A DNA stretch of 64,000 nucleotides from Candidatus Gastranaerophilales bacterium. GTDB lineage: Bacteria > Cyanobacteriota > Vampirovibrionia > Gastranaerophilales > Gastranaerophilaceae. Under the pieces are notes generated by a model. It saw nothing but the letters and a program-made list of their open reading frames with translations. It made no database searches and was not told where the DNA came from. The position numbers and the translations under genes are program-made. The stretch is taken from contig CALVCA010000005.1 of assembly GCA_944325895.1 (NCBI GenBank), positions 1 through 64,000 of the forward strand, given 5' to 3'. Below are positions 1 to 64,000 of the stretch, one piece after another. Within the stretch, counting starts at the first letter, position 1; every line of letters begins with the position of its first letter.

Positions 1-1
1 T

Positions 2-74
<73 letters not shown>

Positions 75-251
75 TTTTGTTTACGCTTGATATGATTTTA
101 GAGTAATATATTTGATTGTTGAGTCCTTTCGGCTTTGCTCACATTTTCTTGTTTTACATTGTGTTAACAAATGTAACATTGCAATCCTCAAAAAAGGCAA
201 TTTTGAAATTAAAAATTGCTTTATATAAATATAAAGGTTGAGGATGCAACG

Positions 252-455
252 ATGAAAGAACAAGAACTTAATACTATGATGTCAGTAGTATCTGACCCTA
301 TTAATAATGTTTATAAAATTAATTCAAGGAAAGATCTTGAAGAAATTCAACGTATAATCAGAATTTTTAATATTTCTCAAGAACAGCAGAACAAGCACAA
401 AATGTTGTCTATTAAAAATTTAGCGACATTCAGACTTGTATTGAGTAATAATTAG
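252..455 (+). CDS. Small hypothetical protein (67 aa)
   Basis: Unrecognised short, charged, probably helical protein with no signal peptide or membrane segment. I chose the ATG at 252 because GAGG (240-243) lies 8 nt upstream; an in-frame ATG at 216 has no ribosome binding site. It stands alone after the tRNA gene and its 3' end overlaps the convergent dgkA by 4 nt. Function unknown. The ribosome binding site and tidy convergence with dgkA are the main reasons to accept it. Confidence 0.6.
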   Translation: MKEQELNTMMSVVSDPINNVYKINSRKDLEEIQRIIRIFNISQEQQNKHKMLSIKNLATFRLVLSNN

Positions 456-829
456 TATATAAGTTCGAATATTGGCGGTAAAAATAATAAAAGCCCGATA
501 GCGACAGCAATAATGGTCGTAAACATGACTGCCCCTGCGGCTATATCTTTTGCCATTCCGACAAGTTTTGAATATCTGTTATGAAACACCGCATCCAGTG
601 CAAATTCTATTGCGGAGTTTACCATTTCTGCACAAATTACCGCTGATATTGTCAAAAGAAGAACACATATTTTTGTAATTGAAAAGCCTAAAAGTACTCC
701 CGCCATAAGAATTAAAAATGCCGTGCAAAAGTGTATTCTTATGTTGATTTCACTTTTTAAAACCAGTCTTAATCCTTTTCTTGCGTTTTTAAATGTATTT
801 GAAAATCCTTGTGATTTAAACTTGCTCAT
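452..829 (-). CDS. dgkA: Diacylglycerol/undecaprenol kinase, DgkA family
   Basis: Small integral membrane kinase of 125 aa that phosphorylates diacylglycerol or, in many bacteria, undecaprenol, feeding the lipid carrier pool for peptidoglycan and O-antigen. Three hydrophobic helices are seen (about residues 33-55, 57-75, 95-118) with the family motif EMVNSAIE and the KDIAAGAV stretch that line the active site. Its start overlaps the ybeY stop by 4 nt (ATGA), so the two are translationally coupled. The order pgpH-ybeY-dgkA is a known conserved block in Firmicutes and relatives. The exact lipid substrate cannot be told from sequence. Confidence 0.92.
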   Translation of the reverse strand: MSKFKSQGFSNTFKNARKGLRLVLKSEINIRIHFCTAFLILMAGVLLGFSITKICVLLLTISAVICAEMVNSAIEFALDAVFHNRYSKLVGMAKDIAAGAVMFTTIIAVAIGLLLFLPPIFELIY

Positions 830-1308
830 AAACTTTCCAAAGCTTTATTCTGAATTCCTATAATAAAATTATAATCTTCTTCTGTTTGGTGGTCAAATCC
901 CAATAAATGCATTATCCCGTGACTGATTAAAAATAGCAGTTCGTGTTCAAAATCAGTATTTTTTTTGACGCTTTCTTCAGTAACTTTATCTAGAGCAATG
1001 ACTATTTCTCCAAGGTTAATTTCTCCGTCAAAAATAAATTTTTCTTCGCTGTCTGCAAACATGGCAAACGTGATAATATCTGCAGGATAATCTTTATGTC
1101 TGTATTCACGGTTGATTTCATGGGTTTTTGTGCTGTCACAGTATAGGATATCAAACGACAAAGTATTAAATTCGTGTCCCGAAAGACACGATTTTTCAAA
1201 AATTTCATTTAAATAAAACCGCAGAATTTTTTTAGCGGCATTAATATACTTTCTCTCGCTTAATTCAAAGCTGCCGTATATGTTTTCGCTAAATACATTA
1301 ATTTTCAT
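826..1308 (-). CDS. ybeY: Endoribonuclease YbeY (rRNA maturation)
   Basis: Zinc-dependent single-strand endoribonuclease that acts in 16S rRNA 3'-end maturation and ribosome quality control. The C-terminal motif HGIMHLLGFDH is the HGxLHLxGyDH metal-binding signature. I placed the start at the ATG at 1308 (MKINVFSEN, 160 aa), preceded by GGAAAA. A longer reading from 1371 would run far into pgpH and add an unrelated N-terminus. It overlaps the pgpH stop by 11 nt and the dgkA start by 4 nt, consistent with one operon. Confidence 0.93.
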   Translation of the reverse strand: MKINVFSENIYGSFELSERKYINAAKKILRFYLNEIFEKSCLSGHEFNTLSFDILYCDSTKTHEINREYRHKDYPADIITFAMFADSEEKFIFDGEINLGEIVIALDKVTEESVKKNTDFEHELLFLISHGIMHLLGFDHQTEEDYNFIIGIQNKALESL

Positions 1309-3466
1309 TGCGTTTTTCCAATTGATTAATTTTGTTTTCCAAATCTTCATCAAGCAATTTGGTTGGAACAATTATTTTGTTTTTACCGAATTCTTCAGCC
1401 AAATTTTCTTGATATTTAATCCTGTTATGCTGCATACCTCTCAAAATTCTGCTGAAAGTAGCTGCTATAACTTTTATGTCATGTAACGTCAGCGGGCTGT
1501 CAGCAAGCTGAGTATCATTCAGTCTTTCAATAATAATTTTATCTATAATTGCATCAATTTCTTCCGGAGTGGGATTTTTCAAAGATCTTACAGCCGATTC
1601 CACGGCATCTGCAATCATTAAAATAGCTGTTTCTTTAGTATTAGGCTTTGGACCGGTGTAGCGGAATTGTTCTTCTTTAACGTTTTCCGCTCCTTCTTCC
1701 TGAACAGCTTGATTATAAAAGTAGCTTGCCAGCCCTTCGCCGTGGTGCTGTAATATGAAATTATGAATAATCGGAGGAAGCCCGTATTCTTTTGCTATTT
1801 CAACACCGTCTTTCGGGTGAGCTGTTATAACCATTTTACTTAATCTCGGGTTGAGTTTGCTGTGCGGGTTTTCAATCCCGAAATAAGATTGGTTTTCAAC
1901 GAAAAATAAAGGACGTTTCAATTTACCGATGTCGTGATAAAAAGCTCCTACTCTTGCCAATATTGGGTTAGCTCCGATTGCTTCAGCTGCAGCTTCGCAC
2001 AAATTAGATACCATAAGACTGTGGTGATATGTTCCGGGTGCTTCAAATTGCAAGCGTTTCAGCAAAGGCTGATTATGATCCGCAAGCTCGGCTAATCCGT
2101 ACGGTGTTATTATTTTGAACCAGCTCTCAAATACAGGGAAAAGTCCAAGTGCTATAATTGAGCTTAATATACCGTTTATTAACACAAAACAGCAGTTCTG
2201 TATTACCATTATATTACTTACTTCTATTAAGCATTTTTCGATTAAATATATGCTGAAAACAATAATAACGGCTGCTGTTCCTATATAAAATCCTGTTTTT
2301 ATTAAATCAAACCGTCTTGAAAAACGAATTCTTGAAATCAATATCATTGAAACAACAGTCAAAAGAACAAAAGCTATAAGCCATTGCACATCATATTGCA
2401 TGCCGATTGCAAGAACTGCCGAAAGGATTACGGTAGCAATAAATGCTACTCTCGGGTTTAAAAATATAGACATTATAATCATATAAGCCGGTAAAGGCAG
2501 TATATAAGGTGAAAATCCGGTCGGCAAAACAGCTGCTATTACCGCTAAAACAAGCGTTAATGTCGCTGATATCCCCATATATCGAGGCTCTAAAAATTTC
2601 TTTTCAAAAAATTTCATATATCCCAAAAACATTAATGTCGCCATTAAAACAAGAATATATATTGCACTCAGACCATGCCAGTTGAGTTCGTAAACATTAT
2701 AACCTGCTTGTCGTAATGCATCACGTTTTAATCTTGTTACGGGTTCTCCTTCAAACAGAATTTTGTCGCCTTTTTGAAATGTTATTTCATAAGGTTTAAC
2801 TGAATTCATGGCATTTTTGCGGGCAATTTCCGTTGCAAATTCATCCACAACAAGATTTGGTACAATTACCTGTTCTAATAGTGCACTTATAACAGATATT
2901 TGACGTTTTGATACATTTGATACCATGTTATTTGTGATCAGAGTCGTTATATTATTTTTTTCATAATCACTTTCTGTTATTCCGGCTCTTAATATTTTAT
3001 CCAAAGTCAAATTTGTTTTGTCAAATACTTCGTGCAGACTTTTGTCGTCTGATTTTAAAAGAAATGATGTTATAAATTCTTTTTTTGTATTGCCGGACAA
3101 ATCAAGCAGAATATTTAATTCTTCAAGCTTGACAGAAGTCATGGTGTCTTTTTTTCTTATTTGAATAATGGAATTTTCCATTGTAATTAAATTTGTTTTG
3201 ATAAATTCATCTTCAGCAGCGGTTAAAACGGGTTCCACACGGGACGCTACTTCTTTTCTGTGCTGCTCTGTACGTTTTACATCTATTACCGTAAGCGTTT
3301 TTTGTGCAATTATGTCACGTTTGCTTATACCGTTTTCTATTATATTTTGGAAAAAGTATATCTGTGACGATACAACGCCGGTAAATATTATGGTAAAAGC
3401 TATTAATGCACTCCATTTGATTGTGTTTGCGGAGGTTAAAAATGTTTTTATGTCGTTTATTATCAT
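1298..3466 (-). CDS. pgpH: PgpH-like 7TM HD-family c-di-AMP phosphodiesterase
   Basis: A 722-aa membrane protein with the PgpH/YqfF layout: one N-terminal membrane helix (about 18-40), a large extracytoplasmic 7TMR-HDED domain (about 45-265), seven helices (about 265-450) and a cytoplasmic HD domain (about 470-700). The HD domain shows His residues at 481-482 and HDIGK at 511-515. In Listeria and Bacillus this family hydrolyses cyclic di-AMP to pApA. The synthase CdaA is also in this window (7950-8831), so the substrate assignment is plausible. The start has AGGGAA about 8 nt upstream. It heads the pgpH-ybeY-dgkA operon. Confidence 0.9.
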   Translation of the reverse strand: MIINDIKTFLTSANTIKWSALIAFTIIFTGVVSSQIYFFQNIIENGISKRDIIAQKTLTVIDVKRTEQHRKEVASRVEPVLTAAEDEFIKTNLITMENSIIQIRKKDTMTSVKLEELNILLDLSGNTKKEFITSFLLKSDDKSLHEVFDKTNLTLDKILRAGITESDYEKNNITTLITNNMVSNVSKRQISVISALLEQVIVPNLVVDEFATEIARKNAMNSVKPYEITFQKGDKILFEGEPVTRLKRDALRQAGYNVYELNWHGLSAIYILVLMATLMFLGYMKFFEKKFLEPRYMGISATLTLVLAVIAAVLPTGFSPYILPLPAYMIIMSIFLNPRVAFIATVILSAVLAIGMQYDVQWLIAFVLLTVVSMILISRIRFSRRFDLIKTGFYIGTAAVIIVFSIYLIEKCLIEVSNIMVIQNCCFVLINGILSSIIALGLFPVFESWFKIITPYGLAELADHNQPLLKRLQFEAPGTYHHSLMVSNLCEAAAEAIGANPILARVGAFYHDIGKLKRPLFFVENQSYFGIENPHSKLNPRLSKMVITAHPKDGVEIAKEYGLPPIIHNFILQHHGEGLASYFYNQAVQEEGAENVKEEQFRYTGPKPNTKETAILMIADAVESAVRSLKNPTPEEIDAIIDKIIIERLNDTQLADSPLTLHDIKVIAATFSRILRGMQHNRIKYQENLAEEFGKNKIIVPTKLLDEDLENKINQLEKRNEN

Positions 3467-3519
3467 TATTATTTCCCTTTTTTTATATATTTTATTACGT
3501 TATGAAAAATTTTCAACCC

Positions 3520-3546
3520 TTGACATATGTTTTGACGTTGTATAAT
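3520..3546 (+). promoter_or_regulatory. Candidate sigma-70 promoter upstream of the 3657 gene
   Basis: TTGACA at 3520-3525 and TATAAT at 3541-3546 are both exact consensus hexamers, but the spacer is 15 bp, which is short. Transcription would start near 3553, giving a leader of about 100 nt before the ATG at 3657. Confidence 0.55.
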
Positions 3547-3656
3547 AGAGTTGTGTCCTAAGGGTGTATAAAGTACCTTGTAATATTTCTTAATATTTTA
3601 AGTTATTTTAGCAAATTTAGAAATGTTTTTTATTCTATATATATAGAAGGTGTAGT

Positions 3657-5108
3657 ATGAAAGTAGAAAGTGTAAACAATAGTATTAGCAGGCTAAAACA
3701 GCCGAATTTTAAAGGGCAAGGCATTGATGTCACCAAATTTATAAGAAATAATTTGGCAGGAAAAAAGTTTTTTAACACATTTGATAAAGTAAATGCAATA
3801 AAAGGAGAGATTGGCGGGATTGTAATAAACTCAATCGGAACAGGTGCAGTGGCTCCGATAGTAATCGGAACAAACCCGTTCGTAAAAGCTCCTAAAGGTG
3901 CATCAGAAGAAGAAAAGAAAAAAGTAAAAGATACAAAATGGTATACGGCAATGCGTCAGCCGATTTCGGCAATTTTGGCGGTATTGTTCCAGGTAGGTGC
4001 ACTTGTTCCTATTAACAAGTGGATTGATAGATTGTTCAATGACCCTGAGTTGGCAAAATATGCCGATTTACATATTAATCAGAGTGTATTGAACAGTAAT
4101 ATGACATTAAAAAGCAAAGCTAAAGCTCAATTAGCCAAGGAAGGTATTAAAAAACCGGCATTTTGGAGTCAAGACAAACAAGCTAAGAAAGATTATAAAG
4201 CTCAAATAAAAGCTTTAGCTGATAAGATTGGTGCAAAACAGATAGATGATTTAACCGACAGTTTTGAGCAGACCGGAAAAATTAAAATCGGTAATGAATA
4301 TTTAGACAATAAGTCACTCGGTAAAATCATAAACAAACAAATTGACGGTTATATAGGTGCAGCTAAGGAATTGAAGTTAGACAACGATAAATTAACTTTC
4401 TATACAAACCGTTCAAAAGTTCTGACGGATAATGAAGATTATATAAGACAAATCTTTGATGAGAATGTTTTGAAAACAAAAATGAAAAACGATACCGATT
4501 ATGCTGGTTTGGAAAAATATATCAAAGAATTGCTGTCAAAAGAACAAAAACCTGAGATGAAAGAAATCTTGCAGGAAATGTTGGACAGACCTGAAGATGT
4601 CAGATTAAACAGAATTCACAATACTCTTAATCGTATTGATTCAATAAAATCAGTTTGCGGCAATGAGTATAAGCAAAGTCAGTACTTTAAGTCCATGACC
4701 GACAGAAATGCCGAGCTTGATAAAATAATTACTAAATTTACAAACGCTAAATTGGATACGAAAAAACCGATTGATGATAATTTAATCAAATCAACAATGG
4801 ATGAAATTAAGAAAGTATGTTCGTACAAAGAAGATAATAAATTCTTGAAAGGAATACTTCACGATACGGATACATTTGATTCAAATATCGCAAAACTCAG
4901 TAAAAAGATACATAAAGATGTGGTAAAAGGTTATAAAAAATTCGTATCAAATAAATTTACGGCAATAAGCCAAATCATCCAAATTCTTATAGGTGTAGGT
5001 ATCACGTTACCGATAACCTGCAACGCATTGAACTGGGTATACCCGAGGGCAATGGAGTTATTCTTCCCGAAATTGTCAGGAGTTAAAAAAGCGGGAGGTG
5101 ACAAATAA
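3657..5108 (+). CDS. Lineage-type membrane-associated hypothetical protein (483 aa)
   Basis: No known domain recognised. The N-terminus (MKVESVNNSISRLKQ, then NFKG) resembles the short N-terminal segment of other proteins here that lack signal peptides. Hydrophobic stretches lie near residues 50-70 (glycine-rich) and 100-125, and a further one near 440-470. Between them is a long lysine-rich, probably helical region (about 140-430). GAAGG precedes the ATG. Its stop shares a base with the ATG of the next gene, and GGGAGGTGA lies just before that start, so the two are co-translated. Possibly a cell-envelope protein; function unknown. Confidence 0.85.
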   Translation: MKVESVNNSISRLKQPNFKGQGIDVTKFIRNNLAGKKFFNTFDKVNAIKGEIGGIVINSIGTGAVAPIVIGTNPFVKAPKGASEEEKKKVKDTKWYTAMRQPISAILAVLFQVGALVPINKWIDRLFNDPELAKYADLHINQSVLNSNMTLKSKAKAQLAKEGIKKPAFWSQDKQAKKDYKAQIKALADKIGAKQIDDLTDSFEQTGKIKIGNEYLDNKSLGKIINKQIDGYIGAAKELKLDNDKLTFYTNRSKVLTDNEDYIRQIFDENVLKTKMKNDTDYAGLEKYIKELLSKEQKPEMKEILQEMLDRPEDVRLNRIHNTLNRIDSIKSVCGNEYKQSQYFKSMTDRNAELDKIITKFTNAKLDTKKPIDDNLIKSTMDEIKKVCSYKEDNKFLKGILHDTDTFDSNIAKLSKKIHKDVVKGYKKFVSNKFTAISQIIQILIGVGITLPITCNALNWVYPRAMELFFPKLSGVKKAGGDK

Positions 5109-5779
5109 TGGTTAATGCAATAAATAAAATCGGTGCAAAAATTATAGGCGGTACTTCAAAAGCAAGACCGGTAAGAGCTTTGGCAAATAAATTTGATAAA
5201 GATTTTGAAAAATCAATTGCAGCAACAACCGTAATATCAATTATATTAAAAGACGGTATCGGATGTTATAAATATGTTACTCAAAGCTTGAATAACAAAA
5301 AAATCCCCGAAGAAAAAAGAAGATTTGTTGCGGCACTGGATTTAACAAACGGTGCATTAATGATAGCAGCACAAATTCTGTTATTCTTAGCAATGCGGAA
5401 AATGTCCGGTCCGTTATTTAACAAATTATTCAAAAAATCATTTAATCCGAAAGCTCAGGAAAATATAGCTGCAAAACTCCATATGAATGAAGCGGCAAAG
5501 GGTTTACAACGTACAAGAAAAACAGTGTTTGACAAAAAATTCAACGATGTAAAAAATACCGCATTAGGCTGTTTCAAATACGTAGTTGACCTTGCAGCAG
5601 CAACAATTATCGGTAAACGTGTTGTAGTTCCTTTAATTGCAACACCTTTAGCAAGTAAAGTTGAAAAAAGAATGAATAAGGAACCAAAAATTCAATCAGA
5701 AAATTCAACACCGGCAACAGGAACAAAACTTGACGTTGTTGCCTCTACCAACCTTTTAGCTCCCTACAAAAAAGCTTAA
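5108..5779 (+). CDS. Lineage-type hypothetical membrane protein (223 aa), partner of the 3657 gene
   Basis: Unrecognised. A hydrophobic helix is visible near residues 85-100 and weaker ones near 40-55 and 160-180, separated by basic segments. The C-terminal 30 residues are polar and low in structure. The gene overlaps its upstream neighbour in TAATG form with a strong ribosome binding site, so the two products are probably made together and may interact. Its 3' end overlaps the convergent dehydrogenase gene by 4 nt. Confidence 0.82.
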   Translation: MVNAINKIGAKIIGGTSKARPVRALANKFDKDFEKSIAATTVISIILKDGIGCYKYVTQSLNNKKIPEEKRRFVAALDLTNGALMIAAQILLFLAMRKMSGPLFNKLFKKSFNPKAQENIAAKLHMNEAAKGLQRTRKTVFDKKFNDVKNTALGCFKYVVDLAAATIIGKRVVVPLIATPLASKVEKRMNKEPKIQSENSTPATGTKLDVVASTNLLAPYKKA

Positions 5780-6678
5780 TGATTATTAAGCAAAAAATCT
5801 GCAACTTGAGTCGCAATGTCAGTTGCGACTTTTGTTTGTGTTTCAACGGTATTGGCTCCTAAATGCGGGACAGCGATAACTTTATCGGGGAATTTTAAAA
5901 GCGGACAGTCTTTTATATCGGGTTCTTTTTCAAAAACATCTGTAGCAACCCCTGAAATCAAACCTGCTTCAAGAGCTTCCGCCAAATCTTTTTCGACAAC
6001 AAGTCCTCCACGGGCACAGTTTATAATTTTTGCACCGGGTTTCACGTATTTGAGAGTATTTTTGTTAATAATACCTGCAGTATCGGATGTCAGCGGTATA
6101 TGTAATGAAATATAGTCGCATAACGGTAAAAAATCTTTCAGGTCGTTAAAAGATTTAATGCCTTCAAGATTTTTGCTGGAGCAGGCAATAATATTCATGT
6201 CAAATGCTTTGGCATATTTGGCAACTCTTGAACCTATTCTTCCAAAACCTATAATTCCGAGAGTTTTGCCAAATAAGTTGTTACCCATAAATCTGCTGCG
6301 TTCCCATTTGCCGTCAAAAACCGACTCACAGGCTTGCGGAATATGTCTTGAAAGAGCTAAAATCAGAGCAAAAGTATGTTCAGCGGTGGCGATAGTGTTG
6401 CCGTCAGGAGAATTGATAACTTTAACATTGAATTTTATAGCTGCATTAAGGTCAATATTGTCAAGCCCTGCTCCGACTCTGCCAATAATTTTGAGTTTTT
6501 TTGCGTTTTTAAGCACGTCTTCAGTAATAAATGTGTGGTTTCTAAGTATTACGGCATCAAATTCTTCGATAATTTCAGCCAAATTTTTAACTTCAGGCAT
6601 GACAACAGTTTCAATCCCGGCGGATTTAAGCACATCAACGGCTGAGTTATTAACGTTATCTACCAATAAAACTTTCAT
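5776..6678 (-). CDS. serA: D-2-hydroxyacid dehydrogenase, short SerA-like (3-phosphoglycerate dehydrogenase candidate)
   Basis: NAD-dependent D-isomer 2-hydroxyacid dehydrogenase of 300 aa. The Rossmann motif GFGRIG lies near residue 143. The catalytic set is visible: Arg in NCARGG, Glu in FEKEP and His in VPHLGA. The N-terminal RVGAGLDNID and the order of motifs fit phosphoglycerate dehydrogenase, the first step of serine synthesis. The protein ends after the catalytic core, so the C-terminal ACT/ASB regulatory domains of long SerA enzymes are absent. It begins one base after the stop of the 115-aa gene, so they form an operon. Other D-hydroxyacid substrates cannot be excluded. Confidence 0.85.
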   Translation of the reverse strand: MKVLLVDNVNNSAVDVLKSAGIETVVMPEVKNLAEIIEEFDAVILRNHTFITEDVLKNAKKLKIIGRVGAGLDNIDLNAAIKFNVKVINSPDGNTIATAEHTFALILALSRHIPQACESVFDGKWERSRFMGNNLFGKTLGIIGFGRIGSRVAKYAKAFDMNIIACSSKNLEGIKSFNDLKDFLPLCDYISLHIPLTSDTAGIINKNTLKYVKPGAKIINCARGGLVVEKDLAEALEAGLISGVATDVFEKEPDIKDCPLLKFPDKVIAVPHLGANTVETQTKVATDIATQVADFLLNNH

Positions 6679-7026
6679 TTAAAACGGCTTTGTTTGGTTT
6701 AATTTTAATCTCAAATCTCTAAATCGGGCAATATCTTCCTGAGTTTTACCCGAATCTTTAAACACAGCCTGCGTAACAGGATGCACCATTAAGACATAAT
6801 CCATGTGGATTTCCAAAAAATTGTATCTGCGAGGTGATTGGTTAGTATTTCTCGGAAAAATTTCAGCATTAGTAACGGCTAAAAATCTTCTTTCTCTGTC
6901 ATTGAGTAAATCCGTTAATTCACGGTTAGTATTTGTATATTTAGAAACATGGACAGTACCTTTTATGTCATGGTCAGCTGTCAGAATACAAACTTCTATA
7001 GGAACTGTATCAATATTTTTAGCCAT
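6679..7026 (-). CDS. Conserved-looking hypothetical protein (115 aa)
   Basis: Unrecognised soluble protein. The first 90 residues look like a compact beta-rich fold (for example IEVCILTADHDIKGTVHV, then FLEIHMDYVLMVHP), followed by a short charged helix. GAGG sits 11-14 nt before the ATG, and a good promoter (7047-7075) lies upstream. It is directly followed by the SerA-like gene with no gap, so it may be expressed to accompany that enzyme, but nothing in the sequence shows a role. Confidence 0.75.
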   Translation of the reverse strand: MAKNIDTVPIEVCILTADHDIKGTVHVSKYTNTNRELTDLLNDRERRFLAVTNAEIFPRNTNQSPRRYNFLEIHMDYVLMVHPVTQAVFKDSGKTQEDIARFRDLRLKLNQTKPF

Positions 7027-7046
7027 TTTATTACCTCGTTAAAAAA

Positions 7047-7075
7047 AGTATATTATATTTTGCGAAAATTGTCAA
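7047..7075 (-). promoter_or_regulatory. Sigma-70 promoter for the 115-aa gene and serA-like gene
   Basis: On the minus strand TTGACA (7075-7070) and TATACT (7052-7047) are separated by 17 bp. The predicted start near 7040 gives a 14-nt leader that contains the GAGG ribosome binding site. Confidence 0.7.
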
Positions 7076-7080
7076 AAATT

Positions 7081-7947
7081 TTAAATTTTATCAAGCCGTT
7101 TATGTAATCTTGCCCCGTAAGCTTCGTGTACATCGACTATTGACATAAAAGCATTGGGGTCAATTTCTTTAACAATTTCTTTCAAATTAGACATTTCAAG
7201 GCGGGAAACAATGCAGTAAATAAGCATTTTGTCCTGTTTTGAATATCCTCCCTGACCGTATATATAAGTAATACCGATATCAAGTTTTTCAATGAGTGCC
7301 TGCCCTATTTCGCATGATTTATCACTGATAATTCTGACGGATTTGGAATTGTTAAGACCTTCCATAACAATGTCAATGACTTTATACGCAATAAAATAGG
7401 TGAGCATGGAATACATAGCTTTTTCCCAGCCGAAAACAAATCCGGCTCCGCAATAGATAAAAATATTCAGTCCCATGATAAATTCACCGACTGAAAGCCC
7501 CCATTTTTTAGACAGTACAAGCGAAAGAATTTCAGTACCGTCCAGTGAGCCTTCATTTCTTAAAATAATACCGACACCTGCACCGAGTATTATTCCGCCG
7601 AATACAGTCGCCAATAGTAAATCACCGGTTGCTGTATGCCCGTGAAAAAGATTTAAAGACAATGCGAACATTAAAACTGCAAAAAATGTCTGTAATACAA
7701 ATTTTTTGCCCATTTTGGTAAAAGCAAGACATATGAACGGGAAATTGATTATCATAACGATAAGCCCCAAATTTTTTCCGCTCAAAAAGCTTGCTATCAT
7801 TGAAATACCAATAACTCCGCCGTCAATAATGTTATTGGGGGCTAAAAAACCCTCGATTGCACCTGCGGCAATGAACGCTCCTATTGATAAAAAAATCATT
7901 TTTCTTATTAGTAAAGCTATTTTAATTTTTAAAGGAATTTCTTTCAT
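7081..7947 (-). CDS. YitT family membrane protein
   Basis: A 288-aa protein with the YitT architecture: about five membrane helices in residues 15-200 (DUF161-type region, with the FLAPNNIIDGGVIGISMI stretch) followed by a soluble C-terminal DUF2179-type domain (about 205-285). Family function is poorly known. It starts 2 nt after the cdaA stop with no separate ribosome binding site, so it is coupled to cdaA. A fresh promoter follows it at 7047-7075, so the lysA-cdaA-yitT transcript may end or be boosted here. Confidence 0.88.
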   Translation of the reverse strand: MKEIPLKIKIALLIRKMIFLSIGAFIAAGAIEGFLAPNNIIDGGVIGISMIASFLSGKNLGLIVMIINFPFICLAFTKMGKKFVLQTFFAVLMFALSLNLFHGHTATGDLLLATVFGGIILGAGVGIILRNEGSLDGTEILSLVLSKKWGLSVGEFIMGLNIFIYCGAGFVFGWEKAMYSMLTYFIAYKVIDIVMEGLNNSKSVRIISDKSCEIGQALIEKLDIGITYIYGQGGYSKQDKMLIYCIVSRLEMSNLKEIVKEIDPNAFMSIVDVHEAYGARLHKRLDKI

Positions 7948-7949
7948 AA

Positions 7950-8831
7950 TTATTTTTTCTTCAAACTGATAAAATTATTCAACTTAAATATTGTTTTGTC
8001 ATCCTCAATTTGTTTGACACCTAAAATATTTTCTAAATCTGTTTTTAAAGTAACCAAATCATCGTATTTTTTTAAAGTACCGTCAACAGAAATGGAAACA
8101 TCGCCTGTTTCTTCGGAAACCACAAGACATGCTGCATCACTGACTTCGGACATTCCTATTGCGGCTCTGTGCCGGGTACCGTATTTCCAGCTGAGTTTTG
8201 GATCTTCAGTCAGGGGCAAAAGTACGCCTGCAGAAATTATTTTGTCACCGTTTATGACAACGGCACCGTCGTGAAGCGGGGTATTCGGATGAAAAATTGT
8301 AAGTAAAAGTTCAGTTGAAACGTCAGCATTTAATGTTGTACCGACATCATAATATGTATTGCTCAAGTCGTCCTGAAACACGATTAATGCACCAGTATGC
8401 GATTTTGAAAAATATTTGACCGCTTCTACAATCTCTTTTATAACGTCAATTTTTTTATCATCATTGTTTTTGTTTGGATTACTGAAAAGTTTATTGATAA
8501 AATCAACCTGCCCTAAAAATCCGAGCAATCTGCGTAATTCGGGTTGAAATATGACGATAAGGCTTAAAGAAACAAATGTTACAATGGTTTTTAAGAATAC
8601 TCCCAAAATTTTTAAATTAAAACGTATTAAAGTTTCACTTAAAATCCATAAAAATATGAGAAAGAATGCACCTTTAACAAATTTTTCCGACTGGCTGTTT
8701 TTGATAAATTTGTCATAAAGCAGGTACAAAATAAAGACAATAATAAATATTTCGACAATATTTGTCCAGCTAAAAGACAAATCCATCATATTGATTAAGT
8801 TAGAAATATACGTCGAAATATCCGATATCAT
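7950..8831 (-). CDS. cdaA: Diadenylate cyclase CdaA (c-di-AMP synthase)
   Basis: Makes cyclic di-AMP from two ATP at the inner membrane. Residues about 25-45, 52-70 and 76-98 form three helices, followed by a DisA_N/DAC domain. Both catalytic signatures are exact: DGA at 188-190 (in TPLHDGAVV) and RHR at 220-222 (in GTRHRAAIG). Its ATG overlaps the lysA stop by 4 nt, so cyclase production is coupled to the lysine enzyme. The regulator CdaR, usual next door in Firmicutes, is not adjacent. The degrading enzyme PgpH is 5 kb away. Confidence 0.95.
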   Translation of the reverse strand: MISDISTYISNLINMMDLSFSWTNIVEIFIIVFILYLLYDKFIKNSQSEKFVKGAFFLIFLWILSETLIRFNLKILGVFLKTIVTFVSLSLIVIFQPELRRLLGFLGQVDFINKLFSNPNKNNDDKKIDVIKEIVEAVKYFSKSHTGALIVFQDDLSNTYYDVGTTLNADVSTELLLTIFHPNTPLHDGAVVINGDKIISAGVLLPLTEDPKLSWKYGTRHRAAIGMSEVSDAACLVVSEETGDVSISVDGTLKKYDDLVTLKTDLENILGVKQIEDDKTIFKLNNFISLKKK

Positions 8832-10102
8832 TTTAAAGTCCTGTCGTGAGCAATTAAATCATCTAATGTCTCTCTTAATACTATAATATCAGATTGTGAA
8901 TTATTTACAAGTACCATGGCAGGTTTTTGTACTCTGTTATAATTAGAAGCCATTGAAAAATTATACGCACCGGTGTTAAAAACGCATAAAATGTCGTTTT
9001 TTTTGGGATTTGGAAGTTCAATATTTTTTAACAAAATATCGCCTGATTCACAAAATCTTCCTGCAATTGTAACCTTTTGTAAAGAATTGTTATCAAAGGG
9101 ACGCTCAGCAATAACGGCAGAATATTTGGCATTATACATGGAAGGTCTTGGATTGTCTGCCATTCCTCCGTCTATAGCAAAATATTTTGTAATGGCCTGT
9201 TTAGACGTTCCGAGTTTGTACAGAGTTACGCCTGCCGGTGACACAATGCTTCTTCCCGGTTCTAATATCAATTTAGGGGGTTCAATTTTATATTTATTTA
9301 CAAGTTTATCCAAACGTGAAATTATAACATCAGCAATTTCGTCAACTGACGGCGGTGCGTCTTGTTCTGTGTATTTTACGCCCAAACCGCCTCCTATATT
9401 GATTTCATTTAAGTTCAGGTTGAATTTTTTATTAAGTCTTATAAGTTCTTCAACAACTATTTCAATTTCATCGCCGTAAACTTCTGTTTCAAAGATTTGC
9501 GAACCTATATGTGCATGCAGTCCTTTTAATCGTAAATTTTTTTTCAAAATTATTTCAACAGCTTTGTCAATATCTTTCATATCAAAACCGAATTTGGAAT
9601 CAAGCTGTCCTGTTTTTATGTATTCATGGGTATGGCATTCAATTCCGGGAGTAATGCGTAAGAGAATATCCGCATCATCAAGCATTTCAAGTTCGGAAAA
9701 ATTATCGACGGAAATTCTTCCCACACCTAATTTTTTTGCCAAATCAAGTTCTTCTTGAGTTTTATTGCTGCCGTTAAAAAGCACGTTCGACATATCAGCA
9801 CCGGATTTATAAACCGTATAAATTTCGCCGGCGGATACAACATCAAATCCGAAGCCTTCAGAGGCTATTATTTGTGACGTTGCTATTGTGCAAAGAGCTT
9901 TAGACGCATACATCATTTGTACATTTTTGTAACCCGAAAATGCACGTTTATACTCACGGCAAGCAGTTCTGATTGTCATTTCGTCAATAACATATAAAGG
10001 CGTTCCGTATTTTTCCGCCAAATCAATGACATCACACCCGCCTATTTTTAATCTGCCTTTTGTTTCTGTTGTTACGGGCATAATTAATTGATTTGTAGTC
10101 AT
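8828..10102 (-). CDS. lysA: Diaminopimelate decarboxylase
   Basis: PLP-dependent fold-III decarboxylase (424 aa) catalysing the last step of lysine synthesis, meso-diaminopimelate to L-lysine. Visible are the PLP lysine K68 in MMYASKAL, the HIGSQI strand, the glycine-rich phosphate loop GGGLGVKY, EPGRSIV, and the CESGD segment carrying the cysteine of the second subunit's active site. AAGGAG lies 7 nt before the ATG. It follows the UbiA-type gene by 30 nt and overlaps cdaA by 4 nt. LysC (46692-47957) supplies the upstream part of the pathway. Confidence 0.95.
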   Translation of the reverse strand: MTTNQLIMPVTTETKGRLKIGGCDVIDLAEKYGTPLYVIDEMTIRTACREYKRAFSGYKNVQMMYASKALCTIATSQIIASEGFGFDVVSAGEIYTVYKSGADMSNVLFNGSNKTQEELDLAKKLGVGRISVDNFSELEMLDDADILLRITPGIECHTHEYIKTGQLDSKFGFDMKDIDKAVEIILKKNLRLKGLHAHIGSQIFETEVYGDEIEIVVEELIRLNKKFNLNLNEINIGGGLGVKYTEQDAPPSVDEIADVIISRLDKLVNKYKIEPPKLILEPGRSIVSPAGVTLYKLGTSKQAITKYFAIDGGMADNPRPSMYNAKYSAVIAERPFDNNSLQKVTIAGRFCESGDILLKNIELPNPKKNDILCVFNTGAYNFSMASNYNRVQKPAMVLVNNSQSDIIVLRETLDDLIAHDRTLK

Positions 10103-10132
10103 ATCAAGCTCCTTTTCTTAATCATAGCGGAT

Positions 10133-11095
10133 TTAAGAAAATTTTTCAAGTAACAAAGCAGTGCATAAAATAATCGTAAACCAGCTTGTGATGTTTCTTG
10201 CAAGGTAAAGTCTTAAATAAAAACTTTCAGAGCCTTCGGCTTTTATATGTTCCCAGTTGCCCAAAGGGTAATTCCACCACTTTACTGCCGGAACAAAAGT
10301 TTTGTCTTTGTTGTAAATTTTCATTGTTTTATACAGTAATATTATAAAAGGTATTACAAAGCACGTGCTTAAAACCAGGTAATTTTCAGAAATATATGCA
10401 AAAATTCCGAGAAATAAAAATCCTGCAGTATAAAATCCTAAAAGAGCCAAAAGCGAGTTATTTTTATCTTTAAAAGCGGAAGCAAGAGTTTTTTTATGCG
10501 AACACAAATCACCGTCATAATCCAAGACGGTATGAGTGTATAAAAACGCAATAACAAACATACAGACGCTTAGAGATAAGATAAGTATTTCTGTTGAAAA
10601 CTCGCCTTTCATAACGTAATGAATGCCTTCAAAAAGCAATGGGCCGTACATTATACCGACAGCAAATTCTCCAAGACCTATAAGTGTGAATTTGGAATAT
10701 AAAATTACGAATATACTTGCCAAAAATGCAATCAAAACAACACCAAATCCGGTTAAGTAAGTTAATATTGCACCAAAAAACGCAGCAACAGAAAGACAAA
10801 CGAGTCCTGCATTGAGCATACCTTTATGGGTAATAAGTCCGTCTGTAATAAATTTACATTTGCAGATTTGAGCTGATTTAAGGTATTTTTCGTCTTTAGA
10901 CAAAATTTTATAATCAAAGTAGTCGTCAAAAATATTAGCTGCAAGATGTGCAAAACAGACTCCGAAAAGAGCCAAAATTCCGTATAAAATATTGCCGTCA
11001 ATAGAATAGACAAATGCGGTCAACCAGGACATAACCGTAACCGGCAGTGCAAAAGCTCTTGAACAATTCCACCAAAACTTAAGTTTTTCCATCAT
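10133..11095 (-). CDS. UbiA superfamily prenyltransferase
   Basis: Polytopic membrane enzyme (320 aa, about 8-9 helices) that transfers a prenyl chain to an aromatic or similar acceptor. The first Asp-rich motif N54-x2-D57D58-x2-D61 (NIFDDYFD) and the second, LDYDGD near residue 195, are both present, so it should be active. MenA or another quinone/lipid prenyltransferase is possible, but the acceptor is not evident and no other menaquinone gene is in the window. The start overlaps the stop of the 72-aa gene (ATGA). Confidence 0.82.
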   Translation of the reverse strand: MMEKLKFWWNCSRAFALPVTVMSWLTAFVYSIDGNILYGILALFGVCFAHLAANIFDDYFDYKILSKDEKYLKSAQICKCKFITDGLITHKGMLNAGLVCLSVAAFFGAILTYLTGFGVVLIAFLASIFVILYSKFTLIGLGEFAVGIMYGPLLFEGIHYVMKGEFSTEILILSLSVCMFVIAFLYTHTVLDYDGDLCSHKKTLASAFKDKNNSLLALLGFYTAGFLFLGIFAYISENYLVLSTCFVIPFIILLYKTMKIYNKDKTFVPAVKWWNYPLGNWEHIKAEGSESFYLRLYLARNITSWFTIILCTALLLEKFS

Positions 11096-11310
11096 AATAA
11101 AATATTCCCCAACCCGGCAACGGTTTCATAGCTGGCACCTGCTTCAAGAATTTCTTCGGCAGTAAATCCGAATAAAGTTATAAGAGAATAGACTTCTTTA
11201 TCGCCGTTTTTGAGCATTTCTACAACTTCCATGACAGCTTCATTGCGGGAAAGCTTTGATACTCTGTCGTTAATTCCCAAATGCAGACTTCTTTTTTTAG
11301 CTTTTCCCAT
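11092..11310 (-). CDS. Small hypothetical protein (72 aa)
   Basis: Unrecognised, basic at the N-terminus (MGKAKKRSLHL) and helical after that. It overlaps the ROK kinase gene by 14 nt and the prenyltransferase start by 4 nt. Tight overlaps on both sides in an operon make it likely to be translated. No function can be inferred. Confidence 0.65.
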   Translation of the reverse strand: MGKAKKRSLHLGINDRVSKLSRNEAVMEVVEMLKNGDKEVYSLITLFGFTAEEILEAGASYETVAGLGNILL

Positions 11311-12181
11311 TGAGGCTCCTTACTGCCAAAAGTGCTGCCCCAATCATGCCGGAATAGTTTTTAAGAGCTGCTTTTACGACTTTTAGCGGTGTTGTAACAA
11401 TTTCTTTATTAACTTCACGGGTTAAATAATCCGTATCAACAAATTGTGCCATAGAACCGGAAAGTACGATTAAATCAGGGTCAAACAGATTGGCAAGTCC
11501 GATTAGCCCTGCTAAAATATCATTTTGCCAGCGTTCGAAGATAGCTGTCATAAGTTTATCCCCGTTATTTTTACCCTCAATAATATCGTATGTAGTGATG
11601 TCAGGGTTATTGGATAATTCTTCGCCGGTCAGTTTAAGTCCTGTGCCTGATGTGTATATTTCAAAACAATCCCATCCGCCGCAGGTGCATTTTCTGTGTT
11701 TGTCAGTTCTCATTTTAAAATGCATTTCTCCGGCAGCCCCGTTTTTGCCTTTTAAAAGTTTTCCGCCGGCGATAATTCCTCCGCCGACTCCTGTTCCTAA
11801 AGTCAGCATAACGGAATTTGAATACCCTTTTGATGCACCTGTTTCAAATTCAGCCCAGGCAGCACAATTCGCATCATTTTCCAAAAATACAGGCTTTTTG
11901 CTGAGTGATTGAAAATCCGTTTTGGGGTATTCTTTTGCAATATTACCGGTTGAACCAATAATTCTTGTATTATTGTTATTTACCGCTCCGCAGGTGGAAA
12001 AAGCTATAACGTCTACTTCGTCTTCAAATTTTTCTATAACGGATTTAAATGTTTTAATAATATCGTCATAATTTTTCGGTGTCGAATGTTTTTCTACCTC
12101 AGAGATGATATTTCCGGTTTCATCGACAACTGCATTATAAATTTTAGTTCCGCCGACATCAATTGCCAGTGCTTTAAGCAT
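11297..12181 (-). CDS. ROK family sugar kinase, N-acetylmannosamine kinase candidate (NanK-like)
   Basis: A 294-aa ROK kinase. The phosphate-1 motif DVGGTK (8-13), the ENDAN segment with the catalytic Asp, the LGTGVGGGII motif and the ROK zinc site (His plus CTCGGWDCFE) are all present. Generic ROK members phosphorylate glucose, GlcNAc or ManNAc. The gene directly follows and overlaps nanE by 8 nt, so ManNAc is the most likely substrate: the kinase would make ManNAc-6-P for NanE. Glucokinase remains possible. Confidence 0.82.
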   Translation of the reverse strand: MLKALAIDVGGTKIYNAVVDETGNIISEVEKHSTPKNYDDIIKTFKSVIEKFEDEVDVIAFSTCGAVNNNNTRIIGSTGNIAKEYPKTDFQSLSKKPVFLENDANCAAWAEFETGASKGYSNSVMLTLGTGVGGGIIAGGKLLKGKNGAAGEMHFKMRTDKHRKCTCGGWDCFEIYTSGTGLKLTGEELSNNPDITTYDIIEGKNNGDKLMTAIFERWQNDILAGLIGLANLFDPDLIVLSGSMAQFVDTDYLTREVNKEIVTTPLKVVKAALKNYSGMIGAALLAVRSLNGKS

Positions 12182-12860
12182 TTTTCCCCCTTTGGATAAA
12201 TCTTTTAGTAATAAGCTGAGGGCGGGTAATGGCAGAACCTATAACAACGCAGTGTGCTCCGAGAGAAAATGCCCTGTCAACGTCTTTAGGCTCCCATATT
12301 CTGCCTTCCAAAACAACCGGAACGTTAACGGCTTTAACCAGTTGTTCCAAAAGCGGAAAATCCGGACCCGAAGGTGAATTTGCGGATTCTAAAGTGTATC
12401 CCGCAAGGGTTGTTGATAAAATATCCGCTCCGAGTTCAGCGGCTTTTATTCCTTCTTCAACGGTTGAAATATCTGCCATTGCAACACGTTTATTGATTTT
12501 GATATATTTAATCATATCAGAAAGTTTATCCGAACGGCTGCGTTGAGTTCCGTCAAAAGCTATTACATCGGCACCGGCTTCCACAAGTGATATAACATCT
12601 TTTAAAGACGGTGTTATATAAACTATCTCTTTATAGTTTTGCGGGATAATATCGGGTTTTGTAATGCCGATAATCGGAATATCAAACAGAGTTTTGGCAT
12701 TTTTAACATCCCTTATGCCTGCAACTCTCAGCCCTCCGGCACCGCCTTTTACAACTGATTTCATCATTGCAGCCATGCATTTTTCCAAATACAAAGGTTC
12801 GCTCGGCATTGCCTGCACTGATACAACAACCTTATTCTTTAAACGCTCCAAAACATCCAT
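12174..12860 (-). CDS. nanE: N-acetylmannosamine-6-phosphate 2-epimerase
   Basis: TIM-barrel epimerase (228 aa from this start) converting ManNAc-6-P to GlcNAc-6-P in sialic acid or ManNAc catabolism. Diagnostic stretches are VSVQAMPSEPL, GAGGLRV, the catalytic-lysine segment GITKPD, IAFDGTQRSR, MADIS and VLEGRIWEP. I prefer the ATG at 12860 over an in-frame TTG at 12878. The TTG would sit upstream of the TATAAT at 12867-12872 (minus strand), which predicts transcription starting at the ATG itself. No sialidase, lyase or transporter of the pathway is in the window. Confidence 0.9.
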   Translation of the reverse strand: MDVLERLKNKVVVSVQAMPSEPLYLEKCMAAMMKSVVKGGAGGLRVAGIRDVKNAKTLFDIPIIGITKPDIIPQNYKEIVYITPSLKDVISLVEAGADVIAFDGTQRSRSDKLSDMIKYIKINKRVAMADISTVEEGIKAAELGADILSTTLAGYTLESANSPSGPDFPLLEQLVKAVNVPVVLEGRIWEPKDVDRAFSLGAHCVVIGSAITRPQLITKRFIQRGKNA

Positions 12861-12921
12861 ATATTCATTATAACCCAAAAAAACTTTTTTGCGATATAAT
12901 AGGATAAAGAGGTAACAAAAT

Positions 12922-14247
12922 ATGAAAAAAATTAAATATCCGTATTTGACAAAAGAAGTGGAAGTTTACGAGAGAGAAAACGGTCATACTATAGTTTTGG
13001 CACATAAGGAAGGAGTTTTGGCAAACGTAAGCACCTGGGTCAAAACTGGTTCAATTAACGAAACCGATTTAAATAACGGGATTTCGCATTTTTTGGAACA
13101 TTTGATGTTCAAAGGCACTCATAAACATAAAGCCGGTGAATTTGATAAAACTCTTGAAGCAAAAGGGGCAATAGTAAATGCTGCAACCTGGAAAGATTAC
13201 ACATTTTATTACGTAACCCTTCCTGCCGGTCAAAATTGTGAGGATTTAAAGCTTGCAATAGAACTTCATGCGGATATGATGCTTGATCCGGTTATTCCCG
13301 AAGAAGAAATCGGGGCTCCGTTTGACTTAAATGATACTAAAGTTACTGACAAACGTGAACGTCACGTTGTTATTGAAGAAATACGGATGAGAAAAGATCA
13401 ATCCTGGACAAAAGTTTATAATGCTTGTAATTTTAATATGTACACAAATCATCCCTATAAACGTGATGTTATAGGTACTCCCGAAATCATCTCCAAGCTT
13501 ACAAGAGATGATATTATGGATTATTACAGAACATTTTACACTCCAAAAAATATGACCACAATTGTCGTCGGGGATTTTAATCACGAAGAAATTTTGAAAA
13601 AAGTCGAAACGGAATTTGATTTTAAAGGCAGGGAAAATTCCCCTGCAAGGGTTAACAATTTGGATAAACCTGTATCAAAGCGGGTTGAAGAAACGTCGCA
13701 CATAAAAACCTCTTATGCAATGTTCGGCTGGCTCGGTCCTAAAGCATCCGATTTGAAACAGACAATTTGTCTTGATTTGATAAGCATTATATTCGGCGAC
13801 GGAACAAGTTCAAGACTCTATCAAAACCTTATCGAAAAACCGTCAGAGCCTGTATTTAACATGATAAGTTCAGAACATTACCAGTTTAAAGACGGAAATA
13901 ATTTCTTTGTTCAGGCTAATTTTAAACCCGATAAAAAAGATGAGGCATTACAGCTTATTAAAGATGAATTGAAAAAATTGCTGGATGAAAAAATTACCGA
14001 AAAAGAGCTGCAAAAAGCAAAGAAAAAAACTAAAACAAGGTTTGCATATTCGGCAGAAACTGTTTCGGAAATAGGTGAAACTATCGGATATTATACGACT
14101 GTCTGCGGAGATTTGAAGCTTATTGAAGAATATTTGAATGATCTTGAAAAAATTACGGTTGAAGATTTGGAAAACGCAGTCAGAAAATATCTTCCGCTTG
14201 AAAATGCAGTTATATCAACACTTGTACCTGAGGACTGTACAAAATAG
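12922..14247 (+). CDS. M16 family zinc metallopeptidase, catalytic subunit
   Basis: Pitrilysin-type (insulinase family) protease, 441 aa. The inverted zinc motif H56-F-L-E59-H60 is intact, with the distal Glu in VIEEIRM near residue 150. The second half carries the usual M16 C-terminal fold (FGDGTSSRLYQNL). Cytoplasmic by appearance; no signal peptide. AGAGG precedes the ATG and TATAAT lies at 12895-12900. M16 enzymes often work with an inactive partner, and one is encoded at 59777-60979, unusually far away. Confidence 0.92.
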   Translation: MKKIKYPYLTKEVEVYERENGHTIVLAHKEGVLANVSTWVKTGSINETDLNNGISHFLEHLMFKGTHKHKAGEFDKTLEAKGAIVNAATWKDYTFYYVTLPAGQNCEDLKLAIELHADMMLDPVIPEEEIGAPFDLNDTKVTDKRERHVVIEEIRMRKDQSWTKVYNACNFNMYTNHPYKRDVIGTPEIISKLTRDDIMDYYRTFYTPKNMTTIVVGDFNHEEILKKVETEFDFKGRENSPARVNNLDKPVSKRVEETSHIKTSYAMFGWLGPKASDLKQTICLDLISIIFGDGTSSRLYQNLIEKPSEPVFNMISSEHYQFKDGNNFFVQANFKPDKKDEALQLIKDELKKLLDEKITEKELQKAKKKTKTRFAYSAETVSEIGETIGYYTTVCGDLKLIEEYLNDLEKITVEDLENAVRKYLPLENAVISTLVPEDCTK

Positions 14248-14264
14248 CAGGCATGTGATATAAT
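14236..14264 (+). promoter_or_regulatory. Extended -10 promoter upstream of the 66-aa ORF
   Basis: TGTACA (14236-14241), a 17-bp spacer, and an extended -10 TGaTATAAT (14256-14264). The start would be near 14271, only 3 nt before the ATG at 14274. Confidence 0.6.
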
Positions 14265-14273
14265 GTTTTCAAG

Positions 14274-14474
14274 ATGTCATTAGGTATTTCAAAACTTTAT
14301 TATACGATGATGAGCCACAATGCGGCTTATTCCATGATGGTTTGCAATTCTGCAAGAATGAGTCTTTGTAACAATAATTTAAAAAATTTGTATTTGGCTG
14401 ATAAATATTTGACCATGCAAAATTTGAATAATCAGCTTTTGTATAAGATTGCAAATATATGTTTATTAGCTTAA
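14274..14474 (+). CDS. Possible small protein (66 aa)
   Basis: Unrecognised, rich in Asn, Met and Leu. Support comes mainly from the promoter ending 10 nt before its ATG and from the otherwise unused 280-nt gap between the protease and transporter genes. No ribosome binding site is present, as in several other genes here that appear to be leaderless. It could also be a short non-coding transcript. Confidence 0.4.
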   Translation: MSLGISKLYYTMMSHNAAYSMMVCNSARMSLCNNNLKNLYLADKYLTMQNLNNQLLYKIANICLLA

Positions 14475-14493
14475 ATATTGTCTTTGCAACTGA

Positions 14494-14521
14494 TTGCCAT
14501 AATATTATTTTGCGATAGAAT
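14494..14521 (+). promoter_or_regulatory. Promoter for the Opp/Dpp ATPase, predicted leaderless
   Basis: TTGCCA (14494-14499), 16-bp spacer, TAGAAT (14516-14521). The ATG at 14528 is 7 nt from the end of the -10 box, at the expected transcription start. Confidence 0.6.
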
Positions 14522-14527
14522 TTTTAT

Positions 14528-15445
14528 ATGGCATTTTTGGAAATACGTGATTTATCAGTAGAATACAAAACCGGCAAAGATACAATCCGTGCGGTGAACG
14601 GAGTGTCTTTAGATATAGAAAAAGGTGAAATTTTGGCGGTTGCCGGCGAATCCGGATGCGGCAAATCCACTCTCGCTAAATCAATTATGCTTTTGCAGCC
14701 TGTTAAATCAGGTAAAATTATCTTTGAAGGTCAAGATATTTTGCAACAGAAAAATTTGAAAGATTTTCGTAAAAAAGTCCAAATGATTTTTCAAAACCCT
14801 TATTCAAGTCTTGACCCTAAAATGAAAATTATAGACACTTTGCGTGAACCTTTAAAAATAAATACGGATTTTTCAAAAGATAAAACAGATGAAATTGTAA
14901 AAGATATTATTTCGAAAACCGGTTTGCAAGAAGAATGTTTGAATTTGTATCCGCATGAATTTTCAGGCGGGCAAAGACAGAGAATAGCAATAGCACGGGC
15001 ACTTGTTTTGCAGCCGGAATTTATTTTGGCGGATGAACCTGTCAGTGCACTGGATGTCAGTATTCAAGCCCAAATTATTAATCTTTTAAAAGAACTTAAA
15101 GAACATTATAATTTAACTTTTTTGTTTATATCGCACGATTTGAGTGTAATAAAATATCTTGCGGACAGAGTTGCCGTTATGTATTTAGGCGAAATTTTGG
15201 AAATCGGTAAAAAAGAAGAAATTTTTTATGATGCAAGACATCCTTATACAAAAGCACTTTTGGCATCGGTTCCGTCTGTTAATCGTGAAAAAAAGACTCT
15301 TTTAAAGGGTGATTTACCGTCGCTGTCGCCGTCAGGATGCCCTTTTCATCCGAGATGTCCCGAGTGCCGCCAAATTTGCCGTGAAAAACACCCTAATCAG
15401 GTCAAAATTTCTGATACTCATTTTGTATCGTGTTATTGTGAATAA
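14528..15445 (+). CDS. Oligopeptide/dipeptide ABC transporter ATP-binding protein (OppF/DppF type)
   Basis: A 305-aa ATPase with Walker A GESGCGKST (about 42-50), signature SGGQRQR, Walker B ILADEP and switch His in FISHDL. The C-terminal oligo_HPY extension has the family cysteine cluster (CPFHPRCPEC), known in this group to hold an iron-sulfur centre in some members. It would power peptide or nickel-type import with a permease and a second ATPase, but none is adjacent. There is no Shine-Dalgarno sequence; the start lies at the predicted transcription start. A bidirectional terminator follows. Confidence 0.9.
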   Translation: MAFLEIRDLSVEYKTGKDTIRAVNGVSLDIEKGEILAVAGESGCGKSTLAKSIMLLQPVKSGKIIFEGQDILQQKNLKDFRKKVQMIFQNPYSSLDPKMKIIDTLREPLKINTDFSKDKTDEIVKDIISKTGLQEECLNLYPHEFSGGQRQRIAIARALVLQPEFILADEPVSALDVSIQAQIINLLKELKEHYNLTFLFISHDLSVIKYLADRVAVMYLGEILEIGKKEEIFYDARHPYTKALLASVPSVNREKKTLLKGDLPSLSPSGCPFHPRCPECRQICREKHPNQVKISDTHFVSCYCE

Positions 15446-15450
15446 AAGCA

Positions 15451-15484
15451 AAAAAAAAGACAGCTTTCGCTGTCTTTTTTTTTT
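15451..15484. terminator. Bidirectional Rho-independent terminator
   Basis: A-run, stem GACAGC / GCTGTC with loop TTTC, then a T-run of about 12. It ends the ABC ATPase gene and, read on the other strand, the convergent pseudopilin gene (stop at 15499). Confidence 0.9.
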
Positions 15485-15498
15485 GCTAAATTATTCGA

Positions 15499-16314
15499 TT
15501 ATTTTCCGAATAATACAGTTCTTGCTGCATCAGATGCAGGTTCTACTGTTTGACCGTAGAACATTACAGGATAAATATCTTTTACGTTTGAATTTGATAC
15601 TTCACAAGCGGCATCAGCTGCTCCATCTTGACCACTACCTAACCCAGTACCTGAATCACAAGCAATAACAGTATTAGGATTTGTTGAACCATTTACGTCT
15701 ATAAATCCTATACAACCAAGATTACCTTTTGTACAATTACTAGCATCTTTTTTGAAACCGAAGTATGTACCGTCTGCCAATGCATATACAAAAAAGCTAC
15801 CATCAGCAGGGGCAATATTAATAGTACTTGTTTTTTCTATAACTGTTGTGTCAGCATCAAAACCTGTAACACCTTTACATACTGCCTCTGCAGTTCCATC
15901 AGTAGCAGATTCTGCTGCTGTTGCATCATCCTCGGTACACTCTACAGTAACCTCTACATTTCCTTTTGGTAGATTAGCAGCACCTACATTTGCTGTTACT
16001 TCGCTAACATAAGTTGATGAAACATCAGTAGCTGATTGTAAACGTTCTTCCAACATTGCTCCTAATGAACCTGCGATGTGGTTACCGTTAGTTGAAGCAG
16101 AATCATCTTTCAATGTAGAAAAATCTGTGTCTTCCATTGCAACGTTCATTAAAACAGCTTGATTCAAAGAAGACAATGCTTTTTTGTAAGCTGATTTAAA
16201 TTGTGCACCGTTTGTGTTTGAAATCAATGTAGGAATTGTCATTGCGGCAACTACACCGATGATACCCAAGGTAATTAATACCTCGGCCAAAGTAAAACCG
16301 AATCTTTTTGTCAT
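15499..16314 (-). CDS. Type IV pilin-like / pseudopilin protein
   Basis: A 271-aa protein with a class III prepilin signal: MTKRFG, cleavage, then FTLAEVLITLGIIGVVAAM with Glu at +5 and a hydrophobic helix. It is cut by prepilin peptidase and assembled in a pilus or type II secretion-like filament. The C-terminal domain is acidic, rich in Ala/Thr/Asp and has about six Cys, suggesting disulfides made by the VKOR-DsbA protein at 31041. AGGTGA precedes the ATG and a strong promoter lies at 16380-16408. This N-terminus is a common multi-copy family in Gastranaerophilales. Confidence 0.88.
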   Translation of the reverse strand: MTKRFGFTLAEVLITLGIIGVVAAMTIPTLISNTNGAQFKSAYKKALSSLNQAVLMNVAMEDTDFSTLKDDSASTNGNHIAGSLGAMLEERLQSATDVSSTYVSEVTANVGAANLPKGNVEVTVECTEDDATAAESATDGTAEAVCKGVTGFDADTTVIEKTSTINIAPADGSFFVYALADGTYFGFKKDASNCTKGNLGCIGFIDVNGSTNPNTVIACDSGTGLGSGQDGAADAACEVSNSNVKDIYPVMFYGQTVEPASDAARTVLFGK

Positions 16315-16379
16315 AATCTCTTCACCTTTCTTTTTTTTACTAATAAAGCTATGAACAATTTATCTTTACTAATGCGATT

Positions 16380-16408
16380 ATAATATCAATTTTTTTAAAA
16401 GGTGTCAA
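16380..16408 (-). promoter_or_regulatory. Strong promoter for the pseudopilin gene
   Basis: On the minus strand TTGACA (16408-16403), 17-bp spacer, extended -10 TGaTATTAT (-10 hexamer at 16385-16380). An overlapping TATAAT (16382-16377) would give a 20-bp spacer and is less likely. The leader is about 60 nt. Confidence 0.7.
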
Positions 16409-16437
16409 GCATTTGTATGATTTTTAACAAATAAAAT

Positions 16438-18690
16438 TTATTTTTTGGTTAGTTCAAATACCCTAAACTCGCCGTTAGAGAGGGTTTTGAGCAATATTTT
16501 ATTATCCGGATTTTCAACCAAAACACGTTCAAATTTATCTGTTTTTAAAACAAATTCCGCTGAAACCATGTAATCTCCGGGGATATTTATTGATTTATCA
16601 AAAACGGGTTTGCCTTCTTCTATTTCAAAATAAGAGCCTTTTTCGTCGGTTTTATTGATTTTTTCAAACGGATATTTATAATTTGCAGCGATTATAAACG
16701 CTGTTTTAGCCGGTTCTTTTGTAATAAGCCATGACGCAAATCCGTCATCCGTTTGTTCTATAATTTGAGCTTCGCCGTCAGTTATAATTGAATTTGATTT
16801 AACAAACATATCAATGGCATTAAATTTGTTAAAAAAGTCAAGATTTTTTTCTCTTGGCATGGAAACTTCTTCGCCTATTGCATGTTCTATTCCGATTGCC
16901 GTAAAACTTTCATCACCGTCGATGTATAGCATAGGACGCTCAGCAAACTTCCCGCCGGGTAAGAATTTGTACATAAACCATTTAAATAAAGCCCCTTCTT
17001 CGCCCAATTGTCCGGGGTACTGGTCTATGCATCTGAATTCTCCGTCTTGATTGTTATAAGTTTTTAAAATTGAAAGATGATTTTTTAATTTAACGTTGTA
17101 ATTTGTAAGATATTGGTTATCTTCAATAATTTTTTCGGGATTTTTTTGCGACTGGCATACTATGTCATTTCCCCATAGAAGGTCAAATCCCATATCCTGA
17201 TGATATTCTTTATAAAGGTTATCCCATAGCATGTATTCTGCAAGTGTTGCAAAGTAAGGAATTTCAGATTTTAATACACGGTTTAATTTTCCCAAAACAA
17301 GCCGCGGTGCACGATAACTTATCGGTGTTCCGTTGCATTCGGATACATTGTCTGCAACGTGATCGATATGATCTACCCTGAAACCGTCAAAATTGTATTC
17401 ATTACGCAGTTTTTTCATATAATCTATGAAAAATTCAATCACCGGCTCATTGTAATTTCCGCTTTCCAAAAATACAAAATAATATGGTGTCTGACAGTCT
17501 AAATTCGCAAAACTTGTAACATCTTCGCCTTTATAATCGTAATGTTTAAATGTCGGAAATCCGCCGCATTCACTCATTTTGTCGTAAACAGGCACCCCTG
17601 CAGAACACCATGCCCCGCCCGGTGCCGGCCACAAACCCTCTTTTATTAATTCTTCTATTATCTGCTGCTGTTTGGTTATATCAGCTTCCGTCAATTTTTG
17701 TGAAGGTTTTACATCCTCAATTTTTGCAACAATTTCTTTTACCCGTTTTTGGATTTTTTCCTGTTTTGATTTTTCAAGCATGCTGTTTGAATATTCTTTT
17801 TTAAATTCATCCATACGGGTTTCAAAATTGTCTAAAATGTTTTGGTAATATTCGCTTAAATCTCCCGCTACACCGTTTTGCTTATATATCCCTTTTATAA
17901 CGTCTATGTCTTCGGGGTCAAAAGCATTTTTCATTAACTCGGCAACATCATCTGTTTTTTTGTCAAGCTGTTTTTGCAGTTCAGCTATATCATACCACCT
18001 TGCAATAAAAGGATTTGCAAGTACAAGTTTTGAAAATCTGCCGGTCTGAGGCAGGATGTCGTAAATTACGGGATGACCCGCAAGTTGAGCCATCTGAATA
18101 AATGTTTTTACCTGACCTTTTTCGTCCAAACCGGTTATTTCTTGAATGTTTGTATCCAAAAGGTTTTTGCTCACATCCGAACTTTTAGGAAGATATGCAC
18201 AGCCGAATTCTCTAGGGTGAAACGGGATTAAATATATTGTCGTATTAAATATATTATTTTTAATATTACCTGTCGGAAGGATTACAAGCTGTTTTAGCCA
18301 GTCGATAAATTTTCCGGCTTCTTTTGGAGTGTTACCAAGTCCTGCAAGGTTTATAAGCTTGATATTATGTCCTTCTCTTTTTATCCAATCGGAATTTTTT
18401 ACGTTATTTCGTGCTAAAACACTTGTCTTTGTAAATTCAAATTTGTTATTTTTATAAACATTATTTTGTATCCACTTTTCTTTTAATGCAAAGATTGTTT
18501 CGGAAGGGGTTAATTCTTCCAGTGCTTTATAATAAGGATAAGGAAGATAACCGTATTCTTTCATAAGATTTTGAAGATATTTTTTCCTTTCGCCTGAAAC
18601 TTCACCAAATGCATTTTCTAACTTTGCCAAAATTTTGTTCAATTCATCTGCCGTATCAGGCTGATTTTTTTTAAATAAAAAATTTAACAT
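16438..18690 (-). CDS. Divergent alpha-amylase superfamily (GH13-like) protein
   Basis: A 750-aa cytoplasmic protein. The second half carries the strand-4 motif FDGFRVDHIDH, whose Asp would be the nucleophile, and TLAEYML, whose Glu would be the acid/base. The usual third motif with HD is not obvious; IGIEHAIG stands in its place. A roughly 350-residue N-terminal part, including a coiled-coil-like stretch (about 290-370), is not typical of GH13. I moved the start from 18720 to the ATG at 18690 because AGGAGA lies 7 nt before it and a promoter overlaps the earlier ATG. Alpha-glucan or trehalose-related work is possible but not shown. Confidence 0.72.
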   Translation of the reverse strand: MLNFLFKKNQPDTADELNKILAKLENAFGEVSGERKKYLQNLMKEYGYLPYPYYKALEELTPSETIFALKEKWIQNNVYKNNKFEFTKTSVLARNNVKNSDWIKREGHNIKLINLAGLGNTPKEAGKFIDWLKQLVILPTGNIKNNIFNTTIYLIPFHPREFGCAYLPKSSDVSKNLLDTNIQEITGLDEKGQVKTFIQMAQLAGHPVIYDILPQTGRFSKLVLANPFIARWYDIAELQKQLDKKTDDVAELMKNAFDPEDIDVIKGIYKQNGVAGDLSEYYQNILDNFETRMDEFKKEYSNSMLEKSKQEKIQKRVKEIVAKIEDVKPSQKLTEADITKQQQIIEELIKEGLWPAPGGAWCSAGVPVYDKMSECGGFPTFKHYDYKGEDVTSFANLDCQTPYYFVFLESGNYNEPVIEFFIDYMKKLRNEYNFDGFRVDHIDHVADNVSECNGTPISYRAPRLVLGKLNRVLKSEIPYFATLAEYMLWDNLYKEYHQDMGFDLLWGNDIVCQSQKNPEKIIEDNQYLTNYNVKLKNHLSILKTYNNQDGEFRCIDQYPGQLGEEGALFKWFMYKFLPGGKFAERPMLYIDGDESFTAIGIEHAIGEEVSMPREKNLDFFNKFNAIDMFVKSNSIITDGEAQIIEQTDDGFASWLITKEPAKTAFIIAANYKYPFEKINKTDEKGSYFEIEEGKPVFDKSINIPGDYMVSAEFVLKTDKFERVLVENPDNKILLKTLSNGEFRVFELTKK

Positions 18691-18710
18691 TCCATATCTC
18701 CTGTTTTTTA

Positions 18711-18719
18711 ATTTTACCA
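18711..18719 (-). promoter_or_regulatory. Extended -10 promoter of the GH13-like gene
   Basis: Minus-strand TGgTAAAAT at 18719-18711, no clear -35. The start would be near 18704, leaving a 14-nt leader with AGGAGA. It decides the start codon of the gene. Confidence 0.5.
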
Positions 18720-18752
18720 TAAATATTTCAAATAAAACAGAGAATAAGACAC

Positions 18753-18780
18753 TTGGCTAATAGATTAATAGATTTGGCTA
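18753..18780 (+). promoter_or_regulatory. Direct-repeat candidate operator upstream of the LuxR-type regulator
   Basis: TTGGCTA occurs at 18753-18759 and 18774-18780, exactly 21 bp (two helical turns) apart, with two ATAGATT copies between them. The position before the regulator gene suits autoregulation, but this is an inference. Confidence 0.4.
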
Positions 18781-18817
18781 TTCTTAAATTAACTTATCAA
18801 AGAAAAGAGGTGTTCCC

Positions 18818-19507
18818 ATGACAAAAGAAGAAGAAAAGAAACCCGATACTCCGATTACGGTTGTGATAATAGAGGATTTCAAGTTAACAAGAGTAGGCTT
18901 AAGATGTGCGTTAAATGCCAATCCGGATATTAACGTGGTGGCGGAATATGAAGATGCCGAAAACGGTATAAAATTAATTGAAAGACTTAAGCCGGATGTA
19001 GTATTAATGGATTTGGGGCTTCCCGGCATGAACGGAATTGAGGCTATGTTAAAACTGAGAGAAAATAATCATGAAATGAAAATAATCGCTTTGACATCTC
19101 ATGACAGAGAAGAAGAAGTTATAGCAGCACTCAGCTCGGGAGCTAATGCTTATTGTCTTAAAGATATTGATCCTGCAAAACTGGCAGAGGTTATAAGAGA
19201 TGTATATGAAGGAGTTTGTTGGATTGACCCGATGGTTGCTCAAATGGCTCTTAACTCCTTCCCTAAAATTGATAATCCGGGATTTTTGCAAAATAAATCA
19301 TCGGCAGAAGGCAGAGTTCCTTTGACTGAACGTGAAATTGAAGTTTTGAAACATTTGGTTACCGGCAAAAGCAATACTGAAATAGCTAAAGAATTAATTG
19401 TCAGTGTGCATACCGCAAAAGCACATGTATGTTCAATTTTACAAAAAATGTGTGTAAATGACCGTGTTCAAGCTGCCGTCAAGGCTGTTAAGGAAGGTAT
19501 GGTGTAA
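18818..19507 (+). CDS. NarL/LuxR family response regulator
   Basis: A 229-aa regulator: receiver domain (about 14-130) with acidic pair E19-D20, phospho-acceptor D65 in LMDLGLPG, and switch Thr and Lys residues, followed by a linker and a LuxR-type helix-turn-helix (about 165-225; LTEREIEVLKHLVTGKSNTE). GAGGTG precedes the ATG. No histidine kinase is adjacent; the nearest is at 22613. Its last 69 bp overlap the convergent PHP gene. Confidence 0.92.
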   Translation: MTKEEEKKPDTPITVVIIEDFKLTRVGLRCALNANPDINVVAEYEDAENGIKLIERLKPDVVLMDLGLPGMNGIEAMLKLRENNHEMKIIALTSHDREEEVIAALSSGANAYCLKDIDPAKLAEVIRDVYEGVCWIDPMVAQMALNSFPKIDNPGFLQNKSSAEGRVPLTEREIEVLKHLVTGKSNTEIAKELIVSVHTAKAHVCSILQKMCVNDRVQAAVKAVKEGMV

Positions 19508-20110
19508 ATCCGTACCGCCTGTCATTATAAGGTTATGTTTTTCAGCCGCTTTTTTTACGGCATTAACCGTATGGAATTTTATTATTCCTCTGTGGCGGCT
19601 GTACGGATAATATACTTCCACACCGTCCAGCCCGTAGGATTTGAGCTTTTTGAAAAATCTGTCCAAACTTATTGCCCAGCAGCATGCTGGATGTGCTATT
19701 ACAGCTATTCCGCCTGCTTGATGGATTGCTTCTATAAGTTTTTTTATGTCACGTTTTGCAAATATCCTTATTATATCAAGTTCTGTTTCTTTTTTTGACT
19801 TTGCAAGAAAAGGTTCAAGGGCTTTTGAATGTACGTCTATTCCGTAACCTAAAAGATGCATAAAAACATAGCCCGTCCATACGTCAAATTCCACACCGGG
19901 AATTACGTTATCGGGAATTTCATTTTCCAAATATCCTTGTATTGTGTTATGATCAGTTATTGATATTGCTTTTAAATCTTTTGCCTGTCGGACAAGTTCA
20001 TCAAATCGTCCACTGCCGTCTGAATACGTGGTGTGGATATGTAAATTTACCAAATTTTCTTCGTAATCTTTTTTTGTAAAATTTTTTATTAATTCTTTGT
20101 AATTTTTCAT
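19439..20110 (-). CDS. PHP-domain metal-dependent phosphoesterase
   Basis: A 223-aa polymerase-and-histidinol-phosphatase domain protein. Metal ligands are visible in order: HIHTTYSDG, ITDHNT, PGVEFD, IAHPAC and GTDLHH. Relatives hydrolyse nucleoside 3',5'-bisphosphates or oligonucleotides (RNase AM type). The last 22 codons, including the His of DLHH, lie antisense to the end of the LuxR-type gene. That is a long convergent overlap in which both proteins are constrained. A ribosome binding site is weak. Confidence 0.85.
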   Translation of the reverse strand: MKNYKELIKNFTKKDYEENLVNLHIHTTYSDGSGRFDELVRQAKDLKAISITDHNTIQGYLENEIPDNVIPGVEFDVWTGYVFMHLLGYGIDVHSKALEPFLAKSKKETELDIIRIFAKRDIKKLIEAIHQAGGIAVIAHPACCWAISLDRFFKKLKSYGLDGVEVYYPYSRHRGIIKFHTVNAVKKAAEKHNLIMTGGTDLHHTFLNSLDGSLNTVIYTHFL

Positions 20111-20158
20111 TGCTTTAATTTATTTGTAATAAAATTAATATACAACAAAGGAGTAAAT

Positions 20159-20986
20159 ATGTCTAAGGATAACGTTTGGAACATTATCGGTTCGGGGCTT
20201 AAGTTATATTTTAAAAATATAGGGGAATTTACAAAATACATGTTGTTTCCAGTGTTCGGACAAATCCTCGGCATTGCGTTAATTGTTTTATTAACGACAG
20301 GGGTGTTGATTTGGAATCCTGATGTAAAGACTGCTTCAATTGCTGTTATTTTGCTTTTGTCGGCGGTTGCTCCGGGGCTTATATTATTTACCAAAGCATT
20401 TTGGGATTTTATGGTCGCATACGGTGCTTTGAATTCCATGACCGAAGCTTTGCTTGATAACGGAAAATTGTATGATTTAAAAGCTCATAATCAGGTTATT
20501 ACAAAGCGTACTTTTCGTTATATTAATTTGTTGTTTGATATAAGTGTTTTAGTTTTGATTTCAATTATTCCTTTCTTTTGGGTTATAGGTGCAATTTTCT
20601 TCGTATATTTTATACTGGTATTTCAAGTGTTTACGTTTGAAAAAGATATAAGTGCTTATAATTGCTTTAAACGTAGTTTTAGCTTGATTAAAGGGAATTT
20701 TGCAAAAACATTCCTGATAATGATTATTGTAGGTTTGATTGCATATTATATATTGCCGTGGATTTTAGATTCAATACTGGAAACTGTTAAAGTGAATGAT
20801 TTTTTAAGAGGATGTTTGGAACCTCATTTAACCGGGCGGGTAAATCTAATCAGAATAACTCCGTTGGATGTCGCTGATTCTGTAATATCAAGCGTGATAA
20901 CTTTTATTGCTGCCGGCTTGACCTTGCCTATGAGAAGTGTTGTTTGGACGCTTTGGTATAAAAATTTAAATAGCGGGAACAAATAA
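20159..20986 (+). CDS. Integral membrane protein, DUF975-like
   Basis: A 275-aa protein with about six hydrophobic helices (near 33-55, 60-80, 125-160, 180-205, 240-265). Layout and lack of charged motifs recall the DUF975 or GDPD-anchor membrane domain families; function unknown. AAGGAG precedes the ATG. It overlaps the next gene by one base and heads a run of three tightly spaced genes ending in rph. Confidence 0.78.
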   Translation: MSKDNVWNIIGSGLKLYFKNIGEFTKYMLFPVFGQILGIALIVLLTTGVLIWNPDVKTASIAVILLLSAVAPGLILFTKAFWDFMVAYGALNSMTEALLDNGKLYDLKAHNQVITKRTFRYINLLFDISVLVLISIIPFFWVIGAIFFVYFILVFQVFTFEKDISAYNCFKRSFSLIKGNFAKTFLIMIIVGLIAYYILPWILDSILETVKVNDFLRGCLEPHLTGRVNLIRITPLDVADSVISSVITFIAAGLTLPMRSVVWTLWYKNLNSGNK

Positions 20987-21213
20987 TGTTTGTTTGTAAA
21001 AATTGTAAATCAATTGATAAATTTGAATTGATGTTTTCACCGGAATATAGAGGTGAAAAACATTTAGAAATAAATTATAATGATAAAAACGAAATAATAA
21101 TTACGGCAGACGGTTATACATTTGTGCCTGATTTACGGTTTATGAACGAGCATGCCGTGTGTAAATATTGCGGACAGATATATATGTGGGATTACGAAGG
21201 GATGAAAAGATGA
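20986..21213 (+). CDS. Small putative zinc-ribbon protein (75 aa)
   Basis: Two CxxC pairs (CKNC near residue 4 and CKYC near residue 60) bracket a beta-rich stretch, as in a rubredoxin-like or zinc-ribbon fold. It overlaps the membrane protein gene by one base and rph by 4 nt. Not otherwise recognised. Confidence 0.7.
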   Translation: MFVCKNCKSIDKFELMFSPEYRGEKHLEINYNDKNEIIITADGYTFVPDLRFMNEHAVCKYCGQIYMWDYEGMKR

Positions 21214-21896
21214 GAACAAAAAATGACGAAACAAGAGAAATAAGATTTACGAAAAATTACACAAAAAACGCTTACGGTTCTGTGTTGGCGGAATTCGGCG
21301 ATACAAAAGTTATTGTAACTGCATCTGTAGAACATGCAAAACCCAAATGGATGGAGGAGGATGATGAAAGAGGCTGGCTTACGGCTGAATATTCTCTTTT
21401 ACCCGCATCAACTAATACAAGATGTCAAAGAGAACGTACAAAAATTTCCGGCAGAACTCAGGAAATTCAAAGACTTATCGGAAGAAGCCTCAGAGCGTGT
21501 TTGGATTTGTATAAAATGCCTGATATGACAATTACAATTGACGCCGACGTTATTCAAGCTGACGGCGGTACAAGAACAGCAAGTATCTGCGGAGGTTTTG
21601 TCGCTTTGTCGTTAGCTGTCGAAAGACTTTTACAAGAAGGAAAATTAAAAGAAAATCCGATTATAGAGCCTGTAGGTGCAATTTCTGCAGGAATTGTCAA
21701 CGGTGAAATACGGTTGGATTTGGATTATCAGGAAGACTGCCATGCTCAGGCGGATTCCAATATCGTTCTTACCAAAAGCGGCAAAATCGTTGAATTTCAA
21801 ACAACAGCCGAAGGCGGAGCTTTTGAATACGATGATATGCTCAAAATTTTTGACGTGGCAAAAAAAGGTATTGATAAAATAATTGCAATGTATTAA
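21210..21896 (+). CDS. rph: Ribonuclease PH
   Basis: Phosphorolytic 3'-5' exoribonuclease that trims tRNA 3' ends and rRNA. The 228-aa protein matches RNase PH from EIRFTKNYTKNAYGSVL onward, with GWLTAEYSLLP, the RxxR-type basic segment (RTQEIQRLIGRSLRA) and DVIQADGGTRTASI. The start at 21210 (MRTKNDETRE) sits on the ATGA overlap with the preceding gene; longer readings lack family similarity. Confidence 0.95.
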   Translation: MRTKNDETREIRFTKNYTKNAYGSVLAEFGDTKVIVTASVEHAKPKWMEEDDERGWLTAEYSLLPASTNTRCQRERTKISGRTQEIQRLIGRSLRACLDLYKMPDMTITIDADVIQADGGTRTASICGGFVALSLAVERLLQEGKLKENPIIEPVGAISAGIVNGEIRLDLDYQEDCHAQADSNIVLTKSGKIVEFQTTAEGGAFEYDDMLKIFDVAKKGIDKIIAMY

Positions 21897-21911
21897 AAAA
21901 TTTGGTATAAT
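21883..21911 (+). promoter_or_regulatory. Promoter for the two secreted coiled-coil genes
   Basis: TTGCAA (21883-21888), 17-bp spacer, TATAAT (21906-21911). It overlaps the last codons of rph. The leader to 21932 is about 14 nt and holds AAAGG. Confidence 0.7.
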
Positions 21912-21931
21912 TTTACAAGAAAGGATTGCTG

Positions 21932-22234
21932 ATGAAAAAAATTTTAACTGTATTTACGGCAATAACGCTACTATCATCACTGCCTTGTATGGCAGCTGAA
22001 AATAGTATATCTTCATTTTTTCACAGTTTATGGAAATTTAACAGGGATGTTGATGCTAAAATAGATGCTCAACAAAAGAAAATGGATGAACAGCAAAGAA
22101 AATTTGAAGAAAAGTTGAAAGAGCGTGATCAAAAAATCCTTGAGCAGCAAAAAGAACGGCAAGAACTTTATGAAGCTCACCAAAAACGTTTGGAAGAAAA
22201 ACGGGAGCTTTTAAGACAGTTATTAGAAGAATAA
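21932..22234 (+). CDS. Secreted coiled-coil protein (100 aa)
   Basis: A Sec signal peptide (MKKILTVFTAITLLSS, cleavage near CMAA) is followed by an almost continuous Glu/Lys/Gln-rich helix from about residue 35 to the end. The start at 21932 follows AAAGG; an upstream TTG is less likely. It forms a pair with the next gene, which has the same design. Possibly a periplasmic structural or chaperone-like protein. Confidence 0.78.
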   Translation: MKKILTVFTAITLLSSLPCMAAENSISSFFHSLWKFNRDVDAKIDAQQKKMDEQQRKFEEKLKERDQKILEQQKERQELYEAHQKRLEEKRELLRQLLEE

Positions 22235-22245
22235 GGAGAAAATTC

Positions 22246-22533
22246 ATGAAAAAAGCATTAATTTATTCACTTTTAGTTATGTTTACTGCATCTACAGCCG
22301 CAATTGCAGGTCCTTTAGGCGATTGGGCACAACAGACTGCCGACAAAATTAACAAAAAAGAAGCTGAAGCGGTTAAGCCTTTGACAGAAAAACAAGAAGC
22401 TTACAAAAAACAACAAGAACAAGCAAGACTTGAAAGAGAAAGACAACAGGCTGAACAACAAAGAAAACGTGAAGCAGCTCAAAGAAAAATTGAACATAAG
22501 AAAAAATTATGGAATGAATTAATCAGCGAATAA
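22246..22533 (+). CDS. Secreted coiled-coil protein (95 aa), paralogous design to the upstream gene
   Basis: A signal peptide (about residues 1-21, ending AIAG) then a Gln/Glu/Arg-rich helix (about 40-90). AAGGAG precedes the ATG. It is 11 nt after its neighbour and closed by a terminator at 22535, so the two make a bicistronic unit. Function unknown. Confidence 0.78.
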   Translation: MKKALIYSLLVMFTASTAAIAGPLGDWAQQTADKINKKEAEAVKPLTEKQEAYKKQQEQARLERERQQAEQQRKREAAQRKIEHKKKLWNELISE

Positions 22534-22534
22534 T

Positions 22535-22558
22535 AAAAAAGCCCTTCGGGGCTTTTTT
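22535..22558 (+). terminator. Rho-independent terminator
   Basis: AAAAAAGCCC, loop TTCG, GGGCTTTTTT: a perfect 10-bp stem including the A/T flanks, ending the coiled-coil gene pair. Confidence 0.92.
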
Positions 22559-22577
22559 ATTGCAGGATATTAATTAT

Positions 22578-22606
22578 TTGCAAAAAAATACTCAGGCTGA
22601 TACCAT
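22578..22606 (+). promoter_or_regulatory. Promoter of the pseudo-receiver histidine kinase, predicted leaderless
   Basis: TTGCAA (22578-22583), 17-bp spacer, extended -10 TGaTACCAT (hexamer 22601-22606). The ATG at 22613 is 7 nt past the -10 box. A nearby CATAAT (22604-22609) is an alternative. Confidence 0.5.
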
Positions 22607-22612
22607 AATATT

Positions 22613-24283
22613 ATGGGGAAAATATTATTCGTATCAAACAGATCAGAAAAAATAAAGCAGTACCGTGAAATAATGAAAAAACACGATTTTACGGTTGCGG
22701 AAAGTGAGTCTTCTGCAATTGAAGCCGTCGAGATTACTCAGTTTGACATAATAATTTTTGATGATAATCTCGATAAAAATATTATGAAAAAACTCAAATC
22801 CGTGACCAATAAACCTTCTTTTATTCTGCTTACTAAAAAAGACAAGCTTGAATCTGACAAAGATATAAACGGTTTTTTGACGGATGATATGCCGGAAGAA
22901 CTTGTGAATTCAGCAATAAACCTGAATTTAAGAACTCATAAATCACTTGAACAATTGTCGGATACCAACAAAAATCTCGCAGACAGCCTCTACAGGCTTA
23001 ATGTTTTATATTCTACAAGTTCAAAGTTCGCAGGCTCTTTGGATAAAGAAAAATTATTGGATTATATGATTGAAGGTATGGATAAATCCCTTAGTTTTGA
23101 TTTGACCTGCACGCTTGCTTTCTGTACGGAAGAACAGCCTGTATTAATTTTGAATTCGCTGTATGAGATTTCGGATGAACTTTTGAACGCAATAAAAATT
23201 CGAACTGCAATGAATTACAAGTCTTTGTTTAAAATGCCGCTTACGGATAATATAAAAGTTATAAAAAATATAAAATATCCCGGTAAAAGTTTTACTTTCA
23301 GTATTTTTGAATACGATAATATGTTCGCTCCGATAAGTGCCGGCGATAATTTTTTCGGTTGTATTGAAATTTTTAAGGAAACCCCGTTTACATCCGATGA
23401 TGCAACCTGTTTTCAAACAATTGCACAACAGGTGTCTTTACCGTTAAAAAGTGCTACGCTTTATCAGGAAATTAAAGAAACAAACCTTAAGCTGGAAAAA
23501 CTTGAAAGATTAAAATCTGAATTTATATCAATTGTGTCACACGAATTAAGAACACCGCTTACGGCAATAAAAAATTCGTTAGATATACTTTCCTGCGGCA
23601 GGTGCGGTGATATAAACGATTCGGGAATAAAGTTTTTATCAATGGCTCAAAGAAATGTTGAAAGACTTTCGGGAATAATAAATGACTTGTTGGATTTATC
23701 TAAAATTGAAGCTGGCAAAATGGATTATCATTTCACAAATATGAACATACATTCGGTTATAGATTACGTAAAAAATTCACTTGCAGGGGTGGCAAATGAA
23801 AAAGGGCTCAGGCTTATTGCGGAAGAAACGGTTAATTTGCCTGATATAAATGCGGATTCCCAGCGTTTGGAGCAGGTTTTAACAAATCTTGTGTCTAATG
23901 CAATAAAATTTACACCGTCCGGAAAAACAATTACTATCCGGTCGCATTTGGCTGATGCTTCTCAAATTACGACAAATGAGTGTTTTAAACCCGATATTGA
24001 CAAGTTAAAAGGTCAATATGTTATTGTCTGCGTCGAAGATGAAGGTATCGGTATTGCCCAAAAAGATTTGCTGCGTGCTTTTGATAAGTTTGCTCAAATT
24101 GAAAATTCACTTTCAAGAAAAGCCGGCGGCTCAGGTTTGGGACTGCCTATTGCAAAGCAGCTTTTGGAAGCCCATAACGGTGCTATTTGGTGCGACAGCG
24201 AACCTGAAAAAGGCTCACGTTTCTATTTTGCTCTGCCGGTTTCTCAAATTCCTGCTGATGAAAAAATTCTTATTTCAAATTAA
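22613..24283 (+). CDS. Histidine kinase with N-terminal pseudo-receiver and GAF-like region
   Basis: A 556-aa soluble kinase. Residues 1-110 look like a receiver, but the acidic pocket is replaced (VSNRSE where VDDE is usual), although D50/D51 remain. Then come a GAF-like sensor region (about 125-285), a coiled coil, the HisKA box with phospho-His H310 (SIVSHELRTPL) and a HATPase with N, G1 (DEGIGI) and G2 (GGSGLGL) boxes. No Shine-Dalgarno sequence is seen. The receiver-only protein at 25172 is a possible partner. It overlaps the convergent gene by 14 nt. Confidence 0.9.
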   Translation: MGKILFVSNRSEKIKQYREIMKKHDFTVAESESSAIEAVEITQFDIIIFDDNLDKNIMKKLKSVTNKPSFILLTKKDKLESDKDINGFLTDDMPEELVNSAINLNLRTHKSLEQLSDTNKNLADSLYRLNVLYSTSSKFAGSLDKEKLLDYMIEGMDKSLSFDLTCTLAFCTEEQPVLILNSLYEISDELLNAIKIRTAMNYKSLFKMPLTDNIKVIKNIKYPGKSFTFSIFEYDNMFAPISAGDNFFGCIEIFKETPFTSDDATCFQTIAQQVSLPLKSATLYQEIKETNLKLEKLERLKSEFISIVSHELRTPLTAIKNSLDILSCGRCGDINDSGIKFLSMAQRNVERLSGIINDLLDLSKIEAGKMDYHFTNMNIHSVIDYVKNSLAGVANEKGLRLIAEETVNLPDINADSQRLEQVLTNLVSNAIKFTPSGKTITIRSHLADASQITTNECFKPDIDKLKGQYVIVCVEDEGIGIAQKDLLRAFDKFAQIENSLSRKAGGSGLGLPIAKQLLEAHNGAIWCDSEPEKGSRFYFALPVSQIPADEKILISN

Positions 24284-25043
24284 CATTGTTTAAAACAAAA
24301 TCTGTTACATCCAAATTCTTTTCAATCGGTGCAAGCTGTTCAAGCGTTTTGATATTTTCTGCCGTGCGTTCTAACGGTGCGTTTGAATTTACAAATTTGG
24401 CTACATCAATTTGTTTGTTTGTTTTAAATGATTTGCTTACAGTGTCAGCAAAATTTTTCAAAAGAGCAACTTTATCGGTTTTTGCATTCGGGGATGTTAA
24501 TATTTTTATAAACAGCATAAAATCATCCAGCGAATTATTTACAAAATACGGCGGCTTAAGCGTAGATTTGGCAATGTCAGGTATCAGTGCCCGTGCAGCT
24601 TCAAATTTCCCGCTTGTTTCCGCTTTTTCTAAAACATCAGAAGCGGATAATTCAGCTAAAAATCTTTTTGATGCAATTGTATCCGTGTTATTTATTACAT
24701 CTGAGGCAAAATCCAATCCCTTGTGATTATTTTTGGAGGCAACAGCCATTTTTTGGAGCAATTGTTCCAGTATTGTTTTGCCGTTTGAGAATTTTGCGTT
24801 AAAATTAATATTTCCATTCAGCATTTCATGTCTTTGGGCTAATTCTAAAGTGTCTGCAAACAGCCCTAAATGCCTGGGGTTAATTTTTTTAATATCAGGC
24901 ATTTCTTTTACGCCTGATGAAAAATGTTGAATAGTTGATACAAGTTCACCTAAATTACGGGTGTCTTTCGGTCGTTTTACGGCTCCCATTGCCTCAAAAC
25001 CTTTATTAAATCTCGGGATAAATGTTGTAATTTTATTAAGCAT
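24270..25043 (-). CDS. Lineage-type hypothetical protein (257 aa)
   Basis: Unrecognised, helical, soluble, with N-terminus MLNKITTFIPRFNKG, a short hydrophobic/basic start reminiscent of the other signal-less lineage proteins here. GGAG lies before the ATG. The body suggests repeated alpha-helical pairs but no clear motif repeat. It runs convergent to the histidine kinase. Confidence 0.75.
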   Translation of the reverse strand: MLNKITTFIPRFNKGFEAMGAVKRPKDTRNLGELVSTIQHFSSGVKEMPDIKKINPRHLGLFADTLELAQRHEMLNGNINFNAKFSNGKTILEQLLQKMAVASKNNHKGLDFASDVINNTDTIASKRFLAELSASDVLEKAETSGKFEAARALIPDIAKSTLKPPYFVNNSLDDFMLFIKILTSPNAKTDKVALLKNFADTVSKSFKTNKQIDVAKFVNSNAPLERTAENIKTLEQLAPIEKNLDVTDFVLNNVNLK

Positions 25044-25126
25044 AATTTTTTCTCCTTTTTATATAAAATATGTAAAATATTTTTTTGTTATTTTTTTCGT
25101 GTTATTTTACGAAATGTTAAATAAAA

Positions 25127-25153
25127 TTGATTATAGATAAAATATGATATAAT
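25127..25153 (+). promoter_or_regulatory. Extended -10 promoter of the receiver/PilB-like operon
   Basis: TGaTATAAT at 25145-25153, with a possible -35 TTGATT at 25127-25132 (15-bp spacer). The leader to 25172 is about 12 nt and contains GGGGAAAAGG. Confidence 0.6.
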
Positions 25154-25171
25154 GTTAACAGGGGAAAAGGT

Positions 25172-25540
25172 ATGAAAAAAATACTTATAGTTGATGATGA
25201 GCAGGATATTGTAGAAAGTTTAAAATTTGTGCTGGAGGCAGCGGATTTTACGTGTTATTGTGCATATAACGGCGAGGACGGTTTAAAGCTTGCAAAAGAA
25301 ATTATGCCTGATTTGATTATACTGGATGTTATGATGCCGAAAATTAACGGTTACAAAATCAGCAGGCTTTTAAAATATGACAAAAAATATAAAGACATAC
25401 CGATTTTGATGATAACTGCACGTTCGCAGGAAGAAGACAAGCTTATCGGTGAAGAAACCGGTGCCGATGAATATATTACCAAGCCGTTTGATTTGAATGA
25501 CGTTGTTAATAAAGTTAAAGAATATTTATGGAAACAGTAA
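25172..25540 (+). CDS. Receiver-only response regulator (CheY/PilH-like)
   Basis: A 122-aa single receiver domain: acidic residues D8-D9, phospho-acceptor D52 in LDVMMP, switch Thr in MITA and Lys in ITKPF. No output domain. It overlaps the PilB-like ATPase by 13 nt, so it probably signals to that protein or to a pilus-like machine, by analogy with PilG/PilH. Confidence 0.93.
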   Translation: MKKILIVDDEQDIVESLKFVLEAADFTCYCAYNGEDGLKLAKEIMPDLIILDVMMPKINGYKISRLLKYDKKYKDIPILMITARSQEEDKLIGEETGADEYITKPFDLNDVVNKVKEYLWKQ

Positions 25541-26910
25541 CTAACAAAACTTTGGAAAAACTTAAATATGATTTGGTAAGAGCCGGACTTGTACAGTATG
25601 AAACGGTAGAACAGGCACAGGAAATTTCTTTGGCTCAAAATATTAATATCGGTCAAGCATTAATAAATTCAGGTGTTATAACGGAAGAAGCTCTTTTGAA
25701 ATTTTTGGAATCAAAGCTTCACATCCCTTATGTAGACCTTGATGATTATTCGCTTGATTTAAACAGTTTGAAATATATTTCTTTTTCCGATGCAAAAAGA
25801 TACCGCATAATACCGCTTTTTAAAATAGAAGATACTTTAACGGTTGCAATGGCAGATCCGTTGGATCTGTTTGCCATAGACCGAATAATAGAATCTGCCG
25901 AATGTTCAATAGAACCGGTTATCGCCTCGGAAAGTGCCATTAATAAAAAAATTGAGGAATGTTATAAAAAAGACAGCACGGTAGGCGAAATATTTACTGA
26001 AATAAATACCGGATTTGACTGGCGGGATGAACTGCACAGTGAGGATTTGAGCGATAACCATATCCAAAAGATTATTCGGGCTATTTTAAAACAGGCTATA
26101 ATGGAAAATGTTCACGAAGTAACATTTCAGGGTGAAGATTCGGGTTTTGGAGTTAATTTCAAAAAAAACAGCGAAATTATTAACAAAGGTGTAATCCCGA
26201 AAGTTCTTGTTTCATCTTTTGTTGCAAAGCTAAAAATTTTGTCGGAACTTGATCCTTCAGTTTCCGAAGTCCCGCAGCTCGGCAAGCTTAATTTTAAAGT
26301 TGATGATATTTTGCTTGTGGCAAGTATTTCTACATTCCCGACAATTATGGGCGAGAGAATATTCTTGAAAATTTACAAACCTCCTAAAGCTTTAAACAAG
26401 ATTATTGATTCGGATAAGCAATTTAAGATTGTTAAGCAATCGCTTGACGAACCCGGTATAATTTTGGTTTGCGGATCTCCTTTAAGCGGAAAAACTCATG
26501 TTATTTATTCTTTGCTTTTAGAAGCCGCAAAATCAGGTAAAAAAAATATTATGACGCTCGAAAGTATTGCTAAATACAATTTAAAAGGGGTTAACCAGTG
26601 CGAGTTAAACGAAAATGTCGGGTTTAATATGGACAAAGCCTCTCGTTTTATTGAATTTCAGGCTCCTGATTTGATTTATTTGGAAGGTATAAAAACAAAA
26701 GAATCTTTTGATTATTTTGCAGGACTTGTCTTTGAAGGTAAAACAGTTATTATGGAGTTTTTGGCTAATAATATGGAAGATATGCGGAGTAAAATGGATT
26801 TTTCCGATTTTGAAACCTTAAAATCTTTAATCGGCTGTATGATTTTTATTCATTCAAAAGACAGTATTGAAGTATTTGATAAGGCAACAATTCAAAAATA
26901 TTTGAATTAA
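25528..26910 (+). CDS. Degenerate PilB/GspE-type secretion ATPase
   Basis: A 460-aa GspE-family protein. The N-terminal MshEN/T2SSE_N domain (about 10-145) is well kept (IGQALINSGVITEEALL). The ATPase half has Walker A GSPLSGKT (316-323) and STFPTIMGERIFLKI, but the Asp box (DIHIEP in canonical PilB) reads EVTFQGE. The Walker B/catalytic Glu region PDxILVGEIRD reads PDLIYLEGIKTKE, and the tetracysteine zinc motif is absent. It may bind nucleotide but hydrolyse poorly. Coupled to a receiver protein, it could be a regulatory paralog of the true PilB. Confidence 0.85.
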   Translation: METVTNKTLEKLKYDLVRAGLVQYETVEQAQEISLAQNINIGQALINSGVITEEALLKFLESKLHIPYVDLDDYSLDLNSLKYISFSDAKRYRIIPLFKIEDTLTVAMADPLDLFAIDRIIESAECSIEPVIASESAINKKIEECYKKDSTVGEIFTEINTGFDWRDELHSEDLSDNHIQKIIRAILKQAIMENVHEVTFQGEDSGFGVNFKKNSEIINKGVIPKVLVSSFVAKLKILSELDPSVSEVPQLGKLNFKVDDILLVASISTFPTIMGERIFLKIYKPPKALNKIIDSDKQFKIVKQSLDEPGIILVCGSPLSGKTHVIYSLLLEAAKSGKKNIMTLESIAKYNLKGVNQCELNENVGFNMDKASRFIEFQAPDLIYLEGIKTKESFDYFAGLVFEGKTVIMEFLANNMEDMRSKMDFSDFETLKSLIGCMIFIHSKDSIEVFDKATIQKYLN

Positions 26911-26935
26911 AAAAGCCTCTTTTGGAGGCTTTTTC
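26909..26935. terminator. Bidirectional Rho-independent terminator
   Basis: AAAAGCCTC / GAGGCTTTT stem with a 5-nt loop. It closes the PilB-like gene on the plus strand and the convergent rpsT on the minus strand. Confidence 0.9.
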
Positions 26936-26937
26936 GG

Positions 26938-27207
26938 CTATTTATTTGCTAACTTATTTACAGCGAGTGTCAGTCTTGATTTTTTTCTTGCTGCCGTATT
27001 TTTATGCAAAATGCCTTTTGATACGGCTTTGTCGCATAATTGATATGCCTTTGAAAGAGCTTTGTTTAAAGCGTCTTTGTCATCACTTTTTGCAAGTTCC
27101 AAAACTTTTTTAACCGCTGTTTTGATTGATGTTTTGAATGATACGTTTCTTAATCTGTTTTTTTCAGCGATTAATACTCTTTTTTTAGCAGATTTAATAT
27201 TTGCCAT
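26938..27207 (-). CDS. rpsT: 30S ribosomal protein S20
   Basis: Basic helical protein of 89 aa beginning MANIKSAKKR, with the family's KNTAARKKSRL C-terminal segment; it binds 16S rRNA near the 5' domain and helix 44. Length is typical. GGAAAG precedes the ATG. It is monocistronic, ended by the terminator shared with the PilB-like gene. Confidence 0.96.
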   Translation of the reverse strand: MANIKSAKKRVLIAEKNRLRNVSFKTSIKTAVKKVLELAKSDDKDALNKALSKAYQLCDKAVSKGILHKNTAARKKSRLTLAVNKLANK

Positions 27208-27406
27208 TTATCTTTCCTTTCACATTTTACGGCAATTAATGACTTTGCCTTTTTGAGGATGTGAGTAATTATTATTTTATCCGAAAAAATTTTATTTGCA
27301 AGCTGTGTTAAAAATTTTCACCTGAATGTAAAAATATGTAACCGAAAACAATTTTTTATTAAAGTTTTAAAAGATTTTTTACGTAAATTTAACAAGAGGT
27401 ATTAGT

Positions 27407-29323
27407 GTGCGGATAAACAGTATAGAAATAAATTTTTATAATACACAAAAGCCAAAAAGCCAAACAAAGCCGGCAGAAAAGCAGGTAAAACCCGATATCA
27501 AGCATTCAAATAATACACCGGAAACCGTTGAAATTCCGGATAAAATACCTGAAGGCAGTCATCTTATCAAAGAAGGTGAAACGCTTTACAGCATTGCCAA
27601 TAAATATAATACAACGGTTGCGGAATTAATAGCATTAAATCCTGATTTACAAACGGACAAAAACGGCAACAAAATTATCAGGCTTGGTGCTGCCTTGAAA
27701 ATTCCTGATATTGTTTCGAAAAAATCTGATGCACCTGATGAAATTCACGGGATTTGGGAAATTGAAGCAGGTAAAGGTGCATATTCAGTTATGACGAAAT
27801 TTAATCTGTTTAGAGAAGAATTAGAAATGTTAAACCCTGATATTGACCTTGATAATATTCAAAAAGGTACACTGTTTAATGTTCCGGGGTATAAAGTAAA
27901 AGAAGGCGACTCATTTTATTCAATTGCAAAAAAACACGGAATTACGGTTAAAATGCTCAAAGAATTAAATCCCGATTTGGGTGAAGTGTTAAATGTCGAC
28001 AGCATAATTAATGTCCCAAAACCTGCCGGAGGCAATTTGACTGTTGAAGAAAAAATTGACAAACATACAATTCAGCAGGGTGAAAATCTTTACAGAATTG
28101 CTCAAAATTACGGGGTGCCTTTATGGGCATTAATGCTTCAAAATAATATAGAGGATGAAACCAAAATTTTCCCCGATCAAGTTTTACAAATTCCGACAAA
28201 AGAACAGATTGAAGCACTGGAACAATTAAAGCCCGAAGATAAAAAAGAAAATTCCGTTGAATATATTGTAAAAAAAGGTGATGTCTTATCTCAAATTGCT
28301 CTTGATAACGGCGTATCTTCAGCAGCTTTAATTTTTAAAAACAATATTCAAGATCCAACTAAAATAATGCCCGGAGATAAAATTATAATCCCTGATAAAG
28401 CGGAGATAGCTCAATTGGAAGCTGAATATAAAAAATCAGTAAAAGCCGTAAATGTTTCATCTCAAAAACAAATTCAGCCTCAGGATGTTATATCTCAAAA
28501 CAGGGGAATTGTAATACATAAAATTAAAAAAGGCGACACAATTGAAAGTATTGCTCAAAAATACGGCATTGCCGCAAAAGATATATCTGTTTATAACCCT
28601 GAGTTAAAAAATATAAAATTTGCCGATGAACTTTTTGAAAAAAATATTAAAAAAATAAATATTGTTGCGACTAAAAAGGCTGTAATTGAGGCAACCGGTG
28701 TCAGCGAAGAATTTATTGATGATTTAATTTCTTTGGAGCAAAAACGCAGCAGGCTTTATAATGATGCCTGTTCAATCCCGACAATCGGAATAGGTCACAA
28801 CACACGTGCCCACAATGATACAAAATACTATAGAGGACGCACTCTTTCGGATAATGAAATTTACAGTCTTCTTGCAAGGGATATAGTTTTAGCACAAAAT
28901 TCTTTAAAAGCAGCCTTGAAAGAATCTTATGAAAATTTAACAATGGAACAAAAAGAAGCTTTGTACGGTTTGAGTTTTAATACCGGTAATTTTACTAACA
29001 GCCCGAAACTAATTCAGGCATTAAAAGAAGGTGATTACAGAGAAGCTGCCTGCCAGTTTGACCATATAGCGGGAACTCAAAACGGAGTACAGGTAGTATT
29101 GCCCGGTCTTGTGAAACGCAGGTTGATGGATATTTCAAAATTTATTTCAGGTTCAGACCTTTCAAAAAAAGATATTGCGTACATAATGGACAAAGTTCAG
29201 CAAATGTATGATAAAGGGTTTGAAAATATAACTAACGATAACACCAAAGTTGACTACAACGCATTTGCCAAAAAATTTATGGGCGAATTTATAGATAGAA
29301 ATTTATTTGAACTTAAATCGTAG
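27407..29323 (+). CDS. Multi-LysM protein with C-terminal GH24 lysozyme domain
   Basis: A 638-aa protein. About six LysM peptidoglycan-binding repeats are seen (near 53-100, 115-160 divergent, 162-204, 219-263, 285-329, 369-410). A phage-type lysozyme domain follows (about 425-590) with the GH24 triad spacing exact: E444, eight residues, D453, five residues, T459. It would cleave the glycan strands. There is no Sec signal peptide; the N-terminus is MRINSIEINF. The start is GTG at 27407 after AAGAGG. A cell-wall hydrolase or an exported weapon; the export route is unclear. Confidence 0.9.
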   Translation: MRINSIEINFYNTQKPKSQTKPAEKQVKPDIKHSNNTPETVEIPDKIPEGSHLIKEGETLYSIANKYNTTVAELIALNPDLQTDKNGNKIIRLGAALKIPDIVSKKSDAPDEIHGIWEIEAGKGAYSVMTKFNLFREELEMLNPDIDLDNIQKGTLFNVPGYKVKEGDSFYSIAKKHGITVKMLKELNPDLGEVLNVDSIINVPKPAGGNLTVEEKIDKHTIQQGENLYRIAQNYGVPLWALMLQNNIEDETKIFPDQVLQIPTKEQIEALEQLKPEDKKENSVEYIVKKGDVLSQIALDNGVSSAALIFKNNIQDPTKIMPGDKIIIPDKAEIAQLEAEYKKSVKAVNVSSQKQIQPQDVISQNRGIVIHKIKKGDTIESIAQKYGIAAKDISVYNPELKNIKFADELFEKNIKKINIVATKKAVIEATGVSEEFIDDLISLEQKRSRLYNDACSIPTIGIGHNTRAHNDTKYYRGRTLSDNEIYSLLARDIVLAQNSLKAALKESYENLTMEQKEALYGLSFNTGNFTNSPKLIQALKEGDYREAACQFDHIAGTQNGVQVVLPGLVKRRLMDISKFISGSDLSKKDIAYIMDKVQQMYDKGFENITNDNTKVDYNAFAKKFMGEFIDRNLFELKS

Positions 29324-30218
29324 TTACTATTTCCCCGACAATATCTCCGTGCAGGGTTTTAATTGATCTGTCAACTGGAATATCCGCCCAGTTAAGTTTT
29401 TTTAATATGTCACAAACCAAAATTTCACGTGCTTTCATACTGCCGTCGGATATTTTTACCGCAAATCCTTCTTTTCCTCTGACAACTATGCAAAGTCCGC
29501 CTGCCCCAACTTTTGCGATTATATTTTCGGAGTTTGAAATTATTTTGGTGTCTAATCTGTCTTTACCGCCTATTATATAGGGTTTGTTTAAAAATGCGTT
29601 TTTAATTTTTTCATAAACAGGGTCGCAAAAAAGGTTCAAATACCCTTTTAACATATTATAAAGCGGCATGGAATATATAGGAACTCCGCAGCCGTCTTTT
29701 GTTGCCGGATAATTTTTTTTGACCTCGCATAATTCATAGATTTTTTGCTTTATTAATTTTTGCAGCGGGTGGTTTATATCGTCGTATGAATATTTGTCCC
29801 AGCCGTTCATTTCGCATAACCCGAGCATCATTATGTGTTTGCCCGAGCAATTGTTATGCAAAACCGTTACCGGTTCTTCTGTTTTACAAAGCGGTTCGTG
29901 TATGCCGCATTTTAAGTAACTTAAATCAAGCCCTATTTTTTTTAATAATTTCGAGGCGGTTTCAGTATGAATTTTTTCACCTGAATGCGATGCACAGCAA
30001 AGTGCTATTTCTTCTTCTGTCATGTCATAAAATTTGTCCATCCCGAAATCTATTATCAGGCTTGCCTGCAACGGTTTGGCACATGACCTTAAATAAAACG
30101 GCTGAAAATTTTCACTATTGATTATTTCAGAGCTGTCACACTTTATTATATGCCCCCTGTGCTCCTCTTCCACAAGCCCGTCACGTATATATTTTACTAA
30201 TATTGTGTCATTAATCAT
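29313..30218 (-). CDS. L-asparaginase II, thermolabile Rhizobium etli type
   Basis: A 301-aa protein of the Asparaginase_II (PF06089) family, which deamidates asparagine to aspartate and ammonia and is unrelated to the bacterial type I/II enzymes. Family signatures are RSCAKPLQA, CCASHSGE, NNCSGKH and DGCGVP, which carry the Ser/Lys and Cys residues of the active site. It overlaps the upstream gene by 8 nt and the convergent LysM gene by 11 nt. No signal peptide, so probably cytoplasmic nitrogen salvage. Confidence 0.88.
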   Translation of the reverse strand: MINDTILVKYIRDGLVEEEHRGHIIKCDSSEIINSENFQPFYLRSCAKPLQASLIIDFGMDKFYDMTEEEIALCCASHSGEKIHTETASKLLKKIGLDLSYLKCGIHEPLCKTEEPVTVLHNNCSGKHIMMLGLCEMNGWDKYSYDDINHPLQKLIKQKIYELCEVKKNYPATKDGCGVPIYSMPLYNMLKGYLNLFCDPVYEKIKNAFLNKPYIIGGKDRLDTKIISNSENIIAKVGAGGLCIVVRGKEGFAVKISDGSMKAREILVCDILKKLNWADIPVDRSIKTLHGDIVGEIVTTI

Positions 30219-30909
30219 TCTTTTTTACTATTTCCAAAAGCTGTGTAATCATTTTTTTTAACTTTTCGTTTTCAAGTTTTAAATCAGCTATTTCTTTCTC
30301 ATAAATATTATCATAATTTTCAGTTTTAGGGACTGCATTGTAATCCAAAACAAAGCGTTTGTTTGCTTCATTCTTATATTCCAAAATTGAATATACGTCC
30401 TGTTTTTTTACAAAACCTAAATCTATAAGTATTTGTGCAAATTTTTTGTCGGAGGTTTTGCTTATTTCAATTGCCTTTTTTAATTGTTCTTGAGTTATAA
30501 GCCCTGTTTTTTCAAAGTATTCACCGGTTCTGAATTTTCCGGCTATATAACCTGCTATTGTTTCTATGTCTGTATTCTCAGGTCTTTCAATATAACCCTG
30601 CTCAAAACAAAAAATGAAATATTTGGCAACTTCTTCCGGTGACAGAAAAGTATTTAATGAAATTTCGGAAATGCTGGCATCGCTTTTGCAGTATTCTAAA
30701 AAATTATATATGTTTAAATCCATACCGCCGGTTCTGTTTTTTAATTCTTCACTGCCTTTGTACGTCAGTATAGGTTTATACACTAAAAAAATATCTTCTT
30801 TATCACTAATCTGTAAATCCTCTGACAGCTTCAAAAATATTATCTGTTTTATCCAGTTCGGGAAATTCTCTATCCGGTCTATAAATTCACTAAATATGTT
30901 TTTTTTCAA
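30211..30909 (-). CDS. Protein with a PilB/GspE N-terminal-like domain (232 aa)
   Basis: No ATPase domain. Residues about 115-185 (TGLITQEQLKKAIEIS, then ILIDLGFVKKQDV) match the MshEN/T2SSE_N helical module that binds c-di-GMP in some secretion ATPases. The N-terminal third may be a DUF4388-like or winged-helix region, and a coiled coil closes the protein. I place the start at TTG 30909, which AGGAG precedes by 8 nt, rather than the TTG at 30927. It overlaps the asparaginase start. Confidence 0.68.
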   Translation of the reverse strand: MKKNIFSEFIDRIENFPNWIKQIIFLKLSEDLQISDKEDIFLVYKPILTYKGSEELKNRTGGMDLNIYNFLEYCKSDASISEISLNTFLSPEEVAKYFIFCFEQGYIERPENTDIETIAGYIAGKFRTGEYFEKTGLITQEQLKKAIEISKTSDKKFAQILIDLGFVKKQDVYSILEYKNEANKRFVLDYNAVPKTENYDNIYEKEIADLKLENEKLKKMITQLLEIVKKND

Positions 30910-30993
30910 TATTACTCTCCTGTGCAAAAAATTTTAGCATAAATATCTTTTTAATACCATATGCCGGTGAATAATTTTTCACACTTTATACTA

Positions 30994-31021
30994 TTGATTT
31001 ATTTTTATCAACCCGTAAAAT
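30994..31021 (+). promoter_or_regulatory. Promoter of the VKOR-DsbA gene
   Basis: TTGATT (30994-30999), 16-bp spacer, TAAAAT (31016-31021). The start near 31028 would leave a 13-nt leader with GGAG before the ATG at 31041. Confidence 0.55.
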
Positions 31022-31040
31022 AGGTATTATGGAGAATAAT

Positions 31041-32210
31041 ATGAATAAAAAGAAATTGGCTATAGGAATTCTAGCACTTATTGGATTTATTACGACAATC
31101 AAACTGGCGGTTATTTATTATAACGCTAACTTTAACGAGTTTGCTCTGTCAAGTTTTTGTTCCGTTAACAGTTTTATAGACTGCGACGGTGTTGCAAAAA
31201 CATCTGAATCACAATTTTTCGGTATTCCTCTTGCTTATTGGGGGTTGTTCCTGTACTCTTTTATATTCCTCCTTTTATTCGCCGATAAGCTTAAAAATAT
31301 AGTTATTTTCAAATTTTTGGAAGTTTTTAAAAATCCGATGGCATATATAGCTTCATTAGGAGTTATTTCATTTGCCATATCAATGTGTCTTTTGTTTATA
31401 AGCCTTTTTGAAATCAAAAAACTCTGCATACTTTGTGCATTTACATATTTGCTGGACTTTTTAATAGCGGTCATTGCCTCATCAGGTACAAGTATTGTTA
31501 ATTGCTTCAAGCAAAGTTTTGTTGATTTTATAGATGCTTTAAAAATCCGTAAATACGCAATAGCATTTTCTGCAGCTGCTCTGCTTGCAGCCGGATTTTT
31601 ATGCTATACAACTGTTTCTTATAAATTCGTTCCGCAGTTAAAAAATCAAAAAGAATTTAAAGAATTTTCAAGAGCAAATAAAAATAAATATGCCGTATCA
31701 GGTAATATTTTAGGTGACAAAGACGCAAAATTGGTTGTACATACTTATACTGATTATATGTGCCCGATGTGTTACAGCTACAATATTATGATTCATAAAA
31801 TGGCAAAAGAATTAAAAGGTGTCAGATTTGAACATCATAATTATCCGCTGGACACAGAATGCAATAAATATTTACGCAGTGAATTCCACCACGGGTCATG
31901 CTTAATGGCAAAATATGCCATAGCTGCTGAAAAACAGGGTAAGTTTTGGGATATGAATACCAAACTTTTCGAAAAACAGCCTAAAAATGTTCAGGAAATT
32001 TTGGAAATAGCTAAAGATTTAAACCTGGATTTAACAAAGTTACAAGATGATGCAAACAGCCTTGAAACAATGAAAAAAATTCAAAATGAAATTTCGGAAG
32101 CTGCCTCAATAGGTATAAACGGTACACCGAGCACGGTTATTAACGGTAAAGTACATATCGGAATGCAAAAATATTCTGATATGAAACAGTGGATAATTGA
32201 TGAAAAATAA
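31041..32210 (+). CDS. VKOR-DsbA fusion (disulfide-bond forming protein)
   Basis: A single 389-aa protein carrying both halves of an oxidative folding system. Residues 1-190 form a five-helix vitamin K epoxide reductase homologue with loop cysteines C40 and C48 and the quinone-reducing pair C129-x2-C132. Residues 215-389 form a periplasmic thioredoxin-fold DsbA domain with C241-P-M-C244 and a cis-Pro in NGTPS. It replaces DsbB plus DsbA. I prefer the ATG at 31041 over 31029 because GGAG lies between them. It overlaps queH by 11 nt. Cysteine-rich pseudopilins here are likely clients. Confidence 0.93.
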   Translation: MNKKKLAIGILALIGFITTIKLAVIYYNANFNEFALSSFCSVNSFIDCDGVAKTSESQFFGIPLAYWGLFLYSFIFLLLFADKLKNIVIFKFLEVFKNPMAYIASLGVISFAISMCLLFISLFEIKKLCILCAFTYLLDFLIAVIASSGTSIVNCFKQSFVDFIDALKIRKYAIAFSAAALLAAGFLCYTTVSYKFVPQLKNQKEFKEFSRANKNKYAVSGNILGDKDAKLVVHTYTDYMCPMCYSYNIMIHKMAKELKGVRFEHHNYPLDTECNKYLRSEFHHGSCLMAKYAIAAEKQGKFWDMNTKLFEKQPKNVQEILEIAKDLNLDLTKLQDDANSLETMKKIQNEISEAASIGINGTPSTVINGKVHIGMQKYSDMKQWIIDEK

Positions 32211-32733
32211 AATACTTTTACATGCCTGCTGTGCCATTTGTTCGGGTTATCCCATAACTTTGCTGCAAGAAACGGGTTATGAGGTTATTGTTTATTTCTA
32301 TAATCCAAATATTTATCCGAAAGAAGAATATGAAAAACGCTTGAATGCTCAAAGAACTTTGTGTAATTCATTGAATTGTCAGCTGATAGAAGGCGAATAT
32401 GAACCTTTAGAGTTTTATAAAGCTGCTGCCGGTTTGGAAAATGAACCCGAAAAAGGCAGACGCTGTGATAAATGTTTTGAATTAAGACTTTTAAAAACTG
32501 CTGAATTGGCTAAAAAACTCGGGATAAATGAATTTACGACATCAATTGTCATAAGTCCTCATAAAAATTTTTCAAAACTCTCTTTAATCGGCGAAACAGT
32601 TGCCAAACAATATAATCTTACATATAAAGCTATTGATTTTAAAAAGCAGGACGGATTTTTAAAAACTAATAAAATATCAAAAAGTTTGAATTTATACAGA
32701 CAAAATTACTGCGGTTGTAAATTTGCCATGTAA
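32200..32733 (+). CDS. queH: Epoxyqueuosine reductase QueH
   Basis: Last step of queuosine tRNA modification, non-B12 type. The 177-aa protein has the family motifs LLHACCAIC (C10, C11, C14), RRCDKCFELRL and the C-terminal YCGCK, which bind an iron-sulfur cluster and a second metal. The start at ATG 32200 overlaps the VKOR-DsbA stop by 11 nt. QueH is the oxygen-independent replacement for QueG common in anaerobes. Confidence 0.93.
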   Translation: MKNKILLHACCAICSGYPITLLQETGYEVIVYFYNPNIYPKEEYEKRLNAQRTLCNSLNCQLIEGEYEPLEFYKAAAGLENEPEKGRRCDKCFELRLLKTAELAKKLGINEFTTSIVISPHKNFSKLSLIGETVAKQYNLTYKAIDFKKQDGFLKTNKISKSLNLYRQNYCGCKFAM

Positions 32734-32770
32734 TTTTTTAATAATTTCATATATTTATACTAGAAAATAT

Positions 32771-32790
32771 TAACATAAATGTTATATAAT
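32771..32790 (+). promoter_or_regulatory. -10 box with adjoining palindrome before the TPR gene pair
   Basis: TATAAT at 32785-32790 is directly preceded by the palindrome TAACAT-aa-ATGTTA (32771-32784) and has no recognisable -35. A regulator bound to the palindrome could control this promoter; this is an inference. Confidence 0.45.
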
Positions 32791-32826
32791 TGATTTATAT
32801 AAATAAATCATTAAAAGGAAAGATAT

Positions 32827-33795
32827 ATGAAAAAGTTTTTTGTTTTACTGTTAATGTTAGTTTTTGCAAGCGGGAACGTATATGCTGCGGTCGGTAAAGA
32901 AACCAAAGGTCCGTTTGGCTACAATTTATACGATGATATAAACAGAAAGCCGGATGATGAAAAAGCTGAAAATAATGAAAAAACGGAACAACCGGCACAG
33001 AAGGAATATTACGGCGATGCGACCGAACCTGCCTGGGAAAAAGAAGAAATCTATTACCCGAATGCAACTCTAAACAGTGCTATAAATAAATATAAAAACG
33101 GTAATTATTCAGGCTGTCTGCAGGAAATGATTTCTTTAACCAAAAAAGATGCTTCAAATCCTTTAGTTTATTACTATTTAGGAATGGCATACACTCAGGT
33201 AGGCAATAAAGATCAAGCTGTAAAAGCTTATGAAACGGTGATGAAACTTCATCCCGACAATACACTTGTTGATTATGCAAGAAAGGGACGTGACTGCTTA
33301 GTCGGCGGTCCTACCTGTGTTGAACCTAAAGAAGATGAACTTACGGATTTGGATAAATTTATTAATTCGCCTTACGGAAACGGTTTTTCCGATGAGCTTA
33401 ACGAGCAGATTAAGCAGCAAAAACTTAAAGATATCCAAAAAACTATCAACAAAAAACAGAGATTGGAAGATGATGATATAGAAAAAATTCAAAATTTTGA
33501 CGATAAACACAGCGAAATTCAATCTTCGGATAAAATTGCCGAAGTATCCGATGATGAGATTTTAAAAGCCATTAAAACTTTAAAAAATGCCGGTATAACG
33601 GTTTCAATAACTCCGCAAAATCCTTATAATGATTTGAATATGCTGATGATGAATAATTCAAATAGTTTTAATATGGTACCGTTTATGCTCTCTCAATACG
33701 AAAACGGACAAAAAATTGACCCGCAGATTATTCAATCAATGATGTTAAATTCAATGCTTCCTGATTTTACTTTTAAAAATGATGACAAATATTAA
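32827..33795 (+). CDS. Secreted TPR-containing protein (322 aa)
   Basis: A signal peptide (about 1-20, ending YAA) then an acidic linker, two TPR-like motifs (about 75-150; NPLVYYYLGMAYTQVGNKDQ), a low-complexity acidic helix and a C-terminal Met/Asn-rich segment. Likely periplasmic, with two Cys near residue 160. AAAGGAAAG precedes the ATG. It overlaps the next TPR gene by 17 nt. Role unknown; TPRs suggest a scaffold for envelope proteins. Confidence 0.82.
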   Translation: MKKFFVLLLMLVFASGNVYAAVGKETKGPFGYNLYDDINRKPDDEKAENNEKTEQPAQKEYYGDATEPAWEKEEIYYPNATLNSAINKYKNGNYSGCLQEMISLTKKDASNPLVYYYLGMAYTQVGNKDQAVKAYETVMKLHPDNTLVDYARKGRDCLVGGPTCVEPKEDELTDLDKFINSPYGNGFSDELNEQIKQQKLKDIQKTINKKQRLEDDDIEKIQNFDDKHSEIQSSDKIAEVSDDEILKAIKTLKNAGITVSITPQNPYNDLNMLMMNNSNSFNMVPFMLSQYENGQKIDPQIIQSMMLNSMLPDFTFKNDDKY

Positions 33796-34387
33796 TACTG
33801 ATTACGAAAATGCAAAGCAAGAGTTCCTTTCAGGAAACGCAAATCCGAAATTTTTTATAAAAAACGGTTACGAGCTGGAAGCTGCATATTGCTATCTTGT
33901 CCTTGATGATTTAAAAAAAGCCGAAGAAATGTTTCAAAAAATTGAGGATAAAGATATCCGTGCTCACTGGGGTTTGGTAATGCTCGGGCTTATCAACGGT
34001 GCTGCCGGAAAATATCCGACTTATTTTGAGTTGAGAAATTTTTTGGAAATTGATTTGAATATTTTAATTAACTATTATAAAGGTGATTATGTTGAAAAAA
34101 TAATTCGTAATGCTGCCTATATGTTTACGATTAACCCCGAAGTCTATAAGTATATCGGCAGAGCTTTTATAAATAATGATTTGGAAGAACAGGGTGTATT
34201 TATTTTAAATATTGCAAAAAATAATTTTTACAATGACCCGGAACTTCATTATATGCTTGCTGAAATTTATTATGGCAAAAAAGATTACGAAAAATGCAAA
34301 CAATCACTTGAAACTTGTCTTAATATCTTACCGGGTTATGCACCTGCTTTGAAAAAATATAGACATATGACCGATACAATTATCTAA
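33779..34387 (+). CDS. TPR-like cytoplasmic protein (202 aa)
   Basis: Helical repeat protein without signal peptide; TPR-like pairs are clearest near residues 35-65, 125-155 and 155-190 (PELHYMLAEIYYGKKDYEKCKQ). It overlaps the secreted TPR gene by 17 nt and is therefore co-translated. Two ATG codons in tandem open the frame. Function unknown. Confidence 0.78.
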   Translation: MMTNINTDYENAKQEFLSGNANPKFFIKNGYELEAAYCYLVLDDLKKAEEMFQKIEDKDIRAHWGLVMLGLINGAAGKYPTYFELRNFLEIDLNILINYYKGDYVEKIIRNAAYMFTINPEVYKYIGRAFINNDLEEQGVFILNIAKNNFYNDPELHYMLAEIYYGKKDYEKCKQSLETCLNILPGYAPALKKYRHMTDTII

Positions 34388-34409
34388 TCGGACAATATAC
34401 AATATAACT

Positions 34410-34784
34410 ATGAAAATATTGATATTGCCGTTATTAATTTTAATATCATTACAGCCGGTATATGCATTCAAAGAAAAGGATTACCAAACTGCCTGGTGCA
34501 GAGATAATAACGGCGATTTGGAGGTTGTATTGTTTGATAAAACCCGTGCCGATTGCGTAACCAAAACATATGCAATAGAATTTGACTTTGCAAAAAAATG
34601 GAAAGAAGCTATAGGGCAGGCGTTATATTATTCAATCGTCTTACGGAAAAATCCCGGAATAGTTTTGATAATTGAAAATCCTAAAAAAGATGGTAAGTAT
34701 CTGAAAAGATTGCAAAAAGTTACGGAAAAATATAATATAAAAGTTTGGACAATAACCCCTGAATATTTAGTTCAAAAGAATTAA
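34410..34784 (+). CDS. Exported PD-(D/E)XK nuclease-like protein (124 aa)
   Basis: A signal peptide (about 1-19) followed by a small alpha/beta domain. The segments CRDNNGDLEV, RADCVTKTYAIEFDF, WKEAIGQALYY and GIVLIIENP follow the order of a PD-(D/E)XK nuclease-like core, with Asp in RADC and Glu in AIEFDF and the GQ-helix. Family members of this type are usually left as hypothetical. TACAAT (34398-34403) ends 7 nt before the ATG and no Shine-Dalgarno sequence exists, so the mRNA may be leaderless. Confidence 0.65.
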   Translation: MKILILPLLILISLQPVYAFKEKDYQTAWCRDNNGDLEVVLFDKTRADCVTKTYAIEFDFAKKWKEAIGQALYYSIVLRKNPGIVLIIENPKKDGKYLKRLQKVTEKYNIKVWTITPEYLVQKN

Positions 34785-36358
34785 GATTTTTCAATATCTC
34801 TGCCGCCGACAATTCTCAGATGTCTTTGTTCGCCTTCGCCGACGGATTGGCTTTCAAGGTTATGTTGTTCGACAAGTTCGTGCTGCAGCTTTCTTATTTG
34901 ATGGTTTTGCGGCTGTAATTCAACGTGTTCCGCTCCTGCCAAAATCTTATTAATTGCGGCTTTAGCTTCATCAAGTGCTCGTTCTGCATCGTCATAATAG
35001 CCACGCAGCGTTTCGTTAGGAACATCAAGGGCTTCTTTTAAAACTTTTTGGATTTGAGCCATAGAATTTGTTTTTACATAGAAAATTTGAAGTCTGTAAT
35101 TGTTTGCAGTGCTTAATACTTTAGCTCCGCCTTTTGCAAAGTTCTTGTGTGCTATAACTATATCGGCATCCTCAATGCTCCTTGTTATTTCAGCATTTAA
35201 GTCAAGCCGTTCGATTATTTTTTCGACAATACTTCTTGATACGGCATACAGATAAATTTTCTTAAAGGCTTTAACACTTTCCGTATAATCTTTTCTGTTA
35301 AAACTGAATTTCATATTATCAGCGGGGATTTTTTGTTCAAGTTTATGAATTTCTTCGGCAATTGTAGGTTCGTGCGGATAAGTTTGATCCACTTTTCTTA
35401 TTTCAGGTCTTATAGGCCAGCCTCTGAGAATATAATCAACTGCTTCTGCCGTGTCTTTATAAACCGCAAGAGTATTTCTGTCCAAAATTTCAATAACAAT
35501 ATCAAATGTAGGCTGTTTTTCACGTTCCAAAACGGTTTTTTGCGAGGCACGTCTTTTTGCTTCATCATCACCCAGTGTAACCGATTGTATACCGCCTACC
35601 AAATCCGATAGCGTCGGGTTTTTTATTAAATTTTCTAAAGTATTACCGTGGGCAGTTGCAATCAACATAACACCACGCTCGGCTATTGTCCTTGCCGCCT
35701 GAGCTTCAGCTTCGGTGCCTATTTCGTCGACTACAATAACTTCGGGTGTATGGTTTTCAACAGCTTCAATCATTATGTCTTTTTGAAATTCCGGTTGGCG
35801 AACTTGCATACGTCGTGCATGTCCTACTGCCGGGTGTGGTATATCACCGTCACCGGCTATTTCATTTGAAGTGTCTACTATTACTACCCGTTTGCCGAGC
35901 TCGTCAGCTACCAGTCTTGAAATTTCTCTCAATTTCGTTGTCTTGCCGACTCCCGGTCTGCCCAAAAACAGTATACTCTTATTTTGCATACAAAAATCTT
36001 TTATACATGCAATTGTCCCCGTAACAACTCTGCCTATCCTGCAAGTAAGTCCGATTATTTTGCCTTGTCTGTTTCTTATTGCACTTATTCTGTGGAGTGT
36101 TCCGGGGATTCCTGAACGGTTATCAGATGTGAATGACTGTATTCGCTGAGTTATGTATGCGATATCGTCATCCGTTACTTCATTTTTCCCTAAATATTCT
36201 ATTCTGCCGGATGAATGTCGTATCTCCGGTACCCTGCCTATGTCCAAAACAATTTCGATAACGTCATTCATTGCCTCATAAGTAATGTGTTTTCGAACCT
36301 TTTCAGGCAAGATTTCAATCAACTTTTCTAAATCATTTTGAAATTTTATATCCGTCAT
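34781..36358 (-). CDS. Ycf45-type AAA ATPase with R3H domain
   Basis: A 525-aa protein. A SpoIIIAA-like N-terminus precedes a P-loop ATPase with Walker A GRPGVGKTT (about 131-139), Walker B VIVVDEIG and ARTIAERGV. A C-terminal R3H-type single-strand nucleic-acid binding motif (ELVEQHNLESQSVG) is present. Its orthologues are Ycf45 of cyanobacteria and some plastids, which supports the lineage call. The role is unknown, presumably RNA- or DNA-linked. AGAGA lies before the ATG, with an extended -10 promoter upstream. The 3' end overlaps the exported nuclease-like gene by 4 nt. Confidence 0.9.
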   Translation of the reverse strand: MTDIKFQNDLEKLIEILPEKVRKHITYEAMNDVIEIVLDIGRVPEIRHSSGRIEYLGKNEVTDDDIAYITQRIQSFTSDNRSGIPGTLHRISAIRNRQGKIIGLTCRIGRVVTGTIACIKDFCMQNKSILFLGRPGVGKTTKLREISRLVADELGKRVVIVDTSNEIAGDGDIPHPAVGHARRMQVRQPEFQKDIMIEAVENHTPEVIVVDEIGTEAEAQAARTIAERGVMLIATAHGNTLENLIKNPTLSDLVGGIQSVTLGDDEAKRRASQKTVLEREKQPTFDIVIEILDRNTLAVYKDTAEAVDYILRGWPIRPEIRKVDQTYPHEPTIAEEIHKLEQKIPADNMKFSFNRKDYTESVKAFKKIYLYAVSRSIVEKIIERLDLNAEITRSIEDADIVIAHKNFAKGGAKVLSTANNYRLQIFYVKTNSMAQIQKVLKEALDVPNETLRGYYDDAERALDEAKAAINKILAGAEHVELQPQNHQIRKLQHELVEQHNLESQSVGEGEQRHLRIVGGRDIEKS

Positions 36359-36373
36359 ATCTCTCTGATATTA

Positions 36374-36382
36374 TTATACCAC
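36374..36382 (-). promoter_or_regulatory. Extended -10 promoter of the Ycf45-type gene
   Basis: Minus-strand TGgTATAAT (36382-36374). Start near 36367, giving a 9-nt leader with AGAGA. Confidence 0.6.
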
Positions 36383-36507
36383 TTTTTTGCTTTTTTTCAT
36401 CAGTCTTTGGTGCTACGTATATAGCAATTTTACAAATCTTAATTTCGCACGGTTTTTGCCGCTGTTTGAAAAAATTTTATATAAAAAATCAATCTTAGGA
36501 ATGATAA

Positions 36508-37494
36508 TTATCCGAAATAATTTTTTAAACCTATTGTAAGTTTTTTATTTTTGCAGAGTTTTTTTAATTTAGCAATTGCCCTGTTTTCAATTTGGCGAAT
36601 GCGTTCACGAGATACACCATATTGAGAACCGATTTCATCGAGCGTCTTTTTTGCACCGTTATTATCCAGCCCATAGCGTAATATTAATACATCACGTTCT
36701 TTTTGGCTTAATTGGCTTAGAATTTTTCTGATATCTTCAAGCAGATTTTCCTGAGAAACCCTGCTGTCGGGAGTTATTGTGCTTTCGTCTACTATAAAGT
36801 CGGATAATTTTGTGGCATCTTCATCGGAATTTGCAGGAGTATCCATGCTTATTGTTGATTGTGCCGCTTTTACTATTGACGTAAGTTTGTTAACTGGAAC
36901 CCCTAATCTGTATGCAATTTCTTGTTTTGTCGGGGTATGCCCCAATTCTGTTGTTAAATCCAGTGTTGCACGGCGTATTTTGCCCAAAGATTCTATCATA
37001 TGTATCGGCAGTCGTATTATTCTTGCCTTATCCGCAATTGCACGTGTGATTGACTGCTGTATCCACCAGGTTGCATATGTCGAAAATTTGTATCCCTTTG
37101 TGTAATCAAAACGTCCGGCAGCTTTTATTAAGCCCATGTTCCCTTCCTGTATTAAATCAAGAAATGATAAACCTCTGCCTATATATTTTTTTGCAATACT
37201 TACAACAAGTCTGAGGTTTGCATTGACAAGCAGGTCTTTTGAAAAGCTGTCGTGGTCGTCTTTTATTTTTTTTGCAAGATCAAGTTCTTGTTCGGAGCTT
37301 AACAGCGGAATTTTCCCGATTTGCTGTAAATAAATTCTTACACTGTCATCTGCGTTAATTGAGCTTAAACTTTCTTGTATCTTTGGATCCTCTACGGATT
37401 CAAGAACATCATCGTCTTCAATTTTATGAAAATCTATATTATCATCGGAAATGTCATCTGTCATTATTCCGAATTTTTCAAACTCTTTTTTCAT
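36508..37494 (-). CDS. rpoD: RNA polymerase sigma factor, RpoD/SigA family
   Basis: A 328-aa group 1 or 2 sigma-70 factor. Region 1.2 starts at DSVRIYLQQIG; region 2 has DLIQEGNMGL and the -10 recognition helix YKFSTYATWWIQQ; region 3 and region 4 (VSRERIRQIENRAIAKL) are complete. There is no long region 1.1. Conserved 2.4 and 4.2 fit the TTGACA/TATAAT promoters seen throughout. It may be the primary sigma factor, but a paralog elsewhere cannot be excluded. GGAG precedes the ATG. Confidence 0.9.
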   Translation of the reverse strand: MKKEFEKFGIMTDDISDDNIDFHKIEDDDVLESVEDPKIQESLSSINADDSVRIYLQQIGKIPLLSSEQELDLAKKIKDDHDSFSKDLLVNANLRLVVSIAKKYIGRGLSFLDLIQEGNMGLIKAAGRFDYTKGYKFSTYATWWIQQSITRAIADKARIIRLPIHMIESLGKIRRATLDLTTELGHTPTKQEIAYRLGVPVNKLTSIVKAAQSTISMDTPANSDEDATKLSDFIVDESTITPDSRVSQENLLEDIRKILSQLSQKERDVLILRYGLDNNGAKKTLDEIGSQYGVSRERIRQIENRAIAKLKKLCKNKKLTIGLKNYFG

Positions 37495-37528
37495 TTTATT
37501 GCTCCATGTTTTTATTATAAATTTATTT

Positions 37529-38284
37529 TTATTTTGATGTTTCTTTTTTAATATTATTTAACTTTTGCCGTAGAATTTCAAATATTATTGCACTGTAGGC
37601 ATTTGATACATTTAAAGAATTAAAGTTATTCATCATCGGAATTTTTACAATAAAATCGGATGATTTCAGCAGTGATTTTGAAATTCCTGCATGTTCTGCT
37701 CCCATAATTATTGCAGAATTCATACCGCAGTAATTTATGTTGTAATAATTATCTTTTGCTGATGCGTCAGTTGCAATTATCCACCAGTCGTTATTTTTTA
37801 GTTTTTGTACTGCGTTAACCAGACTATTGACTTTGATAACCGGTATGTGGTTGATAGCTCCGGCACTTGTTTTTTCAACTATTGAGTTAACCAATACATT
37901 ACGTCTTGAAGGTATTATTATCCCCGCTGCTCCGGCACAAACACTTGTTCTTATTATTGCTCCTAAATTGTGCGGGTCTTCCACTCCGTCAAGAATTACT
38001 ACGCAATCATTTTCGTGTTTTTGCTCCAAAAATTCATCAAGCTCCATATATTTTATTGGTGAAATATAGGCAAGTACACCCTGATGGTTGTATTCTGCGT
38101 ATGGCTGAAATTTTTCTTTCGCAACAAATTGAAAAATAACTCCGTTTTTTGCTGCTAATTCTTTTATTTTGTTTAATTTTGTATCATTGTGCAGATTTTT
38201 GGATATTAAAATTTTGTTTATTTCCCGCTCTCCGGCTATTAGTGCTTCTAAAACGGAATTTTTTCCGAAAATTATTTCATCCAT
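37529..38284 (-). CDS. rlmB: SpoU/TrmH family 23S rRNA 2'-O-methyltransferase (RlmB-like)
   Basis: A 251-aa SPOUT enzyme: an L30e-like substrate-binding N-terminus (1-75) and a knotted methyltransferase domain with motif 1 DPHNLGAIIRT, motif 2 IIMGAEHAGIS and motif 3 IPMMNNFNSLNVSNA. RlmB methylates G2251 of 23S rRNA; the exact site here is inferred from family. It overlaps the nadA gene by 8 nt. Confidence 0.9.
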   Translation of the reverse strand: MDEIIFGKNSVLEALIAGEREINKILISKNLHNDTKLNKIKELAAKNGVIFQFVAKEKFQPYAEYNHQGVLAYISPIKYMELDEFLEQKHENDCVVILDGVEDPHNLGAIIRTSVCAGAAGIIIPSRRNVLVNSIVEKTSAGAINHIPVIKVNSLVNAVQKLKNNDWWIIATDASAKDNYYNINYCGMNSAIIMGAEHAGISKSLLKSSDFIVKIPMMNNFNSLNVSNAYSAIIFEILRQKLNNIKKETSK

Positions 38285-39191
38285 TATTTCCCTCGCTAAG
38301 CATTCTGTCTATACAGCCCAAAGCTTTTCGTGCTAAATCTTTTTCCACATTTATTTCATGCTTTTCGTAAACCAATGAATTATAAATATCTTCTAAAGTA
38401 TGCCATTTCATGTTTTGGCATATTAAATTGTCTTTTATCATTATAAATTCTTTTTCCGGTAAATCACGTTTTAATCGGTCATATACACCTTTTTCGGTTG
38501 CAATTACAAATTGTTTTTCACTGCTTTTTTTAGCATAATTCATAATCCCCGTTGTACTGCCTACATAATCCGAAAGTTCAGTTACGGATTGATGGCATTC
38601 AGGATGTGTCAAAATTTTTGCCTCAGGATATTTTTCCCTAATTGCAATAATATCTTCAGCTTTTATCTTTAAATGTGTCGGACAGCAGCCGGGATATGTA
38701 ATTACTTCCACCCCGTCGAGATTTGCTTCAACCCATTTGCCTAAATAGTTATCGGGTAAAAATAAAACTTTTTTTGCTCCTAAGCTTTTTACTATTTTTA
38801 CCGCATTTGAACTCGTACAGCAAATATCACATTCCGATTTTACTTCAGCGGTTGAGTTGATATAACAAACAACCGGAATGCCGGGGTTTTGGGATTTGAA
38901 TTTCCTCAATTGCTCCAAATTAATCATGTCTGCCATTTCGCAACCTGATTTTAATTCGGGCAAAAGTACTTTTTTATCGGGTGAGAGAATTTTGGCGGTT
39001 TGTGCCATAAAATACACTCCCGCAAACACAATTATATCAGCATCCGTTTTTGCCGCCATTTGGCTTAAATATAGTGAATCGCCTACAAAATCCGCTACTT
39101 CATCTATTTCAATATTCTGATAGCAATGTGCCAGTATTACGGCATTTTTTTCTCTCTTTAGCTTATTTATTTTTTCTGTTAATTCGTGCAT
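38277..39191 (-). CDS. nadA: Quinolinate synthase A
   Basis: Condenses iminoaspartate with dihydroxyacetone phosphate to quinolinate in NAD synthesis, using an oxygen-sensitive 4Fe-4S cluster. The 304-aa protein has the three cluster cysteines, C84 (SGCEMAD), C170 (PGCCPTH) and C258 (LICQNMKWH), and the YINSTAEVK and PDNYLG motifs. It is the short NadA form. GGAG lies before the ATG. The partner NadB and NadC genes are not in the window. Confidence 0.95.
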   Translation of the reverse strand: MHELTEKINKLKREKNAVILAHCYQNIEIDEVADFVGDSLYLSQMAAKTDADIIVFAGVYFMAQTAKILSPDKKVLLPELKSGCEMADMINLEQLRKFKSQNPGIPVVCYINSTAEVKSECDICCTSSNAVKIVKSLGAKKVLFLPDNYLGKWVEANLDGVEVITYPGCCPTHLKIKAEDIIAIREKYPEAKILTHPECHQSVTELSDYVGSTTGIMNYAKKSSEKQFVIATEKGVYDRLKRDLPEKEFIMIKDNLICQNMKWHTLEDIYNSLVYEKHEINVEKDLARKALGCIDRMLSEGNNG

Positions 39192-39221
39192 TAAATATCT
39201 CCATGTAAATTTATGTTAAAT

Positions 39222-39251
39222 TTGGGATGTTTATTAAATATATTGTATAAT
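39222..39251 (+). promoter_or_regulatory. Promoter of the PilM/N-PilO operon
   Basis: TTGGGA (39222-39227), 18-bp spacer, TATAAT (39246-39251). The leader to 39278 is about 20 nt; no strong Shine-Dalgarno sequence is evident. Confidence 0.55.
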
Positions 39252-39277
39252 AAAAATATAAATAAGTACGGTATTTT

Positions 39278-40951
39278 ATGGAAAAATTTATAAACGAATT
39301 ATTATCAAAACTTTCAGTAGGCAGCAAGGAATTTGTGTATGTATCTGTCACCCCGAATGTAGGGCTGGAAATGGTTCAAGTGGATCCTGTTTCCAAGATT
39401 GTTAAAACATACGGGCATAAACCGCTTGAATACAGTGACAGCATGCGTGAAATTGCTGATTATGAACAATTTAAAACAGCTTTGCAGGAATTATTTTCAG
39501 AATTAAAAATAAGTCCTAAATGTAATATGATTTTAAATATTCCGCTTGTACATTTCGGCAAAATTGAACTGCCGTTGCTTTTAAACGATGACGGTATTAC
39601 GGAAGCAATTGTTTCCGAAGTTGAACAGGCATACATATTTAAACGCTGCGAGCCGGTTGTCAGCTGGTTTGACGGCAGCACCGGCAGTTCGTCCGAAACT
39701 CGTACAATTTTTTATTCGGCTGTTCAAAAGACTGCTGTGGATAAGATTAAAGAGGTATTAAATGAGCTTGGTGCAACGCTTGTAAGTTTGGAAGTTTCTT
39801 TGATTTCTATATTAAGAGCTTTGGATTTTTCAGGCAGTGCTGAAACACAAATGACTGAAGGCACGGCATGGAATTTAATGCTCGTTAATTCAAACGGCTA
39901 TTCCATTGTTGCTATGTCCGGTAAAAATATTGTTGATTATTATGATGAGCCGCTGGCTCTTAAAACTTATGAATTGGACGAGATTTATCAGGCTATTGAT
40001 GCTTCGGCTCAAATTGCTTTGATGAATTTCCCGACAAATTATATGTATATTGTGTCGGAAACTGATATGGTAAGTGCCGAACATTTGGCTTCCAAGCTTC
40101 AACAAGACGGTAAAATTGATTTTATTGAAAATAACGCTTTTAAGAAAAAAGAGCTTTTACCTGTCAGTTTGGATATTTTGCCCGATGAGGTTATGAAAAT
40201 TTCTATGGAAGCAATCGGTATTGCTATTTCCAAGACTTTTCCGTACCCTGTAACACTTGATTTTTCCGGAAATGTTAAAAAAGATATCGCCGCTGTTGAA
40301 GATGAAACTATTTCTTTTCAGTTTAACGGTAAAGAAGTAATTTTTAAGGAAAGTGTTTTAAGAAAAGCGGCAATTGTTTTAGGGGCTGTTTTGTTAGTCC
40401 CGTCATTAATTGTTATGTTTACTTTGCCTAATGTTCAAAAAGCAAGGCAAAAAGAGCTTGATGACATTAATGCTAAAATTAAAAACGTAGACGCAGAAAT
40501 AAAAAAATTGACCGAAGCTGCTTCCGCAACAGGTGCTTTTGCGGTTAAGACAGAGGTAGAAAATGTTGTTAAAAATAACAGAGCAAAATTACTTTCTTAT
40601 TCCGCAATAGGCGAATCTGTTCCTAAAAAACTTTGGATTACGTATTTTTTGTCTAAAGAAGACGGAAAAATAGATATCAAGGGTGTGTCCGAAAATGTTG
40701 AAGATATTTATAAATTTTTTAGAAATATGAAGGATTATTTAATTGATACGCAATTAAGATTGCACAATTTGGAAATGCAATCTTTGTCTATTGATGATGC
40801 AGTATCGGGCGGTAAGGTTAATTATAATTTTGAGATTACCAATATGGACGATTCTGATTTAAAACCGACCGCAAAGTCTGATAAGAATGACGGTAATAAA
40901 GCTAAAAACAAGAGTGTAGACAAATTGGAACCTGTGAATGTAGAGGAATAG
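39278..40951 (+). CDS. PilM-PilN fusion-like pilus assembly protein (557 aa)
   Basis: Residues 1-350 resemble PilM, an actin-fold cytoplasmic protein (paired beta-strand lobes, NMILNIPLVHFGKIELP). A single membrane helix at about 380-402, a coiled coil (405-440) and a periplasmic ferredoxin-like domain (about 450-540) follow, as in PilN/GspL-C. Together they match PilM fused to PilN, an arrangement like GspL. The next gene is PilO-like, 1 nt downstream. They form the alignment subcomplex of a type IV pilus or type II secretion-like machine. The Lys-rich tail is unusual. Confidence 0.75.
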   Translation: MEKFINELLSKLSVGSKEFVYVSVTPNVGLEMVQVDPVSKIVKTYGHKPLEYSDSMREIADYEQFKTALQELFSELKISPKCNMILNIPLVHFGKIELPLLLNDDGITEAIVSEVEQAYIFKRCEPVVSWFDGSTGSSSETRTIFYSAVQKTAVDKIKEVLNELGATLVSLEVSLISILRALDFSGSAETQMTEGTAWNLMLVNSNGYSIVAMSGKNIVDYYDEPLALKTYELDEIYQAIDASAQIALMNFPTNYMYIVSETDMVSAEHLASKLQQDGKIDFIENNAFKKKELLPVSLDILPDEVMKISMEAIGIAISKTFPYPVTLDFSGNVKKDIAAVEDETISFQFNGKEVIFKESVLRKAAIVLGAVLLVPSLIVMFTLPNVQKARQKELDDINAKIKNVDAEIKKLTEAASATGAFAVKTEVENVVKNNRAKLLSYSAIGESVPKKLWITYFLSKEDGKIDIKGVSENVEDIYKFFRNMKDYLIDTQLRLHNLEMQSLSIDDAVSGGKVNYNFEITNMDDSDLKPTAKSDKNDGNKAKNKSVDKLEPVNVEE

Positions 40952-40952
40952 C

Positions 40953-41537
40953 ATGCAAGAATTAGAATTATATTTAAGAAAATTAAAAATAGTTATATTA
41001 ATCTTGCTGGCGGCATTGATTGGTTTTGGTTATACAGTGAGCAAGATTGTGCCTGTAGTACAGGATATTATACGTATAAAAAAAGAAAATGAAGCTGCTG
41101 TAACAAGTTTGGCAGATAAAGAAAGAACGCTTGCAAATTTAAAGGAAAAAACCGCAAAAGCTAATGAAGAAAGTAAAGAACAGGTAAAAGGATTTTTTAG
41201 ACCAATAGAACAGGGGCTTGATGCTGAAAGTGCCATTGCAAACGAATTTTCGGAAATTTTGGTCGCAATTCGTGATAACGCTATCAAAACCCGTTCCATA
41301 AAATATACTTATAACCCGGCTGATGATAATTTTGTTAAGAATATGCCGGATAAATACCACGTTGCAAAAATGGATATTGAAATGATTGCTACTTATAAAG
41401 ATTTTGAAAGATTTCTAAAAGAACTTTATAAGCACGAACATTTCTTAGATATTTCATCAATGGAAGTTGCAGCTTATCAGAAAGATAAAAAAATTCTGCT
41501 TATTAAATTCCAAATGAAATTATATGCTGAGAAATAG
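40953..41537 (+). CDS. PilO-like pilus assembly protein (194 aa)
   Basis: One N-terminal membrane helix (about 13-33), a coiled coil (40-75), then a periplasmic domain with the PilO-type pattern (YHVAKMDIEMIATYKDFERFL). It follows the PilM/N gene by 1 nt and would dimerise with its PilN half. Its stop codon abuts the stop codon of the convergent radical SAM gene with no base between. Confidence 0.75.
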   Translation: MQELELYLRKLKIVILILLAALIGFGYTVSKIVPVVQDIIRIKKENEAAVTSLADKERTLANLKEKTAKANEESKEQVKGFFRPIEQGLDAESAIANEFSEILVAIRDNAIKTRSIKYTYNPADDNFVKNMPDKYHVAKMDIEMIATYKDFERFLKELYKHEHFLDISSMEVAAYQKDKKILLIKFQMKLYAEK

Positions 41538-42386
41538 TTATTCTTTAAATAAATTAAAATCTATTTTAAATAATGCATCTTTATTTTTCAGACATAGAGA
41601 ACAGAAATCTGTTTCCAGCGGATTTTTTCTTGAAAAATCTTTGAATGAACCGCCGCTGCGTCCTCTGTGATCATTTGCCAAAAACGGACAGGTATATACA
41701 CCTTTTGCTGTCAAAACCCTGCCGTATTCGCAGTCGGTACTGTTCCACGTTGTCGTGTCGGTTATTTGTCCTTTTTTATAAGCATTATTTATTTTAAAAT
41801 TATTATTTTCCGCTTCAAATCCTATTTTTTTGAATACTGTTTTAAATTCTTCAACAAGAGTTTTTTCGTCTTCATTGTAGTAGTTTGTAATACATAATAT
41901 CGGATTAAAATCATATTTTATAAGGCTTTTTACGGCATTTAAAACTTGGCGATATGTTCCTCTGCCTCTTATATCGTCATTTTTTATCTCATTGTAATGA
42001 TCAATACTTAATTTAAATATAATTTCATATTCGCTTTCGCTTTCAACTTTTTTCAAAAAACGGGCTTTTTTTTCATTGATAAATGAACCGTTTGTAAAAA
42101 TGCATACACTTGCACGTTTCAAACAGAGCCGGAGGATATTGTTAAAGTCCGGATGGGTCATAGGCTCCGCCCCTGTCAGATAAATACATTGTATATCTTC
42201 TGCAGTTGTATCTTTTAATGCTTCTTTTATCTTATCAATGTGGATAAAATCTTTAACATTTTTATTCAACGGAAAATCAATGTAGCAATGTTTGCATCTT
42301 TGATTGCAGTTTTTAGCGGTAAGTTCTATAAAAAGATTGTTTAATGCTTTAAGCCGGCAGACCGGTGCTGTGTATATAGTATTCAT
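41538..42386 (-). CDS. Radical SAM protein with C-terminal cysteine cluster
   Basis: A 282-aa radical SAM enzyme. The cluster motif C27-x3-C31-x2-C34 (CNQRCKHCY) binds the SAM-reducing 4Fe-4S; LTGAEPMTHPD is the GGE-type motif. The C-terminal half has a SPASM-like set of Cys (DCEY, TCPFL, FCSLC) for further cluster binding. SPASM members modify peptides or sugars, but no precursor peptide is recognised next to it. GAGAGGG precedes the ATG. Substrate unknown. Confidence 0.88.
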   Translation of the reverse strand: MNTIYTAPVCRLKALNNLFIELTAKNCNQRCKHCYIDFPLNKNVKDFIHIDKIKEALKDTTAEDIQCIYLTGAEPMTHPDFNNILRLCLKRASVCIFTNGSFINEKKARFLKKVESESEYEIIFKLSIDHYNEIKNDDIRGRGTYRQVLNAVKSLIKYDFNPILCITNYYNEDEKTLVEEFKTVFKKIGFEAENNNFKINNAYKKGQITDTTTWNSTDCEYGRVLTAKGVYTCPFLANDHRGRSGGSFKDFSRKNPLETDFCSLCLKNKDALFKIDFNLFKE

Positions 42387-42447
42387 ATGTCCCTCTCAAA
42401 TGTATTTTATGATTGTGATGCAAAAATAAAATCCGCCGATTTGGTAA

Positions 42448-42780
42448 TTAGTTTTTGTCATCAGCATAATTTTTAAAATGATGAGGTTTTTTATCTTCCA
42501 GCCAGCGGCTCATTATGTAATTTTCGTAGCTTAGAGCAAAATTGTTCAGAGTATTCATTAAAATCCTTCCGCTGTCTGATTTTCCCATTATAACGAATTC
42601 TCCGTAACTGTTTTCCGCAAGCATTAATTCACAGTGTATAATCTTTTCAACATTAGTTTTCGGATGTCTGTGGATTATATCTCTTATCCATTGACATAAA
42701 AGTTTTGTTGAAGTTGTTTTATTTTCTATTATTTCCTGATTGTATTGCTGCAGGTATTTTGCAAATTCTTTTAGTATCAT
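42448..42780 (-). CDS. Hypothetical protein coupled to comF (110 aa)
   Basis: Unrecognised, helical and soluble. The ATG at 42780 overlaps the TGA of comF (ATGA), so it is made by translational coupling; an upstream ATG at 42804 also exists within comF. No signal or membrane segment. Confidence 0.65.
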   Translation of the reverse strand: MILKEFAKYLQQYNQEIIENKTTSTKLLCQWIRDIIHRHPKTNVEKIIHCELMLAENSYGEFVIMGKSDSGRILMNTLNNFALSYENYIMSRWLEDKKPHHFKNYADDKN

Positions 42781-43421
42781 TTTGGTGTTGTTGTCGCAAA
42801 ACATATAATATCATAAATATTATTTTTATGACATTCCGCTATCATCTCTTCAAACGTTGAGCCTGTTGTACAGATATCATCAATTAACAGAATTTTTTTA
42901 TCTTTTAATTTTGATTTATCTATTTTAAAAGCATTGTTCAAGTTTTGCAAACGTTCTTTTTTGGTTAATTTGTATTGGGGTTTTGTATCTTTAACCCGTT
43001 TTATTAATGAAAAATTCGGCTCAAAACCCGTAAGTGAGCAGAATTCTTCTGCGACAAGCTCCATGTGATTGTATTTACGTTTTTTGAGCCTGTTTTTATG
43101 TAAAGGTACCGGTACAACCTGAAAATCACCTTTTATATTGAGCTGTTTCCAAAAGTCATACATAAATTTCGCCTGAAAATATGCTAAATCCCTTTGCCTG
43201 TGATATTTTAACCCTCTGATTAATTGCTGCAGCTCTTTTGAGTAAATTCCGGCACAGTATACGTTTACACCGTCTATAATCCTGTTTACGTGCAAAGGCA
43301 GAGACATTAATTTTTCATAACATTTCGAACACATTCGGATTGATTCTTTTGAACTCTTGCAAAAGTAGCATTTCTTTTTATATATCCAGTCTAAAATACC
43401 CAATAATCTTCTTAATTCCAT
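42777..43421 (-). CDS. comF: ComF family phosphoribosyltransferase-like protein
   Basis: A 214-aa protein with an N-terminal zinc finger (CYFC, then CSKC) and a PRTase domain whose PRPP loop is LLIDDICTTGST. ComF proteins are needed for DNA uptake in transformable bacteria and act in the cytoplasm; the biochemical reaction is unsettled. TATAAT with a TGc extension ends 7 nt before the ATG at 43421, and there is no Shine-Dalgarno sequence, so I chose that ATG and predict a leaderless message. Pilus-like genes in the window would fit a competence role. Confidence 0.88.
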   Translation of the reverse strand: MELRRLLGILDWIYKKKCYFCKSSKESIRMCSKCYEKLMSLPLHVNRIIDGVNVYCAGIYSKELQQLIRGLKYHRQRDLAYFQAKFMYDFWKQLNIKGDFQVVPVPLHKNRLKKRKYNHMELVAEEFCSLTGFEPNFSLIKRVKDTKPQYKLTKKERLQNLNNAFKIDKSKLKDKKILLIDDICTTGSTFEEMIAECHKNNIYDIICFATTTPK

Positions 43422-43427
43422 AAACAA

Positions 43428-43436
43428 ATTATAGCA
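43428..43436 (-). promoter_or_regulatory. Extended -10 promoter of comF, predicted leaderless
   Basis: Minus-strand TGcTATAAT (43436-43428). The expected start coincides with the A of the ATG at 43421. Confidence 0.65.
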
Positions 43437-43443
43437 CGGAAAT

Positions 43444-44709
43444 TTATACCGGTAATTTGACGCAAAATTCTGTTTTTACGTTTTCTTCGCTTTCGACGGT
43501 TATTTCACCGCCGTGCGAGAGTGCTATTTGCTGTGAAAGATACAGACCTAAGCCTGTGCCTATTTTGCGGAATTTTTTCGCTGCCGAATAATATTTGTTA
43601 AAAATCATTTTAATTTCGTCTTTTGAAATCCCTTGTCCGTAGTCAATTACCGATATTGTGATAAATCCCGGCTCCTCGCCCGTTTTTATATCAATACATT
43701 CTTTTGTATTACTGTGGGATATTGCGTTCGAAACAAGGTTTTTAATAACTCTTGTTAACTGTATTTTATCAGCATTAACCGTTAAATTCCTTTCGGGATT
43801 AAAATTAATCTTTATCCCGTTTGCGATAGGCTGCATTTCAGTAACTATTTCTTCTAAAAACGGATTTAAAACAATATTTTCTTTAAACAATTTTATCCCT
43901 GTTTCTTTAATTTTGTAGGTTTCAAGCAAAATTTGAACAAGGTCAATCAGTTCTTTATTTGATGTTTGCATATTTAAAAGAGCAATCTTTTGCTTTTCGG
44001 TTATTTCTCCGAATTTTCCTTCAAGGAGAAATTCTACTATATTTGATTCTGCTACAATCGGAACCTTTAAGTCATGGGTAAGCGTTGCGACAAAATCTTC
44101 TTTTAAAGTTTCGATTTCTCTTTCATTTGTAACGTCTTTGATTAAGAGTACAAAACGTTGTTTTTTGTCATCTGTTTTGAGTTTTTGAGTGCTGATTATA
44201 AAGTTATTTGTGGGTGTATGCTTTATAAAAACATCATTCCCGTTGAGTTTTTCTATTTCTTCGTCATCGGCTATTTGTATAAATTCATTGATATTTTTTC
44301 CGACAAGATGCTTGCCTTTAACTCCAAACCAGGTCGAAACTTTCGGAGTAGCTCTTAAAATATCATAATGTTCATTTATTATCAAAATCCCGTCAGATAA
44401 AGAATTTATAACTGATTCCAGTAATCTGTTTTGCCGCATAAGTTCCGCCTGATATTCAACAATCATCTTTTCTCTGTCGTTAAGCGTTTCGACCATTCTG
44501 TTAATACTGTCTGTTACGGTTTGATATGTAGGGTGTTCAAGCTTTTCTATTTTTGTTGTTAAATTTCCGTATCTGACAGAATTTACCGTATTAGTTACTG
44601 TTCCTAAATAATCGTTGATTTTTGACCAGCGTTTGTTTGTATTTCTTGTTATAAAAAACAACAGTACAAAAACTAAAATTAAACAACTGTTAATAATATA
44701 TGAAATCAT
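43444..44709 (-). CDS. PAS-containing membrane histidine kinase
   Basis: A 421-aa kinase with one N-terminal membrane helix (3-21), a HAMP-like/coiled segment, a PAS domain (about 95-195), a HisKA box with H212 (TLTHDLKVP) and a HATPase (N box VIKNLVSNAISHS, G1 DYGQGI, G2 GTGLGLY). Its N-terminus has no extracytoplasmic sensor, so sensing is probably by PAS. No response regulator is adjacent. It is transcribed from the palindromic divergent promoter shared with kdsC. Confidence 0.9.
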   Translation of the reverse strand: MISYIINSCLILVFVLLFFITRNTNKRWSKINDYLGTVTNTVNSVRYGNLTTKIEKLEHPTYQTVTDSINRMVETLNDREKMIVEYQAELMRQNRLLESVINSLSDGILIINEHYDILRATPKVSTWFGVKGKHLVGKNINEFIQIADDEEIEKLNGNDVFIKHTPTNNFIISTQKLKTDDKKQRFVLLIKDVTNEREIETLKEDFVATLTHDLKVPIVAESNIVEFLLEGKFGEITEKQKIALLNMQTSNKELIDLVQILLETYKIKETGIKLFKENIVLNPFLEEIVTEMQPIANGIKINFNPERNLTVNADKIQLTRVIKNLVSNAISHSNTKECIDIKTGEEPGFITISVIDYGQGISKDEIKMIFNKYYSAAKKFRKIGTGLGLYLSQQIALSHGGEITVESEENVKTEFCVKLPV

Positions 44710-44769
44710 TTGTCTTAACCTTATTTTATATGTTATAATAATTATAACAAATTAAAGGAGATTTGTCAT
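44710..44769. promoter_or_regulatory. Divergent promoter built on a perfect palindrome
   Basis: TGTTATAAT-a-ATTATAACA (44731-44749) is a perfect 9+1+9 palindrome that holds TATAAT on both strands (plus 44734-44739, minus 44746-44741). The plus -35 is TTGTCT (44710-44715, 18-bp spacer). The minus -35 is ATGACA (44769-44764, 17-bp spacer) and overlaps the kdsC start. The two -10 boxes are back to back, so kinase and kdsC transcription should compete or share control. Confidence 0.65.
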
Positions 44770-45244
44770 TATTAAGCTACCGAATACAATTAAATGGATT
44801 ATAACTGATTTTGACGGGATTATTACCGACAACTGCGTTTATATAAACGACGATTTTACTATGTCAAGAAAATTAAATTTTAAAGACGTAATGGCTTTTT
44901 CAATATTGCGTAAAAATAATTATAATGTCGCAATAATTTCAGGCGAAGAAAACAGTGCAATTCAAACCGTTGCGAAAAAATTTAACATTGAAGAAGTTCA
45001 CCAAAATATAAGAATTAAAATAGACGTATTAAAAGATATAATAAGAAAATACAATTTAACTCCGCAGGATTATGTATATATAGGCGACGATATAAATGAC
45101 ATAGAATGCCTGGAATATTCCAAATATAAAATTACAGTACCGCATTCGGTTTTGAAGCTGAAACGGATAAAAGGCATACAAATAACAACTGCAGAAGGCG
45201 GCAGCGGTGCATTCAGAGAGGTAGTTGATTGTTTGGTTGGTTAA
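44768..45244 (+). CDS. kdsC: KdsC-like 3-deoxy-manno-octulosonate 8-phosphate phosphatase, apparent ATT start
   Basis: A 158-aa HAD phosphatase. The nucleophile pair D14-F-D16-G is in IITDFDGIITDN, the second motif is IISGEEN, and the third is GDDINDIECL. KdsC makes KDO for lipopolysaccharide. The first ATG in frame (44861) lies after the catalytic Asp, so it cannot be the start. Upstream codons back to the stop at 44753 include no ATG, GTG or TTG. AGGAG (44756-44760) is 7 nt before the codon ATT at 44768, which I take as the start. Sequencing error is the alternative. Confidence 0.8.
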   Translation: MIKLPNTIKWIITDFDGIITDNCVYINDDFTMSRKLNFKDVMAFSILRKNNYNVAIISGEENSAIQTVAKKFNIEEVHQNIRIKIDVLKDIIRKYNLTPQDYVYIGDDINDIECLEYSKYKITVPHSVLKLKRIKGIQITTAEGGSGAFREVVDCLVG

Positions 45245-46695
45245 AAAAAGTTTTTGAAAAAGTAAAAGATATAAATATATCAGTAAATGATTATCAAAAC
45301 GAAACCGAAAACCAGACAATTCCGTCTGTTGCTTATGTAAACCGTGCAAAAAAAATGCTTGATAAATCCGAATTTGAGGAAGCCAAAAAAGTTTTGAAAG
45401 AAGCACTGGAGTTTACACAAAAAGACGCTTTGGTTTATAAATATTTAGGCATGTGCGAAGAAAAACTCGGGCATTTTGACGAGGCGATAAATGATTATAA
45501 ATTGTCGGCAAAGCTTAATCCCCATGACAAAAATGTATGGCACAAACTGGGACTTGCACTGATGGTTGTAAGAAATTATCCCGAAGCGGAAAAATATTTT
45601 GAACAAGCAGATAAAATAAGTCCGTTTAATACGGATATTCAAACCGGCTGGGGCATGACTTTATTTAAACAAAAAAAATATAAAGATGCTCACGAAAAAT
45701 TTATGAAAGCTATAAATATTAACAGGTACAATTTTTCAGCAATGCTTTTGGCTGCAATTGCCGAAATAAGAATTGAAAAGTATGATGATGCGGAAACCAA
45801 ATTGAATTTTTTAATTAAAACAAGTCCGAATGAAAGTTCTTTGTATGAACTTGCAAATTTGTTTTTTATAAAAAAAAATTACGACAATGCAATAAAATAT
45901 GCGGAGCAATCAATAGAATTCAATAAAAATATGCTGCCAGGGTATTTGCTTTTGGGTAAAATTTATTCTTTAAAATTTGATTATGAAAATACAATGAAAT
46001 ATTTTGAAGCGGCAAGTCAGAATAAACTTGAAAGTGCTTTGTTATATTGCGAATGGGGACAGGCACTTGTGAGGCTGTATAGATTTTTTGAAGCAAAAGA
46101 AAAGTTTCAAAAAGCGTTGTTTGAAGATGTTAATTACCCCGAAGCACAGGCAGGCATGGCATTATGCTGCCTAGAAGCGAAAGATTTTAAAAGAGCAAAT
46201 GACTTTATGCCTTCAAATAATCTGTACACACACGAAATAAACGGGCTTAAACTTTTTGCGGAAGGCAAATATTTTGATGCGGCACAATGTTTTAAAAAAT
46301 CTTTAAATGAAAATCCTGATAATATATACAATTATTACAGGCTCGCAAAATGTTATGAAAAACTTAACAATAATGAAATGATACTGGATTCATATGATAA
46401 ATTTATAAAATATAACCCCGAATATGTTCCCGTATACTTGGATTATGCAAAATATTTACTGTCCGTAAATGATCCTCAAAATGCTCAAAGAAAGCTCAGA
46501 AAAGCAATGAAGCTTGATGAAAATAATCAGGAAATTTTAAATTTGTTGTTTTATGTAAGTTACATACTTGTCAAAGAAAACATTTGTGAATATAATGTTA
46601 AAGAAGCAATATCAATTGCAGATAAAACAGAGCAGTTTAATTACCCTGAGTTAAAGGCGGATTTAGAAGAAATTTTAAAGAATATACAGAAATGA
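45229..46695 (+). CDS. TPR-repeat protein (488 aa)
   Basis: About ten TPR units run from residue 35 to 420 (for example VYKYLGMCEEKLGHFDEAI and AEKYFEQADKISPFN), with no signal peptide or membrane helix. The start is TTG at 45229, with GAGAGG 8 nt upstream, and it overlaps the kdsC end by 16 nt. It ends by overlapping lysC by 4 nt. A protein-binding scaffold; partners unknown. Confidence 0.87.
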   Translation: MFGWLKKVFEKVKDINISVNDYQNETENQTIPSVAYVNRAKKMLDKSEFEEAKKVLKEALEFTQKDALVYKYLGMCEEKLGHFDEAINDYKLSAKLNPHDKNVWHKLGLALMVVRNYPEAEKYFEQADKISPFNTDIQTGWGMTLFKQKKYKDAHEKFMKAININRYNFSAMLLAAIAEIRIEKYDDAETKLNFLIKTSPNESSLYELANLFFIKKNYDNAIKYAEQSIEFNKNMLPGYLLLGKIYSLKFDYENTMKYFEAASQNKLESALLYCEWGQALVRLYRFFEAKEKFQKALFEDVNYPEAQAGMALCCLEAKDFKRANDFMPSNNLYTHEINGLKLFAEGKYFDAAQCFKKSLNENPDNIYNYYRLAKCYEKLNNNEMILDSYDKFIKYNPEYVPVYLDYAKYLLSVNDPQNAQRKLRKAMKLDENNQEILNLLFYVSYILVKENICEYNVKEAISIADKTEQFNYPELKADLEEILKNIQK

Positions 46696-47957
46696 AAAAG
46701 ATTATAGTACAGAAATTCGGCGGAACATCAGTCGCTGATACCGATAAGATAAAAAATGTCGCAAAAATTGTCATCAGAGAAAAACAAAACGGAAATGACG
46801 TTGTGGTTGTAGTTTCAGCGATGGGACATACAACGGATCATCTTGTAAAAATGGCAAAGGCATTAAGTCCAAACCCATCCGCAAGAGAAATGGATATGCT
46901 TTTATCAACGGGAGAAGGGGTGTCTATTGCACTTTTGGCAATGGCAATACAGGCAGAAGGTTATGATGCCGTAAGCTTTAACGCTATGCAGGTTGGTATA
47001 ATGACAGAAAATATCCATACAAAAGCGAGAATACTGGATATTAAAACAGATAAATTAAGAAAGAATTTGGACGCCGGCAAAATAATTGTTGTAGCCGGAT
47101 TTCAGGGTGTAACAGAGGACGGCGAGATTACAACATTAGGCAGAGGCGGTTCTGACACTTCAGCCGTAGCTTTGGCAGCGGCATTGAACGCAGAACGCTG
47201 TGATATTTATACTGATGTGGAAGGTGTTTATACAACGGATCCGAGAGTTGTTCCGAAAGCTTCAAGGCTGGATGAGGTTTCTTATGATGAAATGCTTGAA
47301 CTGGCACATGCCGGTGCAAACGTTCTTCATCCGAGAAGCGTTGAAACCGCAAAACAATTTGCAGTGCCTTTGAGAGTTCGCAGCAGTTTTAAATTGGACA
47401 ATTTGGGTACATTAATTTTAGGAGTGGATAAAATGGAAATATTTAAACCGGTAGCAGGTGTAGCCGCTGATTTGCAGCAGGCAAGAATTGTTGTTTGCGA
47501 TGTGCCCGACAGACCGGGTATAGCTGCAGGATTATTCGGCAAGCTTGCCAAAGAAAATATCTCGGTGGATATGATTATCCAATCGTATGCGAGAAAAATT
47601 TCAAATACTAACGATATTGCATTTACTGTAACACTGGCTGATTTGCCTAAAACACTTACGGTTTTGGAAAGCCTTAAAGCGGAAACAGGTGCCAGCGATA
47701 TAAAAGTTGATGACAATATTGCGAAAGTTTCTATTGTGGGTGCCGGCATGATTGACAGACCGGGTATAGCTTCAACAATGTTTGAAACACTTGCTGAATT
47801 AAATATAAATATCAAAATGATTTCAACAAGCGAGATAAAAATAAGCTGCCTGGTGGATAAATCGGATGCTCATAAGGCTGTTGAAGCATTGCATAAGGTT
47901 TTCGGGCTGGAGTGCGATGAAATCGCCGATGTTAAAGGTGATTTGCCGGATGTCTAA
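46692..47957 (+). CDS. lysC: Aspartate kinase
   Basis: First step of the aspartate pathway to lysine, threonine and methionine. The 421-aa protein has the kinase signature VQKFGGTSVAD, the FQGVTEDGEITTLGRGGSDTSA-type region (starting near residue 137; here only its hallmark GRGGSDTSA is cited) and two C-terminal ACT domains (about 270-400) for feedback by lysine or threonine. It is the monofunctional form common in cyanobacteria and Firmicutes. The ATG overlaps the TPR gene stop (ATGA). lysA is 37 kb upstream. Confidence 0.95.
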   Translation: MKKIIVQKFGGTSVADTDKIKNVAKIVIREKQNGNDVVVVVSAMGHTTDHLVKMAKALSPNPSAREMDMLLSTGEGVSIALLAMAIQAEGYDAVSFNAMQVGIMTENIHTKARILDIKTDKLRKNLDAGKIIVVAGFQGVTEDGEITTLGRGGSDTSAVALAAALNAERCDIYTDVEGVYTTDPRVVPKASRLDEVSYDEMLELAHAGANVLHPRSVETAKQFAVPLRVRSSFKLDNLGTLILGVDKMEIFKPVAGVAADLQQARIVVCDVPDRPGIAAGLFGKLAKENISVDMIIQSYARKISNTNDIAFTVTLADLPKTLTVLESLKAETGASDIKVDDNIAKVSIVGAGMIDRPGIASTMFETLAELNINIKMISTSEIKISCLVDKSDAHKAVEALHKVFGLECDEIADVKGDLPDV

Positions 47958-47976
47958 TTAAAAAAAGCAGTTCATT

Positions 47977-47988
47977 GCCCGATCGGGC
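47977..47988 (+). other. Short GC-rich hairpin after lysC
   Basis: The 12-bp palindrome GCCCGATCGGGC lies 20 nt after the lysC stop between an A-run and a T-rich tail. It may be part of a weak terminator, but the T-run is interrupted. Confidence 0.4.
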
Positions 47989-48118
47989 TATTTTGTGCTG
48001 TTTAAATTAAAATGTCTTATGTCTTAAAACCCTTGAATAAGTGTACTTTTGGCACTTTATGCCGAAATAGTTATCATAATTATATTTTAGCCTTCTTAAC
48101 AAATGTTTACAATAAGGG

Positions 48119-48147
48119 TTGACAAAAAATGTTTTATAGTATATAGT
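48119..48147 (+). promoter_or_regulatory. Strong promoter of the 94-aa gene
   Basis: TTGACA (48119-48124), 17-bp spacer, TATAGT (48142-48147). The leader to 48209 is about 55 nt and holds AAAGGAGG. Confidence 0.75.
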
Positions 48148-48208
48148 GAAATTGTAAAGATGAAGTGTTAAAATAACACTTAATGAAATCCCGAAAGGAG
48201 GGAGTAAC

Positions 48209-48493
48209 ATGAGAATAACATCAATACAAAATTTATCTACAAAAAGTATTTCATTTGGTAACAGAGATTTAAATAACATAACTCCTACAGTCGGTCTTTT
48301 ATCTTTGCAAAATTCTGATAAATTGAATTTTGAGAAAAATTTAAGACTGGCTCAAAAAGCCGATGCTGTCCAATCAAACCCCATAAAAGCATTGGCTAAC
48401 AAATTCGTCAAGGCTTATAATATACTGTTTTCAGAAAAACATGAAGCAAGAAGACAAAGTGCCCCATACGTTCACATACCGTATTTGGCATAG
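48209..48493 (+). CDS. Lineage-type small protein (94 aa)
   Basis: Unrecognised. N-terminus MRITSIQNLSTKSISFGN, without a hydrophobic signal, then a basic helical region (ALANKFVKAYNILFSEKHEA) and the tail YVHIPYLA. Strong promoter, strong AAAGGAGG and a terminator at 48534 argue that it is highly expressed as a single-gene unit. The start resembles that of the LysM-lysozyme (MRINSIEINF). Confidence 0.8.
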   Translation: MRITSIQNLSTKSISFGNRDLNNITPTVGLLSLQNSDKLNFEKNLRLAQKADAVQSNPIKALANKFVKAYNILFSEKHEARRQSAPYVHIPYLA

Positions 48494-48533
48494 AATCCTT
48501 AACTATTTACCCCTTGGCTTTTAAGCCAACATT

Positions 48534-48563
48534 AATCCTTTCTCGAAAGAGAAAGGATTTTTT
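48534..48563. terminator. Bidirectional terminator
   Basis: AATCCTTTCTC, GAAA loop, GAGAAAGGATT: a perfect 11-bp stem followed by T-residues. A smaller hairpin TTGGCTT-tt-AAGCCAA precedes it at 48514-48529. It closes the 94-aa gene; the convergent 232-aa gene stops at 48562. Confidence 0.9.
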
Positions 48564-49260
48564 ATATATTTGCTCCGCCTTCGGTAATTTTTTTATTTGC
48601 ATTTTTTGCCCCTTCAGTCTTTTTTATAAAAGATATTGTAAAATCTGTAGCTTCTTTGTCCCTTTGAACCGCTTCAGTCAGGGCTAAAGTATCTTCCAAA
48701 GAAAGTTTGGCGAGGCTTTTATCGTTAACGTTTTTTAAATATTTTTTGAAGTTTTTTTGTGCTTTAAAGTCAAATCCGGGTAATCCTGTTCTATAGGCAT
48801 ACCATTTGTAAAATTGATGGATTAAATGAGCCGTATCAATTTTTTTATCGGTAATTATATATACCGGATTGCTTTTTAAAGCAAAACCTGATTGAGTAAG
48901 AATATTTATTATCAAAGCTTTCAGTCCGTGCTGTTCAAAAAGCATGCCTTCTTCTTCATCAAGAAGCTTTAATATATTGTTGTTGATTTTACAAGCTTTT
49001 GTACCGGCGGTTTTGATGTATTCTAAAAGCTTTATTGGTGTATTTTGTACGCTTTTAACAATGTCTGTAACATTTTTTTCAACAAGTTCTTTGTTTTTTT
49101 CCGTTTCAATATTTAGTGTCATATGTTCTGTTGATGACAGTATTGTTTTTGAAGTTTTATTACTGTATGAGTTTTTAAGGGTTTTATTCAGCTTGAGCGT
49201 TAATACTTTTTCTTGTATTGACAATAATTTGTATAAAACTTTTCGGAATAAATTTTGCAT
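48562..49260 (-). CDS. Hypothetical protein (232 aa)
   Basis: Unrecognised, basic and helical, no signal peptide or membrane helix. TATAAT (49273-49268 on the minus strand) ends 8 nt before the ATG and there is no Shine-Dalgarno sequence, so a leaderless message is likely. Its 3' end lies in the terminator stem shared with the 94-aa gene. Confidence 0.75.
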   Translation of the reverse strand: MQNLFRKVLYKLLSIQEKVLTLKLNKTLKNSYSNKTSKTILSSTEHMTLNIETEKNKELVEKNVTDIVKSVQNTPIKLLEYIKTAGTKACKINNNILKLLDEEEGMLFEQHGLKALIINILTQSGFALKSNPVYIITDKKIDTAHLIHQFYKWYAYRTGLPGFDFKAQKNFKKYLKNVNDKSLAKLSLEDTLALTEAVQRDKEATDFTISFIKKTEGAKNANKKITEGGANI

Positions 49261-49267
49261 AATATTT

Positions 49268-49273
49268 ATTATA
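49268..49273 (-). promoter_or_regulatory. -10 box directly before the 232-aa gene
   Basis: Minus-strand TATAAT (49273-49268) with no clear -35. Predicted transcription start 49260-49261, at the ATG. Confidence 0.45.
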
Positions 49274-49314
49274 CTCTATTTTTCGTTTTAAATTTTCATC
49301 TTAATGAATGAATA

Positions 49315-49343
49315 TTGTATAGCTTTGAAGAATTTGATATAAT
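49315..49343 (+). promoter_or_regulatory. Promoter of the second pseudopilin
   Basis: TTGTAT (49315-49320), 17-bp spacer, extended -10 TGaTATAAT (hexamer 49338-49343). The leader is about 17 nt with AGGAGG. Confidence 0.7.
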
Positions 49344-49366
49344 TTTATAAATACAGGAGGAAAAAT

Positions 49367-50410
49367 ATGAAAAAAGCTATAAATATGTCTGATAAAAAAT
49401 TTCATGCCTTCACGCTTGCAGAAGTTTTAATAGTGCTCGGAGTATTGGGGGTCGTTGCAATACTTACTATGCCGACATTAATGACAGGAGTACAGACAAG
49501 AGGGTATGAAACAAGTGCAAAGGTATTTGAAGGCAGACTTGAAGAAGCAATGAAGTCAATGAACCAAAAGCGGATACTTTCAGGACACACATCAACAGCA
49601 GATTTTGTAAACTCACTATCAAAAGTTATGAAAATAAGCAAAATATGTGATTCAAGCCATATAACAGACTGTTTTCCGGAAGTAATAACATACGGCAACT
49701 CGGACGTTGAGATGAAGGAAATAAAAAGTGCCAAAAATTTCGGACAAAAGGATTGGGATACGGAAACCGTGGGCTTGATGTTTGCAAACGGGACATCAGC
49801 GGTAATAGCGTATAACCCTTCCTGTAAACAGGACAGATACAGCAATTTAATAACAGGTTCTGATTGTTACGGAATAGTATACGATACAACGGGATTTGGA
49901 AAACCTAATACACTTGGTAAAGATATAGGGTCATTGCAGGTAACGAAATTAGGTAAAGCTTGTGCAGTTGAAGCGGGCGGAGCATGTTTATCCGCTGCCA
50001 GTATCGGAAATAGTTCATTATTAAAGAGCGAATGTGAAAAACGTAGAGGTGAGTTAGGTATAAGAGCGTGTTCTTATATTAATGATTTTTGGGCAGGAGC
50101 AGTGGCTGCCTGCGGCGGTGTTGACAAAATGGCTGATGCAAAAGATTTGGAAGAATTGGCTTCTTATCTTTACGGTACTAATATTTCAGGAAACGATATT
50201 AAGAGAGATCTTACATTGAATTACGAGCGTGCTGCGGAAATTGGGATTAAAGTAAATCCCGGTGACAGATTTTTTATATGGACGGGTGAAGAAGTACCTG
50301 ATGATTTGCGGCATAAAGCTTATAACAGAGAGTTTGGTTCTACTTACACTCAACTGCGTGATATTGACGTAAAGCGTTATAATTATTTTTATTACATGTG
50401 TAAAGAGTAG
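49367..50410 (+). CDS. Type IV pilin-like / pseudopilin protein (347 aa)
   Basis: The leader peptide ends FHA and is followed by FTLAEVLIVLGVLGVVAIL with Glu at +5, a prepilin N-methylation segment. The residue before the cleavage site is Ala, not the usual Gly. The C-terminal 300 residues are large for a pseudopilin and contain about ten Cys (for example KICDSSHITDC, GACL, ACSY, ACGG), so disulfides are likely. AGGAGG precedes the ATG. It could be a minor pilin or an adhesin carried on the filament. Confidence 0.85.
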   Translation: MKKAINMSDKKFHAFTLAEVLIVLGVLGVVAILTMPTLMTGVQTRGYETSAKVFEGRLEEAMKSMNQKRILSGHTSTADFVNSLSKVMKISKICDSSHITDCFPEVITYGNSDVEMKEIKSAKNFGQKDWDTETVGLMFANGTSAVIAYNPSCKQDRYSNLITGSDCYGIVYDTTGFGKPNTLGKDIGSLQVTKLGKACAVEAGGACLSAASIGNSSLLKSECEKRRGELGIRACSYINDFWAGAVAACGGVDKMADAKDLEELASYLYGTNISGNDIKRDLTLNYERAAEIGIKVNPGDRFFIWTGEEVPDDLRHKAYNREFGSTYTQLRDIDVKRYNYFYYMCKE

Positions 50411-50447
50411 TAATATAAAGAAAAAATAAAGATTGTAAAAATTACAC

Positions 50448-50476
50448 TTGCTTTTTTTGTTCTGTTGTTTTATAAT
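50448..50476 (+). promoter_or_regulatory. adhE promoter
   Basis: TTGCTT (50448-50453), 17-bp spacer, TATAAT (50471-50476). The leader to 50541 is about 58 nt and contains the Rex-like site and AAAAGGAG. Confidence 0.7.
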
Positions 50477-50480
50477 GTAA

Positions 50481-50498
50481 TTGTGAAATAAATCACGA
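50481..50498 (+). promoter_or_regulatory. Rex-like operator at adhE
   Basis: TTGTGA-AATAAA-TCACGA. The Rex consensus is TTGTGA-n6-TCACAA; only one base differs. It lies at about -2 to +16 around the predicted transcription start, where a repressor would block initiation. Rex releases DNA when NADH is high. Confidence 0.65.
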
Positions 50499-50540
50499 AA
50501 AGAAAAATTGCGGAAGTTGTAATTAAAAGGAGATAAACAT

Positions 50541-53210
50541 ATGACAACAAAGAGCAAAAAGACCGTTGAAAAACTTGAAAAGACTTTAAATAAGTCTACT
50601 GTAGTTGACAACGCTGAACAATTGGAATTGCTTATTGAGAGAGTCAAAAAGGCTCAAAAGATTTATGCAAGTTATACTCAAGAGCAAGTAGACGCTATTT
50701 TTAAAGCAGCAGCGACAGCTGCAGACAAGGCACGTATTCCTTTGGCAAGAATGGCTGTTGAAGAAACGGGTATGGGTGTTTTGGAAGACAAAATTATTAA
50801 AAACCATTACGCTTCCGAATACATATACAACAAGCATAAAAACGCAAAAACTTGCGGTATTATTAATGAAGATAAGACTAACGGCATAAAAGTCGTAGCA
50901 GAACCTTTAGGGGTAATAGCAGGTATTGTTCCGACAACAAACCCGACATCAACCGCTATTTTTAAATCTTTGATAGCATTAAAAACAAGAAACGCAATAA
51001 TATTTTCACCGCACCCGAGGGCAACAAAGTGCACAATAGCTGCCGCAAAATTAGTTTTGGAAGCAGCAGTTAAAGCAGGTGCTCCGGAAGATATTATCGG
51101 CTGGATAGATGTTCCGTCAATTGAATTGTCAAATCAGTTAATGAAACACGAATCAATAGCTTGTATATTAGCAACAGGCGGTCCGGGAATGGTTAAAGCA
51201 GCTTATTCATCAGGAAACCCGGCATTAGGTGTAGGACCGGGAAATGCTTCTGCGGTAATTGACGAAACAGCTGATATTAAGATGGCAGTATCATCAATAA
51301 TTATGTCAAAAACATTTGATAACGGTATGATATGTGCATCAGAACAATCAGTAGTAGTAGTTGATGAAATTTATGAAGAAGTTAAAAAAGAATTCATATA
51401 CAGAGGTGCATATTTGTTAAGTGCGGCAGATGAAAAGAAATTAATGGCATTGCCGTTTATCGATCCGAAAAGAGGAACAGCTCATCCTGCAATCGTAGGT
51501 CAAAGTGCACGCAAGATTGCAGAACTTGCAGGATTTAAAGTTCCGGCAAATTCAAAGATTTTGCTGGCAGAAAGACCAAAAGTTGATTGGGAAGATCCGT
51601 TTTCAAGAGAAAAATTGTCACCGATTTTGACAATGTATAAAGCAAAAGATTTTGAAGAAGCTGCGGAAATGGCATACGAGCTTGTAATTAAAGGCGGAGC
51701 CGGTCACTCAGCAGACCTTTATACAGATGCACGTCATCAGGAAAGAATTGACAGATATGCAGAAAAAATGCCTACTTGTCGTGTATTGATTAACTCACCT
51801 TCAGCTCAAGGCGGTATTGGTGATTTATATAACTTTAAACTTGAACCGTCACTTTCACTGGGCTGCGGTTCTTGGGGTAAAAACGCTGTTTCAGGTAACA
51901 TTGGTGTTGAACACTTATTAAACTACAAAACTGTTGCTGAAAGGAGAGAAAACATGTTATGGTTTAAAGTTCCGCCGAAAGTTTATTTCAAAAGAGGAGC
52001 TGTAGATTTAGCACTCCGTGAACTTGAAGGCAAAAAACGTGCATTTATTGTAACTGACAGATTCTTATTCAATTCAGGAGCAGTTGATCAAATCGTTAAT
52101 GTATTGGATGAAATAGGTATAGATCATCAAATCTTCTTTGATGTAAAACCTGATCCGACATTGTCAACAATCAAGCAGGCAATGGATATCATCAGACCGT
52201 ATGAACCTGATGTAATCATAGCATTAGGCGGCGGTTCTCCGATGGATGCTGCTAAGATTATGTGGTTAATGTATGAACAGCCTGATACGGTATTTGAAGA
52301 TATTTCAATGAGATTTATGGATATCAGAAAAAGAATCTGCCGTATTCCTGAATTAGGTAAAAAAGCAACAATGGTTGCAATACCTACAACATCAGGTACA
52401 GGTTCTGAAGTTACACCGTTTGCGATTATCACAGATGATGCAACACACGTAAAATATGCAATTGCTGATTACGCTTTGACACCGAATATGGCAATTATCG
52501 ACCCGAACTTTGTAGACGGCATGCCTAAAGGTTTGACAGCTGCATCAGGTATTGATGCATTGGTTCACTCTATTGAAGCTTATGTATCAGCAATGGCAAC
52601 AAACTTTACAAATTCAAATGCTTTGGAAGCTACAAAATTAATCTTCAGATATTTGGAAAGATCATATAATGAAGGTGCAAACGACCCTGTAGCAAGAGAA
52701 AAAATGCATTATGCAGCAACAATAGCCGGTATGGCATTTGCAAACGCATTTTTAGGCTTATGCCACTCAATGGCTCACAAATTAGGTGCTATGTTTAATG
52801 TACCTCACGGTGTTGCAAACGCATTATTGATTAATCAGGTAATTAAATACAACGCAACTGATTGTCCGAAAAAACAATGTACATTCCCTCAATATAAGTT
52901 CCCGAACGCTAAGGCTAAATACGGTCAGATAGCTGACGAACTTAATTTGGGCGGTAAAAACGATGATGAAAAAGTCGAATTGCTGTTAAATGAAATCACA
53001 AGATTGAAAAACGCAATTAATTTACCGAAATCTATCAAAGAGTTTGGTGTAAAAGAAAAAGACTTCTATGACAAACTTGATGAAATGGTTGAATTGGCAT
53101 TCGACGATCAATGTACAGGTGCAAACCCTGCATATCCGTTGATGGAAGATATCAGAAAAATCTACATCGATGCTTATGAAGGTGTTGTAAGAGATTACGT
53201 AAACGAATAA
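50541..53210 (+). CDS. adhE: Bifunctional aldehyde-alcohol dehydrogenase AdhE
   Basis: An 889-aa fusion that reduces acetyl-CoA to acetaldehyde and then ethanol with two NADH, regenerating NAD in fermentation; the family forms filaments called spirosomes. The aldehyde dehydrogenase half (1-440) has the nucleophile C265 in NGMICASEQ. The iron alcohol dehydrogenase half (about 460-880) has GGGSPMDAAK, PTTSGTGSE and the metal-binding HSMAHKLG and VPHGVAN stretches. Length is typical. AAAAGGAG precedes the ATG. A terminator follows, so it is monocistronic. Confidence 0.96.
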   Translation: MTTKSKKTVEKLEKTLNKSTVVDNAEQLELLIERVKKAQKIYASYTQEQVDAIFKAAATAADKARIPLARMAVEETGMGVLEDKIIKNHYASEYIYNKHKNAKTCGIINEDKTNGIKVVAEPLGVIAGIVPTTNPTSTAIFKSLIALKTRNAIIFSPHPRATKCTIAAAKLVLEAAVKAGAPEDIIGWIDVPSIELSNQLMKHESIACILATGGPGMVKAAYSSGNPALGVGPGNASAVIDETADIKMAVSSIIMSKTFDNGMICASEQSVVVVDEIYEEVKKEFIYRGAYLLSAADEKKLMALPFIDPKRGTAHPAIVGQSARKIAELAGFKVPANSKILLAERPKVDWEDPFSREKLSPILTMYKAKDFEEAAEMAYELVIKGGAGHSADLYTDARHQERIDRYAEKMPTCRVLINSPSAQGGIGDLYNFKLEPSLSLGCGSWGKNAVSGNIGVEHLLNYKTVAERRENMLWFKVPPKVYFKRGAVDLALRELEGKKRAFIVTDRFLFNSGAVDQIVNVLDEIGIDHQIFFDVKPDPTLSTIKQAMDIIRPYEPDVIIALGGGSPMDAAKIMWLMYEQPDTVFEDISMRFMDIRKRICRIPELGKKATMVAIPTTSGTGSEVTPFAIITDDATHVKYAIADYALTPNMAIIDPNFVDGMPKGLTAASGIDALVHSIEAYVSAMATNFTNSNALEATKLIFRYLERSYNEGANDPVAREKMHYAATIAGMAFANAFLGLCHSMAHKLGAMFNVPHGVANALLINQVIKYNATDCPKKQCTFPQYKFPNAKAKYGQIADELNLGGKNDDEKVELLLNEITRLKNAINLPKSIKEFGVKEKDFYDKLDEMVELAFDDQCTGANPAYPLMEDIRKIYIDAYEGVVRDYVNE

Positions 53211-53239
53211 AAAAAACCGGCGAAAGCCGGTTTTTTTTT
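53211..53239 (+). terminator. Rho-independent terminator of adhE
   Basis: A-run, CCGGC, loop GAAA, GCCGG, then nine T. It begins directly after the stop codon. Confidence 0.93.
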
Positions 53240-53253
53240 ATTGAAGAAAATTT

Positions 53254-53652
53254 TTATTTAAAACGTAACAGTTTTCTTATGCTTGTTAAGGACATGTTAT
53301 AGTTTTCGTGGATGAATTTTACTTTTTTGATAAATTCTTTAGGGTTTATATATAACCAAAATTGAGGCTTATTTAATTTTTTCTCTTTTTGAATGTTTTT
53401 TAGAATATTTTTATAATTGAGTTCATCAGCAGTATTTTTAAGGTCTTGAGAGATTTGTTCTGCAGTTTTTTTGAATAATAGCGGTTCAACTATAGCGTTT
53501 TTGTGATTTTCGGGGAATTGTTTTGCTGATTTGTTTAATAGTTTGGATTCATCAATATTATTGTTTTCAGGAAACTCTTTAAACGATTTATTTAAAAATT
53601 TGTCATATTTATTTGATGTAAAATTTGTTTGGGAATTGAGTTTATTTATCAT
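53254..53652 (-). CDS. Lineage-type hypothetical protein (132 aa)
   Basis: Unrecognised. I place the start at ATG 53652 because a perfect AGGAGG lies 5 nt before it; an upstream in-frame start at 53691 is not needed. The N-terminus (MINKLNSQTNFTSN) has the [IL]N..NF pattern of other signal-less proteins here. Residues 20-60 contain two similar units around LLNKSAKQFPEN and FLNKSFKEFPEN. The rest is helical and basic. Confidence 0.75.
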   Translation of the reverse strand: MINKLNSQTNFTSNKYDKFLNKSFKEFPENNNIDESKLLNKSAKQFPENHKNAIVEPLLFKKTAEQISQDLKNTADELNYKNILKNIQKEKKLNKPQFWLYINPKEFIKKVKFIHENYNMSLTSIRKLLRFK

Positions 53653-53735
53653 TATAGCCTCCTGTAGTAATAATAAAAATCCAACATGCATTTTTTTGCG
53701 GTCTGTCGTATAGCTGAGGCGATTGCGTCTATTAT

Positions 53736-55082
53736 TTATTGTTCTTCTTTTACAGAAGGTTCATCTTTAATAATTTCGAGTTTGGTAATACGGGCACCGT
53801 CAATTTCTTTAACAATAAAAGTCAAGCCCAAATGTGTAACTGTATCACCGACTTCTGCAATTCTTCCCAATAGTTTTAACACCAACCCGCCTATTGTATC
53901 AATATCTTCATCGTCAATTTGAGTTTCGTCAATAGAGAAAAACTCAGCCATTTCATCAAGCCGCATCATAGCGTTTGCAATATAAGTGTTCGGAGCTGTT
54001 TCTTTGATGTTTGGTTCTTCTTCTTCCTCTTCATCAAACTCATCCTGAACATCACCGAAAATTTCTTCAATAACGTCTTCCAGCGTAATCAAGCCTGATG
54101 TACCGCCGAATTCATCCACGACTATTGCCATTTGCCCTTTGCGTTTTTTAAATTCCAAAACCAAATTATCCATAGTCATGGTTTCCGGAACAAGCAGGAT
54201 TTCCCGTTGAATACGTTCAATAGGACAGGTTGTGTCGTCCAATGACAGTTTATACAAATCTTTTACGTGGATTAAGCCTGTAATATGGTCAATGTCACCT
54301 TCATAAACCGGATATCTTGTATATTGATTTTCCGTTGCAATTTTATTCAATTCTTCCAACGACATATCAATCGGAACACATACCATATCTGTTCTCGGCA
54401 CCATAACCTGTTTTGCGGTTAAATCAGAAAATTTGAAAACATTATGCAGCATGTCTTTTTCTGTTTCGTTCAAAACCCCGCCGTTGTAACTGGCATCAAC
54501 AAGCATATCCAATTCTTCGGAAGAATGCACTAAAGAGGACTTATGAGAATGCGGAATGTTCATCAGTTTCAAAAGCCAGTTTCCAAATCCGTTGAGCATC
54601 CATATAAACGGATTAAATACAAAAGTTATAGCCTGCATAGGTCTTGCAATAACCAGTGCCGTTTTTTCCGTGTATTCCAAAGCAATGGATTTCGGGATTA
54701 ATTCGCCTAAAACAACGTGCAAAAACGTAATCAAAGCAAAAGCCAAAGATACAGAAACCGTATGAGTTGCAATAGTTTGACCCACTCCCGGTAAAAATAC
54801 AAAAATCGGCTCGATAATCCTTGCGAGAGTACCTTCGCCGACCCAGCCCAAACCGATACTTGAAATAGTTACACCAAGCTGTACCGCCGCTATGAATTTA
54901 TCCAAATCTTTTATAGCTTCCAATGCTATTTTTGCACTAAAATTACCTTCTTTTACCAGCTGCTCTATCCTGGTCTTTCTTACCTTGACCATTGCAAATT
55001 CAGCAGCAACAAAAAATCCGTTTGAAAATAATAAAAATACTATCAAAAATAAATTAAATATTAAATTTCCCGACTCATCCAT
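53736..55082 (-). CDS. CNNM/CorC-HlyC family membrane transporter or regulator
   Basis: A 448-aa protein: DUF21/CNNM membrane domain with about four helices (residues 8-150), two CBS domains (about 215-340; MVPRTDMV, TRYPVYEGD, AIVVDEFGGTSGLITLEDV) and a CorC_HlyC domain (about 355-440). Relatives take part in magnesium and cobalt homeostasis. A run of Glu/Asp (about 345-360) links CBS to CorC. GAGG lies 7-10 nt before the ATG and two TATAAT boxes lie upstream. Confidence 0.92.
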   Translation of the reverse strand: MDESGNLIFNLFLIVFLLFSNGFFVAAEFAMVKVRKTRIEQLVKEGNFSAKIALEAIKDLDKFIAAVQLGVTISSIGLGWVGEGTLARIIEPIFVFLPGVGQTIATHTVSVSLAFALITFLHVVLGELIPKSIALEYTEKTALVIARPMQAITFVFNPFIWMLNGFGNWLLKLMNIPHSHKSSLVHSSEELDMLVDASYNGGVLNETEKDMLHNVFKFSDLTAKQVMVPRTDMVCVPIDMSLEELNKIATENQYTRYPVYEGDIDHITGLIHVKDLYKLSLDDTTCPIERIQREILLVPETMTMDNLVLEFKKRKGQMAIVVDEFGGTSGLITLEDVIEEIFGDVQDEFDEEEEEEPNIKETAPNTYIANAMMRLDEMAEFFSIDETQIDDEDIDTIGGLVLKLLGRIAEVGDTVTHLGLTFIVKEIDGARITKLEIIKDEPSVKEEQ

Positions 55083-55149
55083 TTTTTATCCTCATGTAAC
55101 AATTATAATATTATAATTGAAAAAATGCAACTACAATGCAACGTAATTT

Positions 55150-55253
55150 CTTTTGGAAAGGAATAGGGGCAATAAGGGAATAAGTTCTTTAATAAAGAGT
55201 TCTTGATAGTTTTCAGTAGCACCGTCATCCTGAGGCTTTAGCCGAAGGATCTC
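55150..55253 (+). repeat. Dispersed intergenic repeat, copy A
   Basis: It begins CTTTTGGAAAGG and ends with the core CCTGAGGCTTTAGCC-GAAGGATCTC. Positions 55217-55253 are identical to 55405-55441 (37 bp), and 55172-55235 match 56571-56634 at 60 of 64 positions by eye. Its composition is more GC-rich than the flanking DNA. No protein is encoded. Confidence 0.8.
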
Positions 55254-55289
55254 AAATAGAGCCATGAGATTCTTCGCTCAGAATGACGG
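55222..55289 (+). repeat. Imperfect inverted repeat (hairpin, MITE-like core)
   Basis: The left arm (55222-55253) begins CCGTCATCCTGAG and ends CGAAGGATCTC. The right arm (55266-55289) is its complement with two changes, and an 8-nt insert GCTTTAGC sits in the left arm. The loop is 12 nt. The CGTCATYCTGAG theme is a known type of palindromic intergenic repeat in several bacteria. Confidence 0.75.
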
Positions 55290-55323
55290 GTAGAATACAA
55301 AACCAAATGTGTCTACATGTCTT

Positions 55324-55398
55324 GGATTTGTACGGCTCGCAAAAGCGTGGTTTTGCTCGCAGGGACGAGTGTCGCTTCGCTCACTCTTGTACAAATCC
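55324..55398 (+). repeat. Inverted repeat GGATTTGTAC / GTACAAATCC
   Basis: Perfect 10-bp arms at 55324-55333 and 55389-55398 enclose a 55-nt GC-rich insert that itself contains small palindromes (GCAAAA/TTTTGC and GAGTG/CACTC). It separates repeat copies A and B and may be another mobile palindromic element. Confidence 0.65.
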
Positions 55399-55404
55399 GC
55401 TGCG

Positions 55405-55480
55405 TAGCACCGTCATCCTGAGGCTTTAGCCGAAGGATCTCTTTTGGAAGGATGGCAATAAGTTCGTTAATAAAATGTTC
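55405..55480 (+). repeat. Dispersed intergenic repeat, copy B (truncated)
   Basis: It holds the 37-bp exact match to copy A (55405-55441) and then the start of a further unit (CTTTTGGAAGG, AATAAGTTC) that stops exactly at the phosphoesterase stop codon. This, copy A and the inverted repeat fill the gap between 55083 and 55480, which contains no credible gene. Confidence 0.75.
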
Positions 55481-56299
55481 CTATTCAACTTCTTTCAGCT
55501 GAGTATATATAATCGGAGAAAGTCCGTCTTTTGAAACAATATCTATAATCTTATAAACCGGCGGCTCAGAAAGCAGTGAAGGAGTGCTTATATGATAAAT
55601 TCCATCTTTCATATGCTCGCTGTTTACGTGAAAATGTCCTGAAATAATCGCTATAACATTATCATGCCATTTAAGCATTTCAAAGTACTTTTCGGGTTGA
55701 TAAGTTCTGTGAGTTCGTAATCTTGAGCTGCTAAATTCAGGTGCGTCAAGTATCGGATAATGCTGAAAAATTATAACAGGATTTTTAGAGTATTTACTGA
55801 GTTTTTCATCCAGCCATCTGATTGTATCATCTCTGTAATACCCGACAGGTCCCGGAATTACTTCTTTTGCTCCGTCAACGACTGCAAATACAAATCCTTT
55901 TTTCTTGAATGTGTAATTCCATTTCCTGTGAAACCAAAAAATATTATTTTCTCTGACTATTTCATTGTACTGGTCTTTTGAAATATTTTTCCCCTTACAC
56001 ACATCGTGATTTCCTAAAACCAAATAATACGGTGCTTTTAGTTTGTTTATAATTCTTACAAAATCATCCAAATCATCAGGCTCGGGATTGTTTAAGTTAT
56101 CTCCGGTAAAAACAACAAAAGAAACGTCTTTTAATTTATTGATATCTTGAACGGTTTTTTGTAAAAGTTCAATAGAATAAGGGTTTTTGGTGTTAAAATG
56201 AACGTCCGTTACCTGAACGAATTTGATAGAGCTGTCCAATGCAAAGCACATTGTCTGTATAAAAAAAGCACAAATAAATGTCAAAATAATTTTTTTCAT
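55481..56299 (-). CDS. Exported metallophosphoesterase
   Basis: A 272-aa calcineurin-like phosphoesterase with a Sec signal peptide (about 1-20). The dimetal motifs are all present: TDVHF (about 31-35), FTGDN, LGNHD, FQHYP and SGHFHVN. The GNHD/GHxH pattern and size are like CpdA/Icc enzymes, but those are cytoplasmic; export suggests a periplasmic substrate such as nucleotides or lipid headgroups. TATAAT with a TGt extension ends 8 nt before the ATG, so the message is probably leaderless. Confidence 0.88.
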   Translation of the reverse strand: MKKIILTFICAFFIQTMCFALDSSIKFVQVTDVHFNTKNPYSIELLQKTVQDINKLKDVSFVVFTGDNLNNPEPDDLDDFVRIINKLKAPYYLVLGNHDVCKGKNISKDQYNEIVRENNIFWFHRKWNYTFKKKGFVFAVVDGAKEVIPGPVGYYRDDTIRWLDEKLSKYSKNPVIIFQHYPILDAPEFSSSRLRTHRTYQPEKYFEMLKWHDNVIAIISGHFHVNSEHMKDGIYHISTPSLLSEPPVYKIIDIVSKDGLSPIIYTQLKEVE

Positions 56300-56306
56300 A
56301 CCAAGA

Positions 56307-56315
56307 ATTATAACA
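56307..56315 (-). promoter_or_regulatory. Extended -10 promoter of the phosphoesterase, predicted leaderless
   Basis: Minus-strand TGtTATAAT (56315-56307). Predicted start at 56299-56300, the ATG. Confidence 0.6.
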
Positions 56316-56321
56316 TAAATA

Positions 56322-56330
56322 TGCTATAAT
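56322..56330 (+). promoter_or_regulatory. Extended -10 promoter of the S4-domain gene, predicted leaderless
   Basis: TGcTATAAT (56322-56330). The ATG at 56337 is 7 nt past the -10 box. It is divergent from and 6 bp away from the phosphoesterase promoter. Confidence 0.65.
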
Positions 56331-56336
56331 AAATTT

Positions 56337-56582
56337 ATGAGATTAGATAAATTTTTAAAAGTATCAAGACTGATAAAACGCAGGACAGTAGCGAATGAAG
56401 TATCTGATATGGGGCGGGTTTTGGTAAACGGAACACCTGCAAAGCCTGCCAAACAGTTGAAAGTCGGGGATATTATCACCATAGAATACGCAAATAAAAA
56501 ACTTGAAGTCAAAGTTGTAAAAATTCCGGCGAATAATGTGAGCGTTCAGGAAGCTGCAAGTTTGTATGAAATAAGGGAATAA
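56337..56582 (+). CDS. S4-domain RNA-binding protein (RqcP/HslR-like)
   Basis: An 81-aa single S4 domain (MRLDKFLKVSRLIKRRTVANE, then GRVLVNGTPAKPAKQLKVGD) of the YabO/RqcP or Hsp15 type, which binds 50S subunits with obstructed nascent chains. No Shine-Dalgarno sequence is present. The last three residues and stop (codons ATA AGG GAA TAA, 56571-56582) lie in a dispersed repeat copy, so the C-terminus was probably supplied by that insertion. Confidence 0.9.
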   Translation: MRLDKFLKVSRLIKRRTVANEVSDMGRVLVNGTPAKPAKQLKVGDIITIEYANKKLEVKVVKIPANNVSVQEAASLYEIRE

Positions 56583-56729
56583 GTTTGTTAATAAAGAGCT
56601 CTTGATAGTTTTCAGTGGCACCGTCATCCTGAGGTGCTACGTAGGTACATCGGGTTTTGTATTACCTTACGTCATACTGAGGACAAAGCCCGAAGGAACT
56701 CTTTTGGAAGGAGGGCAATAAGTTCTTTA
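56571..56729 (+). repeat. Dispersed intergenic repeat, copy C
   Basis: 56571-56634 match copy A at 60 of 64 positions. A diverged second core (GTCATACTGAGG, GAAGGAACTC) follows, then CTTTTGGAAGG-AGGGCAATAAGTTC matching the end of copy B. The orientation is the same as A and B. It overlaps the 3' end of the S4-domain gene. Confidence 0.75.
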
Positions 56730-56872
56730 TTTGAGTCAAATCAATACTGTTCTTTTCTCCAAATTGATTTTATTAAAATTTACCATAAACACTCCTTAAT
56801 AAGTTATACGGTCATATATTTTTTGACTTTAGGTTATTTTTACATTTATTTACATTTATATACAACACTTTT

Positions 56873-56900
56873 TTGCAACAAAAAATATTTGTTATATAAT
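56873..56900 (+). promoter_or_regulatory. rpsB-tsf promoter
   Basis: TTGCAA (56873-56878), 16-bp spacer, TATAAT (56895-56900). Start near 56907. The stretch 56730-56872 is AT-rich with nothing recognised. Confidence 0.7.
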
Positions 56901-56906
56901 AAAATT

Positions 56907-57020
56907 GGTTACACTTGTCCGATAGGTTCGCCCTAGTCCATGTAACACTAAACATCAATTTCTACACGAAATTGCTTGTAACGGATGGGACAGTATAACC
57001 CGTAGTACAACACATTAATA
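56907..57020 (+). promoter_or_regulatory. Structured rpsB leader RNA
   Basis: The long 5' leader of rpsB folds by eye into an outer stem GTTACA (56908-56913) with TGTAAC (56941-56946) enclosing TAGG/CCTA, and a hairpin CAATTTC-tacac-GAAATTG (56956-56974). Higher GC than the surrounding intergenic DNA suggests a conserved RNA. By analogy with other ribosomal operons it may bind S2 for feedback control; this is an inference. Confidence 0.5.
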
Positions 57021-57034
57021 TAAGGAGAAAACCG

Positions 57035-57820
57035 ATGCCAACAGCATCTATGATTGAACTTTTAGAAGCAGGTGTTCATTTCGGACACCAAACACAAAAA
57101 TGGAACCCCAAAATGAAACCGTATATTTACGGTGCAAGAAACGGTATTTACGTTATTGATTTACGCAAAACTTCTGATTTGCTTGATGAAGCTTATGCAG
57201 TTGTAAGAGAATTTGCAGCACGTAACAAAAATATTTTGTTTGTCGGTACAAAAAAACAAGCTGCCGAAGTAGTTGCAGAAGAAGCAAAAAGAGCCGGTGC
57301 TTATTATATTAACAGAAGATGGCTGGGCGGTATGCTTACCAACTTTGATACTATCCGCTCAAGAGTCAGCAAACTCAGAGAAATAGAAGAATTTATCAAT
57401 TCAGGCCACGCTGAAAAATTACCGAAAAAAGAAATTGCTCAGCTTAATCGTCAATTAGGCAAATTGAGTAAAACTTTAGGCGGTATCAAAGAAATGAGAG
57501 GTTTGCCTGATTTGATTTTCATAATCGACCAAAAGAAAGAAGATATTGCAATTAAAGAAGCAAACAAACTCGGTATACCTGTTATTTGTTTGGCAGATAC
57601 CAATGCAGATCCCGATGGCATTAATTATCTTATTCCGGGTAACGATGATGCTATCAGAGCCATAAAATTAATTACAACTAAATTGGCTGATGCTGTTTTG
57701 GAAGGTAAACAATTACGTGAAAATAACGCTAATTTAAAAGATAAAATTGAAGAAGTCAAAGCCGAAGATGCAGGTGTTGAAGAACCATCTGATTTGGCTG
57801 TTGAAGAAGGAGAGAATTAA
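57035..57820 (+). CDS. rpsB: 30S ribosomal protein S2
   Basis: A 261-aa protein with all S2 landmarks: [19 protein letters not shown] at the N-terminus, [18 protein letters not shown], and [23 protein letters not shown]. An acidic tail follows residue 235. AAGGAG precedes the ATG. It is followed at once by tsf, the usual bacterial order. Confidence 0.97.
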
Positions 57821-57821
57821 T

Positions 57822-58685
57822 ATGAATATTACAGCTCAAATGGTTAAAGAACTCCGTGATAAAACCGGAGCAGGCATGATGGATGCTAAAAAAGCACTGG
57901 TTGAAGTCGATGGAGATATGGAAAAAGCTATGGAAATCCTTCGTCAAAAAGGTATAGCTTCTGCTGAGAAAAAAATGGGCAGAATTGCTGCTGAAGGATT
58001 ACTCGCTTCTTATGTAGACGATAATGTCGGTGCAATGGTAGAAGTTAATTGCGAAACCGATTTCGTTGCAAAAAATGCAGAGTTCAAAGAGCTTGCACAA
58101 TGCCTTGCTCAAGCCGTTGCAGAATCCAATCCGGCTGATGTTGACGCTTTTGTTAACTCAACTTGCCCGAAATGCGGCAAAACCATTTCTGATGTTATTA
58201 AAGAAAAAATCGCTTCTATCGGTGAAAAAATTACTTTCAGAAGATTTGTCCGCTATGAAGGTAATGTCGCAACTTATATCCACAACGGTAAAATCGGTGT
58301 TCTTTTAAATACCGACAAAAAAGATGAAGAATTGATGAACGATTTGTGTCTTCATATCGCTTCTAATGCTCCTGAATTCGTTTCAAGAAACGAAATTCCT
58401 CAATCTGTTATCGATGAAGAAACAAGAATTGAAATGGGCAAAGAAGATATTCAAAAGAAACCTGAAAATATCAGAGCTAAAATCGTTGAAGGTCGTGTTA
58501 ACAAATTGATGGCTTCACGTGTTTTGCTTGAACAGCCGTTTGTTAAAAATCCGGATGTCACAATTCAACAGCTTATCGAAGGCAAGTTGTCCATCAAAGC
58601 CTTTACAAGATTTACTCTCGGTGAAGGACTTGAAAAACGTCAGGATAACTTCGCTGAAGAAGTTATGAACCAAATTAAAGGTTAA
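57822..58685 (+). CDS. tsf: Translation elongation factor Ts
   Basis: Nucleotide-exchange factor for EF-Tu, 287 aa. The N-terminal UBA-like domain (ITAQMVKELRDKTGAGMMD) and the core motif CETDFVAKN are typical. I start at ATG 57822, after AAGGAG; a longer in-frame reading lies inside rpsB. A CPKC pair occurs near residue 112, an unusual though minor feature. It ends before a clear terminator. Confidence 0.97.
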   Translation: MNITAQMVKELRDKTGAGMMDAKKALVEVDGDMEKAMEILRQKGIASAEKKMGRIAAEGLLASYVDDNVGAMVEVNCETDFVAKNAEFKELAQCLAQAVAESNPADVDAFVNSTCPKCGKTISDVIKEKIASIGEKITFRRFVRYEGNVATYIHNGKIGVLLNTDKKDEELMNDLCLHIASNAPEFVSRNEIPQSVIDEETRIEMGKEDIQKKPENIRAKIVEGRVNKLMASRVLLEQPFVKNPDVTIQQLIEGKLSIKAFTRFTLGEGLEKRQDNFAEEVMNQIKG

Positions 58686-58689
58686 TTTT

Positions 58690-58715
58690 AAGCAGGCTTC
58701 AATGCCTGCTTTTTT
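58690..58715 (+). terminator. Rho-independent terminator of rpsB-tsf
   Basis: AGCAGGC, 6-nt loop, GCCTGCT, then five further T. It lies 5 nt past the tsf stop. Confidence 0.93.
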
Positions 58716-58788
58716 AATCAATCTTAATATTTGTTAATTTTTATGCAATATTTTTTTTGTTCTGTTTTTAAAAGTACAGAAGGTTATT

Positions 58789-59757
58789 ATGTATATAAAT
58801 AAAATTTTTTCTAGAATAGGATTAAATAAAGGAAAACAGACCCTTAACAGCAGAACATTTGCTAATAATCTAAAAATAGAAACGCTTTCAAAAACTAACA
58901 AAAAAGGGTATAGTATTACTGAAACAACTGTTTCTTACGCTAATAGTCCATTCCCTTTTTTAAAACGTGTTAAAACTATTTCTAGAAAAAATAGAAATAT
59001 TACTATTGAAAAAAAATATCAAAAAAAGGCTATCTCTTATAAACGAGATGACATATTTTGGATGGAAGAAAATTATAAATTAAAAAAATATTACAACAAA
59101 CACCATGCATTATATAAAAAATTTTATACGGCTGACTTTCCGGAGCAAAATAAAAAAATTGAAGTCATTCAACAAGGATCTAAAAAAGTTAAACCGTCTG
59201 TATCAAAGGTTTCTTATAAAGAAACTCTTTCAAAAAATCCCAGCACAGAAAAAGACGTTAATAGCCACATAATAGTATCATTTCCATATCCGGTACAAGA
59301 ATTAAAGCCAATGGAACGCCCTAATATTCCTAAAGAAGGATCTATCTTGCTTTATATGGTAAAACGGTACCACCAACGTATGGCAGAATGTAACCAAAAT
59401 ATACAACAAAGAGTTCACACTTACGCACCGTCTGTGGGAGAGCTTGTTCGTAAAAGCGTACAAGAATCTTACGCTAAAAAACAAGAATTAAAAAAGGATG
59501 GCCCTCTTTTATCAACTATGATGCGTCGGATTTTTTCCAAAAATTTTGACACAACAGTAAAAATATATAAAAATGGAAAATTATTTGAGGTACTTGAAAA
59601 TATAAAAGGGGAAGCTAAAATTAATGGAGAGCGTACAATATATAATAATATAGAAGCACTTAATTCCATCAAGTTAGATTTGGGGGATCCTGCTAAAGCC
59701 CCAAGAATTAAAGATGATAAACCCGCAATAGACAGAGCACTTGAGCATTTAGATTAA
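58789..59757 (+). CDS. Lineage-type hypothetical protein (322 aa)
   Basis: Unrecognised, strongly basic (Lys-rich), soluble. N-terminus MYINKIFSRIGLNKG with TFANN soon after, similar in style to other signal-less lineage proteins. GAAGG precedes the ATG. Lysine and tyrosine are over-represented and the codon choice is more AT-rich than in neighbouring rpsB-tsf. A gap of 19 nt leads to the M16 gene, with GGAGAG before it. Confidence 0.75.
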   Translation: MYINKIFSRIGLNKGKQTLNSRTFANNLKIETLSKTNKKGYSITETTVSYANSPFPFLKRVKTISRKNRNITIEKKYQKKAISYKRDDIFWMEENYKLKKYYNKHHALYKKFYTADFPEQNKKIEVIQQGSKKVKPSVSKVSYKETLSKNPSTEKDVNSHIIVSFPYPVQELKPMERPNIPKEGSILLYMVKRYHQRMAECNQNIQQRVHTYAPSVGELVRKSVQESYAKKQELKKDGPLLSTMMRRIFSKNFDTTVKIYKNGKLFEVLENIKGEAKINGERTIYNNIEALNSIKLDLGDPAKAPRIKDDKPAIDRALEHLD

Positions 59758-59776
59758 ATAGATTTAGGAGAGAGCT

Positions 59777-60979
59777 ATGGACAAAAAAATTACAAAACTA
59801 AAAAACGATATTGAACTTTTATATAAACGAAATAAAAATACTCCTCGTGTGGCTTTATGTTTTAATTTTTCTTTAAACGACCCGATACCTGTGCCCGGTG
59901 CATATACGCTTATGGCAAGGTTATTATTGCAAGGTACAAAAAAACGTTCTTCTCAGCAGCTTTCCGAAGAACTTGATCAATATGCAATCGAATGTTCCGC
60001 AGAATTAAAATTGGATTATTTAAAATTGAAATTTGTCTGTTTGAACGAGGATTTTGATAAAGCACTTGAAATATTTGAAGATATTATAAAAAATTCAACA
60101 TTTGAAGAATTTGAAAAAGAAAGAATAAAATTAATCGGCGAAATTCAAGCCCAGCTGGATTCACCGAAAGCTCAGGTTGTTGACAATTTTTACAAAAATA
60201 TTTACGCAAACCACCATTACGGTTATACAAACACGGTTATTTTGAACAATTTAAAAAATCTTACAAAAGACGATATGATAAGTTCTTACAAAATTTTCTA
60301 TGAAAACAGTAAAAAAGTCATGGCATTTGTGGGAGATTTGGAATTTGACCGTGTATATTCAAAATTAAACGACAGTTTCGGTGATTTAACCTCGGGCGAA
60401 CTTGCGGAGATAAAACCGCCGGTATTAGACGAAATAAAAGAATTAGAAATTATAAAACCCGATGTAAATCAGGCACATATTATTCAGGGCTGGATGGTTG
60501 AAACTGCCGAAGATTATCCTGTTTTAGCACTGATGAATATAATCCTCGGGGCATCAGGGCTTTCATCAAGGCTGTTTTTGGAATTGAGAGATAAAAAAGG
60601 GCTTGCGTATGTTGTCAGAAGCACTTATGATGTTGCAAGATTATGTGCTAATTTTTCAATATACATAGCAACAGAGCCAAAAAATATTGAAGTTTCCTTA
60701 AACGGTTTTAAAGAAGAAATAGAAAAAATTAAAACTGAATTAGTATCACAAGAGGAGCTGGAGAATGCCAAAAATAATCTAATAGGCAAATGGGCATTTT
60801 CGCAGGAGGATAACAGCCAGCAGGCAGCAACATATGCACATTATGCAGTGACCGGCAGGGGTTTTGACTTCAATGAAAAAGCCAAGCAGCTTATCCGTAC
60901 GGTTACTCCCGAACAAATAAAAGAATGTGCAAATAAATATTTTAATGATAAATATGTTATTTCAATTATTAAACCTTAA
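59777..60979 (+). CDS. M16 family peptidase-like protein, inactive subunit
   Basis: A 400-aa insulinase-fold protein without the HxxEH zinc motif; the equivalent place reads LMARLLLQGT. It keeps the Arg/Tyr pair of the partner half (SSRLFLELRDKKGLAYVV) that helps position substrate in heterodimeric M16B enzymes. It should pair with the active protein at 12922-14247. GGAGAG precedes the ATG. Confidence 0.88.
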   Translation: MDKKITKLKNDIELLYKRNKNTPRVALCFNFSLNDPIPVPGAYTLMARLLLQGTKKRSSQQLSEELDQYAIECSAELKLDYLKLKFVCLNEDFDKALEIFEDIIKNSTFEEFEKERIKLIGEIQAQLDSPKAQVVDNFYKNIYANHHYGYTNTVILNNLKNLTKDDMISSYKIFYENSKKVMAFVGDLEFDRVYSKLNDSFGDLTSGELAEIKPPVLDEIKELEIIKPDVNQAHIIQGWMVETAEDYPVLALMNIILGASGLSSRLFLELRDKKGLAYVVRSTYDVARLCANFSIYIATEPKNIEVSLNGFKEEIEKIKTELVSQEELENAKNNLIGKWAFSQEDNSQQAATYAHYAVTGRGFDFNEKAKQLIRTVTPEQIKECANKYFNDKYVISIIKP

Positions 60980-61020
60980 GGGTAATGATTAAGCAAAAAT
61001 TGTAGTAAATAATAACTTTG

Positions 61021-61506
61021 ATGAGATATATCAAAGTTATTATTTTTTTATTTTTATTTATAAGCCCGTGTTTCGGGTCAGATGAAATGCAGAAGCTTTT
61101 TGAGGCAGGTGTTTCAACTCCTATGAAATTTACGAAAGTGCCAAGGGGATTGATAGTAAGTTTTAACGAAGAAATTTTTTTCAACGACGGAGTGGAAAAA
61201 ATCCGTGAAAACAGCACGTGCGTATTAAATCAAATAGCTGATATTTTGAATAAAACAGGAAAAGTCTGTGTTGTAGAGGGACATACCGAAAACGTACGAC
61301 CTGAGATTTCCTGTTACAAATCCAATTGGGAACTTTCACTTGCAAGAGCCAACAATATAACGTTATATTTAATGCGTTGTGCAAATGTAGATCCGGAAAA
61401 ACTTTTTTCCATAGGATACGGGGAATTTATGCCGCTGGATGAAAGAGTTAACAGCAGGATAGATTTTGTAATACTGGATTATGAAAAGAATTTAGGCGAC
61501 AATTGA
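61021..61506 (+). CDS. Exported OmpA/MotB-like domain protein (161 aa)
   Basis: Signal peptide (about 1-19) then a single OmpA_C-type peptidoglycan-binding domain (about 45-155), with VVEGHTENV, NWELSLARANNITLYL and NSRIDFVIL matching the TD-GHTD, LSxxRA and NRRIE patterns. There is no beta-barrel or MotB membrane helix. It may anchor the envelope to peptidoglycan. It overlaps the convergent sigma gene by 15 nt. I use the ATG at 61021 rather than the TTG at 61018. Confidence 0.82.
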   Translation: MRYIKVIIFLFLFISPCFGSDEMQKLFEAGVSTPMKFTKVPRGLIVSFNEEIFFNDGVEKIRENSTCVLNQIADILNKTGKVCVVEGHTENVRPEISCYKSNWELSLARANNITLYLMRCANVDPEKLFSIGYGEFMPLDERVNSRIDFVILDYEKNLGDN

Positions 61507-62319
61507 TTTGCGTAAGCGGGTTGAACGGTTTTCGCTGAGGATATTTTTCAGCTTCATAATACCTTGAGCGTGAAGCTGGCAGACACGTGATTCTGACATA
61601 TTAATAGTTTCGCCGATTTCTTTTAACGTCATGTTTTCTTGATAGTAAAGAACCATTATAATTCGTTCTCTTTCAGGTAATCTTTTCAATGCCCTCTCCA
61701 ATTCCTGTTTAATATTATTTTCTTCGGCTTCTTCCTGCGGGTTACGTTTGTTGGTGTCCTGAATGGTATCAATAATTTCCATACTGTCTTCCGCAGTACC
61801 TTTTTTTTCGTATAAAGAAGTCATGGTCACATCTTCCGACAAAAGCTGGTTAACTTTATCAGGTTCCATGTCAACATATTTGGAAATTTCTTGAGTGGTA
61901 GGTGCCCTGCCAAGCTCTTGTTTAAGATATTCTTGAGCTTCTTTAAGAGTTTTAATTTTTTGTCTGACGCTGCGGGGTAAAAAATCCTGAGCACGTATTC
62001 TGTCTAAAATTGTTCCTCTGATACGTATTAATGCATAGGTTTCGAACCTTGTGTTTTTTTGCGGCGAATACCTTTCTATAGCGTTAATAAGACCTTCAAC
62101 CCCGTATCCTGCTATGTCTTCTATTGAAATCGTTGAAGGAAGCGTTACTTTAACACGTCCTACAACATATCGTATTAAATATATATATTGAACAATTAAC
62201 GCATCACGAGATGCTTTATCAGACTTATCGGATAAATATTTGTTCCAAAGATTTGTTAATTCTTCTTCCGATAATCTTTTTATGTTGTTGTAAGATGTAA
62301 AATCAAAATCTTGACTCAT
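61492..62319 (-). CDS. fliA: Sigma-28 family sigma factor (FliA/WhiG type)
   Basis: A 275-aa sigma factor from this start. Region 2 (RYVVGRVKV, IEDIAGYGVEGLINAIERY, RFETYALIRIRGTILDRIRA) and region 4 (LPERERIIMVLYYQENMTLKEIGE, SESRVCQLH) follow the FliA pattern, with a short region 3 and no region 1. It would direct flagellar or envelope genes. fliI lies divergently upstream. The start is uncertain: ATG 62319 or ATG 62331 are both possible. Confidence 0.88.
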   Translation of the reverse strand: MSQDFDFTSYNNIKRLSEEELTNLWNKYLSDKSDKASRDALIVQYIYLIRYVVGRVKVTLPSTISIEDIAGYGVEGLINAIERYSPQKNTRFETYALIRIRGTILDRIRAQDFLPRSVRQKIKTLKEAQEYLKQELGRAPTTQEISKYVDMEPDKVNQLLSEDVTMTSLYEKKGTAEDSMEIIDTIQDTNKRNPQEEAEENNIKQELERALKRLPERERIIMVLYYQENMTLKEIGETINMSESRVCQLHAQGIMKLKNILSENRSTRLRKSIVA

Positions 62320-62348
62320 TAATCCGCCCATGTTCAATATATTTTAAT

Positions 62349-62377
62349 TCTATACTATATAGCTTTAACTACATCAA
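62349..62377 (-). promoter_or_regulatory. fliA promoter
   Basis: Minus-strand TTGATG (62377-62372), 17-bp spacer, TATAGA (62354-62349). Start near 62342. Confidence 0.55.
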
Positions 62378-62487
62378 CTAAAAAGAGGAAATGAGGAATA
62401 AATCATTTTTTTAGGGGAGAGGAAATTTAAATTCAAGAATTTTATTTGTGTAAAGCTTAACTATAAAACGCTAAATATGTAAACAAT

Positions 62488-62516
62488 TTGTCCGGATTAA
62501 AAAAAAATATTATAAT
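62488..62516 (+). promoter_or_regulatory. fliI promoter, predicted near-leaderless
   Basis: TTGTCC (62488-62493), 17-bp spacer, TATAAT (62511-62516). Start near 62523, 2 nt before the ATG at 62525; no Shine-Dalgarno sequence. Confidence 0.65.
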
Positions 62517-62524
62517 AATTAATA

Positions 62525-63871
62525 ATGAACGATCTTGATATTTCAAAATTGGAAGAATTAAAGTCAAAAGTGCACGAAAAGCTTAATGAAACAGAGCTTT
62601 TCAGATACAAAGGTACTGTATCAAAGCTTTTGGGTTTAACGGTAGAAGTAAAATTACCGGGATTAAAGATAGGTGATTTGTGCTTTATAGAAACGAATGA
62701 CGGGCAGCAAAAGCCTGCCGAAGTTGTTGCGTTTAAAGGAGAGATGGCACAGTTGCTTTTGCTTTTAGACGGTGTCGGAATAGGGCAGGGAAGCCTTGTA
62801 ACATCAACCGGCAGACCGATTATAATTCCTGTCGGCGATTTTTTGCTTGGCAGGCTTATTGACCCGATGGGACAGCCTCTTGACGGCAGACCGCTTAATA
62901 CGGAAGGTGCTCAATGGCGGTCTATTGAAGGACCTCCTCCCGGGCCTTTTGAACGTCCGATTATTACGGAAATGTTTTCAACCGGTGTCAGAGCAATTGA
63001 TTCTTGTATGACAATGGGGTGCGGTCAGCGTTTGGGATTGTTTGCCGGCTCCGGTGTCGGTAAAAGTACTTTACTGGGTATGATTGCGAGAAATTCCGAT
63101 GCGGATGTAAACGTTATGGCTCTAATCGGAGAACGTGGACGTGAAGTTAAAGAGTTTATAGAAGATTCTTTGGGCGAAGAAGGTATGAAAAAGTCGGTTT
63201 TAGTTTGTTCAACAGGCGATAAGCCGCCTTTAATCCGTCAAAAGGCTTTATTGGCAGCAACTGCTGTTTGTGAATATTTCAGAGATCAGGGTAAGAAAGT
63301 TTTCTTGATGACAGATACCGTGACACGTTGTGCCATGGCAGGTCGTGAAGTAGGTTTGGCAACAGGCGAACCGCCTACGATGAAAGGCTATCCGCCGTCA
63401 ATATTTTCGTGGCTGCAAAAAGTTTTGGAACGTGCCGGAAACAGTCCAAAAGGTTCTATTACGGCTTTGTATACGGTTTTGATGGAGGGCGACGATATTT
63501 CCGACCCGATTGTTGATACTGTCCGTGGTATTGTTGACGGGCACATATTTCTGTCAAGAAAAGTCGCCGAAATGAACCATTATCCGGCAATTGATGTTTT
63601 AGGAAGTATTTCAAGGCTTATGTCGGCTATTGCTACACCCGAGCATAAAGAGGCTGCCGGTAAAATGCGTAAAATACTTGCTATGTACCGTGAAAATAAA
63701 GATTTGATTGATGTAGGTATGTATCAGCCGGGTTCCAACCCGAAACTCGATACTGCAATTGAAATGATGCCTCAGGTTAATGCGTTTTTGCAGCAGCGTA
63801 CCTCAGACAGCGTTTCTATGGAAAATACCATAAGCACTTTAATCAATATGATGAAAGATGTTGATATATAA
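62525..63871 (+). CDS. fliI: Flagellar/type III export ATPase FliI-SctN family
   Basis: A 448-aa F1-beta-like export ATPase: N-terminal beta barrel (about 20-90), Walker A GSGVGKST (about 177-184), LIGERGREVKEFI, Walker B FLMTDTVTR, GYPPSIFSWLQKVLERAG and DGHIFLSRKVAEMNHYPAID. It drives unfolding and export of flagellar or injectisome proteins at the inner membrane. FliA next door favours the flagellum. The usual FliH/FliJ neighbours are not within the window. Confidence 0.93.
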   Translation: MNDLDISKLEELKSKVHEKLNETELFRYKGTVSKLLGLTVEVKLPGLKIGDLCFIETNDGQQKPAEVVAFKGEMAQLLLLLDGVGIGQGSLVTSTGRPIIIPVGDFLLGRLIDPMGQPLDGRPLNTEGAQWRSIEGPPPGPFERPIITEMFSTGVRAIDSCMTMGCGQRLGLFAGSGVGKSTLLGMIARNSDADVNVMALIGERGREVKEFIEDSLGEEGMKKSVLVCSTGDKPPLIRQKALLAATAVCEYFRDQGKKVFLMTDTVTRCAMAGREVGLATGEPPTMKGYPPSIFSWLQKVLERAGNSPKGSITALYTVLMEGDDISDPIVDTVRGIVDGHIFLSRKVAEMNHYPAIDVLGSISRLMSAIATPEHKEAAGKMRKILAMYRENKDLIDVGMYQPGSNPKLDTAIEMMPQVNAFLQQRTSDSVSMENTISTLINMMKDVDI

Positions 63872-63878
63872 TTTTTTG

Positions 63879-63887
63879 TGATAAAAT
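63879..63887 (+). promoter_or_regulatory. Candidate extended -10 before the ZIP transporter
   Basis: TGaTAAAAT (63879-63887). The start near 63894 leaves a short leader with GAGGAAG before the ATG at 63908. Confidence 0.45.
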
Positions 63888-63907
63888 ACGGGTAGAGGAA
63901 GTATTTT

Positions 63908-64000
63908 ATGAATTTACCTGATAATTACGGAATTGCCCTGTTAATGACTTTGTTTGCCGGTTTGTCAACTGCAATCGGCGGCGGTATTGCTTTTGTGGTT
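63908..64000 (+). CDS. ZIP-family metal transporter, N-terminal fragment (cut by window end)
   Basis: Only 31 residues are visible: MNLPDNYGIALLM then TLFAGLSTAIGGGIAFVV. The glycine-rich first helix of this type is usual in ZupT/GufA-like zinc importers. GAGG lies about 11 nt before the ATG. The identification rests on one helix and is tentative. Confidence 0.6.
   Translation, partial: MNLPDNYGIALLMTLFAGLSTAIGGGIAFVV

Follow-up and report, generated by a model that had tools for sequence, protein, structure and literature searches.

A LysM-GH24 muramidase of Gastranaerophilales without a Sec signal, and its possible export by a flagellin-less flagellar-type apparatus

Wall hydrolases of cells of the Gram-negative type normally leave the cytoplasm by the Sec route or await a phage holin. 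The 64,000-nucleotide stretch of Gastranaerophilales DNA analysed here (the window) encodes a LysM-GH24 protein for which a first-pass annotation had reported neither, and which it took to be either an endogenous wall enzyme exported by a non-Sec route or a weapon against neighbours. We asked what kind of enzyme this is, whether it belongs to the chromosome or to a phage, and how it could reach peptidoglycan.

A GH24 muramidase gene at a fixed chromosomal locus

The gene and its parts are as follows:

27394-27400, + strand: Shine-Dalgarno-like AAGAGGT, at the usual distance from the GTG
27407-29323, + strand: LysM(6)-GH24 muramidase gene, GTG start, TAG stop, 638 amino acids
27407-27442, + strand: conserved N-terminal peptide, residues 1-12 (genus consensus begins MKINNFETNIYI), a candidate export signal
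27443-27547, + strand: fast-evolving linker, residues 13-47 (pLDDT below 50 for residues 1-43)
27557-28666, + strand: six LysM units, from Pfam and the AlphaFold model, with borders read from the model
28649-29236, + strand: GH24 (phage-lysozyme fold) domain, residues about 415-610, from Pfam, fold matches and the model
28736-28738, + strand: codon of the catalytic Glu, E444 (sequence, alignments)
28763-28765, + strand: codon of the catalytic Asp, D453 (sequence, alignments)
28781-28783, + strand: codon of the catalytic Thr, T459 (sequence, alignments)

Pfam assigns LysM to the protein with 181 bits in five stretches, and Phage_lysozyme (PF00959) with 60.7 bits against a cut-off of 22.3. The AlphaFold model (mean pLDDT 79.3, with the GH24 domain mostly well predicted) contains six beta-alpha-alpha-beta units that we read as LysM (approximately residues 51-99, 114-163, 160-204, 218-264, 284-330, and 369-420), so the earlier count of about six holds by structure, whereas Pfam recovers only five. 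Foldseek matched the GH24 domain to 6et6 (TMt 0.79); lysozymes of prophages and phages, and also SpmX, are among its hits. The catalytic residues E444, D453, and T459 are as first annotated, with the E-8-D-5-T spacing, and are invariant in the alignments of 11 genus sequences and of a chosen set of 23; among the long homologues aligned outside that set, G028 has isoleucine for T459 and G024 has cysteine for D453. By score, fold, and triad the protein is a GH24 muramidase in its predicted activity. The GH24 domain has dN values of 0.057 and 0.069 against dS values of 0.79 and 1.39 in two close pairs, indicating strongly purifying selection.

The reported lack of a signal peptide would be overturned by an overlooked start further upstream. 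The open frame 5′ of the GTG is only 12 codons long and none of them is a start codon, so no in-frame signal peptide has been missed. The highest 15-residue hydropathy within residues 1-60 is -0.08, compared with 1.8-2.5 in four signal-peptide proteins from the window that served as controls; by this measure the protein has neither a Sec nor an SAR signal, and none of the genus orthologues has a hydrophobic N-terminus. Among the homologues at large, hydropathy maxima at the N-terminus are at most 1.2 in all 26 signal-less proteins and at least 1.8 in four that carry a membrane segment there (G020, G035, G057, and G064; the anchored homologues), two of which come from one genus. In each of five pairs of genus sequences, the non-synonymous difference is lower for residues 1-12 (0.07-0.21) than for residues 13-47 (0.16-0.50); 12 codons are few. 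By itself, the N-terminus proves nothing about a flagellar-type export route.

All 11 genus orthologues have AGAGG at the Shine-Dalgarno place. Starts placed behind it are all GTG or TTG, with an earlier GTG or ATG additionally present upstream in G002 and G010, and a leader TGTGTAG.AGAGG is common to eight of the 11. Non-ATG starts and a shared leader possibly keep expression low. Phenylalanine stands at position 5 in seven of the 11 genus sequences, and isoleucine in the window's protein. A recognition phenylalanine is known in FlgB/FlgD (PMC9307174). We considered a shared N-terminal “F.G” tag and rejected it, the LysM-GH24 protein itself being without one; as an observation in its own right, the motif [NSI]F.G occurs at residues 10-19 of unrelated signal-less proteins (window positions 3657-5108 and 48209-48493, and several other loci), in modest excess (12 at residues 10-19 against about two per later 10-residue bin).

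A single PF00959 gene was found in the source genome, the one described here, and orthologues are found in 10 of 15 relatives of the same genus. These adjoin a gene for an asparaginase-II-like protein, or in G015 for an MshE-domain protein; the conserved neighbours are these two genes and one encoding a VKOR-DsbA protein. Two genus genomes (G003 and G014) have a different GH24 subtype at that place, and the PF00959 scan gave no GH24 match in the genus genomes G004, G005, and G011. PF00959 is present in 45 of the 99 relatives, and an asparaginase-II-like or MshE-domain neighbour recurs in G025, G028, G032, G035, and G037, and some kb away in G050. Other genera have LysM-GH24 versions of their own, several of them at this locus, and many relatives combine the muramidase with an amidase: an Amidase_3 domain is fused into the unit in G032, G035, and G050 according to Pfam, with units resembling the fused form by eye in G003, G037, and G055, and a separate amidase gene stands just upstream of the GH24 gene in G025 (Pfam) and, by eye, in G014, G016, G022, G054, and G059. 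A scan of genome contigs returned 11 loci, 10 of them nearly complete in length, of which nine carry Gastranaerophilales in their titles and the tenth “uncultured bacterium”; the eleventh is a weak Elusimicrobia match. On these comparisons, the gene is a conserved chromosomal gene of Gastranaerophilales at a fixed locus.

The 11 top-scoring GH24 proteins of relatives (at least 117 bits), presumed to be of phage type, form a separate clade in the tree with support of 97/93 (G069 was left out for its poor domain match), and the anchored G064 is the only homologue that branches beside them. The scan of viral contigs yielded 95 pattern matches and no relative of the protein; phage records match the GH24 core only, with about 30-34% identity over 62-76% of the domain query among the 25 of 49 matches listed. 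We rejected a phage origin on the viral-contig scan, the core-only phage matches, and the tree separation together. The first-pass statement that neither a holin nor a phage gene lies nearby also stands: by eye, we saw no holin, spanin, or virion gene among the window's open reading frames, nor any among the conserved neighbours. In our judgement, the enzyme is very probably endogenous.

Sigma-28-type promoters of signal-less relatives

A putative promoter lies upstream of the gene, and the window also encodes a candidate for the sigma factor that would read it:

27360-27387, + strand: putative sigma-28 (FliA)-type promoter, weakened, TAAAGTTT-N12-TACGTAAA, 12 of 16 consensus matches
61492-62337, - strand: FliA/WhiG-family sigma factor, candidate promoter reader (NCBIfam TIGR02479, 237 bits against a cut-off of 189.6)

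The sigma-28 promoter consensus is TAAAGTTT-N11-GCCGATAA, and the promoter in G003 reads TAAAGATTTCGATTATAATGCCGATAA. The window's promoter has a weakened -10 element, and is matched neither by the strict pattern used across relatives nor by the tighter one used genome-wide.

The strict pattern (TAAAG-N15/16-CCG[AT], within 130 bp upstream), which was composed after inspection of several upstream sequences, was found before 19 of the 25 first genes of signal-less LysM/amidase/GH24 units, the window's gene being counted among the 25; where amidase and GH24 are split between two genes, the score is that of the amidase gene upstream in place of the GH24 gene behind it, and the row for G007 was dropped since its contig starts 32 bp upstream. 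Adding G014 brings the count among signal-less homologues to 20 of 26, with 8 of 10 for the genus subtype and 12 of 16 for the others; the site is missing in the window's gene, G001, G054, G055, G048, and G019. Two further signal-less LysM hydrolases, in G005 and G069, are without a strict site, making 20 of 28 if both are counted. Control values are 11 of 788 control genes, some of them likely true targets, and 19 of 10,000 shuffled upstream sequences. None of the four anchored homologues has the site (20/26 against 0/4, Fisher p 0.008, with rows that are not independent of each other), and G064 may not belong in that set, because it branches beside the phage-type proteins.

Scoring against the literature consensus is a less biased test than the strict pattern, and agrees with it: 10 of 25 signal-less units reach at least 13 of 16 positions compared with 2 of 453 controls, and 23 of 25 reach at least 11 compared with 114 of 453; one of the four anchored homologues (G035, 11/16) passes at 11. 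True-looking hits among the controls precede an FlgF/G-like first gene of an apparatus operon in G072, an apparatus-near protein in G020 and G057 that resembles an HD_5-domain protein of the source genome, a LysM protein without hydrolase domain in G018, and an ASQARLL protein in G025. Across the source genome the tighter pattern gave 11 sites (the reversed control gave none), six of which precede genes for seven proteins; none of these has a Sec-like signal, and Pfam finds an HD_5 domain in one of them and nothing in the other six. The other five gave no fitting target: three have no open reading frame of 60 amino acids within 150 bp, one lies 140 bp before a membrane protein, and one precedes an open frame of another kind. 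We consider sigma-28 control across the LysM-GH24 family quite probable; like our gradings of the endogenous nature of the enzyme and of its mechanism (below), this is a judgement and not a computed value.

Two proteins of 90 and 107 amino acids without a Pfam match are encoded behind a sigma-28-type site at L228 775-1374, and so is a 108-residue protein in G024 (L061 13342-13668) that resembles the 90-residue one. A family of proteins that begin M-G-[LM]-[AS]-A-[GS]-Q-A and have long helices at their ends around a variable middle, a flagellin-like layout with no fold match, is encoded at L229 1559-2785, L037 2024-3715, L061 14713-15951, and L160 11189-12145; sigma-28-type sites precede the members in L229 and L037. 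A 408-residue GQARLL protein had no fold match at E 0.001, its model being of low confidence (mean pLDDT 54.4).

A second, flagellin-less flagellar-type apparatus

The window also contains an export ATPase of flagellar type:

62525-63871, + strand: FliI/SctN-type export ATPase of the second apparatus (TIGR01026, 556 bits against a cut-off of 379.5)

Of the 99 relatives, 94 have members of the FlhA family, which falls into two score classes; the lower class occurs in all 16 genus genomes. Identity of the source FlhA is 75-84% with the second-class FlhA proteins of G020, G041, G057, G064, G069, and G072, compared with 36-39% for flagellar-class FlhA, and the window's FliI is 82-83% identical to the FliI proteins encoded beside the second FlhA in G057 and G020. 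The second set forms a single operon in G064 and G069, in the order two FlgF/G-like genes, flgB, flgC, an SLT-type gene, fliE, fliF, a gene in the FliG position, fliH, and flhA; the operon of G072 has three other genes after fliF. The genes of this operon are present in pieces in the source genome, together with FlhB, FliI, and FliA, giving it FliE, FliF, FliH, FliI, FlhA, FlhB, FlgB, FlgC, and FlgF/G-like proteins. The pieces lie at window positions 61492-63871, L122 5770-11536 (after ribosomal-protein genes), L157 231-2441, L159 15622-16683, and L207 8586-9299.

Against NCBIfam, FlhA, FlhB, FliF, and FliI score below the flagellar and injectisome equivalog cut-offs alike, and FliE, FlgB, and FlgC pass the flagellar cut-offs; the protein in the FliG position has no FliG match in Pfam or NCBIfam. 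Flagellin has no match in the source genome or in 14 of its 15 genus relatives, and the rod-binding domain of FlgJ (PF10135) has none in the source genome or in 13 of the 15. The SLT transglycosylase encoded between flgC and fliE in the relatives' operon is itself signal-less, and its orthologue is present in the source genome. Two proteins, at L163 5540-7009 (489 amino acids) and L164 4646-6097 (483 amino acids), lie at places where matches to the FlhA family are confined to its C-terminal half, and similar half matches occur in many relatives.

Such genes are listed as flagellum-related by Di Rienzi et al. (2013; PMC3787301), who attributed the lack of filament genes in MEL.A1 to genome reduction; PMC5877343 quotes Soo et al. 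(2014) as inferring non-motile cells from incomplete sets. Searches of the open literature listed no title or abstract that describes a type III apparatus of non-flagellar kind in Gastranaerophilales, Melainabacteria, or Vampirovibrionia. We tentatively entertain, as a possibility on the unlikely side, that the second set is a flagellin-less, flagellum-derived machine distinct from the flagellum, with its own FliA-driven signal-less cargo, whose late part would include the LysM muramidase and amidase, and working as a non-motile secretion system. If so, the incomplete flagella of gut Gastranaerophilales would at least in part be a separate working machine, for which the LysM-GH24 gene would name one testable cargo.

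Among the loci listed, the LysM-GH24 gene is not directly beside apparatus genes, and the nearest linkage is in G020, where some 3 kb separate the anchored homologue from a FliG-like gene. We also tried the joint occurrence of enzyme and apparatus as evidence, but since nearly all relatives have the FlhA family it carries no information, and we set it aside.

Candidate export route and role of the enzyme

The reading that we favour, and which we hold to be about evenly poised between right and wrong, is that of an endogenous muramidase of the sigma-28 regulon that would be exported by the flagellin-less apparatus and act on peptidoglycan. The FliA-type factor would switch the gene on together with those of other signal-less proteins; conserved residues 1-12 would be read as export signal by the FlhA/FlhB/FliI apparatus; and the protein would pass unfolded and refold outside the inner membrane. 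The LysM units would then dock on the cell's own wall, binding peptidoglycan that the GH24 domain would cut, opening the wall locally, unaided in most of the genus and together with an amidase in many relatives. Its use would most likely be wall clearance around or after assembly of the second apparatus, or remodelling timed with assembly. The promoter found in most signal-less relatives hints at a flagellum-like machine without propeller as the exporter, and the SLT gene of the relatives' operons also argues for the route, because a signal-less wall hydrolase there sits inside the apparatus operon. Against it stand the weakened promoter of the window's own gene, the lack of direct linkage to the apparatus, a set of anchored homologues that is small and in part doubtful, and again the operon's SLT, a hydrolase of its own. 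The earlier proposal of an endogenous enzyme that reaches the wall by a non-Sec route fits the fixed locus, the absence of close phage kin, the purifying selection, the four membrane-segment homologues, the sigma-28-type promoter of most relatives, and the export apparatus of the genome. A conserved family without Sec signal or holin, behind a sigma-28-type promoter in many genera, would in this way link an orphan enzyme to flagellar-type export.

An endogenous lysozyme that stays in the cytoplasm is an unlikely alternative. Such an enzyme would accumulate and act only at cell lysis or membrane opening, as an autolysin of programmed or altruistic lysis, perhaps under sigma-28 control; it would agree with the absence of a signal of any kind in the 11 genus orthologues, with the amidase and muramidase combination of relatives, which is what a lysis cassette would carry, and with the non-ATG starts, which (if correctly placed behind the Shine-Dalgarno) would keep a dangerous enzyme low. 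However, no holin-like gene was seen by eye at the locus, the four homologues with a membrane segment point to work outside the membrane, and the conserved N-terminal peptide is left without explanation.

A weapon, that is, an exported effector cutting the walls of neighbouring bacteria, is improbable. A protein without Sec signal whose LysM units would bind foreign peptidoglycan, in a genome with a flagellar-type apparatus that could deliver it, would suit the dense gut community to which the first-pass annotation had pointed; but that annotation's suggestion finds no support at the locus, where the conserved neighbours are the asparaginase-II-like, MshE-domain, and VKOR-DsbA proteins. No small, conserved immunity-like partner was seen by eye beside the gene in five genus genomes including the source, and the genus genomes that have a GH24 gene have a single one at a fixed place, not variable like genes in an arms race.

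We rate as quite improbable a FlgJ-like hydrolase that opens the wall for the rod of the second apparatus. This FlgJ replacement was favoured at first on the absence of PF10135 from the source genome, and a signal-less enzyme linked to sigma-28 in relatives would suit it; it was dropped once the operon's SLT and its source orthologue were found. The enzyme is probably not the rod hydrolase, because the separate signal-less SLT between flgC and fliE already fills that place; moreover, sigma-28 genes are usually late and rod proteins early, and second-class FlhA persists in those three genus genomes that gave no GH24 match. Lastly, a domesticated or decaying prophage endolysin without a present role is very improbable: GH24 is the phage-lysozyme family, and the solved proteins that match it best in sequence are lysozymes plus an endolysin, several of them of phage or prophage origin, but the separate phage-type clade, the viral-contig scan, the low identity to phage records, and the purifying selection all speak against it.

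The LysM-GH24 protein resembles several known systems in part. It shares the fold, the E-8-D-5-T triad, and the predicted muramidase chemistry with GH24 lysozymes and endolysins of phages and prophages (PF00959; PDB 6et6, 9kbs, 8app, 2anv), and differs in its six LysM units, its separate clade, and a setting where nothing of phage type was seen. SpmX is also chromosomal and without Sec signal, and is a membrane-anchored localisation factor. Its muramidase domain (PDB 6h9d) has the GH24-type fold in common with our protein (TMt 0.67-0.73), which in contrast has LysM units and no transmembrane segment near its start. Sigma-28 controls some Campylobacter genes for non-flagellar proteins that leave by the flagellar apparatus. 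An N-terminal sequence directs the export of such proteins (e.g., CiaB and FspA) according to PMC2764114; here the export would be analogous, but the apparatus is without flagellin and the cargo would be a wall hydrolase. FlgJ and the flagellar SLT hydrolases are likewise wall enzymes tied to a rod-type apparatus, FlgJ taking the flagellar route, whereas the LysM-GH24 protein has no PF10135 domain, is neither GH73 nor SLT, and is encoded outside the rod operon; Borrelia BB0259 is reported to use a Sec signal (PMC8517470). LysM muramidases with a Sec signal (e.g., NCBIfam NF004974, PRK06347) share the joining of LysM repeats to a glycan hydrolase; the window's protein differs from them in having no Sec signal and a GH24 catalytic domain, and its match to NF004974 is confined to the LysM part.
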